Positions 1 through 64,000 of a DNA stretch of 64,000 nucleotides are shown in pieces. Under the pieces are notes generated by a model. The model worked only from the letters and a program-made list of their open reading frames with translations, ran no database searches and was not told the DNA's origin. Every line of letters starts with the position of its first letter. The first letter of the stretch is position 1. Source of the stretch: Beroe forskalii (Eukaryota; Ctenophora; Nuda; Beroida; Beroidae); assembly GCA_011033025.1 (NCBI GenBank), contig WFMF01000049.1, positions 310,001-374,000 of the forward strand. The letters are read 5' to 3'. A program made the translations under genes and the position numbers.

Positions 1-640
1 AATTCTACACCAAGCGATTTTGGTTGTTTTCTATGGTTTTTTGCATGAAAAATCGATCTAGAAACTTTCCAGAACTTTCCAGCGTGGGGAAAGTGCCGAA
101 AAATCGATTTTAAGTTGAGCGGCAGCCGGCGACTTATGAAAATTCGTATCTCAGTCCAGGAAGGTCGTAGAGACTTCGTTTTGGGCGCAAAAATTGCAAT
201 GGCCATGTTTATATACGACTTGTCAATAAACATATGCCCTAAAATGCTCACAAACCGAGTTATGGGCGAAAAACTGATTTTGGGCCCTTGCGAGCCATCG
301 CTGATTTTTGTAACTGGTCCAGGAAGCGTAAAGACTTCGTTTGGGCGCAAACAAATCGGAATGACCATGTTTATATACGACTTGTTCATAAAAATATGCC
401 CTAAAATGCTCACAAACCGAGTTATGGGCGAAAAACTGATTTTTGGGCCCCTGCGAGCCATTGCTGTGGCGATTTTTGTTACTTGGTCCAGGAAGGTCGT
501 AGAGACTTCGTTTTTGGCGCAATCAAATCGGAATGACCATGTTTATATACGACTTGTTCATAAACATATGCCCTAAAATGCTCACAAACCGAGTTATGGG
601 CGAAAAACTGATTTTTGGAGATTTAGTTAGGATTTAATTG
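1..640. repeat. Tandem repeat, about 165-170 bp period, three units
   Basis: The block GGTCCAGGAAG...GTAGAGACTTCG...CATGTTTATATACGACTTG...CCCTAAAATGCTCACAAACC...GTTATGGGCGAAAAACTG occurs three times in direct orientation, with starts near 155, 316 and 487. Related but diverged sequence recurs at 48,340-49,110 in this window, so it is a dispersed repeat family. Reading frames remain open across part of it, but the repeat period drifts and nothing resembles a known protein, so I treat it as non-coding. It may continue to the left of the window. Confidence 0.75.
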
Positions 641-2204
641 CTTAGATGAATTTCCCCACATTAGTGATTTACCCCCAAAAACTCAATAACTCTAAATCAA
701 AGTCTATCATCTGATCCATTCTTCACAAGTCTCTTCATACCATATCAATATTGAATTGAATATCATCAAATTATAAGCTGCAGAAATATATCCTAACCTC
801 TTTCATATGGGGTCAGGACTAGATAAACAATCATACATATTATTCAAGCACTGTGACTCCATTCATCAACAGCTGCACGTTCTAGTTCCTGATAGAATAT
901 TCTAATGTAAGGCTCAATAATGTGTATCTGTACTGGTTAGTTATGCAGCTTGTTGCTGACCTCAAATAACTTTCTGTATGATTAGCCTGGGACTGAATGT
1001 GGGGCTGGACAGGCAGATGCCTGCAACCTCCCTTTTATTTCAACGTTCAAATTCAGGTTTTAATAGCTTTATATTAAGATATTCCACACAATTATAGCAA
1101 TCATTGATCTTTCACCTCTACTGAACTCTTTCTTTTTTCTACCCCTTCCCTCTAAACTGTGTTGCTCAGGAATCCCGAGTCCTGGGTGGCCCAGCCTTGC
1201 AGTTGTAAGCTGTGAGGGGTAATGTGGGCCGAAACCCAACGTTTCCTTTGTCACCTGCTGATGGTACACCTACATCGCAGATGGCAGGAGACCTTACAAC
1301 TGTAGGGTAACCGCTGATGATTCACAGTTTAGTCTCTTCCGCCTCTCATGTCAATCCTTGAATTAGAAAATCGATATGCAGTATTTTGTTATGTTTGTAG
1401 TTTACCCATACACCTCTATAGATAAGACATTGGATTTAATAAGACCTGTCAGAAACCCGTATAAAACCTGTTTAAAAACCCGTCGTGAACCGATGTCAAA
1501 AAGGTAAAACCCGTCGTGAGCATGTTCAGCATAGCACAAACCAGCGCTGAGTAGCTGCCACCCAATTTTATTGTCGAGGCACAGATTCTCTGGTTATTTT
1601 TTGCCTGCAAATTTCATTAAAATGGGACAGAACTGCAACAACACCTTTTTACTAGCAAATTTGGGACAAAAAAGTAATAGAGAGAATTTAATGTCAACAT
1701 TTAGCAGAGCAGCGCATGTGTCATGTACTGTACTTATATGTGTAAGAGTGTATTAGTGTATACTTATGCTTTATGTATACTTTTTGGTTTGTGTATACTG
1801 TGATGAGAATTGATGAGAGGACGTGGTGAATTAGGGTGTGGTCAATTCTGATAAATTATTCTGATCAATCGGTGGATCTGATTGGTGATCGTGTGCTATA
1901 GCATTATTTGATGCATTTGCCGTGCGTGTTTTTCTGTACAAAAGTACAATATATGGGTACCAATTACCAATATACACTCTCTGGTACATTCATATAACAC
2001 AGCTCTTGATGCAATATATGTATCATTATCTTATTCCTCAGGTACACCTGAGTTTGTGGAATAAGCTGTTGTTCTGTCTGGGGACCCTCATCTGATAAAG
2101 GACATTCAAGCAACGTAGAATCAATCCAGCGACACTTTACCAAACGCATTGCTGGGACCAAGGATTATGGATTAGGTACTGGGATCGTCTGAAGAAACTA
2201 AAGC
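641..2204. other. Intergenic stretch, no recognised gene
   Basis: This is AT-rich single-copy-looking sequence. The only internal repetition I see is a short duplicated phrase around AAACCCGT(C)GTGA at about 1,440-1,525. Short open frames at 1,069-1,269 and 1,571-1,756 have no recognisable domain and no supporting splice context, so I do not call them. Confidence 0.5.
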
Positions 2205-2340
2205 TGATGTCCTCTCTCCAACGCAGAAGAGAAAGATAATCCATACTTGGAACTGGAATATTCTGCTGGTGTCAACTGCATATGACAATTCATTTGGGAT
2301 AAAACTAAAATTTGCTCGTCTCTTGAACTTGCTCCCTTAG

Positions 2341-2523
2341 CAAGTCAACACGGTGAAGGAGCTAGAGGCAGATTATAGCCCTGGGAGAATTCCTCGCCCA
2401 ATACCCGGATAAGCCACCGGTTCCGGGTTACACACCTCCAACCAGCAACCTGGGGCCTGGGCTGTGAACGAGGAGATGCAGTACGTGAACATCACTGATC
2501 CCAACTTCGATCCCTGCCAGTAA
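2341..2523 (+). pseudogene. Candidate terminal exon, function unknown, with paired frame changes
   Basis: A plausible 3' splice site (TGCTCCCTTAG) precedes 2,341. From there a frame reads QVNTVKELEADYSPG, shifts by one base to read EFLAQYPDKPPVPGYTPPTS, and shifts back to read AWAVNEEMQYVNITDPNFD before a TAA at 2,521. The two shifts compensate, and both fall beside short G runs. That pattern suggests either sequencing indels in a real last exon or a young pseudogene. A possible upstream exon fragment (NPYLELEYSAG) lies at 2,211-2,260. I do not recognise the family. The amino acid composition looks like real protein rather than random sequence, but this is an inference. Confidence 0.35.
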
Positions 2524-4092
2524 ACCCTTCAAAATGTGTGTATGCGAAACAAATGCTTCGGGAGTTCGGGAGACTCCTAGAGGGACGGGCCAGTCTCGAT
2601 AACACTGTTCAAGGGATATGCAGATTGCAGAATTGCCTTTCTGTTACGCTGACTGTTGTAAAGACTCAAAGTCAAAAAGGGCCGTGGCATCGATCAGACT
2701 CAGAGCAATTACAAAACCGACATTAAGTGGTGGTGCACTGTGCCGTTTATGAGATGATTTCGAGACAAATTTCGGCTCAATCCCAAAATTCCAATTTCTG
2801 GCACGGCATTTTTCAGCTAATTTTAGTTGTATCCTTTGGAGTTTGGTTAATCTCAATGGTTTGTTTCGATAAATTAATTTGAAAAGTTACATTGATTGGA
2901 ATAACGTACCTATCTAGATCTTTCAATTACATGTAGCACTTGTCTTGTTAATCATAATGTTATTTTGTTTTGCTTTTTTTTAAATAATACAATGAATAGA
3001 ATTAGAAGCATTTCAAATTCGTGCCGTCGGCAAAGTTGATTGATTGTTACCCGTTCAGAGCAGTGTGAATTGATGATTTCATTTTTACACATGTTTGAAA
3101 AGGTCGTGTTTTTAAGTTAACTCTCTCGCTTAAATTGTCTATAGCGGCTCGCGCTATACTAACACGAAAGGTAAAGTACACACGCTGTTAGTATAGCGCG
3201 AGCCGCGCCGTCGCGAGCAGCATCGTGTCGTATTTTGCCCATCCCTAGTCTGCAACACGACCCTCCAAATTTCCGAGTGTTGCGCGCTAGGGATGGGTGA
3301 AATCCATCTAAGGGTAGGGTAACATCCTACAAGCTAATGGCTAAGTGAAATGGTGCTGAAAATAATTGTTAATGATTGATATTGATCAAGTGGGTATGAG
3401 ATAACAGATGGTTAAATACCATCATGCTTACTGTACTTTACTGTAATTATACTTTGTGCATTTAAGTAGTCAGCCAGTCATCTTTTGTTTCACATGTTTT
3501 CATGTTCTTTGTAGAACAAATACAGCCATCTTTGTAGTTAAGCCACAGAACTCTCCAACAACTCCAACCATAGTCTTTGATGGGATCCATGAAAGAAATG
3601 CCTTCATCAGAGAGCTAGGCAGATCCAAATAAAGCATGTGACACCAAAAATACGATATGGTGTACTGAAAGCTAACACTGTGGCACATGGACTTGCAATC
3701 GTGTTGTGGGGTTGAATGCATTTGACTGGCGATGTCCGTCCCTTTCTTCTGACTTGTCGTTGGACCTCGCCGAAGGCGCAAAGTGACGTCCAAATGTGGA
3801 ACGTTGTGCCGCGCGCGAGGGTAGGGTAACATCCTACGATTGACTGGCGTCCAACCACAAGATGTAGTGTGTTAGTTTCAGAAGCTCCAAGTTCATCAAG
3901 GAAATTAAGTTCATCAATGTCTTAATCCAGTGTAGGGAAGATGAAGTTCCATCTGATCCTGACAAGATCAAAAGATCAGGTCAACTGTGTTTACTTGTAA
4001 ACATAAATCAGGCTGCCACTCCAAAGAGATGAGAATGAACCAGAGAAATACTTAACTGAAATATCGGATAATTGTTTATGAGCTGCATAATA
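2524..4092. other. Intergenic stretch with small inverted and direct repeats
   Basis: No gene is recognised. The stretch holds a 20-bp-arm hairpin at 3,144-3,206. An inverted pair of the phrase CCATCCCTAG..GCAACAC lies around 3,239-3,298. The 20-mer AGGGTAGGGTAACATCCTAC occurs at about 3,311 and again at about 3,819. Short minus-strand frames at 3,500-3,858 have no recognisable domain. Confidence 0.5.
3144..3206. repeat. Perfect 20-bp inverted repeat (hairpin)
   Basis: GCGGCTCGCGCTATACTAAC at 3,144-3,163 is repeated as its exact reverse complement at 3,187-3,206, with a 23-base spacer. It may be the remains of a small fold-back element. Nothing indicates a terminator or RNA gene. Confidence 0.8.
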
Positions 4093-4373
4093 GAATGAAT
4101 AATTTTCTTTATTCTCTTCTTAGCTCAGCGAAGTGAAACGAACTTTTTTCTGAAATTCAATTAATTTCGTCGAATCTTCAACGTCATCAGGAAATCTCAA
4201 ATTTGATTGTATAAAGTAGTGTTGTAAAGTTTTAAACTTTACAACACTACTTTATACAATCAAATTTGAGATTTCCTGATGACATTGAAGATTCGACGAA
4301 ATTAATTGAATTTCAGAAAAAAGTTCGTTTCACTTCGCTGAGCTAAGAAGAGAATAAAGAAAATTATTCATTC
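4093..4373. repeat. Near-perfect 281-bp palindrome
   Basis: The sequence from 4,093 reads the same on both strands out to 4,373, centred at 4,233 with no real spacer. The only mismatch I see is near the phrase CGTCATC / GACATTG. The right end abuts the broken 5' end of the LINE fragment starting near 4,400. The phrase GAACCAGAGAAA occurs just outside both ends (about 4,034 and 4,374), which could be a target duplication or microhomology. Confidence 0.9.
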
Positions 4374-5460
4374 GAACCAGAGAAACAATAATTAATAAAG
4401 ATATTGATATAATGTTGAGAATATACAAAGCACTTATAAGGCCAAAGCTAGAGTACTGTGTCCAACTGTGGAGTCCTGCTGCTCACCATGGGAACTGGGT
4501 TACCATCTTGGAGCTGGAAGGTGTCCAGCGTCGTTTCACAAGACTGATAAATGGCATTGGTACACTCCCATATAGTGAGCGGCTTGACCAACTTGAATTG
4601 ACAACATTAGCTGAAAGGAGGATAAGGGGTGATCTTATAGAGACTTTCAAAGTTGTTAGTAATGAAGTAGACTATGGTAAGGACTTATTTAAACTTGGTA
4701 GAAGCAGAAGAAACTTGTTAACTAATAAGTATGATACTACTTATTGCTCTAGTGACTTTCGTAAAATTGAATGATAGTTTTATATCAGAGAGAGTCAGAC
4801 CTTATTGGAACAATCTACCTAAATCTGTGAGAGATGTATCAAGTGTTAACTCTTTCAAGGCTAGTCTAGAATGTTATAAGAAGGATTGTGGTACTTTAAA
4901 CCCAGATAACTTTTGGTATGTTTCTTCTTTGGTACTAGAAAAAATAGAGGGAAGTAACTATTTATCTAATAATGAGAAGTTTAATGATTACCTGATGAGT
5001 AATCTGTTTGTGGCCAAACGAAAGGGGATAAATATTAGTCATTTATTTGCAGCATCACCTTGATTTTTATATTGATATTGAATTGATATTTTGTTAATCT
5101 CTTTTTCTCATGTCAAATTCCTGTTTTCATGGTATGATTGTATATATTGTTGTTTCTGGAAGGGTTTTTATCTTATAGCAGCTGACATGAGATATCTTTT
5201 GTGCATTCATTTCATAGGTTTTTAATTTGGAAATCACAATTATCAAATGCATGTTACTTTTAATTTAAGTTATTTCAATTCTTTTCTATAATATAATATT
5301 GACTCCTTTATTCTATGAAATGTTTCAAAATGTTATTGATAAATGGACACCTGTGTTTAAAGGTGTGTTCTTAATGTAAACCAATGAATTGAATATTGTT
5401 AAGATTTGTGATGGTTCAATACCATTAATTTTATCTTATCTTATCTTATCTTACTCCATT
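4374..5460 (+). mobile_element. 5'-truncated LINE (CR1/jockey-like), 3' part of reverse transcriptase ORF
   Basis: The frame from 4,412 reads the typical C-terminal region of a non-LTR reverse transcriptase: IYKALIRPKLEYCVQLWSP, then VQRRFTRLINGIG, then RIRGDLIETFKVV. It breaks at about 4,770 and resumes in another frame, from about 4,760, with VRPYWNNLPKSVRDVSSVNS and FKASLECYKKDC, ending at 5,063. No catalytic YxDD box is present because the 5' part is missing. The 3' end carries a TTATC microsatellite at about 5,432-5,453, as expected for CR1-like tails. The copy is dead: 5' truncated and frameshifted. Confidence 0.82.
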
Positions 5461-5633
5461 CTGGGTGACTTCACCCTTGCTTGCTTGCAAGGTTTTCATG
5501 TTGTTATGTTTATCTGTGCACAAGTTCTTATTGCCTTTCTTGAAATAAAGCCTAGTATGACCCCTCTGTTGGTATGTTGTGTGACAAAATGTAAATTGAT
5601 AAATAATTAATCAATTAATTTAGGTGGTAGATA

Positions 5634-5957
5634 ATGGTATCAACTCAGACAACATTGACATGTTCCCGTTCTGACAACCTTCTTCCTCATTCCCTGTTGT
5701 ACAACATCATTACTTCAAAACTCACTGAGGCATTTGAATTGACTAGCTACCATGCTGCAGTTTGTGATTATCATGACAATCTGAGCCATATAAAGGTATC
5801 AAAATTCATTTTAATGTTTATGCATATTATTTTCGGATAGGTATGTTAAATACTTATTAACGCAATATGTGTGCAGACTGCTCAATTGACAGAGGCCTCA
5901 ATAAAGATGCACAGATTTCCTCAGCATGCTTCAACTTCTCTTCAAATTCGGTCATAA
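5634..5957 (+). CDS. Candidate small two-exon gene or 3' end of a gene, function unknown
   Basis: Exon 5,634-5,795 (from an ATG) and exon 5,877-5,957 (ending TAA) are in the same phase across an 80-bp intron with a GTATCA donor and a GTGTGCAG acceptor. The joined product would be 80 residues; readable parts are LLPHSLLYNIITSKLTEAF and TAQLTEASIKMHRFPQH. In frame upstream of the ATG is a TAG, so this ATG, or a splice acceptor just before it (TAG at 5,628-5,630), sets the start. I recognise no domain, membrane segment or signal peptide. The first transposon copy begins 40 bp downstream. It may be the tail of a longer gene to the left. It could also be chance, since both exons are short. Confidence 0.35.
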
Positions 5958-5997
5958 GCACACAATCTTTATTATCAAGGCCTTTTTCAATCCCTGC

Positions 5998-6649
5998 CAG
6001 ATTAGAACAACGCCACACTAGGTATTGAATTCGCCACACTATAAAAATGATCGCATTGTTAAGATGATATTCGCCACAGGCCACACCCTATGCGTTAACT
6101 TTCTAAGAATGCGTAAAGTGCAGGGTAATATTCGCCACACTAGCATTATATTCGCCAAAGTGGTCGCATGTTTGTAAACAAACGCAATGCTAAGCAATTA
6201 TTCGCCTGTTTTATAAACAATTTTCGTAGACTCTATTTCGCCGTGTTAGGAAAATATTCGCCTACTGGGTACCACATTCATTCTTAGAGAATAATTCGCC
6301 GTGTTTGGAAAGTATTCGCCTACTGGGTTACATATTTATTCTTAGAGAATATTTCGCCGTGTTCGGAAAATATTCGCCTTAGAAAATATTTCGCCGTGTT
6401 AATAAAATATTCGCCGTATGTTATGATAACATGTACACTCTAAACTAATTAAGTTACACATAGCAGCCCCACCCTGACCTTGATTCACATCTGTACAAAA
6501 TGTGTTCTAACTTGACTCCTGAAATTTTTCTATTTCATATTTTGAAAAGATGATGTGTTGATGTACACAAAGTTGCACTTAGCAATACATACCTACTGTG
6601 TATGTAAATTTAAGCATTCATATTTTTCAGATTAAACACATCATAATGT
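5998..6649 (+). repeat. Left terminal arm of copy 1, rich in TTCGCC motifs
   Basis: The arm holds repeated blocks of about 57 bp in which TTCGCCGTGTT and TTCGCCTACTGGGT alternate, separated by ATTCTTAGAGAATA-type palindromic spacers. The outermost part has ATTCGCCACACT repeats. Regularly spaced motif copies inside transposon ends commonly serve as transposase binding sites; that role here is an inference. Equivalent arms occur at about 11,500-12,176 (inverted), 16,546-17,205, 19,391-20,060 (inverted), 22,169-22,820 and 25,870-26,499 (inverted, truncated). Confidence 0.8.
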
Positions 6650-7148
6650 CATATCAGCTCGTTGTAGCCGTATACGTAGAGTCGAGTACTCGACAGTTTT
6701 TCCTTGGTAACAAGCCGCATCATCCCGATCCAGGACTGGGGAATGAAATTACCGGTGATTACCGCTTAATACCGTTTTTCATCTTTTCGGACCGTTCTAA
6801 TGCAAAGTGGGAGAATACCAGTAATAACCGGCATTTTCTGCTGCATTATACTGTGATTTACCAGAATTACAAGTACCGCTTATTACCGCTTTTTCGGACC
6901 CATCCTCTCACACCTGTCAGTTCCGTGTCGGCAGCCAAAATAACCTTTTACAATGCTTATCAGGTCCATTGTTTCGCATCCTTCAATTTCAAATTCAACT
7001 CCAAGGACGAGCATAATCCCCTGTCCTTTATCAATTCTTATCACCGCTTTATCAGGTCCATTGTTTTTCATCCTTCAATTTCAAATACAAGTCCACGGTG
7101 AAGATTACCGGTAATGGCAGTATCCAAGTAGGTCAGTATCCAAGTAGC
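6650..7148 (+). other. Spacer Q of the element, carrying a frame open in all three copies
   Basis: This block is shared by the three copies (also 18,931-19,390 inverted and 22,822-23,304). It starts with the palindrome GTCGAGTACTCGAC at 6,681-6,694, which has the same letters as the satellite, and contains several TTACCGG/TACCGCTTA phrases. A short direct duplication of CAGGTCCATTGTTT occurs inside. A frame of 150-180 codons (FFIFSDRSNAKWENT, then HYTVIYQNYKYR) stays open in each copy, with the ends differing; in copies 2 and 3 it runs into the satellite. I recognise no domain. Because the copies are nearly identical, the shared frame alone is weak evidence of coding. Confidence 0.6.
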
Positions 7149-10100
7149 GTGACTCGACTCAACTCGACGACTCAACGACTCGACGACTCGACTCGACTAG
7201 ACTCGACGACTCGACTCGACGACTCGACTCGACGACTCGACTCGACGACTCGACGACTCGACGACTCGACTCGACGACTCGACGACTCGACGACTCGACG
7301 ACTCGACGACTCGACGACTCGACGACTCGACGACTCGACTCGACTCGACTCGACTCGACGACTCGACGACTCGACTCGACGACTCGACGACTCGACGACT
7401 CGACGACTCGACTCGACGACTCGACGACTCGACTCGACTCGACGACTCGACTCGACGACTCGACGACTCGACGACTCGACTCGACGACTCGACTCGACGA
7501 CTCGACTCGACGACTCGACTCGACGACTCGACTCGACGACTCGACGACTCGACTCGACGACTCGACTCGACGACTCGACGACTCGACTCGACGACTCGAC
7601 TCGACGACTCGACTCGACGACTCGACTCGACGACTCGACGACTCGACGACTCGACTCGACGACTCGACTCGACGACTCGACTCGACGACTCGACTCGACG
7701 ACTCGACTCGACTCGACTCGACGACTCGACTCGACGACTCGACGACTCGACGACTCGACGACTCGACGACTCGACTCGACGACTCGACTCGACGACTCGA
7801 CTCGACGACTCGACTCGACGACTCGACTCGACTCGACTCGACTCGACGACGACGACTCGACTCGACCTCGACGACGACTCGACTCGACGACGACTCGACT
7901 CGACGACTCGACTCGACGACTCGACTCGACGACTCGACTCGACGACTCGACTCGACGACTCGACTCGACGACTCGACTCGACGACTCGACTCGACGACTC
8001 GACTCGACGACTCGACTCGACGACTCGACTCGACGACTCGACGACTCGACGACTCGACTCGACGACTCGACTCGACGACTCGACTCGACGACTCGACGAC
8101 TCGACGACTCGACTCGACTCGACGACGACTCGACTCGACGACTCGACGACTCGACTCGACGACTCGACTCGACGACTCGACTCGACGACTCGACTCGACT
8201 CGACGACGACTCGACTCGACGACTCGACTCGACGACTCGACTCGACGACTCGACTCGACGACTCGACTCGACGACTCGACGACTCGACGACTCGACTCGA
8301 CTCGACGACTCGACTCGACTCGACGACTCGACTCGACTCGACGACTCGACTCGACGACTCGACTCGACGACTCGACTCGACGACTCGACTCGACGACTCG
8401 ACGACTCGACGACTCGACTCGACTCGACTCGACGACTCGACTCGACGACTCGACTCGACGACTCGACTCGACGACTCGACTCGACGACTCGACTCGACGA
8501 CTCGACACGACGACTCGACGAATCGACTCGACTCGACGACTCAATTTGGCGACTCGACTCGACGACTCGACTCGAACACTCGACTCGACGACTCGACTCT
8601 ACTCGACGACTCGACGACTCGACGACTCGACTCGACTCGACTCGACTCGACTCAACTCGACTCGACTCGACTCGACGACTCGACGACTCGACGACTCGAC
8701 GACTCGACGACTCGACGACTCGACTCGACGACTCGACTCGACTCGACGACTCGACGACTCGACGACTCGACTCGTCGACTCGACGACTCGACGACTCGAC
8801 GACTCGACTCGACGACTCGACGACTCGACGACTCGACGACTCGACTCGACTCGACTCGACAAGTTGTCGAGTCGAGTCGAGTCGTCGAGTCGTCGAGTCG
8901 AATCGTCGAGTCGAGCCGCGAGTCGAGTCGTCGACTCGACGTCGAGTCGTCGTCGAGTCGAGTCGTCGAGTCGTCGAGTCGTCGAGTCGAGTCGACGAGT
9001 CGAGTCGTCGAGTCGTCTCGTCGAGTCGAGTCGTCGAGTCGAGCCGAGTCGTCGACTCGAGTCGTCGACTCGAGTCGTCGACTCGACGTCGAGTCGTCGA
9101 CTCGAGTCGTCGAGTCGAGTCGTCGACTCGAGTCGACGTCGACTCGACCTTCGACGAGGAAAAATCCCTCGACGACTCGACCGACAACTCGACACTCGAC
9201 GAAACTTTTCGATTTTCTCGACGGCTCGTCTAAGTTTCAACTCGATAATAGACGCCTCGACTCGACTCGACTCGAAATCGACGACTGCAAGGCAATTTCG
9301 ATTCAGCAACTCGACTATCCGTTTCTCGACGACGCGACGAAATTTTTGAACGAATCGACGACTCGTCCGACTCGACGACTAACATAATTTCGACTCACGA
9401 CTCTGCTCGACGACCGACTCGACGACTCGATTTTCTCGACGACTCGACGACTTTGATAATCGATCAATCGAGTCGACGATTCGATCAAAACAGCCCATGG
9501 CGACGAAAACTTTCGGTTTCTTCAACGAATGAATCGACTCTCGACAATTTAGTACTCGACTAATCGACGATACAACAACTCGCCTCGACGATTTTGAGTT
9601 TCGATATCGAAACTCGCGTCGACGACTCGACTAACATAATTTGACTCGAAACTCGACGAGCTCGACCTCGACGACTCGACGACTCGACGACTCGATACTC
9701 GACTAGTATCGATTCAGTAAAACGATTCGATCTCGACAGCCTCGACCTCGACGATTTCGACTCGACGACTCGACTCGACGATCGATCGGTTCGAATCGAC
9801 GATTTGATGACGACTCGACGACTCGAAAATCGACGACTCGACTCGACGACTCGCAGGATCAAGTTCGAATATGAATTTGAATGACGAAACTCGACTTTCG
9901 ACTCGACAATTTGACGACTCGACTTACTCGACTCGACACAGTGAGGGACGACTCGGACGATTTCGACTTCTTCGAATTGACGACTGGAAATCGACGATGA
10001 GAGAGCGACCCGACTCTTAAAAATTGAGAAAACGCCCTCGACGACTCGAATTGACGACTCGAGAAAACACTCGACTCACTAAAAGGCTCGACTCGACTCG

Positions 10101-10346
10101 ACGACTCGACTCGACGACTCGACTCGATCGAAATCGACGACGACTCGACTCTTGATTCGACGACTTGAGGCTCTTCATTTCGGGCACGACCACTGGTTCG
10201 ACTCGACGACGACGTTTGTCAAAAACGACTCACTTTTTGAAAACTCCGACGGTTCGATTCGAACCCGTGACGACCCAACTTTGAAGGCTCGAGTCGACTC
10301 GACTCGACTGGACGACTCGACTGGACGACTCGACTGGACGACTAAA
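7149..10346. repeat. TCGAC satellite: mixed CGACT and CGACGACT words, about 3.2 kb
   Basis: From 7,149 to about 8,860 the array is built almost only of the 5-mer CGACT and the 8-mer CGACGACT, often alternating as a 13-bp composite. From about 8,862 to 9,150 the array reads in the opposite orientation (GTCGAG/GTCGTC). From about 9,150 to 10,330 it is interrupted by many AT-rich inserts and point changes. The word set contains no stop trinucleotide on either strand, which is why long reading frames of R, L, D, S, T or V, E, S, R appear; these are not genes. Each word carries CpG and TCGA sites, so the array is extremely CpG-dense in an AT-rich genome. Confidence 0.95.
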
Positions 10347-10884
10347 CTTCGCTCCGTAGTACTATGTGATGCCCCTATGATCATATGAAAACGGGCTCTC
10401 TGTTAGGCTATAACGAACCAACATGACATAACATGACATTGCGTTTAATCCGAAAAGTATAATAGATGCTTAAATTTACATAATACACAGTAGCTCTGGA
10501 TTGCTAAGTGCAACTTCGTGTACAATGATATTGATACATCATCTGTTCAAAATATGAAATAGAATTTCAGGAGTCAAGTTAGAACACATTTTGTACAGAT
10601 GCGAATCAAGGTGAGGGTGGGGTTGAATGTTGATGTGTAACTGAGTTAGAGTGTACATATTGTAATCATAACATACGACAATATTTTATCTAACACGGCG
10701 AAATGTTTTCCAAAAAGAAATTTGATACCCAGCAAGCGAATATTTTCCAAACACGGCGAAAATTTCTTTAAGAATGAATGTGTTGCCCGATAGGCGAATA
10801 TTTTCCTAACACGGCGAAATATTCTGTATTAATAAATGTGTTACCCAGTAGGCGAATATTTTCCTAACACAGCGAATTAAAGTC
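10347..10884 (-). repeat. Inner diverged copy of the terminal arm (copy 1)
   Basis: Sequence from CTATGTGATGCCCC to AGCGAATTAAAGTCTACGA matches the inverted terminal arm but is diverged and stops at the GTCTACGA point where the full arm continues for about 240 bp more. The same inner arm is present at 17,739-18,255 (inverted) and 24,713-25,250, so it is an ancestral part of the element rather than a separate insertion. Confidence 0.8.
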
Positions 10885-11480
10885 TACGATGAAGTGTCGT
10901 ATCCAGAGATAAAATATCGTAGTCTGAGATTTTAAGTGTCGTACCCAGAGATGAAGCGTCGTACCCTGAGATGAAGTGTCGCAGTCTGAGATAATTTTTT
11001 ACCCTGAGATGAAGTGTCGTACTTTGAGATGAAGTGTCGTACCCAGAGATGAAATGTCGCAGTCTGAGATAAAGTGACGTACCCTGATATCAAGTGTTCT
11101 TCCCTGATAAGAGGTGCCATACCCAGAGATGAAGTGTCGTAGCCTTGGATATGAAATGTCGTACTTTCGAGGTCAAATGATGCACTTTACAGTACAATCA
11201 AGTTGCAGTAAGAGATGGAGTGCCGTACCCTTTGAGATGAAACTTCGCACTCGGGAGATCAAATTTCGTACTTTACAGTACAATCAAGTTACAGTAAGAG
11301 ATGAAGTGTCGTACCCTTGAGACGAAACTTCGCACCCTGGAGATCAAAGTCGTACTTCAGGATACAATCAAGTTACAGTACGAGATGAAATGTCGTACTT
11401 TGAGATGAAGTGTCAGAGACGAAATGTCGCGAGATGAAATGTCGTGATATAACGTGTCGCGAGATGAAATGTCCGTTCCC
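10885..11480. repeat. About 20-bp tandem repeat (GATGAAGTGTCGTACCCTGA)
   Basis: The consensus unit GATGAAGTGTCGTACCCTGA repeats with substitutions for about 600 bp. It is the second tandem-repeat block of the element and is followed by the outer arm. It recurs inverted at about 17,255-17,738 in copy 2 and at about 25,250-25,850 in copy 3. Confidence 0.85.
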
Positions 11481-12176
11481 CAATCTCACTCTGTCGTACT
11501 ATGTGATGCCCTCATGATATAAAAACGGGCCATTATGATATGTTTAATCTGAAAAATATGAATGCTTAAATTTACATACACAGTAGGTAAGTAGGTATGT
11601 ATTGCTAAGTGCAACTTTGTGTACATCAACACATCATCTGTTCAAAATATGAAATAGAAAAATTTCAGGAGTCAAGTTAGAACACATTTTGTACAGATGT
11701 GAATCAAGGTCAGGTGGGGGCTGCTATGTGTAACTTAATTAGTTTAGAGTGTACATGTTATCATAACATACGGCGAATATTTTATTAACACGGCGAAATA
11801 TTTTCTAAGGCGAATATTTTCCGAACACGGCGAAATATTCTCTAAGAATAAATATAACCCAGTAGGCGAATACTTTCCAAACACGGCGAATTATTCTCTA
11901 AGAATGAATGTGTTACCCAGTAGGCGAATATTTTCCTAACACGGCGAAATAGAGTCTACGAAGATTGTTTATAAAACAGGCGAATAATTGCTTAGCATTG
12001 CGTTTGTTTACAAACATGCGACCACTTTGCTAGTGTGGCGAATATTACCCTGCACTTTACACGCATTCTTAGAAAGTTAACGCATAGGGTGTGGCCTTTG
12101 GCGAATATCATCTTAACAATGCGATCATTTTATAGTGTGGCGAATTCAATACCTAGTGTGGCGTTGTTCTAATCTG

Positions 12177-12423
12177 CTGGCGTGATACTGGCGTGCTACT
12201 GGCGCGGTACTGGCGCAATACTGGCGCAATACTGGCGTGCTACTGGCGTGCTACTGGCGTGCTACGGGCGCGCTACTGGCGTGCTACTGGCGCGCTACTG
12301 GCGTGCTACTGGCGCGATACTGGCGTGATAACGGCGTGAGGTAGGCCTGATACTGGCGCGATACTGGCGTGGTACTGGCCTGATACCGGCGCGGTACTGG
12401 CGTGATACTGGCGTGATACTGGC
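12177..12423. repeat. 11-bp minisatellite (CTGGCGTGCTA), about 22 units
   Basis: The unit CTGGCGTGCTA, with variants CTGGCGCGGTA and CTGGCGCAATA, repeats directly from the right end of transposon copy 1 to about 12,423. It begins exactly at the element boundary, so it may have expanded from the target site or element end. Confidence 0.9.
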
Positions 12424-12711
12424 CTCGACGGATCGCTCAATTTACCAGAAACTGTCTATAAAAGACTAAAAGTGAAATTATAAAACTAGAAACCTGGAAA
12501 AATAAAGTATAAACAAATGTGCTAACCCTTGTCAAATAATTTTGCCACATATAGTTATAGGGTATGATTCTATTTTGGAAATTATGATTGCATTGTAGGT
12601 ATATATGGGCATTGTAACTTTGCCAGGATTCAGGAACAATAAAGAATAAACAAATTATGTGTTAACCCTCCCAAATATCATCATTCCTTATTAATCATGA
12701 TATCATTTCAG

Positions 12712-15012
12712 AAACACTACTCCCCTGTTAAGTATATTCCACAAAAGAGACAGCGGCTCAACTCAATGATATCTCCTGTAACTCCTTTAATTCAGGATAT
12801 TCTAGACCTCCAAAACACCCAAATCTCAATATTCATGCCATAATTGCCATTCAAATTATCCTACTAGTAGAGCTCTTGCCAGCCACACCAGGAAATGCAA
12901 GCAAATTGTCTATGACACACCTCTCACAGAGGCCGCATACAGTACAGAACTGAGGTCTGCAGATGCCTCTGAACACCCTTCTTTTGGCAGAGATGCTGAT
13001 GAAACTTGCTCTACAGAAAAGAAAGATAATTCGCTTGTCCAATCAACAAATTCATCAAGAGATAAAGCTTCAGGTGAAAGCAAAGAACCACATGCTAAGA
13101 ATAGATCAATTGGTTCTAGAAGCAATAAATCACGATATACATCTGTGAAACATGAGGCAAAAAAAGGATGGATTAGACCAAAAGAACCAGCCTTCCATTA
13201 AAGCAAATGTCAAGTTAAACAAAGGTTCTGGTAATTGTAGTCGTACACCTGTTCGTCGGTCAAATAGAGAATGCAGGAAAACCAAACGGCAGATTGTCAG
13301 TAAAATGCTCCTGGAATAAAGTGTATCTCAAAAAGCAATCAAAATATCAGTTCTTGTAATAAGACTTCTTCAAAGCCAAGAGCAAGACGAAAAACAGTTT
13401 CAAGTGAAAGGTCACAAAAAGCTACAAAGAAATCAAAGATGACTGAAGAGTCATCAAATTTGGAAACCAAAGTTACAGATAAGAGAAAGGATGATATGCA
13501 GCACGAACAAGATCTGGAAGCAATTGAAGTTCTGAGCAGAACTGAGATCAAAGAAATTTCGAGAGATCAGTCAGGAATAAACAATGATCGAACTGAAACA
13601 CTGGATCAGAGCACTGAAGTTGGCACCAAAGAAATTATGGAATCTCAGTCCTTTGAAGATGAAATGAAATCTGGGGAGAAATCTGCATCAAATGCTATGC
13701 AAAACTCAATCAAACAAATAAAAGATGATTCCTCCTCAGACCTAGATATTATTATCAAAGAAGAAAGACCGAAGGACGGCATAGGCTACAAAACAGACGT
13801 TTCACTCCCTAAAAGCAATGAAATCAACCACTCTCCAGCGTCTTATGTTTCGTTGAACTCTGTGAAACGTGTCCCCCCTGCTGTAGCAACAAAAGCTGAA
13901 GTCACCTCGGAACAACTGACTGCTGAACGTGTTGAAGCAAAGTATCATTGTACCCACTGCAAATGCAAATTTCAGGTGAGTTCTATCGTCGATCTCTTCA
14001 TTTTATTATTTACAACAAGTATTTATTTATTTCTGTAATAGTTATTACAATTTGCATTGGTAGATAACAATTGAAACTTTCGATTTTCAATTGGTACTCT
14101 TGAAGTCTTGAAACATTTTGAATAATCAATAACAGTTGGCTTATCTGAGCAATGAATAATTATCATCATCTCCTAAAATACGCTCTTCAGTCACTGTGGA
14201 ATGCACGGCGACATAACTACACAGTGCACGGGATTGGAACCCCTCTGACGAGTGACGATCTGCAAGCAAGACAGAGTGGGACGGAGTGCCCCCTCTGTAG
14301 TGGGGATGGGGAGGTCACTCTGACATCCCCACCTGAAATTGTCAGGAGATCAACGCCAGCCTTCTCTGTGATAGACACGGAATCAAATGCAGTGGTGAAA
14401 ACCAAAGAGAGAGGTGAGTAGACATGGAATCATCCTGATATCAATCTACCTTAGGAGGTTTATTTATAAAGGTTATAATTTGGAGATTTTTCAGAAAAAT
14501 CCCCATTTTATCACCCACCACGACATTTCGAAATGACGTCATTATCATATGTTAACAAGAGTAATAACTTAAAAATCCCCATATTTTCAACCTACCAAAA
14601 TTTGAAACACCGAAATTTTGTCCCACATAAATACACCTCCTAAGGTATCTAAACTCAGTGCTGTGTCATTGTCTGGAGAAGTAATAGGTACCAATATTTA
14701 TATCGTAAAACTGAGAAAATATATCTGACAGCCCCCTCTTCCGCAGTTAATTCAGCGGCGTTGTGGGTCTGTGGCGTTTGTGGAATGAGTTTTAACGAGC
14801 GAATTCTATTGGTGGAGCATAGAAAGAAACATGCTACTGTGGAACCTCCCATACCTCAGCCCTCAGGTCAGGATGTCCGATATGATGCACCAAATTCAAG
14901 ATCGCCACCTGATATGGTCAATTGGTCAACTGTGATCTGCGTTTTTGCAGCACCTTGGGCACCGTTCTTTTTTGATAAAGAACAGTGTCCAAAGTGCTGC
15001 ATAAACGCATAA
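12712..15012 (+). CDS. C2H2 zinc-finger protein (multi-exon, with internal frame shifts)
   Basis: A nucleic-acid-binding type protein with three fingers. The first, YSCHNCHSNYPTSRAL followed by ASHTRKC (C2HC form), lies at about 12,830-12,900. The second, YHCTHCKCKFQ|SLWNARRHNYTVH, is split exactly by the intron after 13,975. The third, CGVCGMSFNERILLVEHRKKH with one added break here after CGVCGMSFNE, lies in the exon from 14,747. Exons: about 12,806-13,975, 14,191-14,413 and 14,747 to 14,866 or the stop at 15,012; GT-AG signals and phases agree. Between fingers one and two is an S/K/E-rich, disordered-looking region. The frame shifts by one near 13,180 and shifts back near 13,313, bypassing a TAA at 13,199; an open frame KHYSPVKYIPQKRQR at 12,712 may be the preceding exon. 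These shifts suggest sequencing indels or a decaying gene. The DNA target is unknown and the 5' end is not found. Confidence 0.7.
14447..14647. mobile_element. 201-bp MITE with TA target duplication (Tc1/mariner type)
   Basis: The left end TA-CCTTAGGAGGTTTATTTAT is mirrored by ATAAATACACCTCCTAAGG-TA at the right, giving inverted ends of about 18-20 bp bordered by TA dinucleotides. It sits wholly inside the intron between the second and third zinc-finger exons. It has no coding capacity. Confidence 0.8.
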
Positions 15013-15630
15013 ATAATTATTCCAGCCGGATTTTTTCCCATTTTTTGGGAAAAGAAAATTTTAAAATACCCCCAAAATTAATTTTTTTTTTGGAAAATTT
15101 ACCATTTTTACTTGTACATTGTTGAGGTATTCGATATCGATATATTGGATCGTCATCAAGGCATTATTTTCAACTCAAAGTGTCTCGTGAAACATTAAGC
15201 CCTCAACTAAGTTCGCAGTATCGTTTACGGATGACATGCTGTAATCTGACAAACAGAGGCACACTTAAGTAAACATAGACGAACAAGACACCTCATTACT
15301 GGGCTTTTTGCCTTTGTACAATCACCGGCTATCAAGGCGTACAGCAATGAGCGAAAATGATAAATGGCCACATTACAAGCACTGGTTTGTGTTTAAAAAT
15401 TTTTGAAATGCGTGAAAATTAAAACCGTGAAATTAGTCTGTTTTTAAAGAAACGCGAAAAATAGCACCCGCGAAAATATATGGCTTTACAGTATATCAAA
15501 ATTTGGCTTGATATGGACGTTTTGAACCCAATCCTTCGATCCTATTCCCATTCCTTAACTATATCAGTTATCTTAAGAAATTTTGAAAATACTAATAGGA
15601 TTGGACACTGAAAAACGAATGATATTTTGC
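15013..15630. other. Intergenic AT-rich stretch
   Basis: No gene is seen. It contains A/T homopolymer runs near 15,020-15,110 and a phrase with GAAACGCGAAAAATAGCA and ACCCGCGAAAATATA near 15,450-15,490, which resembles the ends of small interspersed elements seen in invertebrate genomes. No complete element could be delimited. Confidence 0.4.
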
Positions 15631-15895
15631 TAAAACCAAAAGGATTTGGTTGTGATGGTCCGCGGCGGTGTTGAAGCGTTCTTTATTGAAAAATACATGA
15701 TATGAGAAAGAACGCGACGGTTAAAACTGCTGCAACGTCACTTATGAAATATTCAGCATTCACGTAACATTAATGCATCAAAAAGCGACGTTGCGGCAGT
15801 TTTAACCGTCGCGTTCTTTCTCATATCATGTATTTTTCAATAAAGAACGCTTCAACACCGCCGCGGACCATCACAACCAAATCCTTTTGGTTTTA
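15631..15895. repeat. 265-bp fold-back element with about 108-bp arms
   Basis: The left arm 15,631-15,738 (TAAAACCAAAAGGATTTGG... to GCAACGTC) is repeated inverted at about 15,786-15,895 with very few mismatches, around a loop of about 47 bp. It is non-coding and behaves like a fold-back MITE. Confidence 0.88.
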
Positions 15896-15949
15896 AAAAA
15901 TTTCATCTTACGCTATTCGGCAAAATGGTACCGCAGGAACACAACCAAA

Positions 15950-16545
15950 ATTAGCCTCCATTAGCCTCCATTAGCCTCCATGGAGGCTGAGTGGAAGGCT
16001 TGTGTGAGCTGATTGGAGGCTGTGTGGAGGCTGAGTGGAGGCTAATTTCAAAATTAGCCTCCATGGAGGCTAATGGAGGCTAGAGGCTAATTTTGAAAAA
16101 TAGCCTCACTGTGGAGGCTAATTCCAGCCTCCATTAGCCTCCATTAGCCTCTCAAATCCCACTCAGCCTCCAGCCCTCACAGGCCTCCATGGAGGCTAAA
16201 AATGGTTTAGCCTCCACTAGCCTCCACTAGCCTCCACTGCAGAATTAGCCTCCATTAGCCTCCACAGAGGCATTTTTGTGGAGGCTAAAGCGTTTATATG
16301 GAGGCTAATGGAGGCTGAGTGGAGGCTAAGTGGAGGCTGAGTGGAGGCTGAGTGGAGCCTAGATGAATTAGCCTCCATAAAACAACATTTTTGCTGAAAA
16401 TGGACATTTATGTGCATTAATGTGAAAAACAATTTATAGCTTTGAACTTTCAGAGAGCTCCAAATATTCTTCACTCAGCCTCCACTAGGCTCCACTTAGC
16501 CTCCACTAGGCTCCATTCAGCCTCCCACTAGGCTCCACTCAGCCT
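15950..16545. repeat. TGGAGGCT / AGCCTCCA minisatellite, both orientations
   Basis: About 10-bp units (TTAGCCTCCA and its complement TGGAGGCTAA) are densely repeated, with both orientations intermixed, so the block can fold on itself. An AT-rich non-repeat stretch lies at about 16,380-16,450. The array is cut at 16,546 by transposon copy 2 and continues on the other side at 20,061. Confidence 0.9.
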
Positions 16546-19500
16546 CAGATTAGAACAACGCCACACTAGGTATTGAATTCGCCACACTATAAAAATGATC
16601 GCATTGTTAAGATGATATTCGCCACAGGCCACACCCTATGCGTTAACTTTCTAAGAATGCGTGTAAAGTGCAGGGTAATATTCGCCACACTAGCATTATA
16701 TTCGCCAAAGTGGTCGCATGTTTGTAAACACACGCAATGCTAAGCAATTATTCGCCTGTTTTATAAACAATCTTCGTAGACTCTATTTCGCCGTGTTAGG
16801 AAAATATTCGCCTACTAGGTAACACATTCATTCTTAGAGAATAATTCGCCGTGTTTGGAAAGTATTCGCCTACTGGGTTACATATTTATTCTTAGAGAAT
16901 ATTTCGCCGTGTTCGGAAAATATTCGCCTTAGAAAATATTTCGCCGTGTTAATAAAATATTCGCCGTATGTTATGATAACATGTACACTCTAAACTAATT
17001 AAGTTACACATAGCAGCCCCACCCTGACCTTGATTCACATCTGTACAAAATGTGTTCTAACTTGACTCCTGAAAATTTTCTATTTCATATTTTGAACAGA
17101 TGATGTGTTGATGTACACAAAGTTGCACTTAGCAATACATACCTACTTACCTACTGTGTATGTAAATTTAAGCATTCATATTTTTCAGATTAAACATATC
17201 ATAATGGCCCGTTTTTATATCATGAGGGCATCACATAGTACGACAGAGTGAGATTGGGGAACGGACATTTCATCTCGCGACACGTTATATCACGACATTT
17301 CATCTCGCGACATTTCGTCTCTGACACTTCATCTCAAAGTACGACATTTCATCTCGTACTGTAACTTGATTGTACTGTAAAGTACGAAATTTGATCTCCC
17401 GAGTGCGGATTTTCATCTCAAAGGGTACGGCACTCCATCTCTTACTGCAACTTGATTGTACTGTAAAGTGCATCATTTGACATCGAAAGTACAACATTTC
17501 ATATCCAAGGCTACGACACTTCATCTCTGGGTATGGCACCTCTTATCAGGGAAGAACACTTGCTCACTTGATATCAGGGTACGTCACTTTATCTCACACT
17601 GCGACATTTCATCTCTGGGTACGACACTTCATCTCAAAGTACGACACTTCATCTCAGGGTACGACGCTTCATCTCTGGGTACGACACTTAAAATCTCAGA
17701 CTACGATATTTTATCTCTGGATACGACACTTCATCGTAGACTTTAATTCGCTGTGTTAGGAAAATATTCGCCTACTGGGTAACACATTTATTAATACAGA
17801 ATATTTCGCCGTGTTAGGAAAATATTCGCCTATCGGGCAACACATTCATTCTTAAAGAAATTTTCGCCGTGTTTGGAAAATATTCGCTTGCTGGGTATCA
17901 AATTTCTTTTTGGAAAACATTTCGCCGTGTTAGATAAAATATCGTCGTATGTTATGATTACAATATGTACACTCTAAGTTACACACATCAACATTCAACC
18001 CCACCCTCACCTTGATTCGCATCTGTACAAAATGTGTTCTAACTTGACTCCTGAAATTCTATTTCATATTTTGAACAGATGATGTATCAATGTACACGAA
18101 GTTGCACTTAGCAATCCAGAGCTACTGTGTATTATGTAAATTTAAGCATCTATTATACTTTTCGGATTAAACACAATGTCATGTTATGTCATATTGGTTC
18201 GTTATAGCCTAACAGAGAGCCCGTTTTCATATGATCATAGGGGCATCACATAGTACGACGGAGCGAAGTTTAGTCGTCGAGTCGAGTCGAGTCGTCGAGT
18301 CGAGTCGTCGAGTCGTCGAGTCGAGTCGTCAAGTCGAGTCGTCGAGTCGTCAAGTCGTCGAGTCGTCGAGTCGAGTCGAGTCGAGTTGAGTCGTCGAGTC
18401 GTCGAGTCGTCGAGTCGAGTCGTCGAGTCGTCGAGTCGTCGAGTCGTCGAGTCGAGTCGTCGAGTCGTCGAGTCGTCGAGTCGAGTCGTCGAGTCGAGTC
18501 GAGTCGAGTCGTCGAGTCGTCGAGTCGTCGAGTCGAGTCGAGTCGTCGAGTCGAGTCGTCGTCGAGTCGTCGAGTCGAGTCGTCGAGTCGAGTCGTCGAG
18601 TCGAGTCGTCGAGTCGAGTCGTCGAGTCGAGTCGTCGAGTCGAGTCGTCGAGTCGAGTCGTCGAGTCGAGTCGTCGAGTCGAGTCGTCGAGTCGAGTCGT
18701 CGAGTCGAGTCGTCGAGTCGAGTCGTCGAGTCGAGTCGTCGAGTCGAGTCGTCGAGTCGAGTCGTCGAGTCGAGTCGTCGAGTCGAGTCGAGTCGTCGAG
18801 TCGAGTCGAGTCGTCGAGTCGAGTCGTCGAGTCGAGTCGTTGAGTCGTCGAGTCGAGTCGTCGAGTCGAGTCGTCGAGTCAAGTCAAGTCGTCGAGTCGT
18901 TGAGTCGTCGAGTTGAGTCGAGTCGGGCTACTTTGATACTGACCTACTTGGATACTGCCATTACCGGTAATCTTCACCGTGGACTTGTATTTGAAATTGA
19001 AGGATGCGAAACAATGGACCTGATAAAGCGGTGATAAGGATTGATAAAAGGGCAGGGGATTATGCTCGTCCTTGGACTTGAATTTGAAATTGAAGGATGC
19101 GAAACAATGGACCTGATAAGCATTGTAAAAGGTTATTTTGGCTGCCGACACGGAACTGACAGGTGTGAGAGGATGGGTCCGAAAAAGCGGTAATAAGCGG
19201 TACTTGTAATTCTGGTAAATCACAGTATAATGCAGCAGAAAATGCCGGTTATTACTGGTATTCTCCCACTTTGCATTAGAACGGTCCGAAAAGATGAAAA
19301 ACGGTAATTTCATTCCCCAGTCCTGGATCGGGATGATGCGGCTTGTTACCAAGGAAAAACCGTCGAGTACTCGACTCTCCGTATAAGGCTATAACGAGCT
19401 GATATGATATTATGATGTGTTTAATCTGAAAAATATGAATGCTTAAATTTACATACACAGTAGGTATGTATTGCTAAGTGCAACTTTGTGTACATCAACA

Positions 19501-20060
19501 CATCATCTGTTCAAAATATGAAATAGAAAATTTTCAGGAGTCAAGTTAGAACACATTTTGTACAGATGTGAATCAAGGTCAGGGTGGGGCTGCTATGTGT
19601 AACTTAATTAGTTTAGAGTGTACATGTTATCATAACATACGGCGAATATTTTATTAACACGGCGAAATATTTTCTAAGGCGAATATTTTCCGAACACGGC
19701 GAAATATTCTCTAAGAATAAATATGTAACCCAGTAGGCGAATACTTTCCAAACACGGCGAATTATTCTCTAAGAATGAATGTGTTACCTAGTAGGCGAAT
19801 ATTTTCCTAACACGGCGAAATAGAGTCTACGAAGATTGTTTATAAAACAGGCGAATAATTGCTTAGCATTGCGTGTGTTTACAAACATGCGACCACTTTG
19901 GCGAATATAATGCTAGTGTGGCGAATATTACCCTGCACTTTACACGCATTCTTAGAAAGTTAACGCATAGGGTGTGGCCTGTGGCGAATATCATCTTAAC
20001 AATGCGATCATTTTTATAGTGTGGCGAATTCAATACCTAGTGTGGCGTTGTTCTAATCTG
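16546..20060 (-). mobile_element. Copy 2 of the satellite-bearing element (inverted orientation)
   Basis: The ends are CAGATTAGAACAACGCC at 16,546 and its complement finishing at 20,060. The internal order is the reverse of copy 1: arm 16,546-17,205, 20-bp tandem repeat 17,255-17,738, inner arm 17,739-18,255, TCGAC satellite 18,272-18,930, Q 18,931-19,390, arm 19,391-20,060. At 3.5 kb it is the shortest copy because its satellite is only about 0.66 kb. It lies inside the TGGAGGCT minisatellite, present on both flanks. Confidence 0.85.
18272..18930. repeat. TCGAC satellite of copy 2, about 0.66 kb
   Basis: Same CGACT/CGACGACT words, reading here as GTCGAG/GTCGTCGAG on the plus strand. Few point variants are present, mostly near the two ends, as expected if the middle is homogenised by slippage or unequal exchange. 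Confidence 0.95.
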
Positions 20061-20300
20061 GCAGGGGGCTCACTAGGCTCCACTGAGCCTCCATTAGGCT
20101 CCACTCAGCCTCCACTAGCCTCCATTAGCCTCCACTCAGCCTCCACTAGGCTCCACTCAGCCTCCACTAGGCTCCACTCAGCTTCCACTAGGCTCCACTG
20201 AGCCTCCATTAGGCTCCACTCAGCCTCCACTAGCCTCCATTAGCCTCCACTAGCCTCCATTAGCCTCCAATAGCCTCCAATAGCCTCCATGAGCCTCCAC
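20061..20300. repeat. AGCCTCCA minisatellite, right flank of copy 2
   Basis: CTCCACTAGG and CTCAGCCTCCA units continue the array of 15,950-16,545 on the other side of transposon copy 2. Here only one orientation is seen. Confidence 0.88.
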
Positions 20301-22168
20301 ACACAAAGAACACTAAAAACGTGTCTAAAACACAAAAACATAGTAAAAATGCGTCTAAAACACAAATTTCATGAAAAAAGTTACTATGTAAAAATCATAT
20401 GATTTTTGTGTCTAAAACACGTGTGCAGCCTCGCATTTTGGTGACTGTACAAGATTATTTTCTTCCTCAAACTAAAGATTCTATAAGCTATAGATAAATG
20501 GCCGGGGCATGTCATCCTTATAGTTCTAGTTGTTCAAATCTTAGTTTAAGGGTATTATACAAATCACATACGCTTTCAGTTATGCAACAGGGCATTACCA
20601 ATCACTATATTTATTGTTTGCTATGTATTGTTGAAAATGCGATTCAATAAAATTTTGTTTTTATTTTTATTTTAGTGTTTTCGCCTAACACACAAAAACA
20701 CATGTGAAAAAGTGAGCCTGCAGTGGGCCATCCATACCCAAGCTTGTTTCAGCGACCATGTAGTTTGGTTATACTGTCTTCACTGAATAACGAATTGCAA
20801 ATACGCTTGAAAATGAAATTTGATTTTATAAAGAAGCACTCAAAAATCTGGCGGTGAATCCGGGCAGGTCATCAGACCCAGAGCAGGGCAATAAATGTTG
20901 TTAATTGATGAACATTTAGCCCCAAAGGACTTTGTTTTTAGAACACACCAAGCCTCTGTTCACTGAGTTAAAATTATTAACTGTTCATAATCTACACAAA
21001 CTTTTTTGCTGAATGAAATATTCAAAATAAAAAATATAGATATCCAATTCCCTTGTATACATTACTGAAAAGGTTCCCTGAATCCATAAGAATTGTCAAA
21101 GGAATATTGTTATTCCCCTTATAACCTTGAAACATCAAGACAGCAATTTCTGTATCGAGGCTCTATTGTATGGAATAAATTCAATACTAACTCAACTGCC
21201 CAGCTAAACACAAACTTTCTCTCAGACCTATCCACATCATCCTGTGTTGCAAAAAATAGGTTTAAAAATTTCTTCTCAATATTCAGTCATCAGACATCCG
21301 GAGCACTGGGAATGTCAAAATATTAGTTTTGTAGTATGATGTTTTTGGTGGTTTATTTACCTACAGCAGTTCTCACTAAAGGACTACTATGATTATCAAT
21401 TTGCATATTTTTCATGTATTTCAGATCAACAGTTGAATATTGCTGCATGTTAGAATTACCTGTATTTGTATATATATATGGAAGGGACTTATACTCCAAC
21501 TTAGGTGAACACAGGTTAATAACAGAACATGAACTGAATTGTGTTTTTAATGGTCATGTCAACTATAATTAATCAGTTTAATTTTTAGCTTTCAGTTAAA
21601 TGATATTTACCATAATAGAGTTTGAGGTGTATTTCACTACACTAGCTTATTGTTTTTTTAATAGATTTTTGTGGTAGCAAGTTGGTAAATTTTTCCTGGG
21701 AAAACTGTTTTAAATTGTTAATATAGTTGTTGTACCAAAGGTGATACCCAAGTTTTCCACAAGTATTTCCTGTAGCCCACAACACAACTCTCTTTTTTTA
21801 GAAAATTTAATCATTATACCAACTACTTGCTACGTTTCCTGTTTACAATGGCAGGTTATGAAACCTGTTAATAATATCAAATTATACCTTACTAGTTCTT
21901 TTTTATTTTATTATAAGCAGTTGTTTATTTTGGACCAGCATGGTAGGGTCCCTGTATCTTTTAATTTGTTATTATGATAATGGGCTGTCTGTCTCCCTTT
22001 TTTTAATTTTAAATTATTACTTTATTAATTGCTAATTAAATGCTATGTCTCTCATCAACCAAGTATCCAACTACTTAAAATCACAATTGTTATATGATCA
22101 AAGGAATTTGTGTTTGAATCATGGTGTAATGTGCTACAAAATGTAAATTATTTGTTTTATTAAAAAAT
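20301..22168. other. Gene-poor stretch with a LINE 3' remnant
   Basis: The frame at 21,093-21,326 reads NLETSRQQFLYRGSIVWNKF, then a Ser/Asn-rich linker, then AKNRFKNFFSIF. This is the typical tail of a CR1-like reverse transcriptase ORF, so a short 5'-truncated LINE remnant is likely. Near 20,300-20,700 the phrases GTGTCTAAAACACAAA and AACACAAAAACA recur. Nothing else is recognised; no SLC35B2 5' exon was found here. Confidence 0.5.
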
Positions 22169-25100
22169 CAGATTAGAACAACGCCACACTAGGTATTGAA
22201 TTCGCCACACTATAAAAAATGATCGCATTGTTAAGATGATATTCGCCACAGGCCACACCCTATGCGTTAACTTTCTAAGAATGCGTGTAAAGTGCAGGGT
22301 AATATTCGCCACACTAGCATTATATTCGCCAAAGTGGTCGCATGTTTGTAAACACACGCAATGCTAAGCAATTATTCGCCTGTTTTATAAACAATCTTCG
22401 TAGACTCTATTTCGCCATGTTAGGAAAATATTCGCCTACTGGGTAACACATTCATTCTTAGAGAATAATTCGCCGTGTTTGGAAAGTATTCGCCTACTGG
22501 GTTACATATTTATTCTTAGAGAATATTTCGCCGTGTTCGGAAAATATTCGCCTTAGAAAATATTTCGCCGTGTTAATAAAATATTCGCCGTATGTTATGA
22601 TAACATGTACACTCTAAACTAATTAAGTTACACATAGCAGCCCCACCCTGACCTTGATTCACATCTGTACAAAATGTGTTCTAACTTGACTCCTGAAAAT
22701 TTTCTATTTCATATTTTGAACAGATGATGTGTTGATGTACACAAAGTTGCACTTAGCAATACATACCTACTGTGTATGCAAATTTAAGCATTCATACTTT
22801 CCAGATTAAACACATCATAATATCATATCAGCTCGTTATAGCCTCATACGGAGAGTCGAGTACTCGACGGTTTCTCCTTGGTAACAAGCCGCATCATCCC
22901 GATCCAGGACTGGGGAATGAAGTTACCGTTTTTCATCTTTTCGGACCGTTCTAATGCAAAGTGGGAGAATACCAGTTATAATAACTGGCATTTTCTGCTG
23001 CATTATACTGTGATTTACCAGAATTACAAGTACAGCTTATCACCGCTTTTTCGGACCCATCCTCTCACACCTGTCAGTTCCGTGTCGGCAGCCAAAATAA
23101 CCTTTTACAATGCTTATCAGGTCCATTGTTTCGCATCCTTCAATTTCAAATTCAAGTCCAAGGACGAGCATAATCCCCTGCCTTTTTATCAATCCTTATC
23201 ACCGCTTTATCAGGTCCATTGTTTCGCATCCTTCAATTTCAAATACAAGTCCACGGTGAAGATTACCGGTAATGGCAGTATCCAAGTAGGTCAGTATCAA
23301 AGTAGCCCGACTCGACTCAACTCGACGACTCAACGACTCGACGACTTGACTCGACTCGACGACTCCCGACTCGACGACTCGACTCGACGACTCGACGACT
23401 CGACTCGACTCGACGACTCGAGCTCCTGACGACTCGACTCGACGACTCGACTCGACGACTGACTCGACGACTCGACTCGACGACTCGACTCGACGACTCG
23501 ACTCGACTCGACTCGACTCGACGACTCGACTCGACTCGACTCGACGACTCGACGACTCGACTCGACGACTCGACTCGACTCGACGACTCGACGACTCGAC
23601 TCGACTCGACGACTCGACTCGACGACTCGACTCGACGACTCGACTCGACGACTCGACGACTCGACGACTCGACTCGACGACTCGACTCGACGACTCGACT
23701 CGACTCGACGACTCGACTCGACGACTCGACTCGACGACTCGACTCGACGACTCGACTCGACGACTCGACTCGACGACTCGACTCGACGACTCGACTCGAC
23801 GACTCGACTCGACGACTCGACTCGACGACTCGACTCGACGACTCGACTCGACGACTCGACTCGACGACTCGACGACTCGACGACTTGACTCGACGACTCG
23901 ACTCGACGACTCGACTCGACGACTCGACTCGACGACTCGACTCGACGACTCGACTCGACGACTCGACGACTCGACTCGACGACTCGACTCGACGACTCGA
24001 CTCGACTCGACGACTCGACTCGACGACTCGACGACTCGACTCGACGACTCGACTCGACGACGACTCGACTCGACGACTCGACTCGACTCGACGACTCGAC
24101 GACTCGACTCGACGACTCGACTCGACGACTCGACGACTCGACGACTCGACGACTCGACGACTCGACTCGACGACTCGACTCGACGACTCGACGACTCGAC
24201 GACGACTCGACTCGACGACTCGACGACTCGACGACTCGACGACTCGACTCGACGACTCGACTCGACGACGACTCGACGACTCGACTCGACTCGACTGACG
24301 ACTCGACGACTCGACTCGACGACTCGACTCGACGACTCGACTCGACGACTCGACTCGACGACTCGAATCGACAACTCGACTCGACGCTCGACTCGACGAC
24401 TCGTCTCGACTCGACGACTCGACGACTCGATTCGACGACTCGACTCGACTCGACGACTCGACTCGACTCGACTCGACGACTCGACGACTCGACGACTCGA
24501 CGACTCGACGACTCGACGACTCGACGACTCGACGACTCGACTCGACTCGACTCGACTCGACGACTCGACTCGACTCGACTCGACTCGACGACTCGACTCG
24601 ACGACTCGACTCGACGACTCGACGACGACTCGACTCGACTCGACGACTCGACTCGACTCGACGACTCGACTCGACTCGACGACTCGACTCGACGACTCGA
24701 CTCGACGACTAAACTTCGCTCCGTCGTACTATGTGATGCCCCTATGATCATATGAAAACGGGCTCTCTGTTAGGCTATAACGAACCAATATGACATAACA
24801 TGACATTGTGTTTAATCCGAAAAGTATAATAGATGCTTAAATTTACATAATACACAGTAGCTCTGGATTGCTAAGTGCAACTTCGTGTACATTGATACAT
24901 CATCTGTTCAAAATATGAAATAGAATTTCAGGAGTCAAGTTAGAACACATTTTGTACAGACTACAGATGCGAATCAAGGTGAGGGTGGGGTTGAATGTTG
25001 ATGTGTGTAACTTAGAGTGTACATATTGTAATCATAACATACGACAATATTTTATCTAACACGGCGAAATGTTTTCCAAAAAGAAATTTGATACCCAGCA

Positions 25101-26499
25101 AGCGAATATTTTCCAAACACGGCGAAAATTTCTTTAAGAATGAATGTGTTGCCCGATAGGCGAATATTTTCCTAACACGGCGAAATATTCTGTATTAATA
25201 AATGTGTTACCCAGTAGGCGAATATTTTCCTAACACAGCGAATTAAAGTCTACGATGAAGTGTCGTATCCAGAGATAAAATATCGTAGTCTGAGATTTTA
25301 AGTGTCGTACCCAGAGATGAAGCGTCGTACCATGAGATGAAGTGTCGCAGTCTGAGATATTTTTTTTACCCTGAGATGAAGTGTCATACTTTGAGATGAA
25401 GTGTCGTACCCAGAGATGAAATGTCGCAGTCTGAGATAAAGTGACGTACCCTGATATCAAGTGTTCTTCCCTGATAAGAGGTGCCATACCCAGAGATGAA
25501 GTGTCGTAGCCTTGGATATGAAATGTCGTACTTTCGAGGTCAAATGATGCACTTTACAGTACAATCAAGTTGCAGTAAGAGATGGAGTGCCGTGCCCTTT
25601 GAGATGAAACTTCGCACTCGAGATCAAATTTCGTACTTTACAGTACAATCAAGGAGTAAGCAAGGATGAAGTCGTACCCTTTGAGATGAAACTTGCACCC
25701 TGGAGATCAAAGTCGTACTTCAAGGATACAATCAAGTTACAGTACGAGATGAAATGTCGTACTTTGAGATGAAGTGTCAGAGACGAAATGTCGCGAGATG
25801 AAATGTCGTGATATAACGTGTCATGAGATGAAATGTCCGTTCCCCAATCTCACTCTGTCGTACTATGTGATGCCCTCATGATATAAAAACGGGCCATTAT
25901 GATATGTTTAATCTGAAAAATATGAATGCTTAAATTTACATACACAGTAGGTATTGCTAAGTGCAACTTTGTGTACATCAACACATCATCTGTTCAAAAT
26001 ATGAAATAGAAAAATTTCAGGAGTCAAGTTAGAACACATTTTGTACAGATGTGAATCAAGGTCAGGGTGGGGCTGCTATGTGTAACTTAATTAGTTTAGA
26101 GTGTACATGTTATCATAACATACGGCGAATATTTTATTAACACGGCGAAATATTTTCTAAGGCGAATATTTTCCGAACACGGCGAAATATTCTCTAAGAA
26201 TAAATATGTAACCCAGTAGGCGAATACTTTCCAAACACGGCGAATTATTCTCTAAGAATGAATGTGTTACCCAGTAGGCGAATATTTTCCTAACACGGCG
26301 AAATAGAGTCTACGAAGATTGTTTATAAAACAGGCGAATAATTGCTTAGCATTGCGCGTGTGTTTACAAACATGCGACCACTTTGGCGAATATAATGCTA
26401 GTGTGGCGAATATTACCCTGCACTTTACACGCATTCTTAGAAAGTTAACGCATAGGGTGTGGCCTGTGGCGAATATCATTTTAACAATGCGATCATTTT
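22169..26499 (+). mobile_element. Copy 3 of the satellite-bearing element, right end truncated
   Basis: Same order as copy 1: arm 22,169-22,820, Q 22,822-23,304, satellite 23,305-24,712, inner arm 24,713-25,250, 20-bp tandem repeat 25,250-25,850, right arm about 25,870-26,499. The right arm stops at GATCATTTT, so the last 46 bp present in the other copies are missing; the sequence then changes to unrelated DNA. The breakpoint lies about 750 bp before the first visible SLC35B2 exon. Confidence 0.85.
23305..24712. repeat. TCGAC satellite of copy 3, about 1.4 kb
   Basis: CGACT and CGACGACT words as in copy 1, same orientation. Variant words (CCCGAC, AGCTCCTGAC, GACTGACTCG) cluster near 23,360-23,470 and 24,290-24,440. 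All six frames are free of stops over long stretches because of the word composition, not coding. Confidence 0.95.
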
Positions 26500-27244
26500 G
26501 GCAACAAATTTGAATCCAAGCTCACTGAAATCAAAATTGTCCGCATTTTCATCTGTTTAGAACTCACTTCTCACTTGAGTAAATATGAATTACTCCTTCT
26601 GTCGAATCCTCATAGCCAACCATCGAAACTACAAATATCTTGATATGAAAGAATTATCGCTGATTTTCACAATGGAACAAATTGTTCAACTCTTACCTTT
26701 TAGCCTTTTCTCCTACAATAGTGATTAGAGTTGATATGCTTCTGTCGTAAATTTTTACCAAACTCGAAAATTCCACTGAGAACGTAAATTATGACTTTAA
26801 ACAGTTGAAACGTTTCCAAAGTACACAGTAACGAAATGGCAGATGCTTCGTTAAAATGCACGTGCAGTTTAGCGCGCGCAATCACCAATCACCATAGCAA
26901 CGCGCGCAACTGGTGAATTTAACCTAGAACGCGATCTTCTTTTTAGGGTGAATTTCTTGGACTTTCGACGTTATTTACGAAAAATCTAAAGCCTAATTCC
27001 TATTTTTGGCCATGCTATCTTTTAAGTTTAGGCATTTTCTACCGCCTTGCAAAAAATCGCGGCTTTTTAGCTCCATTTGTGTCAGTTATTCATACACAAA
27101 CGTAGAAGTGCCTCTTTCCTTTATATAATAGATGTGTCAGTATGGATGCAGTATACCTATTCGATTCAAAACTGATTGAAAAGCACAGCTCTTCCAAGAG
27201 CCTATTACCCTGCCTAAAGCTTCATCCTTTGTTAAATTCCCCAG
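26500..27244. other. Stretch between truncated copy 3 and SLC35B2
   Basis: No exon is recognised. This should be intron or 5' flank of SLC35B2. The last 15 bases (GTTAAATTCCCCAG) form the splice acceptor of the first visible exon. Confidence 0.5.
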
Positions 27245-29423
27245 GTGATATGCAAAGCCAGCAAGACTCTGGCCGTCATCCTGATGGGTAAAGTGGTGTC
27301 CCGCAAGAAGTTTCCCGCGTACGAGTACGTGTGTGCGGGTCTTATATTCATCGGAGTCAGTATCTTCCTGCTGTGGAACCCGCAGGAAACGGAGAAGAAC
27401 TACACCACCGAAACTACTGTGAGTTGAGAGGGAGGGCAGGGTGGGTATTAGGTGAGTAGGGGCGGGAGGGGGCAGGGTGGAGTCTTGGGAGAGTTGAGAG
27501 GGGGAGGGGACAGTAATTCCGACTTCAGTGAGAGTTAATTTGGGGAAAATGTCTCTTCAGAAGCTGCTGTGGTTAAGAGAGCAATGGGGAATGGGTGCAA
27601 GGATGGGGAGACTTCCAGTTGAGCGTTTGAGGGTTGATATCATGTCATATTGAACTAATGAAATTACATTTCAGTTCTCTGGTCTGATGATCCTGATCGG
27701 TTACATCGTGTTTGACAGTTTCACCTCAAACTGGCAGGGAGAGTTGTACAACACCTACAGCATGTCATCGTATCAGGTATGATAGCGCAGGTCATGGCAG
27801 TTCTAACAGGGCCGCAGCTTCCAATCAAGATAACTAATAATTGAAAACTCTTAAGATGTGTTTGACTTCAAAGTTATAAAAGAGGCAGTTCGATCACTCA
27901 AGTTTGCGCGGCGTAAAGAAGCTTTGATAACATGTCTGTACGCCGCGCAAACTTAAGCCGCGCACACGAAATACGTGCAAACTGCAAGTCGAACCGTCCT
28001 GAGTCTGTCACGTGTCACCGTAATATATGTATGCTGTGAAGGCAAAAGTGATAGTATAAGAGAAACACTTACCACACTATCCCCTCAGTGCATGCTGGGA
28101 ACTAACATCTCTCCCACTTACCACCCTCTCCCCCGCCTCTTCCACTAACCACCTTATCCCTGCAGTGCATGCTGGGAACTAACATCTTCTCCTCCCTTTT
28201 TACTGGCGTATCCCTGTTAGTTGAGGGCCTGCTCTTCTCAAACCTCCTCCTCTGTCTCCAAACTCCTGCTCTAGCGTGGGATGTCATCGGGATGAGCATC
28301 TTCTCAATGACAGGTTAGTTCTGATTGGTTAATAAGAAACAGGATAGTGTCAGCTCTGATTGGTTAATGAAACGGAGAAAGATGTGATTGATTAAAAAGA
28401 AATAGCGAAAGGGTCACTGGATGTTCTATAATTGAGTTATTGGGTAATGTGTAATGGGGAAATGGAAGTTGCTATAATGTGCCTAGTGTCTACTGGATAC
28501 TGCCTAGAATAGTAGAATATATTTTTGCCGGATTTTTCCCAAACCCCGCTTTGACATACTCCACATTACATCACGATGTAAGCTAATTTTGTGACTTTTC
28601 GGAGAAAAGTGCGCGCAAACAAACAGACACGCATCATGAAGTAACACCCTCTTTCCCCCACAGGACAGTTTTTCATCTTCTACTGCATTGAAACCTTCGG
28701 ACCAGTAGTCTTCACGATCATCATGGCGTGTCGCCAAGTTCTCTCCATCATCGTCAGCTGCCTCATGTTCGGACATCCCCTCACCGCCCAGTCCTTCTTC
28801 GGAGCATTTGTAGTATTCGTGGCTATCTTCCTGAGGATCTACGCCAAGCAGCGGTCGTCCCGTACCCCTGCTGCTGCTAAGTAATTGAGTATGTTTATAT
28901 ACGTGAAGCGTGTGTGTTAGAGCATTGAGATTTGTGTGTGTAACATTTATACTTGTGTAACACTCTGTAGCATTGAGAGTTGTGTGTAACATTGATACTT
29001 CTGTTTAACATTAATACATTATTATTATATGTATTTTACAATCTATTGCACAGCACTTTTTCTTCGTAATTCAAGGGATATTAAAGAGAATTCATAGCAT
29101 TGTTGCGCTTTCAATGATTTCGCATTATTGTGAATGTGTTTCCTTAATTAGTACTATCTTGAATTAGTAGATAGTACATCTGAGTACATCCTTTGTATTT
29201 TTTGTGCGTTCTTGTAGAGCCAATTTCATGCTTATAAGTTATTGCTTCTTGATACTTGAAATTCATGCTGCATTTTATCTTTTATTTCAATGTAGTGTTT
29301 TCTTTCAGGACTGAAGGGGAGGATGAAAAGACGGAGGAAACGGAAGCGCAATCTGAAGAAACTGAAGACCCACAACAACCATATCTAGCTCAAATGCTGA
29401 CAAAATGTTATGTCAAACTTTAA
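27245..29423 (+). CDS. SLC35B2: 3'-phosphoadenosine 5'-phosphosulfate transporter 1 (SLC35B2), 3' part
   Basis: SLC35B2 proteins are Golgi multi-pass antiporters that import PAPS, the sulfate donor for proteoglycan and protein sulfation. Five phase-consistent exons are visible: 27,245-27,418 ([20 protein letters not shown]), 27,675-27,776 ([19 protein letters not shown]), 28,166-28,313, 28,664-28,880 ([17 protein letters not shown]) and 29,309-29,423. The K-A-S-K...MGK and FDSFTSNWQ motifs are diagnostic of the family. Only the C-terminal half, with about five hydrophobic segments, is present; the exons upstream of VICKASK are not in the window or were lost next to truncated transposon copy 3. 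Splicing of the last intron (donor GTAATT at 28,881) adds an acidic tail ([17 protein letters not shown]) ending at 29,423; leaving it unspliced gives a TAA right after AAAK at 28,884. Confidence 0.87.
28088..28188 (+). repeat. Duplicated intron-exon junction in SLC35B2
   Basis: CAGTGCATGCTGGGAACTAACATCT occurs at the real exon start (acceptor before 28,166) and, as CAG-TGCATGCTGGGAACTAAC, about 76 bp upstream (acceptor-like CAG at 28,086-28,088). The upstream copy is followed by non-coding sequence in place of the exon body. It is a potential decoy 3' splice site created by a local duplication. Confidence 0.85.
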
Positions 29424-30100
29424 CAAATCACGATGGCGATTAATAAATGCTGTTCTGATATTTCTAGTTATTTATTTGATAAGTCAGATGTTATTTATAG
29501 GTGACTGTAAACTGTAAAGTAGTTCATTGCGTAATGAGTCATAATCCTCATTGCAAAATTACTGTAAGTTGTAGATTTGTAGATAATTTGTTGAGTAGGT
29601 ACTAAACAATTTACCGGTTATAGATTTGGATGGAACAGCTTTTTATGAATGGTAACGCATTTTCGTTGTCCAGCTAACATTTTAATGATGAGGTTCCGCA
29701 TTTTTCAAATTTTGGTTCTTGTTTAACTTTCAGTTTAAATGATGTAATACTTTGGTTCACCACTGTGCACTAAGTTTATTTGAGTTCGATTTTTAATTCA
29801 AAGATAATATGCGAAACCTTTCCCAGGCAAGCGAGGCTTTTAATTCCAAAAGGCTGCGGTCCGACATTTTTTCAGTATTCGTTAACATGCTCGTTTTGAT
29901 GATATGTCGAAGATAAATTCCAATGTTCGCATATGTAAAGTTGACAAATATTGTAGTATTTCTGTATTTGCATGCTTCGAACTTTTGATACTTATTGCAG
30001 AGATAACCTCGCCTTTTATTGATTGAGCTGAAATGGAAATAAAATGATGCTTTGACTGACCATTGTTGAGGCATCAGGAAATTGCTGAATGATCAAACTC
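29424..30100. other. SLC35B2 3' flank, no recognised gene
   Basis: AT-rich sequence containing probable 3' UTR. AATAAATG at about 29,442 could act as a polyadenylation signal about 20 bp after the stop at 29,421. No further coding signal is recognised. Confidence 0.4.
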
Positions 30101-30164
30101 GGTGTGTAAAATGTGTAAGTAATGGAAAATGGAAATACATGTATTGCTATGAAGTTGCAGTGAC

Positions 30165-31195
30165 GCGGCAAAATTGGATGGAACGCGCGGGCTCCAAATG
30201 GATCATCTCAAGCTGTCTTTGCGCAAAAACGCGCGCTTTTGAATACGTCAATGCGCGCGCGCTCGGCCAAAAGATTCAATTCAATTTACGGTATGTTCCT
30301 ATTAACCATAATTTATGAATGAATGATGGATGCATAAAAAAATGGAACTTTCATCATAATAAATTTGTGTGCTCTCAATGTCATCAATTTGGTATGTGCA
30401 CGTAACATTTTTCGTCATGCTCGATTGGGTGCTAAGTGGTGTCAACGTCATAGGGTTGGTATGTGGAATGTGCAAACGTAACTATTCGTCACGCTCAATA
30501 TGGTGCAGAGTGGTGTCAACGAAATAGAGTTGGTATGTGCACGTAACGCTATTCGTCATGCTTGATTGGGTACGGAGTGGTGTCAGTGGCATATATAAAG
30601 GCGTGCACTGCGTCCTCTCGTCATTAGTTCTGCTCGTTGGTTTTCGATTTGTGTTGCTTAATATGTCGTTAAAAAAGTAATAAAGTACCGTTGTTAATAA
30701 GGTACTGTTATTTATTAGGTACCGTTGTTAATAAGGCACCGTTGTTAATCAGGTACCGTTGTAAATTAGGTACCGTTGTAAATAGGGTACCGTTGTTAAT
30801 CAGGTACCGTTGTTAATCAGGTACCGTTGTAAATAGGGTACCGTTGTTAATAGGGTACCGTTGTTAATAAGGCACCGTTGTTAATAAGGTACCGTTGTTA
30901 ATAAGGTACCGTTGTTAATAAGGTACCGACTACCGTTGTTAATTAGGTACCGTTGTTAATTAGGTACCGTTGTTAATTAGGTACCGTTGTTAATTAGGTA
31001 CCGTTGTTAATTAGGTACCGTTGTTAATAGGGTATCGTGTTAATAAGGTACCGTGTTAATTAGGTACCGTTGTTAATTAGGTACCGTTGTTAATAGGGTG
31101 CCGTTGTTTATAAGGTACCGTTGTTAATAAGGTACCGTTGTAAATAAGGTCTGTTGTTAATTAGTTACCGTTGTTAATTAGGTGCCGTTGATAAG
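30165..31195 (+). promoter_or_regulatory. TATA-box module with upstream tandem boxes and 17-bp minisatellite (left, plus orientation)
   Basis: Three imperfect repeats of about 70 bp at about 30,395-30,590 share GTGGTGTCAACG, GTTGGTATGTG and TTCGTCATGCTTGATTGGG. They are followed by a TATA box (ATATATAAAG at 30,591-30,600) and, about 30 bp on, a GTCATTAGTTC start-like sequence. From about 30,684 the 17-bp unit GGTACCGTTGTTAATAA repeats about 30 times to 31,195. An inverted homologous module lies at 36,928-37,950; shared sequence starts near ATGGATGGAACGCGCG. The layout suggests a Pol II promoter with a repeated 5' leader, probably belonging to a mobile element. No ORF follows that I can identify. 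Confidence 0.65.
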
Positions 31196-33697
31196 GTATT
31201 ACAACAAGATGCGTGTATATCGCCAGTTTCTTCTGACAACAGAACTCTCGGCAAAAGCTCCAGTGTCACCCTCAAAATGTGGGATGCCGGGCCCTGGATT
31301 AGAAAATTAATTAAAGGAAAACAAGGGCAGGAAGGTAATCAGTGGGCACTTTTTTGTGGTGAAAAAAGCGGGATTTGAAGTGAAAACATGCGGGAGCGCC
31401 GCGCACAACTGCTGGCAGCAAGAAGACCCGCGCACTACATAGAAATCTGTCATCGCGCCTTCCAAACAGAACACCCAACATGCCGCTTTTCAGTAGATGT
31501 TCTAGCCCAAAATTGTCATGATTCTACATCTGGATTTACCTATTGATCCTCGACAAAGCATGCCGCGCGTGCCGTAGGAAACGCAAAAAAGCTCCAACTA
31601 TTTTCAAAGAATATCTGCAAATGAGATCATGATACGGGTAAGGTTTCATCCAATCAAGCAGGCGACTCGGCATGATCTATTACCCACTTCCCTCTGTGAT
31701 AATTACGTCCTAAAACTTAGGATGTGATATCAAGCAGACATGATGTAAGCCACAAGGAGACAAAGAGGATACTTTAATTCACAGATTACTGGGAAATCCA
31801 TGACAAAAATGAAGAGGAACCCCCATGTAGATCATGACGATTCCATGACAATTCTGCTAGAACATCTACTCCCGCTTTTTAGGAAATTCCAGTGATGTTT
31901 TGCCGTCTTTAAATTAAATATCAATGGCAAAGACATGATCATGGCAGTAATTACAATGAAACGATTTTTTATTATTCAAATTGAACTTTTTTTGAACAGA
32001 AACAACACAAATTATTTCGATTTCTTATTATATCAATATCGGACGGCGGACGTAGTTTGTTGTGAATCAAAAATTTGTATGAAAAAATGTAATCCCTCTT
32101 AGTTTTGAACCAATCTAATTTTACAGTCCATTTCGCCACAAGATCGTGTAATTTGATCTAAACGACATTGATTCACCTCAAACATTGCCAAAAATCACAT
32201 TTTCTAACGTTTTCGAACATGAATTATTAAATAGGTACTGCTGTTACAAACTGCTGTAACAAACTATATTACAATAATATGTGATTTGAGACTAAGTTTT
32301 ATTCACCTGCTTTTACAATAATCACACATGGAACGTCCAATAGCAACCAACTGGTTTGATACTAATAACTGACTGGAAACTGAACAGAAAGTTCGAGAAT
32401 TTGCTCAATTGACGAAATTTGAAAATGATTCCAACCTGATGTATGGAGTTTACAAGAATGTTCCTTTATTCACATACATGCTTTGTAAAAGCAGGATTGT
32501 TTTATCTAGAAAGTAAACCTTTATTAAAAACATACTACCTATTAAAACTATCAATAATCAACTGCTACATGAGATAGAATTGCTATAAGAGACTAAGTAT
32601 TACAAACACGCTTTACCTAATTATTATTAATAAGTGTATCGAAATCGAGTATCAATATTTCATAATTTCATATATAATACTTTAATACAACATAGATTTA
32701 CCAAACAAATATAAGATATAATATTTACAGTTCATTTAAAAAGAGTTTCTACCGTAATCTGATTGAAATGTTGGTTTGAGAAGGGGTTGTTCATTACAAT
32801 TGAACATATTCTCATTTTGTAATCATGTTTTCCGTATCAAGCTCTTCTGATACTATGGTAGTTTTATTAAAATCACATACTTGGAGTTTTTGCGACTTGT
32901 TTATTTCGGATCGATCATCAATCAATAACAACGTCTTAATCATACACGTTTATCTTTGCAATTACGGGCGATGGGAAACTTGTCTCAAAATCTATTCGCC
33001 ACATAATAACAATTTTTGCCCAAAAACTAGAATCAATAGACAGTACAAATGAGTCCTAAAGTCTCTCATTCCAGGGAAGTGAAATCCCAACGGCCAACAC
33101 AAATCCCTTAAGTATTGTCTCTTTAGTCACTGCCACAAGAAATCTCATCGAGAAGATTAGGCCAGCGTCTGCTGTAATCAGGGTTTTGTGTGCCTTGAAG
33201 ACTTAACTGCATTAATCACGATGTTCTGTAGTTCCTTTGGCCGGGCAAAGTTGGTGTCTCATATAATTCCTCAAATAAAATTGCACCTAAAGTGAAACCC
33301 TGTGATCTTCACTCCTATTAGCTTGACTGTGACTTCATGGATCATGATGATTCCATCTCTCTAATGAAGTAGCAGAGTTTCACTCTGCCATAGGAAGAAT
33401 CTGGGGTGTGTCATCGAACAGACGAACCTGTCCTTTCGACCTGAAATACAGCAATGTTTGTTTTCATTTAAACGTTCTTTGACAAAATTGGCGGATTTTA
33501 AACACCCTACCGTACTTAAGTTTCATCAACTAGAATTGTAACAGATTACGAAAGATTACCAATCATGGACTTAAATAAGATTACGGAAGATTACCAAGCA
33601 TGGAGATAAAGAAATGAATAAATAAGATTTAATTTAGTTCTGACAGAATTTCGTCAGAGTACTACAATACTAACACAGAGTAACACACACTATAAAG
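31196..33697. other. Gene-poor stretch with one inverted-repeat element
   Basis: An imperfect inverted pair (CAGTAGATGTTCTAGC...AATTGTCATG near 31,490-31,535 and its complement near 31,827-31,880) brackets about 390 bp and may be a MITE. The phrase GGATCATGATGATTCCAT near 33,340 is related. The rest is AT-rich and I recognise no exon; the PMPCB 3' exons were looked for and not found. Confidence 0.45.
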
Positions 33698-35306
33698 CTA
33701 TAAAGATACTAATATCCCGTACTTGATATCGTTTCTGAAGGGTGAGGTGAGGGGAGTTGAGGTGCCCCCTGTGGGGGTACTGAATTGCAGCGAGGGGGTG
33801 CCTATTATATTGTTGTTTCGTCCCTCCTCCATCAGGGATAGTTTAAATTCCAGCTGTTCGTACTGCTGTAGCATCTTCTTACTGTCGCTCTCTCGCTCTC
33901 GGATTGTCTGGGGAAGGGGGAGTGAATCATTGGTTATTTTTGAAGAATCGACAAATCAAAGAACCAATTAATCTAACACGATTCACGATTTACTCTGACC
34001 TATCGAAAATCCCCTACATATCACCGTGATAGTTACCATCCCTCATAAAACCCCATCCCATGTGTAGTACCTGGTAGAGGCTCTCCTGTGTCTGGTTGAG
34101 GGTCCGTTCTGTCTCCGCCTTCACCTCAATGGTAGCCCTCAGTTGCTCGTTCTGGTCTCGGAGTGCTTGGGCCTCGTGCTTGTGCGTAGCTACCTCCTCC
34201 GCCTGAAGTGGTAATTTAATAAGGTTTTTCTTTTGACGAATCAAAAATTAAAAAGAAATTACAGGCAAAGATGCCAGCGCCTTTCAACAGCCGAAAGATT
34301 CGATTCAAAGGGCGGAGAGTCCCCCGGGAAAGCCGCAGACAATGTTTTTTGATTGGATTTTAACAAGAAGTTTTTCTGGGCCGGCGTATAATTGTAATTC
34401 TTGCTCAGATAAAGTTCAAATTTTGGATGAAGTAAGCGAAGGATATTCCATATATTACTTGCCATCACTCATATAATTACTAGGCAAATAATCAGCGCGC
34501 GTTCCTTTTTGTCGTTGTAATTATTTATAATATTGAATATCTTAATAATTATTTAGTATTTTAAGTTAAAATAATATGAGCTGTGCAGTGTGCAGCCACA
34601 AAAACCACAAAGCAGTCGGTGTATTTTGATATCGAAATTGTTTTAAAAATGAAAAGGCCATTCAGTTAGATCTAGTTTGCAAAACATTTAGTTTTAGTAT
34701 GCATCAGGGAGCGCTAAAGAATGTCCAGTTTGTCTTCACTGTAAAAACTGGAACATTTCCATAAAACTTCCGGATAAATTTGTGGTAAATTCACCAAGAA
34801 AAGACTAAACACAAAGAAGCAGCAGAAAATGCGAGAAGTTATGCGAGGCAGTTGTTTCTGGAAATATATAAAAATTTATGTCGGTCGTCGCCTCGATAAA
34901 TTTTAGCGTCATTATTCAAGTTTCGGAATGGATGATCGCATAAACTTCGAACAATCTTGAGTTCATTCAGAATAATAACGGATAACCTCTTTAAAACTTG
35001 AATGATTCATCAGTTAATATTGTCAATTCTGAAATTGACTGATCACTGAGCCCGTAAGACATATCTGATTTAGTGTTTTCATGTATAGGATTGAAAAGAT
35101 TACGTAACCGGCGGATTAATAATGCGTCGATACTAATAAATTAATTTAAGATATAATTATTATTACAACTTTACAAGCTCCTGTACCTTGAGCTGGAGTT
35201 CAGCTAGTCGGGACTGCTGCTTCTTTATCTCAGCATTCCGCATGTCGATCACATCTCTCAGCGACTGAATCTCTGCGTTAATCGTAGCGTACCGAGCTAC
35301 CTCTCT
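33698..35306 (-). CDS. MTUS/ATIP-like coiled-coil protein, C-terminal exons
   Basis: Three phase-0 exons with good splice sites: 35,187-35,306 (EIQSLRDVIDMRNAEIKKQ), 34,071-34,202 (EEVATHKHEAQALRDQNEQL) and 33,698-33,907 (RERESDSKKMLQQYEQLEFK, then a Ser/Thr/Pro-rich tail with GTPSLQFSTPTGG, stop at 33,698). The first two are continuous heptad-type coiled coil. A coiled coil with a block of the type I-x-SL+-V+-++N-E-I followed by a Ser-Pro-rich end resembles the C-terminus of the microtubule-associated MTUS1/MTUS2 family; I recalled this by pattern and did not test it. The 5' part of the gene is missing: upstream on the same strand lies truncated PMPCB. Another coiled-coil family remains possible. 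Confidence 0.55.
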
Positions 35307-35309
35307 CTG

Positions 35310-35490
35310 AGGGAGGAGGGGTGTAACAGTCCGCTGCAAAGTTATTATCATATAGGATGTAGTGCGCTGCATAGTTATTATCATAGGATATAGTCCGCTG
35401 CAAAGTTATTATTATAGGATGTAGTGCGCTGCAAAGTTATTATTATAGGATATAGTGCACTGCAAAGTTATTATCGTAGGATGTAGTGCA
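35310..35490. repeat. About 35-bp tandem repeat in the intron between PMPCB and MTUS-like exons
   Basis: The unit GCTGCAAAGTTATTAT followed by (C/T)ATAGGATGTAGTGC repeats five to six times. It begins immediately upstream (in minus-strand sense) of the splice acceptor of the MTUS-like exon at 35,306, at the place where the two truncated genes meet. Confidence 0.85.
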
Positions 35491-36249
35491 ATGGAGATTA
35501 TTTGGGTGAAGAACTGAAATATTTTAGAAATGTTGCGACTATGCCACTTACTGCACCACAATTTACTACGTCGAGCATTATTCTCGTTATCAGAACCATA
35601 AATCGTGATATTCCTCTTAAAACAGATTTCGAATACCAAACTCCTTGCTACTCAGTTCGGAGACACTGTATTCCTGTTTTTATTCCAGAAGTTGCCCTGG
35701 CAACGAGGCAAGCACTCAAGTAAACTACCGATAATATGTAGCTAGAACCCCTGATAATGGTTCCATATTTACTGCAACCCACTTCCCGCTCATTACTACT
35801 AAAGCCTGGTTCCTTCTAAGTGAGTGGTTGGATCATGGTAAAGTGATACACTCTGTACCACTCATGCATTACGAACTACTGGTCCACCTATATATTACGA
35901 CACACTGGAAGTCACGCGCAAGGATACGTAGGCGGTTCAGCGTCAGTAATGAAATACGTTAAATCGTGATAATGACGTCACTGGAGCCTTGTATTTATCC
36001 GTTGCCATTTGGTAACTTTGTAGAGCCACGTAAATGGGTCATTATAGATTCGTTTCAGAATTGTTTCGAAAAAAATGTTGCTATTTCGATTATTAGATTG
36101 AGTAAATATATCTTTAATTGTTGAACGATAGTTTCTTTAATAGAAATTACACAATGCTACACTGTGGTATTGAGAACATATTTTATTCTTTAATTTTAGT
36201 ATTTAAGATAATGATAGACAGATGCAAAATAACCAATTCTAAGACTCAC

Positions 36250-39200
36250 GTAGGATCCGGTGTATCGGGCGGGCGGGTAGTCGAAGGGGTGGGTGTGGGT
36301 GGTCTGCATGTCTCCGAAGTGCTTCTCAGCGAGCTTCACCAGCTCGGCGTGGTCGACGCCCCCTGCGGCTGCCAGGTAGATCTGCTGTGGCTGGTAGTGC
36401 TTCGTGATGTAGTCCAGCAGGTCAGCTCTGAGGGGAAGAAACGTCTCTAGATAATTCTACTAATTACATATTAACCATATAAATGGTACTGTTCTATCTT
36501 GAAGGGTACCATCAATACACTGTCTTCAATCCAGAAGATCTGAATCTAATGCCAATTAATTAACTTAATAACCACAGCAAAACTAACCTGTTGATAGACT
36601 TTATGTTCTGAGTAGGTCCCAGAATATTGTAACTTAGCGGTGTTCCTTGGAATGCCACTGCATGCAGATGGTCAAATATCACCTCTTGTAAATTAGTTTC
36701 TACCTCCTGAAAAGAGACGGTTAAATAATTTAGTTTTTCTTCTGTTATGGTCACCGGAGGCTAGCGTCAGCAACAGAACGAGAGTACGAACTATAATGCC
36801 CTATTTAAAACCAGATGTATTATTAATATCTGCAAAACGGAAAATAAGTGCCCAATACGAACGTACCGTACCACGGCCCCGCTCCGCCCAGTTTTGATCG
36901 GGCGCCTCACTAACAACTGCACCTTAACAATGGTACCACATAAACAATGATACCTTATCAACAACGGTACCTTATCAACAACGGTACCTTATTTACAACG
37001 GTACCTTATTAACAACGGTAGCTTATCAACAACGGTACCTTATTTACAACGGTACCTTATTAACAACGGTACCTTATCAACAACGGTACCTTATTTACAA
37101 CGGTACCTTATTAACAACGGTACCTTATTAACAACAGTACCTTATCAACAACGGTACCTTGTTAACAAAGGTACCTTGTTTACAGCAATACCTTATTAAC
37201 AACGGTAACTTATTAACAACGGTACCACATTAACAACGGTACCTTATTAACAACGGTACCACATTAACAACGGTACCTTATTAACAACGGTACCTTATTA
37301 ACAACGGTACCTTATTAACAACATTATTTACAACATGAATAAAGACATTACTAACAACAATTAAGCAAGACAACCCGAACAAGAAATGGAAACTAATGAC
37401 TAGACCCGCAGCACAGGCCTTTATATATGTTGGCTGACACCACTCAGTCATCTATGACGAACGGCGACGTATGCACATTCCGCATACCAACTCTACGACG
37501 TTGACACCACTTGGGACCCAATCAAGCATGACGAATGAAGTTACATACACATACCGACGTTGACACCACTCGACATCAAAACAAGCATGTAGATTAGCAA
37601 CGTTTGCACATTCCACATACCGTTGGATTGCAATGGGCACTATTTACATACCATGACCCTACCTATCTGTGTGACCTTGCTATTGGTACCTTATATAGTG
37701 CGCCAACTACCCACCATTCCTGAATCAAATTTGGAAAACAGACCGTTTGTTGTTTCAGTCAGGCAAGCGACAGTTTTTCCACGTTATTAGCTCAATCGAC
37801 CGAACGGAATGAGGAAAAAAGCGAACGCTACGTACTTGCCCTTTCGACCTGTATATAATATACGTACGTACGTACGTGCGCGCCATACAGATTCACGCGC
37901 AAAATTAAGTCCTTTGTTTTACAGTAGTAAAATCGGCGTTCGCGCGTTCCATCCATTTCTTCAGGAATTTGCATGTTGCTAACGGAAGTAGTCAGGCATA
38001 TTTTCAGCTAGTTATAATCGAGCCTTGGTACAGTATTATCACTTTCATATACGTTGCTATTTTCTTGCTCTCTTATCGCAACGCTTATCAGTTAAAGATT
38101 TGTAACTGCTGCAACCTTGTGTAGCATTGAAATGCGTACAAGTACATCGCAGTCGGACCCTGAGGAATTTGAGAAATTGAAGAAGAGCAGTGTGGATCAC
38201 ATCCAGGAGGCACTGCAGGAGCTCGGTGTGGAGAGGACGGGGGAACTTAGCCCCTTCGCAATCAGCAAGCTGAAGAAGGACAGAATTTTCATGTTACTGC
38301 TTGATACACTCTGTATGCTGGATAACCTGACGTGTAGTGTTGTGGACAGCTCGTACGCACCCCGTGGTGTGACTGCAGAGCTTCTGGAAGCTCAGAAGAA
38401 GATCATCTCGCTCCAGTCAGAGCTGCTGGAGTGCAAGCAGGAGAAGTTGGACTCAGTCAAGACTGTAGTACAATCATCAGTGTGCGAGACCGTGAAGGAA
38501 GAGATAAAATCCTTCAGTGCAGCTGTCCAGAGTGGTACAGGAGGCTCACAGAAGCCATTGAGCCAGTCGGTGCTGAAGAAAGTCGTCCAGGACGTTGTTA
38601 AGACTGAAGATCGCAGCAAGAACGTCATGATTTTCGGACTGAGTGACGAGGCAAATGAGGACACGAGTGCTAAGGTCAGCGAGCTGTTCGATGCGTTGGG
38701 GGAGAAACCACGAATCGACGTCTGCAGAGTGGGGAAACATGTTCCCGGTGGCTCACCGAGACCGGTGAAGGTAGTGACTACATCCTCCACCGTAGCAGAT
38801 CAGCTGATGCAGAAGGGGAGGAGACTCAGTCATCTGGAAAAGTACAAGAGGGTGTACGTTAATCCGGACCGTTCACTGGAGCAGAGGGAGCAACGCAGGG
38901 AGCTGGTGAAAGAGGTCAAGCGGCTAACAGACGTTGATAAGGACAAGCGTCATTTCATCAGAAATGGGAAGGTATACAGTGTTGCCCGGAGTGCAACTTG
39001 ACAGCGGCGCGTATGGGTGATTTTGATAATGTGTTTTTGAACTTGATTTTGAATCTTGGACTATGACATGTGTTTTTGTGTGGACAGCTGGAGTAATTTG
39101 GCGTTCAAGTGTGCGGACACAAAACTTAATTGTTTTCCCCAATCATTTCAACCCTTTCTGGTGTTTTTAAACAGCGCTTTTACACTTGTTATAAGTCTCC

Positions 39201-40410
39201 TTGATTGGCGTGCAGCATCCAACTTTCGGGTCGATTTTGATGATTATTTACTGTATATTATATTGTATTTAGAAGCCCTCTGCGGTACCCTTCATGGGTT
39301 TTCAAAAAAAAAAAAGTCTACTGGTTCCCATACCTGCATTTCCCTGAGAATAACATGTCGTTCACGCTCAATAGCCCCCTCCTCGAGTCTTGGGTTTTGC
39401 AGGATATCAGCCAACATGTCCATTGACCTGTCTACGTCCTTAGCAAAACACTTTGCGTAGTAGACAGTCTGTTCTCTCGACGTGTAGGCGTTCAGGTGTG
39501 CTCCCATGTTTTCTACTTCTATTTCCAGTTCATGTTGAGACCTGTTCTCTGTACCCTGTAAAGGAGGGTCAGTAGAGTGCGAGGGATTTGGTTACCATGG
39601 GGGTGCCTAGACTTAATAGACACGAACTTATACCAGTGCGAAATAAGTAGGAACCATGTCTTTATACCTGATTCCTCTTTAGGACAAAACAAGCACAACG
39701 ATATCGACAAAAATATCCCGCACATGATCGACGTCAATACAATCTGAATGCCCAAACCAACCCAACACATAGGGGGGCAACCCCCATGAACCCCCAAATA
39801 TTCAACCCTCATTTGCTATTTTTTGATACCCCTGGCCTACATACCTTGAATACGAGATGTTCTAGGAAGTGGGCTACACCGTTGTTTTGTTCGTTTTCCC
39901 ATCGCGTCCCTGCGTCAATCCAGAGCCCTACGGTAGCGGTGGGCGTGTCAATGTACTCACTACACACGTGCATACCGTTACTGAGACGCGTAACTTCCGT
40001 CGGGTTCACATTCAGGAGCGACTGAGGAAGAAAAACAATTTGAAGCTATCAATTTAGAGTTATGTACAATATTTGGTGATACGCCAGACAGCAATGGACA
40101 GGAAGGGGTAAGGGTAGCTTAAACAGTGTATAAATGTGTATATTGTATAACAGGGTATAGTAATGTGGGAAGAGAATGATCAACATTCAACATTTATTGG
40201 AAATGCAATGTCAGGTCACAGTGCAAATTGGGAGTGAAATTCGTCATTCGCAAAACAATCGACTTTCTTTGAGAGTAAGTGAACATAATTTACCTTTCTG
40301 TAGGAGTCTGACGTAACGATGGGTGCTACAGCCTTGCTGGAGTTTGCCCTGCTCTGCACCAACGTCCTAAGAGGACGCACCAAGGCACTTTGGACTCGGG
40401 GTAATGTCAT
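36250..40410 (-). CDS. PMPCB: Mitochondrial-processing peptidase subunit beta, N-terminal 271 residues
   Basis: Beta subunit of the matrix peptidase that removes mitochondrial targeting presequences (family M16 metalloprotease). Exons on the minus strand: 40,294-40,410 (start ATG; Arg/Ser-rich, acid-poor presequence [20 protein letters not shown]), 39,845-40,021, 39,334-39,555, 36,588-36,706 and 36,250-36,427; all phases agree. The inverted zinc site is intact: HFLEH at residues 90-94 and Glu170, 76 residues later, in LREMQ. The sequences [14 protein letters not shown] and [15 protein letters not shown] are typical. The gene stops after YTGSY at the donor GTGAGT (36,249); the remaining roughly 200 residues of a normal subunit are not found, and MTUS-like exons follow instead. 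Its third intron holds an inverted promoter module and a LINE ORF1 retrocopy. Confidence 0.93.
36928..37950 (-). promoter_or_regulatory. TATA-box module with 17-bp minisatellite (right, minus orientation)
   Basis: Mirror of the 30,165-31,195 module. In minus-strand order: shared start ATGGATGGAACGCGCG near 37,950, about 70-bp tandem boxes at about 37,640-37,440 (GTGGTGTCAACG, GGTATGTG), TATA box in ACATATATAAAGGCC at 37,417-37,431, then the 17-bp unit GGTACCGTTGTTAATAA (read as TTATTAACAACGGTACC on the plus strand) about 24 times from 37,328 to 36,928. It lies inside the third PMPCB intron, oriented the same way as that gene, and could act as an internal promoter for the downstream exons. Confidence 0.65.
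38117..39315 (+). mobile_element. LINE ORF1-only retrocopy with poly(A) tail
   Basis: One intact 294-codon frame (38,117-39,001) has a coiled-coil-like first half ([20 protein letters not shown]) and a second half of the RRM-like ORF1 type found in CR1/L2 LINEs ([17 protein letters not shown], then [18 protein letters not shown], then [15 protein letters not shown]). No endonuclease or reverse transcriptase follows; about 300 bp of non-coding sequence leads to a 12-13-base A run at 39,304-39,315. This suggests a processed, ORF1-only copy, comparable to half-LINE elements. The A run ends about 18 bp from the minus-strand splice donor of PMPCB exon 3 (39,333). Confidence 0.75.
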
Positions 40411-41254
40411 TGCCTATTAGCATTGTCATACGTTACATTGAGACGGCATTTTCAGGGTTTCAAGAGGTATATTGTGATGAAAAAGAATGACATATGTGAG
40501 ATTTCCGAATAATCAATTTAAGCAAGATCATGCCAGGAAAAATTTGGCAATTTGTATCATGTTCAATTAATCTGTGGAGTAGTAAATGAGTGATTGAAAG
40601 TAAACAAACTGATGATCAAACAAATCAAGTCCAGAAAAACACCGACGGTTAAATGTCATAAATTGCATGATACATGCGATAATACATCAAACAATTCTTT
40701 CAGCAATAAATATCAAACTTTGTACACTTTGATAAACAAGTACTGAATAAAATAAATGTGGTACTTATGTTAGTTGGTTAATAATAGTAAATAGTGAAAT
40801 AAATAATGTAATGGAAGAAAATATAAAATATCCGTAAAATTTTGCACCTTCAAGAGTAAGAATAAATCTGCGGGTTTCAAGTTTCGTTATCAAAGAATGA
40901 AGAACTAGGGCAGTTGATGACTCATAACATCAAGTTAACATCAAGAAATAAATTGCAGTTCAATTAATTAAGAATAAGCGAATGATAACCGTAGCCGGGC
41001 GTGATATTGAATTCTCACAAACTTCTGGTCCGGAAAGTTCGGCGTGATATGCCATCAACTGACTGAGAACACGAAGATACAAGTTCAGGTTGTTAGTAAA
41101 TCATTGAAATTTGTATAGTTACACAGTACAGAATGTACATCCTGTACAGTCCCAGAGAGTTGGTATTGAACGACATCAACTCCGTCCAGTAATTGACAAA
41201 TTGTATTGCCGCACGATATACTTTTATCTCGATACATAATATACTCCTCAATAA
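40411..41254. other. PMPCB 5' flank, no recognised gene
   Basis: AT-rich sequence upstream of the PMPCB start codon, which should include its promoter. I see no clear TATA box or repeat. A short minus-strand frame at 41,085-41,276 has no recognisable domain and I do not call it. Confidence 0.4.
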
Positions 41255-42466
41255 GTCTTAAACCCTTACCTTCCAAAAGTGGGTAGCAGGAGTAGCCAGG
41301 CTACCGAGGGGAAAATTTGACAAAACCGAGGGGATTTTCATGTCAAGATGCAGGCACGCGCAGCGTGCGTGCCGCGCCGAAATCTCGAAAAAAACTTCGA
41401 TTAAAAAAAATCAACTTTATCCACAACTAAAAGTTATCTAATAACAACGTAGATGAATTTTAACTGTAAAGATTCACTAAATAGGTGGGGAATACAAGGG
41501 AAGTGAAGCTGAGGGGATTATGATGTGATGACTAGATGGGGTGAGGGGAATCAAGGTGAGGAGATTTATAAGGTGGGGGAATTAAGGTGAGGGGAAGTAA
41601 GCTGAGTGGACGTAAAGTGAGAGGAATTAACTAATTATGATGGAGAGAAGTGTGATGAGAGCAATTAACTAATAAGGTGAAGGGAAGCGAGGTGAGGGTA
41701 GTTCACTTGGTGATTCGTGATGAGATGTAAGGTGACAGGAAGTGAGGTTAGGAAAGTACATTACCAGATTGAACTCAGAGGCAGATTCAGGTGCAAAACC
41801 CATAAAAAATTTTCGCCTGCGGCGGGCTGTTCTGATCCAATAATGTCTCTAACCTGTCCCTTGACACAATCTCAGATGTAAAACTTTCACAAATGGTTAC
41901 CTACGGCTGGTCGCTGGATGTTTTAATCACATTATACATTGACCAAATTGATCTCAGAAGCAGATTTAGGCACATAACCTTAAAAATTTTCGCCTGCGGC
42001 GGGCTGTTTTGATCCAATTATATGACTACTTGACTAGATTGATCCTAGACATATCTCAGATGTAAAACTTTCACAATTTTTGCCTACAGTATGGCTGGAG
42101 GTTTTAATCACATTATACATTGACCAAATTGATTTCAGAAGCAGATTTAGGCACATAACCTTAAAAATTTTCGCCTGCGGCGGGCTGTTTTGATCCAATT
42201 ATATGACTAAATTGATCCTAGACACAATCTCAGATGTAAAAATTTCGAAATTTTTGCCTTCGGCTGGCTGTTTAAATCACATGATAAATAACAAAATTGA
42301 GGAGGATTAATGTGCAAAACCTTGAAAATTTTCGCCTGCGGCGGGCTGTACTGATCGAATTATGTCACTTAATTGGCGCATGGCTCCAAGCAAGCTTGAA
42401 ACCGAGGGGATTTTAATATCTGCTACCGAGGGGATTTTCATTTTTGGAAGGTAAGCTTAAACCAGT
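41255..42466. mobile_element. Element with inverted ends and four internal tandem repeats
   Basis: The left end CTTACCTTCCAAAA (about 41,267-41,279) is mirrored at the right (TTTTTGGAAGGTAAGC, about 42,441-42,456); both lie next to TTAA. The phrase CTACCGAGGGGATTTTCAT recurs near both ends. Inside, a unit of about 180 bp with AAAATTTTCGCCTGCGGCGG occurs four times (near 41,805, 41,980, 42,160 and 42,330). The middle 41,480-41,760 is a purine-rich GTGAGGGGAA stretch. Inverted ends plus a short tandem core recall pearl-type non-autonomous elements of invertebrates; the class is an inference. Confidence 0.6.
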
Positions 42467-42529
42467 TCATAACGTAGTGTGCAGTGAAAACGAAGCACTG
42501 TGGTTTCAGTCGCCCTTTTTGTGTCGTTA

Positions 42530-42574
42530 TCACTTGAGAGACGTTACAATATGAACAGCAACGAACTTGATAAC
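42530..42574 (-). pseudogene. Remnant duplicate of the last coding segment of the Death-kinase-PNP gene
   Basis: Minus-strand translation gives VIKFVAVHIVTSLK and a stop, matching the true C-terminus VIQFIAAFVTSHK and stop 70 bp upstream (ending at 42,602). Only the last 14 codons and stop match; sequence between is unrelated. It is a diverged local duplication of the end of the last exon. Confidence 0.7.
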
Positions 42575-42601
42575 ACATCAGAACGATCACTGGCCCTTCT
42601 T

Positions 42602-45600
42602 TCACTTGTGAGAGGTTACGAAGGCAGCAATGAACTGGATAACGCCCAGGGCTGCCACGTGAACCACCACTTCATCAAACCGGGCATCCTCGTAGGGGTC
42701 TGAGAAGCCACTGACGCCCTTAACGGAGACGCAGGGGGTCCCGGACTTGCTGCACATGCTGTAGAGTTGCAGAGTCTCAGTGTCACAGCCCAGCATCGTC
42801 TGAAGCAGTGCAGGAGTTTGAATCGATACAAAGAAAGAATTGTAAATCAAAAGATAACTCAAAAGAAAACTGTCTATTGTCAGTTTAAATGGTGACAACA
42901 AGTCATTACTATTTAAGTAACATCATAATATCATACAGTATAAGATTGAAAGCGAAGCACTAAAGCAGACGTGTACAATATCACCATGCTTACCTCTGGG
43001 CACAATTCGTGTCTATTGAACGCCATGCCAGGTTGGTAGGGTATATCAGAGGCTGTCATCGTTCCAACGTGAACTTTCGGATCAAACTTCCTCCTCTTCA
43101 AGTTTACCTCTTTCGATGGAAGTGACTGTACAGCAGTCTGGTGGGAAAGGCATTTAAAATTAAAATATGCAATCGTAAAATGGGTCAATTTGAATTTTGA
43201 AGAAAATGAAAGTTTTGAATTCTGTAACCATCCAGATGCATTATAAATCTAGTAATATCAGATAATTATAATACCTTTAAGTTTATATCGAGAGAGTTGG
43301 TGATTCGGTCGAAGATGAGATTCATGTTTGCTGAACCGAGGCACGAGTACTTGGCACTGAAGAGCTTCATGTTCTCCATCAAGCCAGGACTATCGTACCC
43401 CACACTGTGATCATACTCAATTTCCTTCAGCCATGCCGACTCTTCTGGGCGGTCCTGCAGGAAAAGTTCGATAAATCATTCCGTGTTTATCATCGCTTAT
43501 ATTACCACCAAATTTTGCGAATTTTGTGTGATGCAACTGTGATATAGTTAGGCTAGGCAGTAGGCAGACACCAGGTACTGGTAGAATGTAAAACTATATA
43601 GAATTCGGCATTAGCTATGATCATAAAAACTGACTTATGTAGAATAAGAGGTTGATCATTGATCAACCTCTTATTCTACATAAGTCAGTTTTTGAAATTG
43701 AAAAGGATCATAAAACCTAATAAAATTTCATCATGTTAAGAATTTACTCTGAACCAGGTTCGCTGCATTTTGATGATTCGGCAGCTTGTTTTATGTTTGT
43801 GTTTATTATTATTTATTGCGTTATTGTGCTGCCTTAGCCTTAGGTTCTAAAAAACAATTAGGTAGTGAGACCCCAACAAACCAATTTGACTTCCAGGATG
43901 AGCTTGCTGATCCACAGTAATACTTGGGAGGCTGTGAAGTGAGGGGCTTTGGGAATTAACCCAGGAAGTTTCCACAGGGCATCAAGTTCTCTGTCACTCC
44001 TCTCCATTGACTGAACCAGAGGAAGGATGTTTGGAGAGACAGAATATTTCACATTTCCTATCGATGATTCTTCTGACACTATGATGTCACCAAGAGATAC
44101 CTAAAACAGTTAGATTGACATTCCATTCAAATTGTTACAATTTCATACTTTTCAATGCCAGGTAGGTACAGTCAACTGAAGTTGGAAAACAGCGTAATCT
44201 GGAAACTATAAACTAATTTTTGTAGTAATGAGAACTTTATCAGGGAAATTAAGGGAGTAAAGGAGTGCATAAGATAAAATAGAACGAAGGTGAGTAAAAA
44301 ATATTTCAATTGCTATTTGTCTCGATCACCTTACAAATTACAAACCTTTCCCCTTACACCATGACAAATTCCACTTGATATAACCAGATGAGGGTTAAAT
44401 CGATTGATAGAGTCTTGCAAACAATCTATGAAGGTCGTCAAAGGGTAACAAACAATAACTATGGCATCATAAAGTGTTACAAAATGAAACTCCATATCTT
44501 TAAGAATCCTCAGGGAGCTTGCTTTTGATTCTCCATCAAGCAGATGTCGGATTTTTTCTTGAAAAACATGGCTCTGTTGTCTACTTCCACATATGACAAT
44601 AATGGTTTTGCGACTTTCACATAACTGTTTTGGAACTTCTAAGCTCAAACTTCCTGGTTTAATATACTCAGAATAATTTTTAGAAGAACATTCATGGATG
44701 AGATCTGAGATTTCCTGAAGGATTGTTGAAGCAGTTGGACGTAGGTCATGATCTTGGAAACATGCCATTGATGCATCTAAATACTGTTTGGCAACAGGCA
44801 GGGGCCATTGTACTCCCAATGGTGAAATCATATCAAAATCTTCAGGATGGGAACTAAGTTTATGCTCCACAAGTCCAACCAAAGATTGGTTTTGATAGCC
44901 ACGATTTGGATCAAATGCACTCAAATTGGTGATCAACTCTAGCAGTAGAACACCATAACTGTATATATCTGTTTTTGTTGAGATTTTTCCTCTTGCAGCT
45001 TCTGGAGAAATATATCCCATAGTACCTTGTAAGCGATTTGTTTGCACAATACTGTTGGAATGATCTGATCCAAGCCGGGCCAGCCCAAAATCTCCTATTT
45101 TAGCCTGGTAATCATTAGTGAGGAGAACATTGGCAGACTTGAGATCTCTGTGAATCAATGGCTTTTCTGATGCGGTATGAAGATATACCAAGCCCTTAGC
45201 AATGTCTTCAGATATTTGAATTCTTCTATTCCAGGATATGTTGGCTGATTCTGGAGATCCAAGCACATGGGCAAGAGATCCCTTTTCCATATAATAGTAA
45301 ATGAGACAAGGTGCTCTTGGATCAAGAGAATATCCAACAAGTTCAAGTAAATGAGGATGCCGATATTTAGATAGAGTCATGACTTCAACAGCAAATTGAC
45401 TCAAACCAATTGAACGTGCCTGCATATCACTATTTAGATTTAACTTCTTGATGGCAAAAGTTGTATTCTTCAAATCACCTTTAAAGACTGTCCCAAATGA
45501 ACCCATTCCAAGTTTGCAACTGCCAGCAACCTTTGAATCACTAAAATTATAGGTAGCAGAGCACACCTCATCATAACTGAATTCAACCAAACCTTTATTA

Positions 45601-46139
45601 CGTAGAGATACTAAAATCTCATCTGTTAAATTTTCCTTTTGTTGAGCAACAATGGAAAGGCTAAGATTGTCATTAGTGTAACAATTTTGTGTATTTGAAG
45701 CAGAGTTCCTGCTTGAAGGGTCAATGATCTTCATAATAGAACGTGCATCATGGTTGGGTATCTGGGGATGACTCTGCTTAACAGCTGAAGATGTCACGGG
45801 CCTTGATGAAAGATTAAGGCTTTTAGCAAGAGACTGAGAAACAAGACCACTCTTTTTCAGGAATGTAAATGCCTCAATATTCTGGACTTTGTATATTATA
45901 GTGAAGAGTTCATCAATATTCTTTCCTGTCATAGCCAAGTCTGTTAAGAGACTCCTAGATGGACTTCCATCACTGCAAAGTGCCTTTCTTTCAAACCCAG
46001 ATATATCTAAGGCATTATATATGTCAAGCTTTGCAGCCACAGCACGCCAGTTTTGCTTAGGATCATCACTGGAATCAAGAATCTGACTGAGCTCAGAAAT
46101 ACATGAGTAAGGTAGATCACTGATTTTTCTTGGAGCCAT
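42602..46139 (-). CDS. Death domain - IRAK/Pelle kinase - nucleoside phosphorylase (PNP_UDP) fusion protein
   Basis: Five exons, all phase 0 with GT-AG introns: 44,346-46,139, 43,882-44,100, 43,275-43,454, 42,994-43,137 and 42,602-42,799; 844 residues. Residues 1-100 look like a Death domain of the Pelle/IRAK type (WRAVAAKLDI, TIIYKVQNIEAFTFLKK). Residues about 204-482 form a kinase with all key residues: G-loop GMGSFG (211-216), Lys231 (AIKK), Glu252, HRDLKSAN with Asp332, DFG at 350-352, GTMGYISPEA, and the IRAK-like Tyr stretch LIYYYM. Residues 512-844 match the nucleoside phosphorylase fold: HLVISSGICHG, VSLGDIIVSEE (599-609), VHVGTMTASD (753-762), CDTETL with Glu787, and VKGVSGFSDPY (805-815). 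IRAK kinases act below Toll/IL-1 receptors through Death-domain assembly; phosphorylase-fold domains serve as effectors in several immune ATPases. The fusion implies kinase-controlled nucleoside cleavage, but that is inference. Confidence 0.9.
43625..43693. repeat. Perfect 69-bp palindrome in an intron
   Basis: Two 34-bp arms meet at a single central base (43,659) without any mismatch. It lies in the second intron of the Death-kinase-PNP gene (43,455-43,881). If transcribed it would form a perfect 30-plus-bp hairpin with almost no loop. I see no further inverted ends outside it. Confidence 0.92.
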
Positions 46140-46804
46140 TTACATTGACACTGAACATTCTGCCTGTATATTTTGAATGTAGTGAAACCCAATTGAATTT
46201 AAATAAGCTTATTTTCATTGGCAACAAAAATTTGTTAGTGTTTGGCCACAGTGTTATTTGATTTATAGAAAATGACAGTTTGCTCCCCCAGTATGTTGTT
46301 CTAAAAGGGCCAAATAACTGTCCCCAAAATGATGAAAAAGTAAGATAAAAACACAACCCTTATACGCTTATACAATTAACAATGATTATTAAATTTGGAC
46401 AAAACTGGGGAGGTCCTGAACATACTTTATATACATTAAACCAGTAAAAAATAGGAATTCAGTTCCATTCAATTCAAAGATTCAATGTATGAAGTTTGTC
46501 AGTTAAACATCATAATTAAGATGTTGTGGAATGAGGTTAAATGAAGCTGTGCCTAGAGTCTTTTCTTTGTACAAAGAACCTCTAACACCTCTGATGGCAA
46601 TGAGAACACTCCTGAGGATTGAAAAACGGAGTCTTGTTCTGATATGGTTGATTACATGAAAATAGTCACATGGTATATTCGCTTGTTTGATACCTATTTG
46701 ACACCTATTTTTTCATTTGGCCCTTTTTGAACAGTGCAGGTGTTCCAAAAGGGCCGATAGCTTTGTGTTCTAAAAGGGCCAAATGCACAAAAACGGCCAA
46801 GTGT
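46140..46804. other. 5' flank of the Death-kinase-PNP gene
   Basis: Non-coding AT-rich sequence that should contain the promoter. The phrase TTCTAAAAGGGCCAAA recurs at about 46,300, 46,775 and, in variant form, near 46,745, so it may be part of a small dispersed repeat. No clear TATA box was seen at a convincing distance from the ATG at 46,139. Confidence 0.4.
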
Positions 46805-46947
46805 TTTTCAAGTGTTCATGATGTTAAAAGGTGTTTAAAACTATGCATGAGTTTGTTTAACAAATTCATGCATAGTTTTAGATACCTTTTAACATCAAGA
46901 AAACTTGAAAATTTTAGATGGTTAACAAATTGTTAACCATCTAAAAT
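46805..46947. repeat. Two adjacent palindromes at the 5' junction of a LINE
   Basis: An imperfect inverted repeat spans about 46,805-46,913 (AAACTATGCATGA and its complement at the core). A second, perfect one with 18-bp arms spans 46,911-46,947 (ATTTTAGATGGTTAACAA and complement around one base). They directly precede the LINE fragment at 46,985. Confidence 0.88.
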
Positions 46948-46984
46948 AAAAATCAGATAAAAATCAGATAAATGTTTTCTCATT

Positions 46985-48105
46985 ATTGGAGCCCCACAAG
47001 GGTCTATCCTGGGACCAATATTGTTCATTCTCTACACCAAGGAACTTCAATACATTGCAAAAAGACATGGATTTTTAATTCACCTTTATGCAGATGACAC
47101 CCAGCTGTATATCAGATTTGACCCATTATTTAAAGATTTTTCTGAACTAGAAGCACGAATCATAAATTGCCTTGAAGACATAAAATCATGGATGATGTCT
47201 AACCATCTGCAAGACAAGACTGAGGCACTTATTGTTAGAGCTAAAAACTACTATGACTCCCAAATGATTGAATCAATTGTTATAAGTCCAGATGCTGATG
47301 TATCAAATGGTGTAGTGAAGCCTTCTTCAGTTGTCAAAAGCCTTGGGGTACTATTTGATGATTATTTAACACTAGAAAACCAAATCAATGCAATGATTCA
47401 ATCATGTTATATCAACCTTCATAACTTAAGAGCAATAGGATCAAAATTGAGTTTCAGTCTAAAGAAACAGCTCATTCATTGCTTTGTTTTCTCAAAACTG
47501 GACTACTGCAATGACTCTTGTATGGACTGCCTAATTGTCTTATTTCTCGGCTTCAGAAGGTTCAGAATGCATCTGTGAGGTTCCTGTTTGGTAAGAAAAT
47601 TGGCAAATGGGAACATGTCACACCATTTCTGAAAGAGGCACACTTTCTGCCAGTGAAGTATCGCATTGAGTTTAAGATTGCCTTACTAGCATACAAGTGT
47701 ATAAACAACTATGCTCCAAAATATCTCAAAGAGCTACTCCATGTGAAAAGCCAGCCTCAAAGTTTATCATTAAGGAATGACTGTGACTATTTTCTGCTTG
47801 ATGTTCCTAAGGTACCTCAGCTCAACAGAACAGAAAGAGCTTTCAGTTATGCTGCACCAATTGTCTGGAATAAACTGCCATATTTACTCAGAACATGTGA
47901 CAATCTTAATGTTTTTAAGAAAAAGCTTAAGACATATTATTTTGATATTGCCTTTGAATCCCTTAAATAAGTATTAGAAGTATTTGACTATAACTTTTAC
48001 GAGTCGCTTTAGATGGCTGGATTTTGTTTTAAAGCATAGCGTCTTTAACTTAGGATCTTTAATAGCTTTAAAGCGATACATAAATGTAGATTATTTATTT
48101 ATTTA
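46985..48105 (+). mobile_element. 5'-truncated CR1/L2-like LINE, reverse transcriptase part
   Basis: It starts inside the polymerase domain at APQGSILGPILFILYTKEL and keeps the catalytic box HLYADDTQLYI. The frame breaks near 47,515 (LDYCN then out of frame) and resumes from 47,518 as YGLPNCLISRLQKVQNASVR through RAFSYAAPIVWNKLPYLL to a stop at 47,970. A TTTA microsatellite tail is at 48,088-48,104. The copy is 5' truncated with a single frameshift, so it is inactive. Confidence 0.87.
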
Positions 48106-48156
48106 TTTAAAAACATCATTGTTCATGTGAACATGAACAATATTTGACCCTGATAG

Positions 48157-49900
48157 AATACTCCAGTAGCTAGCCGAAGTTGAGTAGACCTTTCGAGGTC
48201 CAGAGAATTTCTCGAATCAGAATTTGTTAGTTCAAATGATAACAATCAACTTTGAGGGGGCCGGGGGTAGAAATTTTCAAATAGTGGCAAAAAGGTGACC
48301 AAACCCACTTTTTGTCATTTAATTGACACGCATATCCAAAAATTCATATCTTGGACCAGGAAGGTCGTAGAGACTTGTTCTTGAGCTCAAACGAATCACA
48401 ATGGCCATGTTTATTTTAGACTTGTCAACAAACATATGCCCTAAAATGCTGCTGAACCGAGTTACAGGCAAAAAAGCATTTTGAGCTGATGCGATGGCTC
48501 CAAATTGATAATTTGTTCATATTTTTGGCTAGGAAGGTCATAGAAACTTTGTTTAAATATTTCACAGTTTTAAACTTACAACACAACACATATTAAATTA
48601 ACTAACTGAGGAGGTGTTGAGGCTGCTCCTCGGAGATCCTGAAGATGATTCATAGCTTTTCATAAAGTCAATCTTAAAGTTATGAATCGAAACTGTCAGT
48701 TGATATTGTGGAGTAGTTATTTGGCTTGAATCATTATTGTTACTTTCAATGAAAGACAGCAGTTTTATTAAATATTTCACAGTGATAATGCCAAAAAATC
48801 AGTTTTTGCCTATAACTTAGTTTCTGAGCATTTTAGGGCATATGTTTATTCACAAGTTGTATATAAACATGCCAATTGCGGTTCTTTTGAGCTATAAACA
48901 AAGTGTCTATGACCTTCCTAGCCAAAAATATGAACAAATTATCAATTTGGAGCCATTGCATCAGCTCAAAATGCTTTTTTGCCTGTAACTCGGTTCAGGA
49001 GCATTTTAGGGCATATGTTTGTCAACAAGTCTAATATAAACATGGCCATTACGATTCGTTTGACCCCAAAAACAAGTCTCTACGACCTTCCTAGCCTGAG
49101 ATATGAATTTTTGAACACATGCGCCAATCAAATGACGAAAAGTGGGTTTGGTCACTTTTTCACCACTATTTGAAAATTTCTACCCCTCAAAGTTGATTGT
49201 TATCATTTGAACTAACAAATTCCGATGAGAAATTCTCTGGGCCTTGAAAGGCCTACTCAACTTTGGCTAGCTATTGGAGTAGAAGGAAATTAAGGTTAAA
49301 TTGCCACATAGGTCAAAAACAACAGGTTGAAAAGTAGGTCAAAAGGATATGTAGAATTTTACTGTGCCCCAGTCTGGATGGTTTTCATAACAGGAGCTAT
49401 CTTTTCCTCATCTCTCTTGAAGATTAAAGAAAGAAATTTAGAGAAAGAAATTTATTTTTTATCAACATTACAATACATGTATTTAATAAAACTGCTGTCT
49501 TTCATTGAAAGTAACAATAATGATTCAAGCCAAATAACTACTCCACAATATCAACTGACAGTTTCGATTCATAACTTTAAGATTGACTTTATGAAAAGCT
49601 ATGAATCATCTTCAGGATCCCCGAGGAGCAGCCTCAACACATCCTGAGACAATACATGTAAAATACAAAATAAAATAATTCCTTTCCTTTTCCCTATAAT
49701 TTCCCAATTTTTTGTTTGAAGTGATTGATCATTTCAGTGAAACACAAAAATTCTCAAATATGAAATCGAACCCATACACTTTGCACCGCTATTCAACTGT
49801 CAGTTTCGAGATAAAATATCTCTTCTTCAGGAACTCCACAAAGTGTGACACAACATTCTCAGTTATTTAATTTAATATGTGTTGTGTTGTAACAATTAAA
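48157..49900. repeat. Complex fold-back: nested inverted repeats
   Basis: Segment A (about 48,157-48,565, with ACCAGGAAGGTCGTAGAGACTT) returns inverted at about 48,892-49,281. Segment B (about 48,577-48,780, with GAGGTGTTGAGGCTGCTCC) returns inverted at about 49,485-49,650, and its outer AACACAACACATATTAAATT returns inverted near 49,868-49,893. The order A-B-A'-B' is not that of a simple hairpin. Segment A is related to the tandem block at 1-640. Frames inside B are open for 50-60 codons in both places but are non-coding as far as I can tell. Confidence 0.75.
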
Positions 49901-51054
49901 CTTAACTCAGTTGCCCCAGCCCATCAGGGCACCGCGCACTATGGCACGTGCAACCGGGTAATGATACCCTCCCGCGGTGCGCGACACTGTGCAAGGTACC
50001 TTGACACGGTGCGCATGCGATGATATTTATTACTTTTGTTTATCGTGATAACTATTGTTATAATAATTGCAATTGATTAGATTATATAGATTATAGTCTT
50101 CAAATATTCATAATAATCTAAATTTGAGACAGCCCATTTCTCCAAATCTCGAATATAAATTTAAATTCCAACGTTGTAAATATAATATTAATTCATGCAT
50201 CCAATTATTCAAAAAATGCGTTGCAAACACGCATTTTTATGCATCAGTCATAATTCAAACTCAAATAAGCATAACATTTTTCATTTAAGTTTCAATTATC
50301 AAGATTAATTTTTAGATACAAAGGCCTGGACTGACTTGCTTCAAGATATGCAATGTCTGCAGACTTGATTCGCCCCAATTGAAAGCATGATCTGCAATTT
50401 CCAAACTAAGAAGGGTCTTTATTGAGCCCTTTCTACCTACCTTTTCAACCTACTTTTCGACCTGTTGCTTTCTGGCTTTCAACCTATGAGCCCACATATC
50501 AGTAAAACGATATGATAAGGAATGAAAAGTCTTATCCAATGATAGTCTTAGTCGATAACTGATTTTTCGGCGAAAGTATCATACAGAGTAGCACATATCA
50601 CCAATGCACAATGGCGCCATTGGTGCCACTAAATGGCACCAATGGATCTCCATTGGTACCAATGGCGATTGCTAGGAAAAGAAATTTTTAGGAAAAGAAA
50701 TTTATTTTTAATCATCAATTTGGAATACAAATACAAATATAAAAATAAGCTACACAAAAAATTCCTCACCTTGACCCTTTAAATAAATAACCCAAATAAA
50801 TAACCCAAACAATATAAACTTGCTAAACACGTATATCCCTGTCTGCGTTGCGCGGCGCGCTTCCCCAGGGAAGCGCCGCGCGCGTACACACACCTATGCG
50901 GGCTTAGGAAAATATAAACATGCTTTAAACAGTACAGTACTTTATTTTTGGCGCTTTTTGCATGTCGACCCGATAGCAGCTTAAGCTAATCCATAGTTGC
51001 ACGATTGCAATTATTAAATTAGCCGTATTGTACTGTTTATTATCTCACTTTAAG
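49901..51054. other. Gene-poor AT-rich stretch
   Basis: No gene seen. A CCATTGGT(G/A)CC/GGCACCAATGG cluster occurs at about 50,610-50,665. A GC-rich near-palindrome (GCGCGCTTCCC..GGGAAGCGCCGCGCG) lies at about 50,850-50,885. Confidence 0.45.
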
Positions 51055-51360
51055 TGCAGCCCATGCCATCCGTCCAGCCGCGCGCGCCAGCCCATTGCCG
51101 CACTGCGCGCACAAAAACAAATGCCACACCGGCCACGCAAACTGGCCGAGCCCACCGACGCGCGCGAACAGCACCGCACCCGCCGGGCATGGACGGTGGG
51201 CGTCCTGCATGCCCAACGCGGGGCGCGGCCCAAGCCGCGAGCGCCGGTGACTGTGCGCACGCTGGTCCAGCCCGACGGCCCGTATGACCGAACCAGCATG
51301 CGCACTTGCCGCACTTGGGAGCGCAGTAATACCGACCGACGCGCACAACCGATCAGGGGG
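51055..51360. other. GC-rich island of about 300 bp
   Basis: Sequence composition jumps to strongly GC- and CpG-rich for about 300 bp inside AT-rich DNA. Frames stay open on both strands because of composition (Ala/Arg/Pro-rich products) and none resembles a known protein. I see no internal repeat. It could be a CpG-island promoter, a fragment of foreign DNA, or a repeat-derived piece. Confidence 0.6.
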
Positions 51361-51554
51361 GCATGGGTGAAAACCTATTCCGGGTGGTCGTACACTTCAC
51401 TTGAATCAGGATACTAGAACTATCATGAAATATTGACATGGGTCATGGACACACACCGTCACACTTATTTATTATTAATATTAGCCAATTTTGAGGGTAC
51501 TTGTAGGCGTGCAATAATAAGTAATATTGCACTCCTCACATTGGCTAATACACT

Positions 51555-51900
51555 AAGAGCATGGCAAATGGTCATGACGCTAATAAAATTATTGCACTCG
51601 GCTTCGCCTCGTGCAATAATTTGGTATTGTCGCACTCGGCCTGGCAGGCCGAGTGCGACAATACCAAATTATTGCACCATGCACGAGTACGGTGGCCGAG
51701 CAGGCTCACTTTTTTTTACATAAAAAATTTTACATAAAAATTTTTTATGTAAAAATTTTTGAGCCTTTTCGTCCAACCTCGTGGCCGAGGAGGATCAAAA
51801 AAATTTATGTAAAAATTTTTGAGCCTTTTCGTCCACTGCAGTGGCTGAGAAGGATCACTTTATTTCACATAAAAAATTTTTGATCCTCTTCGCTTCCATA
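51555..51900 (+). repeat. Inverted-pair repeat, left member, with perfect hairpins
   Basis: It starts AGAGCATGG...GCTAATAAAATTATTGCAC. It contains a perfect inverted repeat (GCAATAATTTGGTATTGTCG... and complement) at about 51,612-51,677, then alternating AAAAATTTTTTATGTAAAA tracts and repeated GTGGCCGAG(G/C)AGG phrases. A homologous copy in opposite orientation ends at about 59,378. The two could be ends of one 7.8-kb element or two independent insertions. Confidence 0.7.
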
Positions 51901-52920
51901 GATCTAATTCCAGCATAATGGCCATTGGCCACGTCGTTTGCACCTAGGCTGTGGCCGCGCGCGCGTTAGGCGGCCGATCTAGCGCGCGCGGTGCGCACGC
52001 GCATATGCAAGATGGAATTCTAACAAATTATTTGAGTCGATTTTTTTTGTATTTTTTGCCTTGAGCAGTAATTATTCAAATTAATTCGATGAAAAGGCCG
52101 TATAATTATTTTTCTAATGAACCATGGGCACGTGTTTTGAAATAAATGTTTCTGTTGAATCAATGATCTTAAATGTCGGTATCAAAATCAAATATCCTAT
52201 AAATCATTTTAATTATTTATTTCTATGAATTTATTTGAAATAAAAAGAAATCTTTCTTCAAGACATCAATTTCTATGAATAGAAGTATTTGCAATGGATA
52301 GAGCTTCATGGATACCTTGGTTAATTGGGCTATTCATCTGAATGCTTTTGATGCTATAAATCAAATTATTTTATGTTGTTAATTGAATCATGAATTATGA
52401 ATAATATCTTATAAATTATCTCATGAATTATGTTTTATAAAAAATTTTGGGCTATATTTGTGACAAAAAATGTAAACTGTTTCTATGGTTGTACATTGAT
52501 GTTTTAAAGAAATTCTTTATTTTATGGATTTTTCTCTACTAAATTGGTAACTGCTGCTTCTCCAAATAGCCCTTTAAAAAAGTCATGCCAAATAATCATG
52601 CCAAAAATAATGCACCATGTCCCATTTTAGAAAATATATAGACCAATCAAGACTCTTTCATTTTAGAGTAACATGAATTGATGAATTATAAATTTAGACC
52701 CTTTCATTTTAGGTTGCATCCACTTCCATCCACATGACATAGTGAAACCAGGTTTGTGGCATAAAAAATTAACCCTTTCACAAATGCAAGCTAGCTTCCT
52801 TATTTGGACATGAACAAATTTAAATTAACAACAATTCATACTCTGCACCAAAGGCAGCATTACTCAAAAATTCCCTGAGAAGCTCTTATAGTTAGAATTG
52901 AAAGTTGTTATTTCATTTTA
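51901..52920. other. AT-rich stretch, no recognised gene
   Basis: After a short GCGC-rich patch at about 51,950-52,005 the sequence is very AT-rich. I see no exon, RNA gene or clear repeat. Confidence 0.4.
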
Positions 52921-54240
52921 AAAGTTTAATGGTTGTTCAGTTGTTATAACTCGTGTAGGTAATACATGTCCAGATTTGCCTACTCCTGTCTACTGGTGCC
53001 TCCTTGAACTGCAGAAGAAGGTTCCCTGATATGATGTGAGCTACAAATTACCTACCGCTTGCAGCTGCAGACTTCTTGCAGTTGAATACAATACAATGCA
53101 ACAGGTTAACTATAATAATCATGAAGTAACATTTCGAGATAAGAAACTGGAAAGATTTAAGATTTCAATATTGCCAGATATTGAATATGTCATTAATTCA
53201 TTGTAACTATAAGGTTGATGGTCATTAATTTGTTAAAACTCATGTAATTGTAATACCTGTCCAGGTTTGTCTACTCCTGTCTCCTGCCTTCAGTGAACTG
53301 CTGAAGTATGTTTCCTGATCTGAAGCAAGTTACTAAGTACCTACCACATGCAGACCTTTTCAACACAATGCAATCTAACAGGTAAACAGTGCTAGATTTC
53401 ATAAATATGTTTGAATGTTGAAATAAGGGACTTGATGGGGTTGGCAAATATAGGAGCCCCAAATAAACGCAATTTTGACCTCAAATGCCCATGATCCTTC
53501 ATATATTGGGTTATTCGAAGGTGTGGACTCCATCATATATGATGGAGTCCACTATACTACCATACTGTGTGAGGGGTATGATTGGAGTTAAACCCATGTC
53601 ATGGAGGCAAAAAGCCCATGTATCTCAAAATTGATACATGGGCTACCCCCACTTACCAGCACCATAGAATGGACAGATATTAAATAATGCAGTAATCACA
53701 TTGTCATTTCAGTGTATGAATAGAAGGTTGACGGTTGTCAATAACTTGTTCAAACTCATGTAGGTAATTGAAAAACGTGTCCAGGTTTGCCTACTCCTGT
53801 CTACTCATAGACTTGAACTGCTGAAGAAGGTTCCCTGATCCGATACATGCTACTGAGCACTGCCCCACACCTGCTGACCTGCAGACCTTTTCGATTCAAT
53901 ATAATCCAACAGGTAAACTATGATAATCATTAGCAGGTGTGGGGATCAGAAACTGAAAAAATTTAATTGAATTCTGAATGGTGAGATATTGATTAATAAT
54001 CATTGATGGTTAATTAGTTGTGAAAACTCATGTATCATACGTTTACAGGATTTACTGCTCCTGCTGATGCTTCTTTGGTCGGTGCTTATCCTGGTACTTC
54101 CTTGAACTTTTGATGAAGATTCTCTGATCCGATAGGAGCTTCTGCCTCGCACCTGCTGACTTTCCAATACTGCAAGCAGCACAAAATAGCACCTTGGAAT
54201 CGAAAAATTGGGAGAATTCCATTGATGGACCTCAGAATGG
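52921..54240 (+). repeat. Four diverged tandem units of about 280-500 bp with exon-like borders
   Basis: Each unit contains a splice-acceptor-like sequence (TGTCCAG), a conserved core TTTGCCTACTCCTGTCTACT...GAACTGCTGAAGAAGGTTCCCTGAT, and, in three of four, a donor-like end ACAG|GT(A/T)AAC. The implied segments are 52,974-53,104, 53,265-53,381 and 53,785-53,912; the fourth unit starts near 54,005 and lacks the donor. All three frames of the core contain stops. This could be a tandemly duplicated non-coding exon or simply a diverged repeat. Confidence 0.6.
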
Positions 54241-54575
54241 ACAGATATCAATTAATCATAATAATATTCTATCCCATCGTATAAGCATATGATTAGGTAG
54301 ATGGTGTACGTTTTGATACATGTGTTTTCGTGCATTTGATTTTGAGCACTTGCATCACCGACTTTCGCTCGAACGACCGTTAATAATTGAGAGAAGCAAT
54401 TAATTTAAAGAAAACAGGCTATTGGGAGAATTCCATTGGACAGATATCAATTAATCATAATATTCTATCCCATCGTATAAGCATATGATTAGGTAGATGG
54501 TGTACATTTTTTTCCCCTCATTTGATTTTTTTCACCGACTTTCGCTCGAACGACCGTTAATAATTGAGGAAGCAG
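54215..54575. repeat. Direct duplication of about 160-200 bp
   Basis: GGGAGAATTCCATTG...GACAGATATCAATTAATCAT...CATCGTATAAGCATATGATT through ACTTTCGCTCGAACGACCGT occurs twice (from about 54,210 and from about 54,425). The second copy is shortened by a few small deletions. Confidence 0.88.
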
Positions 54576-56920
54576 GTCCGTTCACATATTACGTAATTTT
54601 TGGGCATTTCCCTTCTCCCCTCTCCATAATCAAACGTTGTCTCAGCCAACCCCCCCCCCCACTTTTTGGCAAATATTACGTAATCACGGCACGACCCCCC
54701 ATCCAGAAAGCTGAAACAAGGTTCTTTACTTTAGCATGTTATAATTGCATTGAAAACATACTTCTTCAGATGTGCTTTTTCAGACAATATTGATGATGTG
54801 CAAAACTTGATTGACTTAGAATTTTAATTTCTTCTGGAGGGCAAAAGGCAAGATTTTTTGTTGATATAACGACTAGATTTAATGTTTTATGTTACCATAA
54901 TGCTCATTTGTGATTAAATGTTCTTGAAAAGGATCCAAAAGGATGTGAAACGTCACTCAACAGTTACCGCTTAGATGCCTAGAGAATTGAGTTTCTTAAT
55001 TATGGTTAAGCGGGTTAAAAATGTGTGCTTTATTATTATGATTGATGATTGATAATCATTTTAATGATTTATGTTCAGCGAAACTGAATACCTAACGAAC
55101 ACAGTTTGGCTAGTATTGAAATATAATTAGAACTATAGAAATATTGGAAATTGCCTTTTTTTACACTTTTAGCCCACTTTACGATGAAAAATCGTATATT
55201 CGTCAACGCAAAAATCTAGAAAATATGTTTTATCCTACAGTCTACAGAAACTACTTTTTGGCCCAAATTAATGAAAATAGGAGGGTGAAAATTTCGTATT
55301 CTGTCTATCAGTTTTTTCAAGATTTGAGATCTCCATTGAAATGCAATTTTTATCGAATGATGGTCAAATCTTTTGGATAAGGAGCAGTTTTTGTCATGAA
55401 ACTAAGAGGTATACCATAATTAACACGGACATTAAAATCACGCAGCTAAGCACATCAGCGTGAATATTTATGTCCGTGAAAATTTTGTCCGTGATACTAT
55501 TGTCCGTGATTTTCAGGTTCGTGAAAATTAAGTCCGGTATTTCCTCTTAAAATTTCTAGGGTAGAGAAGCAAAATTTCTGACTTTATCTCTTTAAACGCA
55601 ATAACAAAATTTTAAAGGAAATTATGCTTCTTTTTATGCTTAGAACCTGCTATATGAAAATTTATCATATTAATTAACGAAATATATTGAAAAAATCTTG
55701 AAATCAATTATTCAAATCGTTGTAAAAATGGAAAAAAAATCGAACCGAAAATTTCGAGATTTTCTTGAAATTTGAAGTAGCAGGATCGAGCGTGAATATT
55801 AATGTCCGTAAAATTTTGATAATTATGTCCCCTCGGCTGATTACGTTATATGTGAATGATCCCATATTCAAATTCATCCCATTCCACAAACCTGAGATGA
55901 AACTCACATGTAGCCATATAATAAGCCTTTACATGCATTATATGAATAATATCCCATATTCATATCTAAATTACATGCTTTTATATTCCATTTTCAAACC
56001 TGAGATGAATCATGGAACGATTACATTTTTACAGCCAAACCATAGCCGAATTTCGATATCACTTTTGATTAACGCTGAAAAACAGTTTTTGGAAATCCAT
56101 TTCATTTCAACTTTTTTGCATTCAATGGATTTCATATCCTTAAACAAACTTGATTAATCCTTATGAGCATTATGAATACTTGGAGCCAGTTCCAATATAC
56201 TTTTTACATAATGAACATTTGAATAATCTTTTTACCAGGAAGCAACTCGGCAGATTTTTGGTTAATTTTGCCGTTTTATATCGGGCGATTAACAAACGAA
56301 TGGGATATCGAAAATTATCACACGAGGCGTCAGCCGAGTTTGACAATTTCGATATCACACGATCCATGAGTTTGTTAATTGTATTATTACTCGACAAAAC
56401 AGTTCTCCCTCCCACTCGGGTCTGACGACCCTCTTCTGAATTCAACGTTTTTATAGATTTTCAGTGCTCCTTCATAAAATCAACAATTTATTTAACGATA
56501 TTCTGCTCTATTATTCCGCCACTTTGCAGTAGTTCTACAAAGGAGTGATATATCGATAATTATTACACTGGAGTTTGAGCCACGGGAGGGAATAATCGAT
56601 TTTAAAACTTTCTGTTCTTTTTCAAAGGTTAAAGTGTAATTTTTTGAATCTGAAATGATTTAACCGTGGAAACTGACCAAATTCACTGAAAGAACTAAGT
56701 TAGGAATTTTAATTTGGAGCCCGGTTAATCATACAGAGGGTGATATTTATGATTGGCATGGTTTTCGATAATCTTTTGATAGAATTTTGATTTTCCTCTA
56801 CTTTGCGACAAAATAGTAATTTAAATATGCTTACTGAGGGTAACTGAGGAGTGTGACGGGCTTTCTTAGGAGTGCGACTGGCATTGACTTTCTTAGGAGT
56901 TTGATAGGCTTACTTACGGG
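54576..56920. other. Gene-poor AT-rich stretch
   Basis: A C homopolymer (about 12) lies at about 54,650. Phrases TGTCCGTGA(A)AAT recur at 55,420-55,530 and 55,800, probably a small dispersed element. Open frames at 55,144-55,380, 55,765-56,157 and 56,150-56,425 are AT-driven and show no domain. Confidence 0.4.
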
Positions 56921-56924
56921 TAAC

Positions 56925-57235
56925 ACACCCCTCTCAACTCATAACATACCCCTATCTCATCGTAACCCACCCCTCTCCACTCATATTATACCTCTATCCA
57001 CTCATATAACACCCTTCTCAACTCATAACGCACCCCTCTCAACTCATAACAACCCCCCTCAACTCATAACACACCCCTCTCCACTCATAACACACCCCTC
57101 TCCACTCGTAACACACCTCCGCCACTCATATTATACCTCTCTCCACTCATAACACACCTCTCTCAACTCATAACAGACCCCTGTCAACTCAAAGCACACC
57201 CCTCGCCACTCATAACACACACCTGAACAAACCTC
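56925..57235. repeat. About 20-bp minisatellite (CCCCTCTCAACTCATAACACA)
   Basis: Imperfect direct repeats of ACCCCTCTCCACTCATAAC-type units run for about 310 bp (14-16 units). Pyrimidine-rich on the plus strand. Confidence 0.9.
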
Positions 57236-57995
57236 CCGTACCTCAGAAATCAGAGAAACCCACTGCAGACTCTTTCTTTAACGTTTCGAGCATTTCCCTT
57301 TAAATTTTTAAGCAATATCACAACTTTTTCGACCTTTTCCCAATTTTAAGGGAATCCCTCATTTCTGCACTAACAGTTTATTTGTTATTATTAACGCAAG
57401 ATAAAAATTTCTAAAATATATAATATAATATCACCTCTATATCTGGTGGAAGCAGGGATGGAGCACAATGTAATCTGTATCCCCAGTCTGGGGATCAAAA
57501 TAAAGATAACACAGACTTGTGGTCCATTTTATGATTTTGTTTTGTTATGTTTCATATCTTTTGCTGCCGTGTTTGATGTGTCAGAGTTTATTTCTTGAGT
57601 TTTAAGTTAGGGTTTTAAGATTGGTATAGATATTAAATATACATGCATATTGGCGCCATTCCCATTGCTCGATGTACTTTACACTATACTCCCGCTTAAG
57701 CATGTTGTGATCAGTGGCCTCTGTATTTATTTGTTACATAATACCATGGCGCTATGATTAGGCATTTATGCTACAGTGACTTTTTATGAATTAACGAATG
57801 GCGAAGGGAGTGTCAACTTTTTCAACCTCTTCGATCATGATATAAAGAAATAATGTATGATGTGCATATAATTCTTGAAACGATGATTCATATGAAACAC
57901 TGATTCGTATGAATTGTTTTTATAGCGTTTGCTTTCATTGTTTCGTATATGGCAGGGTATTGATACAGTAAATGCTCACATGGGTATTAGAATAA
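57236..57995. other. AT-rich stretch, no recognised gene
   Basis: No exon or RNA gene recognised. No repeat apart from short A/T runs. Confidence 0.4.
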
Positions 57996-58130
57996 CCATC
58001 GTAATTGCACTCGCAAGCTCGTGCAATGACTTCAATTAATGCACTCGCAAGCTGGTGCATTTATTGCATGAATCCCACTAGCAAGGTCGTGCATTTATTG
58101 CATGGATCCCACTCGCAAGTGTGCATTTAC
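57996..58130. repeat. About 40-bp tandem repeat with TGCACTCGCAAGCTCGTGCA hairpins
   Basis: Three to four units of (T)GCACTCGCAAGCTCGTGCAATTTATTGCATG form a short tandem array; each unit can form a small hairpin because GCACTCG..CG(T)GTGC is self-complementary in part. Confidence 0.75.
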
Positions 58131-58974
58131 CGTATATTACATGATTCCTAAATTTGCACGCCCGTGAAAATGCCAGTTATATTCTCCTTTTAACTGCATA
58201 GTAGGAGTTATTTGAACGGGAGTGGTGATAAGAATTTTGAAAGATATACTCATTGTATCTATAATGATTGTGAAATATAATTGGACAATTAATGAACTAA
58301 ATATATGAAGTGTATTATTTTGTCTCTTCAAATTTGTTACTGAACTTCTTTCATTTCAAATTAGCTATACCAGAACTGAACCAAAATTGTATCAGGGACC
58401 CTAAAGGCACGACAAGATTAAAACTCCTTGACAAAGCTTCGTTTTGTCAAGGAAAAATTACAGAATGTTATTGTAATACGTTCTTTCAAAATGCCTCAGT
58501 GAGACCATTAATACTTACGAGTCACGACTCACGCATCTTAAGAATTAAATGAAGAACTCCAACGGTCGCCGTATATTCAACTGAAGTACTGACGTATCGG
58601 TCGCCATATACCTCGAATATTGATCTAATTTTGTTATGCCTTTCGGGACACCTGGATAGCTAGGTATGAAATGGGGCTATCAGTACCGGTCAGCTCTCCT
58701 GGTTGAGTTTCTGATAAAGACGAATAAATGTGAAAACTTTGAATTATACGAATATGGTGACCTTTGTCCGTAGTCGAATTCGTACGTAAGTGTGGCAGCT
58801 TGTCGATTCTGCTATGCACCATATTAAAATAAGCTGTGAGGCGTCATTAACTTACTATATAAAAGTCTGATAATGACGACATCTCGACCGCTTATTTATC
58901 AAATGTGCATGAATTTCGTATATTATGGAACACGCTACCATTCTCTTACAAGCACTTCAGCGCGGGATTTGAGC
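58131..58974. other. Stretch without a recognised gene
   Basis: An 80-codon open frame at 58,310-58,552 (LKLLDKASFCQGKITECY) has no recognisable domain and contains a small hairpin; I do not call it a gene. Nothing else seen. Confidence 0.4.
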
Positions 58975-59378
58975 GCGCACGCGAGTTTTATTGAAAAAAG
59001 TGATGCCCTGGAGTGAGCCTCCTCGGCCACGGGCATGGACGGCTTGACTCACTTTTTTTTACGCCAAAAAATGAGCCTAAAAAAAAAAGTGAGCCTTTTA
59101 TGTTTTTTTTTCTTGAAAAATTTTTATAGTAAAAAAAGTGATCCTCCTCGGCCACGGGGTTGGACAAAAGGATCAAAAAATTTTATATAAAAAATTTTTC
59201 AAGTAAAATTTTTTATAAAAAAATTTTTTATGAAAAATTTTTTATGTAAAAAAAAGTGAGCCTGCTCGGCCACCGTACACGAGTCGGCCTGCTCCTCGTG
59301 CGACAATACAAATTATTGCACTCGGCTACGCCTCGTGCAATAATTTCTATTAGCGCATTCCCAGCCATGCTCTAAGCG
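58975..59378 (-). repeat. Inverted-pair repeat, right member
   Basis: Reverse complement homologue of 51,555-51,900: in minus-strand order AGAGCATGG, GCTAATAGAAATTATTGCAC, ATTGTCGCACG, ACGGTGGCCGAGCAGGCTCAC, followed by AAAATTTTTT tracts and CCGTGGCCGAGGAGG phrases. It is more diverged and its hairpin is less perfect than the left member. Confidence 0.7.
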
Positions 59379-59389
59379 TATATTTGTCA

Positions 59390-59515
59390 GCGTATTTTGT
59401 CAGCGTATTTTGTCAGCGTATTTTGTCAGCGTATTTTTGTCAGACGTCGGACGCGCGCGCTTCGCGCGCGCGCCCACCGAAGGCGAAGGGGTCAGACAAC
59501 GTCTGACAAGCGTAT
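59390..59515. repeat. 13-bp tandem repeat (GTCAGCGTATTTT) and GC-rich hairpin
   Basis: GTCAGCGTATTTT repeats four to five times up to about 59,438. It is followed by GCGCGCGCTTCGCGCGCGC, a near-perfect hairpin, and the palindromic phrase GTCAGACAACGTCTGAC. Confidence 0.85.
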
Positions 59516-61510
59516 ATTAGGCGCGACGGTGCGCGTCCATGTCCATTATAATATACACTGCACGTTCATTTTTCACACCATTGAAACTATGCCTAATAGT
59601 AATATCAACTATTCATGCGTAAAATTTCTAATAAAATTATTTAAGTATAAAGTATTTATTATTTAATTGCTAATTTCTAAACTTTCTAAGTGTGTACCTA
59701 AATTCATAATAAAATATATTAGATAAAATGAAGATCGAACCGATATAGTTATAGGAATTCTTGGATATGTATTTTATATTTTATATTTTCATGCGTATCC
59801 TCATCTATTATCCGTAGATGCATTATTTAAATTTAATAAAATACGCATCGTGTATCAATTTATAAATATATAAATAAGATCATAATGCGGTCATAATCTT
59901 TAATATAAAATGAATTCACACGTGAATAATGTTTGTGCCGCCGTACACAATTAAATTTGAGCTTGCCAAGATGATATCAAGAGAAAGGAAGGCTAAGCTG
60001 GGCTTAGTCTGGGAATGTCTTAAAAAGCAGCTTGACCTTGGTAAGTCAATAATCTACACCTTTATTTTTTGTACATAAGTTAAATAATTTCTCCAGTATG
60101 TACTGTTAAGAGAGTACAACTTTTAATTTTTTAATGAATATAATTTAATATTCTATTTTTATGCCTTTAGTTGGTGGTCTCGTTAACAGTCCTAGTGATT
60201 GACTGAGTGCTTTCCTTCAGCACAGTCAAGAAGCTTCTTCATATAGATTATTAAAAATATATTGTTGTAAATGTGCTGTAAAACTTATATTCAAATTCAA
60301 ATTCAGTTGCGCTGTTGCTATGGATACAGATATTATGCACGTGCAGATTATGATCAGTTCTATGCGAGTACTTTCTGATATGTTGTTGATTGCTGCATTT
60401 TAGCGTTTGAACGAACGAAGTGTTTACTGTTTTCACATTTCATTTGAAATTCAAGATCTGGAAATAGAGAACGGGTATGGCTTGCATCGTGGAGGCTATT
60501 TCCGTTAGCATCTCTTCATAAATCAATGACAGACGTTGGTCGATTTAAATCAATGCTGAGTTGATGGTTAACGGAAAAATGTGAAATGTGAATTTACAGC
60601 AATTTAAGATTGAACAAAATCAAAATCAAATTGAATCGAATTTGGGCATAGCACATTGCGCTTTTGGAATACTGCTCTTGGCGTAAATCAATGCTTTGAT
60701 TAAACGTTCAGTATGAGTACGATACTCGGTTTTAATTTTCAGATTTAAGTTCATCATACAAGAGCAAATTATAGTGATCAAAACTTGCACGGTCCAGCAT
60801 CACTAAAAGTAACTAAAGAATAATGGTCAAGTTTGCTCCTTCATAAACTTTTTGAGAGCTTATTATTTGGTCCTGCGTATCATCTGGCAGGCCCAACGGG
60901 CCTTTCTAGTATGTTCATAATACGTTTATAATACGTTTATAATACGTTTACAATACGCTTATTATAAAAATATTATAATAAGTTTATCGTATCATTTTGT
61001 TATAGTTAAACCTACCTATCAGCCATATTCAATAGCTAACTCGCATATTGCAAAATGTGCATTGTTTTATAAAAAATACACTTCGACTTCCGTTTGATTG
61101 TGTTTTGCGTATTATCATTGCACTATTTCAATATTCATTTAAGTTTCAACATGCCTACAGGTAACTGCAAGTGCATAAATCTGCTTCTAAACACACTTAT
61201 AAATCAAACATATTATGTTATACATCAATTACATGTTATTCAAAACTGAATAAAACAATAATTCTACGCATTAAATTCCGATTATATAATGTATCAAGTT
61301 TTCATCAATAATATAAATATGCGCATGTTTAAAATTTCAGCATTCGTGTCGCTCTTTCAATACGTACTATTAAAAATTCCAGGGCATCTAAATTCACATA
61401 AAATCAAGCTGCTTATTATTTCTTTATTTATTTCGATAAGAGATAATTGGATACCAAACGCATATACTTGGTCAAAAACGCATCGTACCTTTGGTATCAA
61501 TGAAACAGCT
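59516..61510. other. Gene-poor AT-rich stretch with one possible small exon
   Basis: A possible exon at about 59,971-60,040 reads MISRERKAKLGLVWECLKKQ and ends at a good donor (G|GTAAGTCA); no partner exon was found, so I leave it as a hint only. A 10-11-bp ATAATACGTTT tandem repeat lies at 60,922-60,960. The rest shows nothing recognisable. Confidence 0.4.
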
Positions 61511-61511
61511 A

Positions 61512-64000
61512 TTTAATAATAATAATAATAAATTGAAATTTAGGAACACTGCTTTTAAGGCATGCTTATACTCAGCAGTGTTAAACATCTTAAAAACTCA
61601 TAATTTAAAATCAATAATTTAACTATCATAAACTAGTGCCTTCTTTAAACCTTCTTAACATGAAATCCATAGAAAAAAACACCTTACACAAAACAAAAAA
61701 TTATCATCATGAAAGAAGCACAAGCGGCCAAGAAATCATTTCGTCAGTTTCATAGTGTCTGATAAGGAAAGTTCAAACAGATAGGTTTTCAAAAGTTTTT
61801 TGAACACATCTGTGCCAGAAGCTGTAGTAATATGGTGAGGGAGGTTGTTAAATACCTTGGGACCAATAAATGAGAGGCTTCTTTGTCCAAGCCTAGTATT
61901 CATCACAGGAGTCAATAGTCTTGGTGTATAACCTTGATAGAGTAGGTAAACATGTCCTGGATATACATAGGAGCCTGACCATTAATGGCCTTATATGATA
62001 AAAAGTGCAATTTTAAACACAATACGTTTTTTGATCTGAAGCCAGTGAAGATTATGAAGATCATCATCTACATGATCATATTTATACTTGCCAGTGACCA
62101 ATTTTGCTGCAGAATTCTGAATTATCTGTAGTTGATTGACAAGCCTTTCAGCAATCCCATAGTATAGACAGTTACAATAATCCAAACAAGAGATAACCAT
62201 GCTATTCACAACTAACTTCATTTGATCCTTTGTGAGCAGAAATCGAACTTTACAGAGGTTCCTAATGGTATGGAATGCATTCTTCTTAAGGGAGACTATT
62301 TGTTTCTCAAAAGTTAATCTTTGGTCCATTTGAACACCAAGATTCTTGACCACTGAAAGAAATCTTATGGTTGTCCCACTAAAAAGATTAACACCCTTGA
62401 TGACAATTTGTTGGAGGATTTTACTTGAAGCAAATATTGTGATCTGAGTTTTAGGCTCATTGAGTTGAAGGTAGTACTTAGACATCCATTTTCGTATCAC
62501 ATCAAAACAGTCATTAATCTGATTTGTCAATATGTCAACCTGGTCTGATGGAGGGAATTTCTTTGTGACCTGATGATCATCAGCATAACCGAATATTGTG
62601 AACCCTAGCCTTTGTACACATAGGTAAATGGACCGGATGTAAATGTTGAATAAGACTGGGCCTAACACTGATCCCTGGGGGACCTCAAATTTGATTGTGA
62701 TTGTTTCTGAAGTGATAGAACCAAGTCTTATTCTCTGTGAACGGCCTTTGAGGAAACTTACAAACCATGCTAAAGCAGTCCCTCTAATTCCAATCTCATA
62801 CTTCAGAATTTTCAACAGCAGTGAATGATCCACAGTATCAAAGGCAGCACTGAGGTCTAAGAGCATCAGTACTGTTGCTGTATTTTCATCAGCAGCTATC
62901 AGTAAGTCATTGACAATCTTTACCAGTATGGTTTCAGTACTGTGATTTTTCTTATAGGCAAACTGGTCTGGGCAATGAAGGTTATTATACTGCATATGAG
63001 TATCAAGCCTTTTCAAAACAACACGCTCAACTAGTTTACCCAAAAGGTGAGGTTGGAAACAGGGCGATAGCTGCCAAGACTATTTTCATCAAGTTTTTAT
63101 CTTTAACAGAGGTGTAATGTCAGCTAGTTTCACACCATCCATAGAGCCTGAACTCAAGGATAAGTTAACCAAGTCAACAATTGTGGGAAGTAGTGAGGCA
63201 ATGTTATCTTCAAGCAATTGCTGGGGCAACATATCAGCAGGAGAACATTTTATGCCACTCTCAGCAATGATATCCTTTATCTCATCAACAGTTGTTGGCA
63301 AAAACTCATAGAGTGTTGAGGAGGTTTCATGAGACTGGAAAGGGGACTCTGGTGCAATTTCAGGATCAAACTTCTCACGGATTTTATCAATTTTGTCTAC
63401 ATAGAACTGATTAAAGTCACTGGCAAGTTTTGCAATATCTTCAGTTTCAGGCAGAGTGTGGATCTTTTGCTTGTCAAGCACCTTGTTGACAATACTGTAA
63501 AGATTCCGAGTGTTCCCTTTAGATTGCTGAATAACATTACCTAGATAAGCCTTTTTCTTATTCTTTGCTAACATAGTTGTCCTCCAGCACAGTTCTTTGT
63601 AAAACAGGTATGCATCCTCTGAAACATGCTTTGTCCTTTCTGCTTGACGTCGAAGTTTCCTCAATTCCCTGTACTCCTTATCAAACCATGGTGCTTTATC
63701 CACAACAGAAATGAATTTGTCGACCATAGGAGCATGATTGTTCAGAAGACCACCAAGTGCAGATGACAAATTATTAACAGCTATTCCAAAACTCTTGCTT
63801 GTGGAGGTTGAAACAAGTAAGTCCTGGAGGTCAGATGAGAATTCTTCTTTATCAATTTTAGCTAGATTCCTAACCTGGATCTTTTTGAAGTACTTACCAC
63901 TCAACTGAACATTCAATTCACAAAAAACTGGATAATGATCAGATCCCAAGGAGTTGAGAGGATCAACACAAACAGAATAAGTCAATGTTTTGTTTAGTGA
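61512..64000 (-). mobile_element. CR1/L2-like LINE, long but frameshifted, running off the right edge
   Basis: Minus-strand order: end of the AP endonuclease (LGSDHYPVFCELNV) near 63,940, a linker (LRKLRRQAERTKHVSEDAY), then the reverse transcriptase with FAYKKNHSTETILVKIVND, LLDLSAAFDTVDH, VPQGSVLGPVLFNIYI and the catalytic box FGYADDHQV (about 62,580). The frame breaks near 63,060, near 61,991 and again near 61,900; the C-terminal FIGPKVFNNLPHHIT reads in another frame up to about 61,746. A TTA microsatellite at 61,512-61,530 marks the 3' end. The 5' part lies beyond the window. Dead copy because of at least three frame changes. Confidence 0.88.

Follow-up and report, generated by a model that had tools for sequence, protein, structure and literature searches.

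A predicted IRAK4-type Death-domain kinase fused to a degenerate phosphorylase-fold domain in the ctenophore Beroe forskalii

Is the phosphorylase-fold domain that follows an IRAK4-type kinase in a gene of the ctenophore Beroe forskalii truly part of the same protein and, if so, does it act there as an enzyme? IRAK4, a central kinase of Toll/IL-1 signalling, ends after the kinase, whereas the Beroe protein adds a C-terminal phosphorylase-fold (PNP) domain of ~330 residues; to our knowledge, no other IRAK has a metabolic-enzyme fold attached to it. A preliminary description of this locus had claimed that five exons in phase yield a Death domain, an intact kinase and a PNP_UDP-type domain, and splice sites, phase and Pfam matches confirm this claim.

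The gene lies on the minus strand, at positions 46139-42602 of the 64-kb stretch of DNA analyzed here (hereafter, the window), and its five exons encode 844 amino acids and a stop codon. All exons are in phase 0, each with a length that is a multiple of 3, and the introns have GT donors and AG acceptors. Exon 1 (44346..46139; minus strand, as are all features given below) encodes residues 1-598, comprising the Death domain, a linker, the kinase and ~87 residues from the start of the PNP domain. Beginning with the Met at 46139, whose ATG is immediately preceded by an in-frame stop, its reading frame stays open to beyond 44346, so that, as originally noted, the kinase and the start of the PNP domain share one exon and their junction is not a product of splicing. 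Downstream are exon 2 (43882..44100; residues 599-671, VSLGDIIVS onward), exon 3 (43275..43454; residues 672-731, with insertions within the PNP domain), exon 4 (42994..43137; residues 732-779, with the HVG motif) and exon 5 (42602..42799; residues 780-844 and the stop, with the DTET and KGVSGFSD motifs). At the gathering threshold, Rfam gave no match in the window. Exons 2-5 recur at 99-100% identity on a second contig, C1079, with every splice site kept and 3 of the 4 differences in these exons silent. Given that this contig spans only 22.8 kb and matches the window in blocks of 87-99% identity, we read this copy as probably the other haplotype and rejected a second functional gene.

The N-terminal residues 1-100 (45840..46139) form a Death domain of the IRAK4/Pelle type according to Pfam and to the fold search. 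When the N-terminus was scanned alone, Pfam Death scored 24.0 bits (cut-off 22.6), whereas the full-length scan gave 18.9 bits, below the cut-off. The predicted structural model has a mean pLDDT of 40.5 and is confident for the Death domain alone (pLDDT mostly 80-91, with two blocks at 61 and 69), the best fold matches of which are the Death domains of IRAK4, Pelle/Tube and the Myddosome. Structure prediction thus bears out the Death domain part of the proposed architecture and yields no confident model for the kinase and the PNP part, so that PNP folds missing from the structure matches carry no weight.

The kinase domain (44694..45530; residues 204-482) is of the RD type, with the catalytic Lys, HRD and DFG intact, and matches Pfam PK_Tyr_Ser-Thr at 142.8 bits. 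Its best match in the PDB is IRAK4, at 184 bits, and the best 26 PDB rows are all IRAK4. Residues K231, E252, H330-R331-D332 and D350-F351-G352 are invariant among the 9 sequences of the family alignment, as is Y281, located in the segment CLIYYYM that aligns with CLVYVYM of IRAK4; the aligned Tyr262 of IRAK4 is the residue that we take to be the gatekeeper. By these signatures, the kinase looks active, with IRAK4 as its closest relative, and the protein resembles IRAK4/Pelle in the type of Death domain, the RD kinase, the Tyr at the gatekeeper position and the best PDB match.

The N-terminal part of the PNP domain (PNP-N; 44346..44606, residues 512-598), which ends in GICHGVRGK, and the segments encoded by the following exons together match Pfam PNP_UDP_1 (PF01048) in two stretches, at 26.8 bits in the full-length protein and 30.7 bits alone, over the cut-off of 25.1. 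When the genome was searched with PF01048 one exon at a time, the gene was not listed at E 0.001, which indicates that the match needs the joined exons. The genome's other PNP-type matches, on contigs C328 and C880, are separate loci, so that we rejected identification of this gene as a housekeeping PNP gene. The suggestion that the phosphorylase fold is an immune effector module is supported by its nearest profile relatives: the PADLOC profiles of a CBASS effector and of PDC-M60C score 35.6 and 35.1 bits, respectively, compared to 27.5 bits for the NCBIfam MTAN profile and 30.7 bits for the generic Pfam profile. A profile of 8 bacterial immune-type PNPs scored 54.6 bits against 27.0 for a profile of E. 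coli MTAN, DeoD and Udp (best of 200 shuffled sequences, 2.2), with hhalign probabilities of 99.0 and 55.0, respectively; because the immune-type profile was assembled from tblastn matches of the Beroe query and contains more sequences than its housekeeping counterpart, its score is biased upward, a bias from which the PADLOC, NCBIfam and Pfam scores are free. In the reverse test, the family profile gave the 8 bacterial domains 9.8-25.2 bits and MTAN 8.9 bits, near their lowest. By sequence, the sole PDB matches of the PNP part were MTANs, at E 0.03-0.6, and a search of a phage collection returned 14 records at E 3 or more, all tail proteins, hypothetical or unannotated. The bacterial relatives found are effectors of the ATP-nucleosidase type in Detocs-like, CBASS and EAD1 loci. 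Hence the PNP domain appears to be nearer to bacterial anti-phage effectors (Detocs-type, CBASS, EAD1) than to housekeeping PNP or MTAN, by modest margins, in a comparison that included an MTAN control and was negative when run on the relative P0010.

The same domain order was found in ten further sequence clusters, all of which (10/10, by alignment) hold the Death domain, the kinase and PNP-N in one frame, with exon 1 identity of 52-86%. In 9/10 of these, the residue after the end of Beroe exon 1 is V, that is, a GTN codon, as the splice donor predicts; in the tenth, P0010, the frame continues without a break across most of the PNP domain. This frame aligns with the spliced exons 2-5 over 204 columns at 36% identity (135 bits; two-sequence BLASTP, E 2e-40), compared to 52-53% for exon 1. 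The single-frame P0010, combined with the one-frame fusion in all ten relatives, rules out an artefact of exon joining. Among four relatives scanned with Pfam, Death was over the cut-off in three and below it in P0002 (20.8 bits), and PNP_UDP_1 was listed in none, P0010 included. For the PNP region of P0010, there was no PNP model among the best 25 of 36 PADLOC rows, and plasmids gave one weak match, an MTAN at E 4. Over 9 sequences, mean pairwise identity is 68% for the Death domain, 83% for the kinase, 76% for PNP-N and 83% for the PNP-N core, in which 39/58 positions are invariant, and 54% and 45% for the linkers; the PNP-N core is thus conserved as strongly as the kinase. Taken as sequence evidence, these observations indicate that the fusion of an IRAK4/Pelle-type Death-kinase with a phosphorylase-fold domain in a single gene is genuine and conserved.

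The preliminary description further proposed that, through the fusion, Toll/IL-1 signalling would govern purine or nucleoside metabolism by way of an enzyme, and the active-site residues argue against this proposal. At the position of Glu12 of E. coli MTAN, which we take to be the catalytic Glu of the beta-1 loop, the family has Gln in 9/11 and His in 2/11 sequences, with no Glu in any; the Beroe residue is Gln522 (codon 44574..44576), placed by an alignment of short identity in which a one-residue shift would bring in Ser523, likewise non-acidic. The position of MTAN Asp197, the catalytic Asp, is occupied by Gly810 (codon 42707..42709), a replacement seen in one species alone, the frame of P0010 stopping before this point and the other 9 sequences representing the N-terminal part; a search for exon 5 in other species gave no candidate. 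A sequencing error at this site is unlikely, the second haplotype likewise having Gly. Furthermore, the position of MTAN Met173 is T786, and the KDD Lys that is invariant in the 8 bacterial immune-type PNPs is replaced by Glu816 (codon 42689..42691). Across the columns invariant in the compared bacterial immune PNPs, E. coli MTAN keeps 14/20 and the Beroe protein 7/20. The Beroe gene retains Glu787 (codon 42776..42778), the equivalent of MTAN Glu174, which we assume to bind ribose and which is Asn in P0010, and GIC-GVRGKVxLGD is largely retained as well, so that weak or altered activity may persist. Nevertheless, these replacements are more in keeping with a pseudo-enzyme or a nucleotide-sensing module linked to the kinase than with an enzyme.

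Because the catalytic residues are replaced while the N-terminal core equals the kinase in conservation, a non-catalytic role appears most likely, and we consider it probable that the protein is an IRAK4-type signalling kinase with a conserved C-terminal pseudo-nucleosidase module that serves as a sensor or a scaffold. Under this model, the Death domain would recruit the protein into a Myddosome-like assembly, and the intact RD kinase would then trans-phosphorylate itself and its partners. The PNP-fold module, presumably without catalysis, would provide a surface for oligomerisation or docking and thereby promote clustering of the kinase; alternatively, it may be a nucleotide-binding sensor that gates the kinase. 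Signalling by an enzyme-fold module without catalysis has a parallel in the same complex, in the pseudokinases IRAK2 and IRAK3, as presented in the available portion of one source (PMC7955167), with the difference that there the kinase itself is degenerate, whereas in Beroe the kinase appears to be active and it is the added phosphorylase fold that is degenerate.

A further reading is that the protein is a kinase-linked, one-protein counterpart of Detocs in an animal lineage, in which a kinase of the Toll/IL-1 pathway bears an immune-type PNP module that binds nucleotide or, its chemistry having changed, cleaves it, so that both immune signalling and cellular nucleotide state would be read or altered within the Myddosome. 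Immune ATP nucleosidases were reportedly described by Rousset et al. in 2023 (Cell). By PADLOC, tblastn and profile comparison, the PNPs of Detocs DtcC, CBASS SAVED-PNP and EAD1-PNP are the closest to that of Beroe; the bacterial immune ATP nucleosidases share with it the motif GICxGVRGKVxLGD and, likewise, carry a signalling domain and a PNP in one chain. One of the two large insertions in the Beroe domain aligns with an insertion in the bacterial immune PNPs L004 and L006. However, the Beroe protein is without the catalytic Asp, Glu and Met and the KDD Lys, and has a Death domain and a Ser/Thr-kinase where the bacterial effectors have receiver or SAVED domains; its Pfam matches, taken as far as E 1, included no receiver domain. 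Moreover, Detocs is a two-component phosphorelay of three genes with a receiver-PNP effector, unlike the single animal gene. We regard such a counterpart as fairly unlikely.

In a stronger form of this idea, the PNP domain would still function as an effector enzyme, though with a changed active site, and the attached kinase, through recruitment and phosphorylation, would switch on the cleavage of ATP or another nucleotide; the outcome would be self-sacrifice or antiviral depletion. The ATP-nucleosidase-type relatives, the kinase-like conservation of the PNP-N core and the retention of E787 and of the larger part of the GVRGKVxLGD loop are compatible with catalysis, whereas Gly in place of the catalytic Asp on both haplotypes, the missing Glu in 11/11 sequences, the substituted Met173 and KDD Lys and the Asn of P0010 at the ribose-binding position make both the enzyme and this outcome unlikely. 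The PNP part might, conversely, be a decaying passenger of an old fusion, its function lost and its sequence drifting, as the loss of catalytic residues and the lower identity of exons 2-5 to P0010 would suggest; the invariance within the PNP-N core, the frame and splice sites of exons 2-5 intact on two haplotypes with mostly silent differences, and the match of these exons to P0010 that is still recognizable all render this very unlikely. Two adjoining genes or alternative transcripts, with a Death-kinase that stops within the first or second intron (the AATAAA motifs of intron 2, at 43817 and 43807, could terminate a short isoform) and separate PNP-like exons, are highly improbable given that PNP-N is in the frame of the kinase in 11/11 sequences, that P0010 holds the Death domain, the kinase and most of the PNP domain without interruption, and that the introns are canonical and in phase 0.

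Phosphorylase-fold modules also occur in immune-type proteins of fungi, in NLRs with N-terminal PNP_UDP domains (available portions of PMC12881547, PMC4986451 and PMC9815663). In these proteins, the PNP is combined with an NTPase and repeats, whereas in Beroe it has an IRAK4-type kinase as its partner and is C-terminal and degenerate. That no animal protein with the Death-kinase-PNP order has been described, as suspected at the outset, agrees with the open-licence literature, where none of the titles or abstract starts among the matches listed describes a phosphorylase domain joined to an IRAK or a Death-kinase, and where 'IRAK4' and 'nucleoside phosphorylase domain' did not occur jointly. The words 'phosphorylase' and 'fusion' are absent from the main text of a paper on IRAK evolution (PMC3498205).

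A conserved link between IRAK4 and the effector fold of bacterial anti-phage systems would mean that a Toll-type pathway of an animal had taken up the immune PNP module at its core, and that such recruitment is not confined to NLR-like receptors. Should the module be a pseudo-enzyme, the Beroe protein would allow a clean test of the way in which a Death-domain kinase is regulated by a nucleosidase fold that is dead; with an active module, Toll signalling and nucleotide depletion would be joined in one molecule.

The gene comprises five exons on the minus strand (46139-44346, 44100-43882, 43454-43275, 43137-42994 and 42799-42602), which together encode 844 residues followed by a stop; all introns are canonical GT-AG introns in phase 0, and exon 1 begins at a methionine because an in-frame stop lies directly upstream of the ATG. 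Against Pfam, the protein kinase domain scored 142.8 bits, PNP_UDP_1 26.8 bits at full length and 30.7 bits for the domain alone (cut-off 25.1), and Death 24.0 bits, exceeding its cut-off of 22.6 only when the N-terminus was scanned alone (18.9 in the full-length scan). The coordinates and domain limits of the preliminary description, which had proposed a fusion of a Death domain, an IRAK/Pelle kinase and a phosphorylase domain, are correct. The protein also shows the IRAK features that were tested and matches the phosphorylase superfamily at the profile level; the fusion gene was absent from the matches of an exon-by-exon genome search with PF01048 at E 0.001. Intron 2 (43455-43881) contains two AATAAA motifs, at 43817 and 43807, where a short isoform could terminate; it also has a near-perfect hairpin, discernible by eye, at about 43625-43694.

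A protein search with residues 500-844 returned eight proteins (P0002-P0009), every one an open reading frame of the same exon. When a profile of these and the window sequence was used to score the 7998 candidates with the most shared words, 15 proteins fell within a listing limit of 1e-60: the same eight, the more distant P0010 and P0011, and five kinases, of which four are named proteins from plants and one carries no name. The Death-kinase-phosphorylase order, which the earlier reading had suggested seeking in relatives, was found in the alignment of all ten family members, a count of sequences and not of species, with Death, kinase and the start of the phosphorylase domain (PNP-N) in a single frame. 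As judged from these alignments, the fusion is genuine and conserved. Death exceeded its cut-off in three of four relatives scanned with Pfam; PNP_UDP_1 was listed in none of the four, so that the assignment of a phosphorylase domain to the relatives depends on how they align to the window protein. Valine follows the position of the window's exon 1 end in 9 of the 10 relatives, as expected of a read-through GT donor. P0010 has no intron at this point, its 789-aa frame continues through the phosphorylase domain, and over its last ~200 residues it is 36% identical to the product of the spliced exons 2-5 of the window gene (135 bits). Among the nine exon-1 sequences, the kinase has a mean pairwise identity of 83%, PNP-N one of 76% (83% in its core, 541-598), Death one of 68%, and the two linkers 54% and 45%; the linkers are drifting, and the phosphorylase part is not.

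A second, near-identical gene copy lies on contig C1079 of the same genome (22.8 kb; L025, G000:C1079:14001-22816), with identity blocks of 87-99% overall and 99-100% in exons 2-5, where the splice sites are kept and three of four differences are silent. This copy is probably the other haplotype; its exon 1 carries several small frame-breaking indels, which may be assembly errors or genuine differences.

Downstream of the fusion gene, on the same strand, are exons of an M16 peptidase (39295-40045; Pfam PF00675), presumably of the mitochondrial-processing-peptidase type, and short repeated stretches with TCGCCTGCGGCGGGCTG are visible by eye at 41800-42400, a few hundred bases 3' of the stop. 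The window also holds long minisatellite arrays (7017-9384, 18238-19031 and 23202-24769), whose translations on the two strands give repeats of the kind LDSTTR and VESSRR, respectively, and two LINE-like retroelement fragments, one recognized by eye from a YADDTQLY motif (46961-47970) and one by an RVT_1 match (61994-63079).

Of 20 columns invariant in bacterial immune-type domains (three based on seven sequences, the plasmid locus L004 being without that part), the window domain retains 7, and P0010, whose frame stops before the last three, retains 4; E. coli MTAN, a true enzyme, retains 14. The counterparts of MTAN Glu12, Glu174 and Asp197, which have catalytic roles in that enzyme, are Gln522, Glu787 and Gly810. 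Across 11 family sequences the first position holds Gln nine times and His twice; the second is Asn in P0010, and the third is Gly on both haplotypes of this species, the only species compared there; the Met173 position is Thr in the window, and that of the Lys of the immune-type KDD is Glu. The domain has retained the central loop of the fold and seems to have lost its chemistry. The main rival explanation, an active nucleosidase switched by the attached kinase, is consistent with the retained Glu787; we consider it improbable, given that the protein lacks two catalytic residues expected of an active superfamily member.

PADLOC produced two matches to the window phosphorylase domain, a phosphorylase-superfamily CBASS effector (35.6 bits) and PDC-M60C (35.1 bits), both exceeding the generic Pfam model (30.7) and NCBIfam MTAN (27.5). 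PDB sequences gave 8 rows, all weak MTAN matches (best E 0.033), and tblastn against plasmids gave 28 records, none of them a strong match (lowest E 2e-3), annotated as response regulator (8), hypothetical (17), SAVED, EAD1 and nucleoside phosphorylase (1 each). Eight of these were fetched, and all seven scanned with PADLOC (L004 was left out) match PDC-M60C and the CBASS effector, PDC-M60C at 316-597 bits in five; the SAVED gene adjoins a CBASS cyclase. The phosphorylase gene is third in a row of large gene, small gene and PNP gene in 5 of the 8 loci, which is the gene order of Detocs, and we equate PDC-M60 with Detocs. One of these five, a Klebsiella aerogenes plasmid locus (L009), carries a Detocs-like operon whose first gene appears to be split by an IS3-type element. 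In two bacterial proteins (L004 3929-5494 and L006 3743-5068), an insertion within the fold aligns with one insertion of the window domain.

As a control, E. coli MTAN matched 208 records of the same plasmids, 114 with coverage of at least 80%, so that housekeeping relatives were available to find; among its 30 listed rows, one likewise carries the annotation response regulator (E 0.08). The window scored 54.6 bits with a profile built from the eight bacterial domains and 27.0 with one built from E. coli MTAN, DeoD and Udp, the highest score among 200 shuffled sequences being 2.2, and hhalign gave 99.0 versus 55.0, although the bacterial profile is biased because it was built from the query's own tblastn matches and has more members. 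In the reverse test, the family profile scored the bacterial domains at 25.2-9.8 bits, MTAN at 8.9 and DeoD at 2.7, with Udp unlisted and the best of 550 shuffles at 2.8. Counting against the immune-type reading, the phosphorylase part of P0010 had no Pfam PNP match, no PNP models among 25 of its 36 PADLOC rows, and a single weak MTAN match among the plasmids.

Detocs is described in PMC11249213 as a three-gene family whose best-described phosphorylase effector cleaves ATP; the window protein is not a Detocs system. The same source and PMC12881547 report phosphorylase modules in immune-type eukaryotic proteins. Among the matches listed in openly licensed literature, none paired such a module with an IRAK4-type kinase.

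Genome searches gave at least two TIR-family and at least three Death-family matches, lower bounds because the Death search at E 0.001 missed the Death domain of the fusion gene itself. At other places in the genome lie two reading frames with a TIR domain (L026 and L027), one with repeat-like helices and one in a longer protein; by eye, neither is an obvious MyD88. From what is known of these families, the Death domain would bring the protein into a MyD88-like assembly, where the kinase would be activated by trans-phosphorylation. The phosphorylase fold is normally a dimer, trimer or hexamer. With fair confidence, we regard it as most likely that the fold acts here non-catalytically, in that it would either help to cluster the kinase or bind a nucleotide that tunes it.
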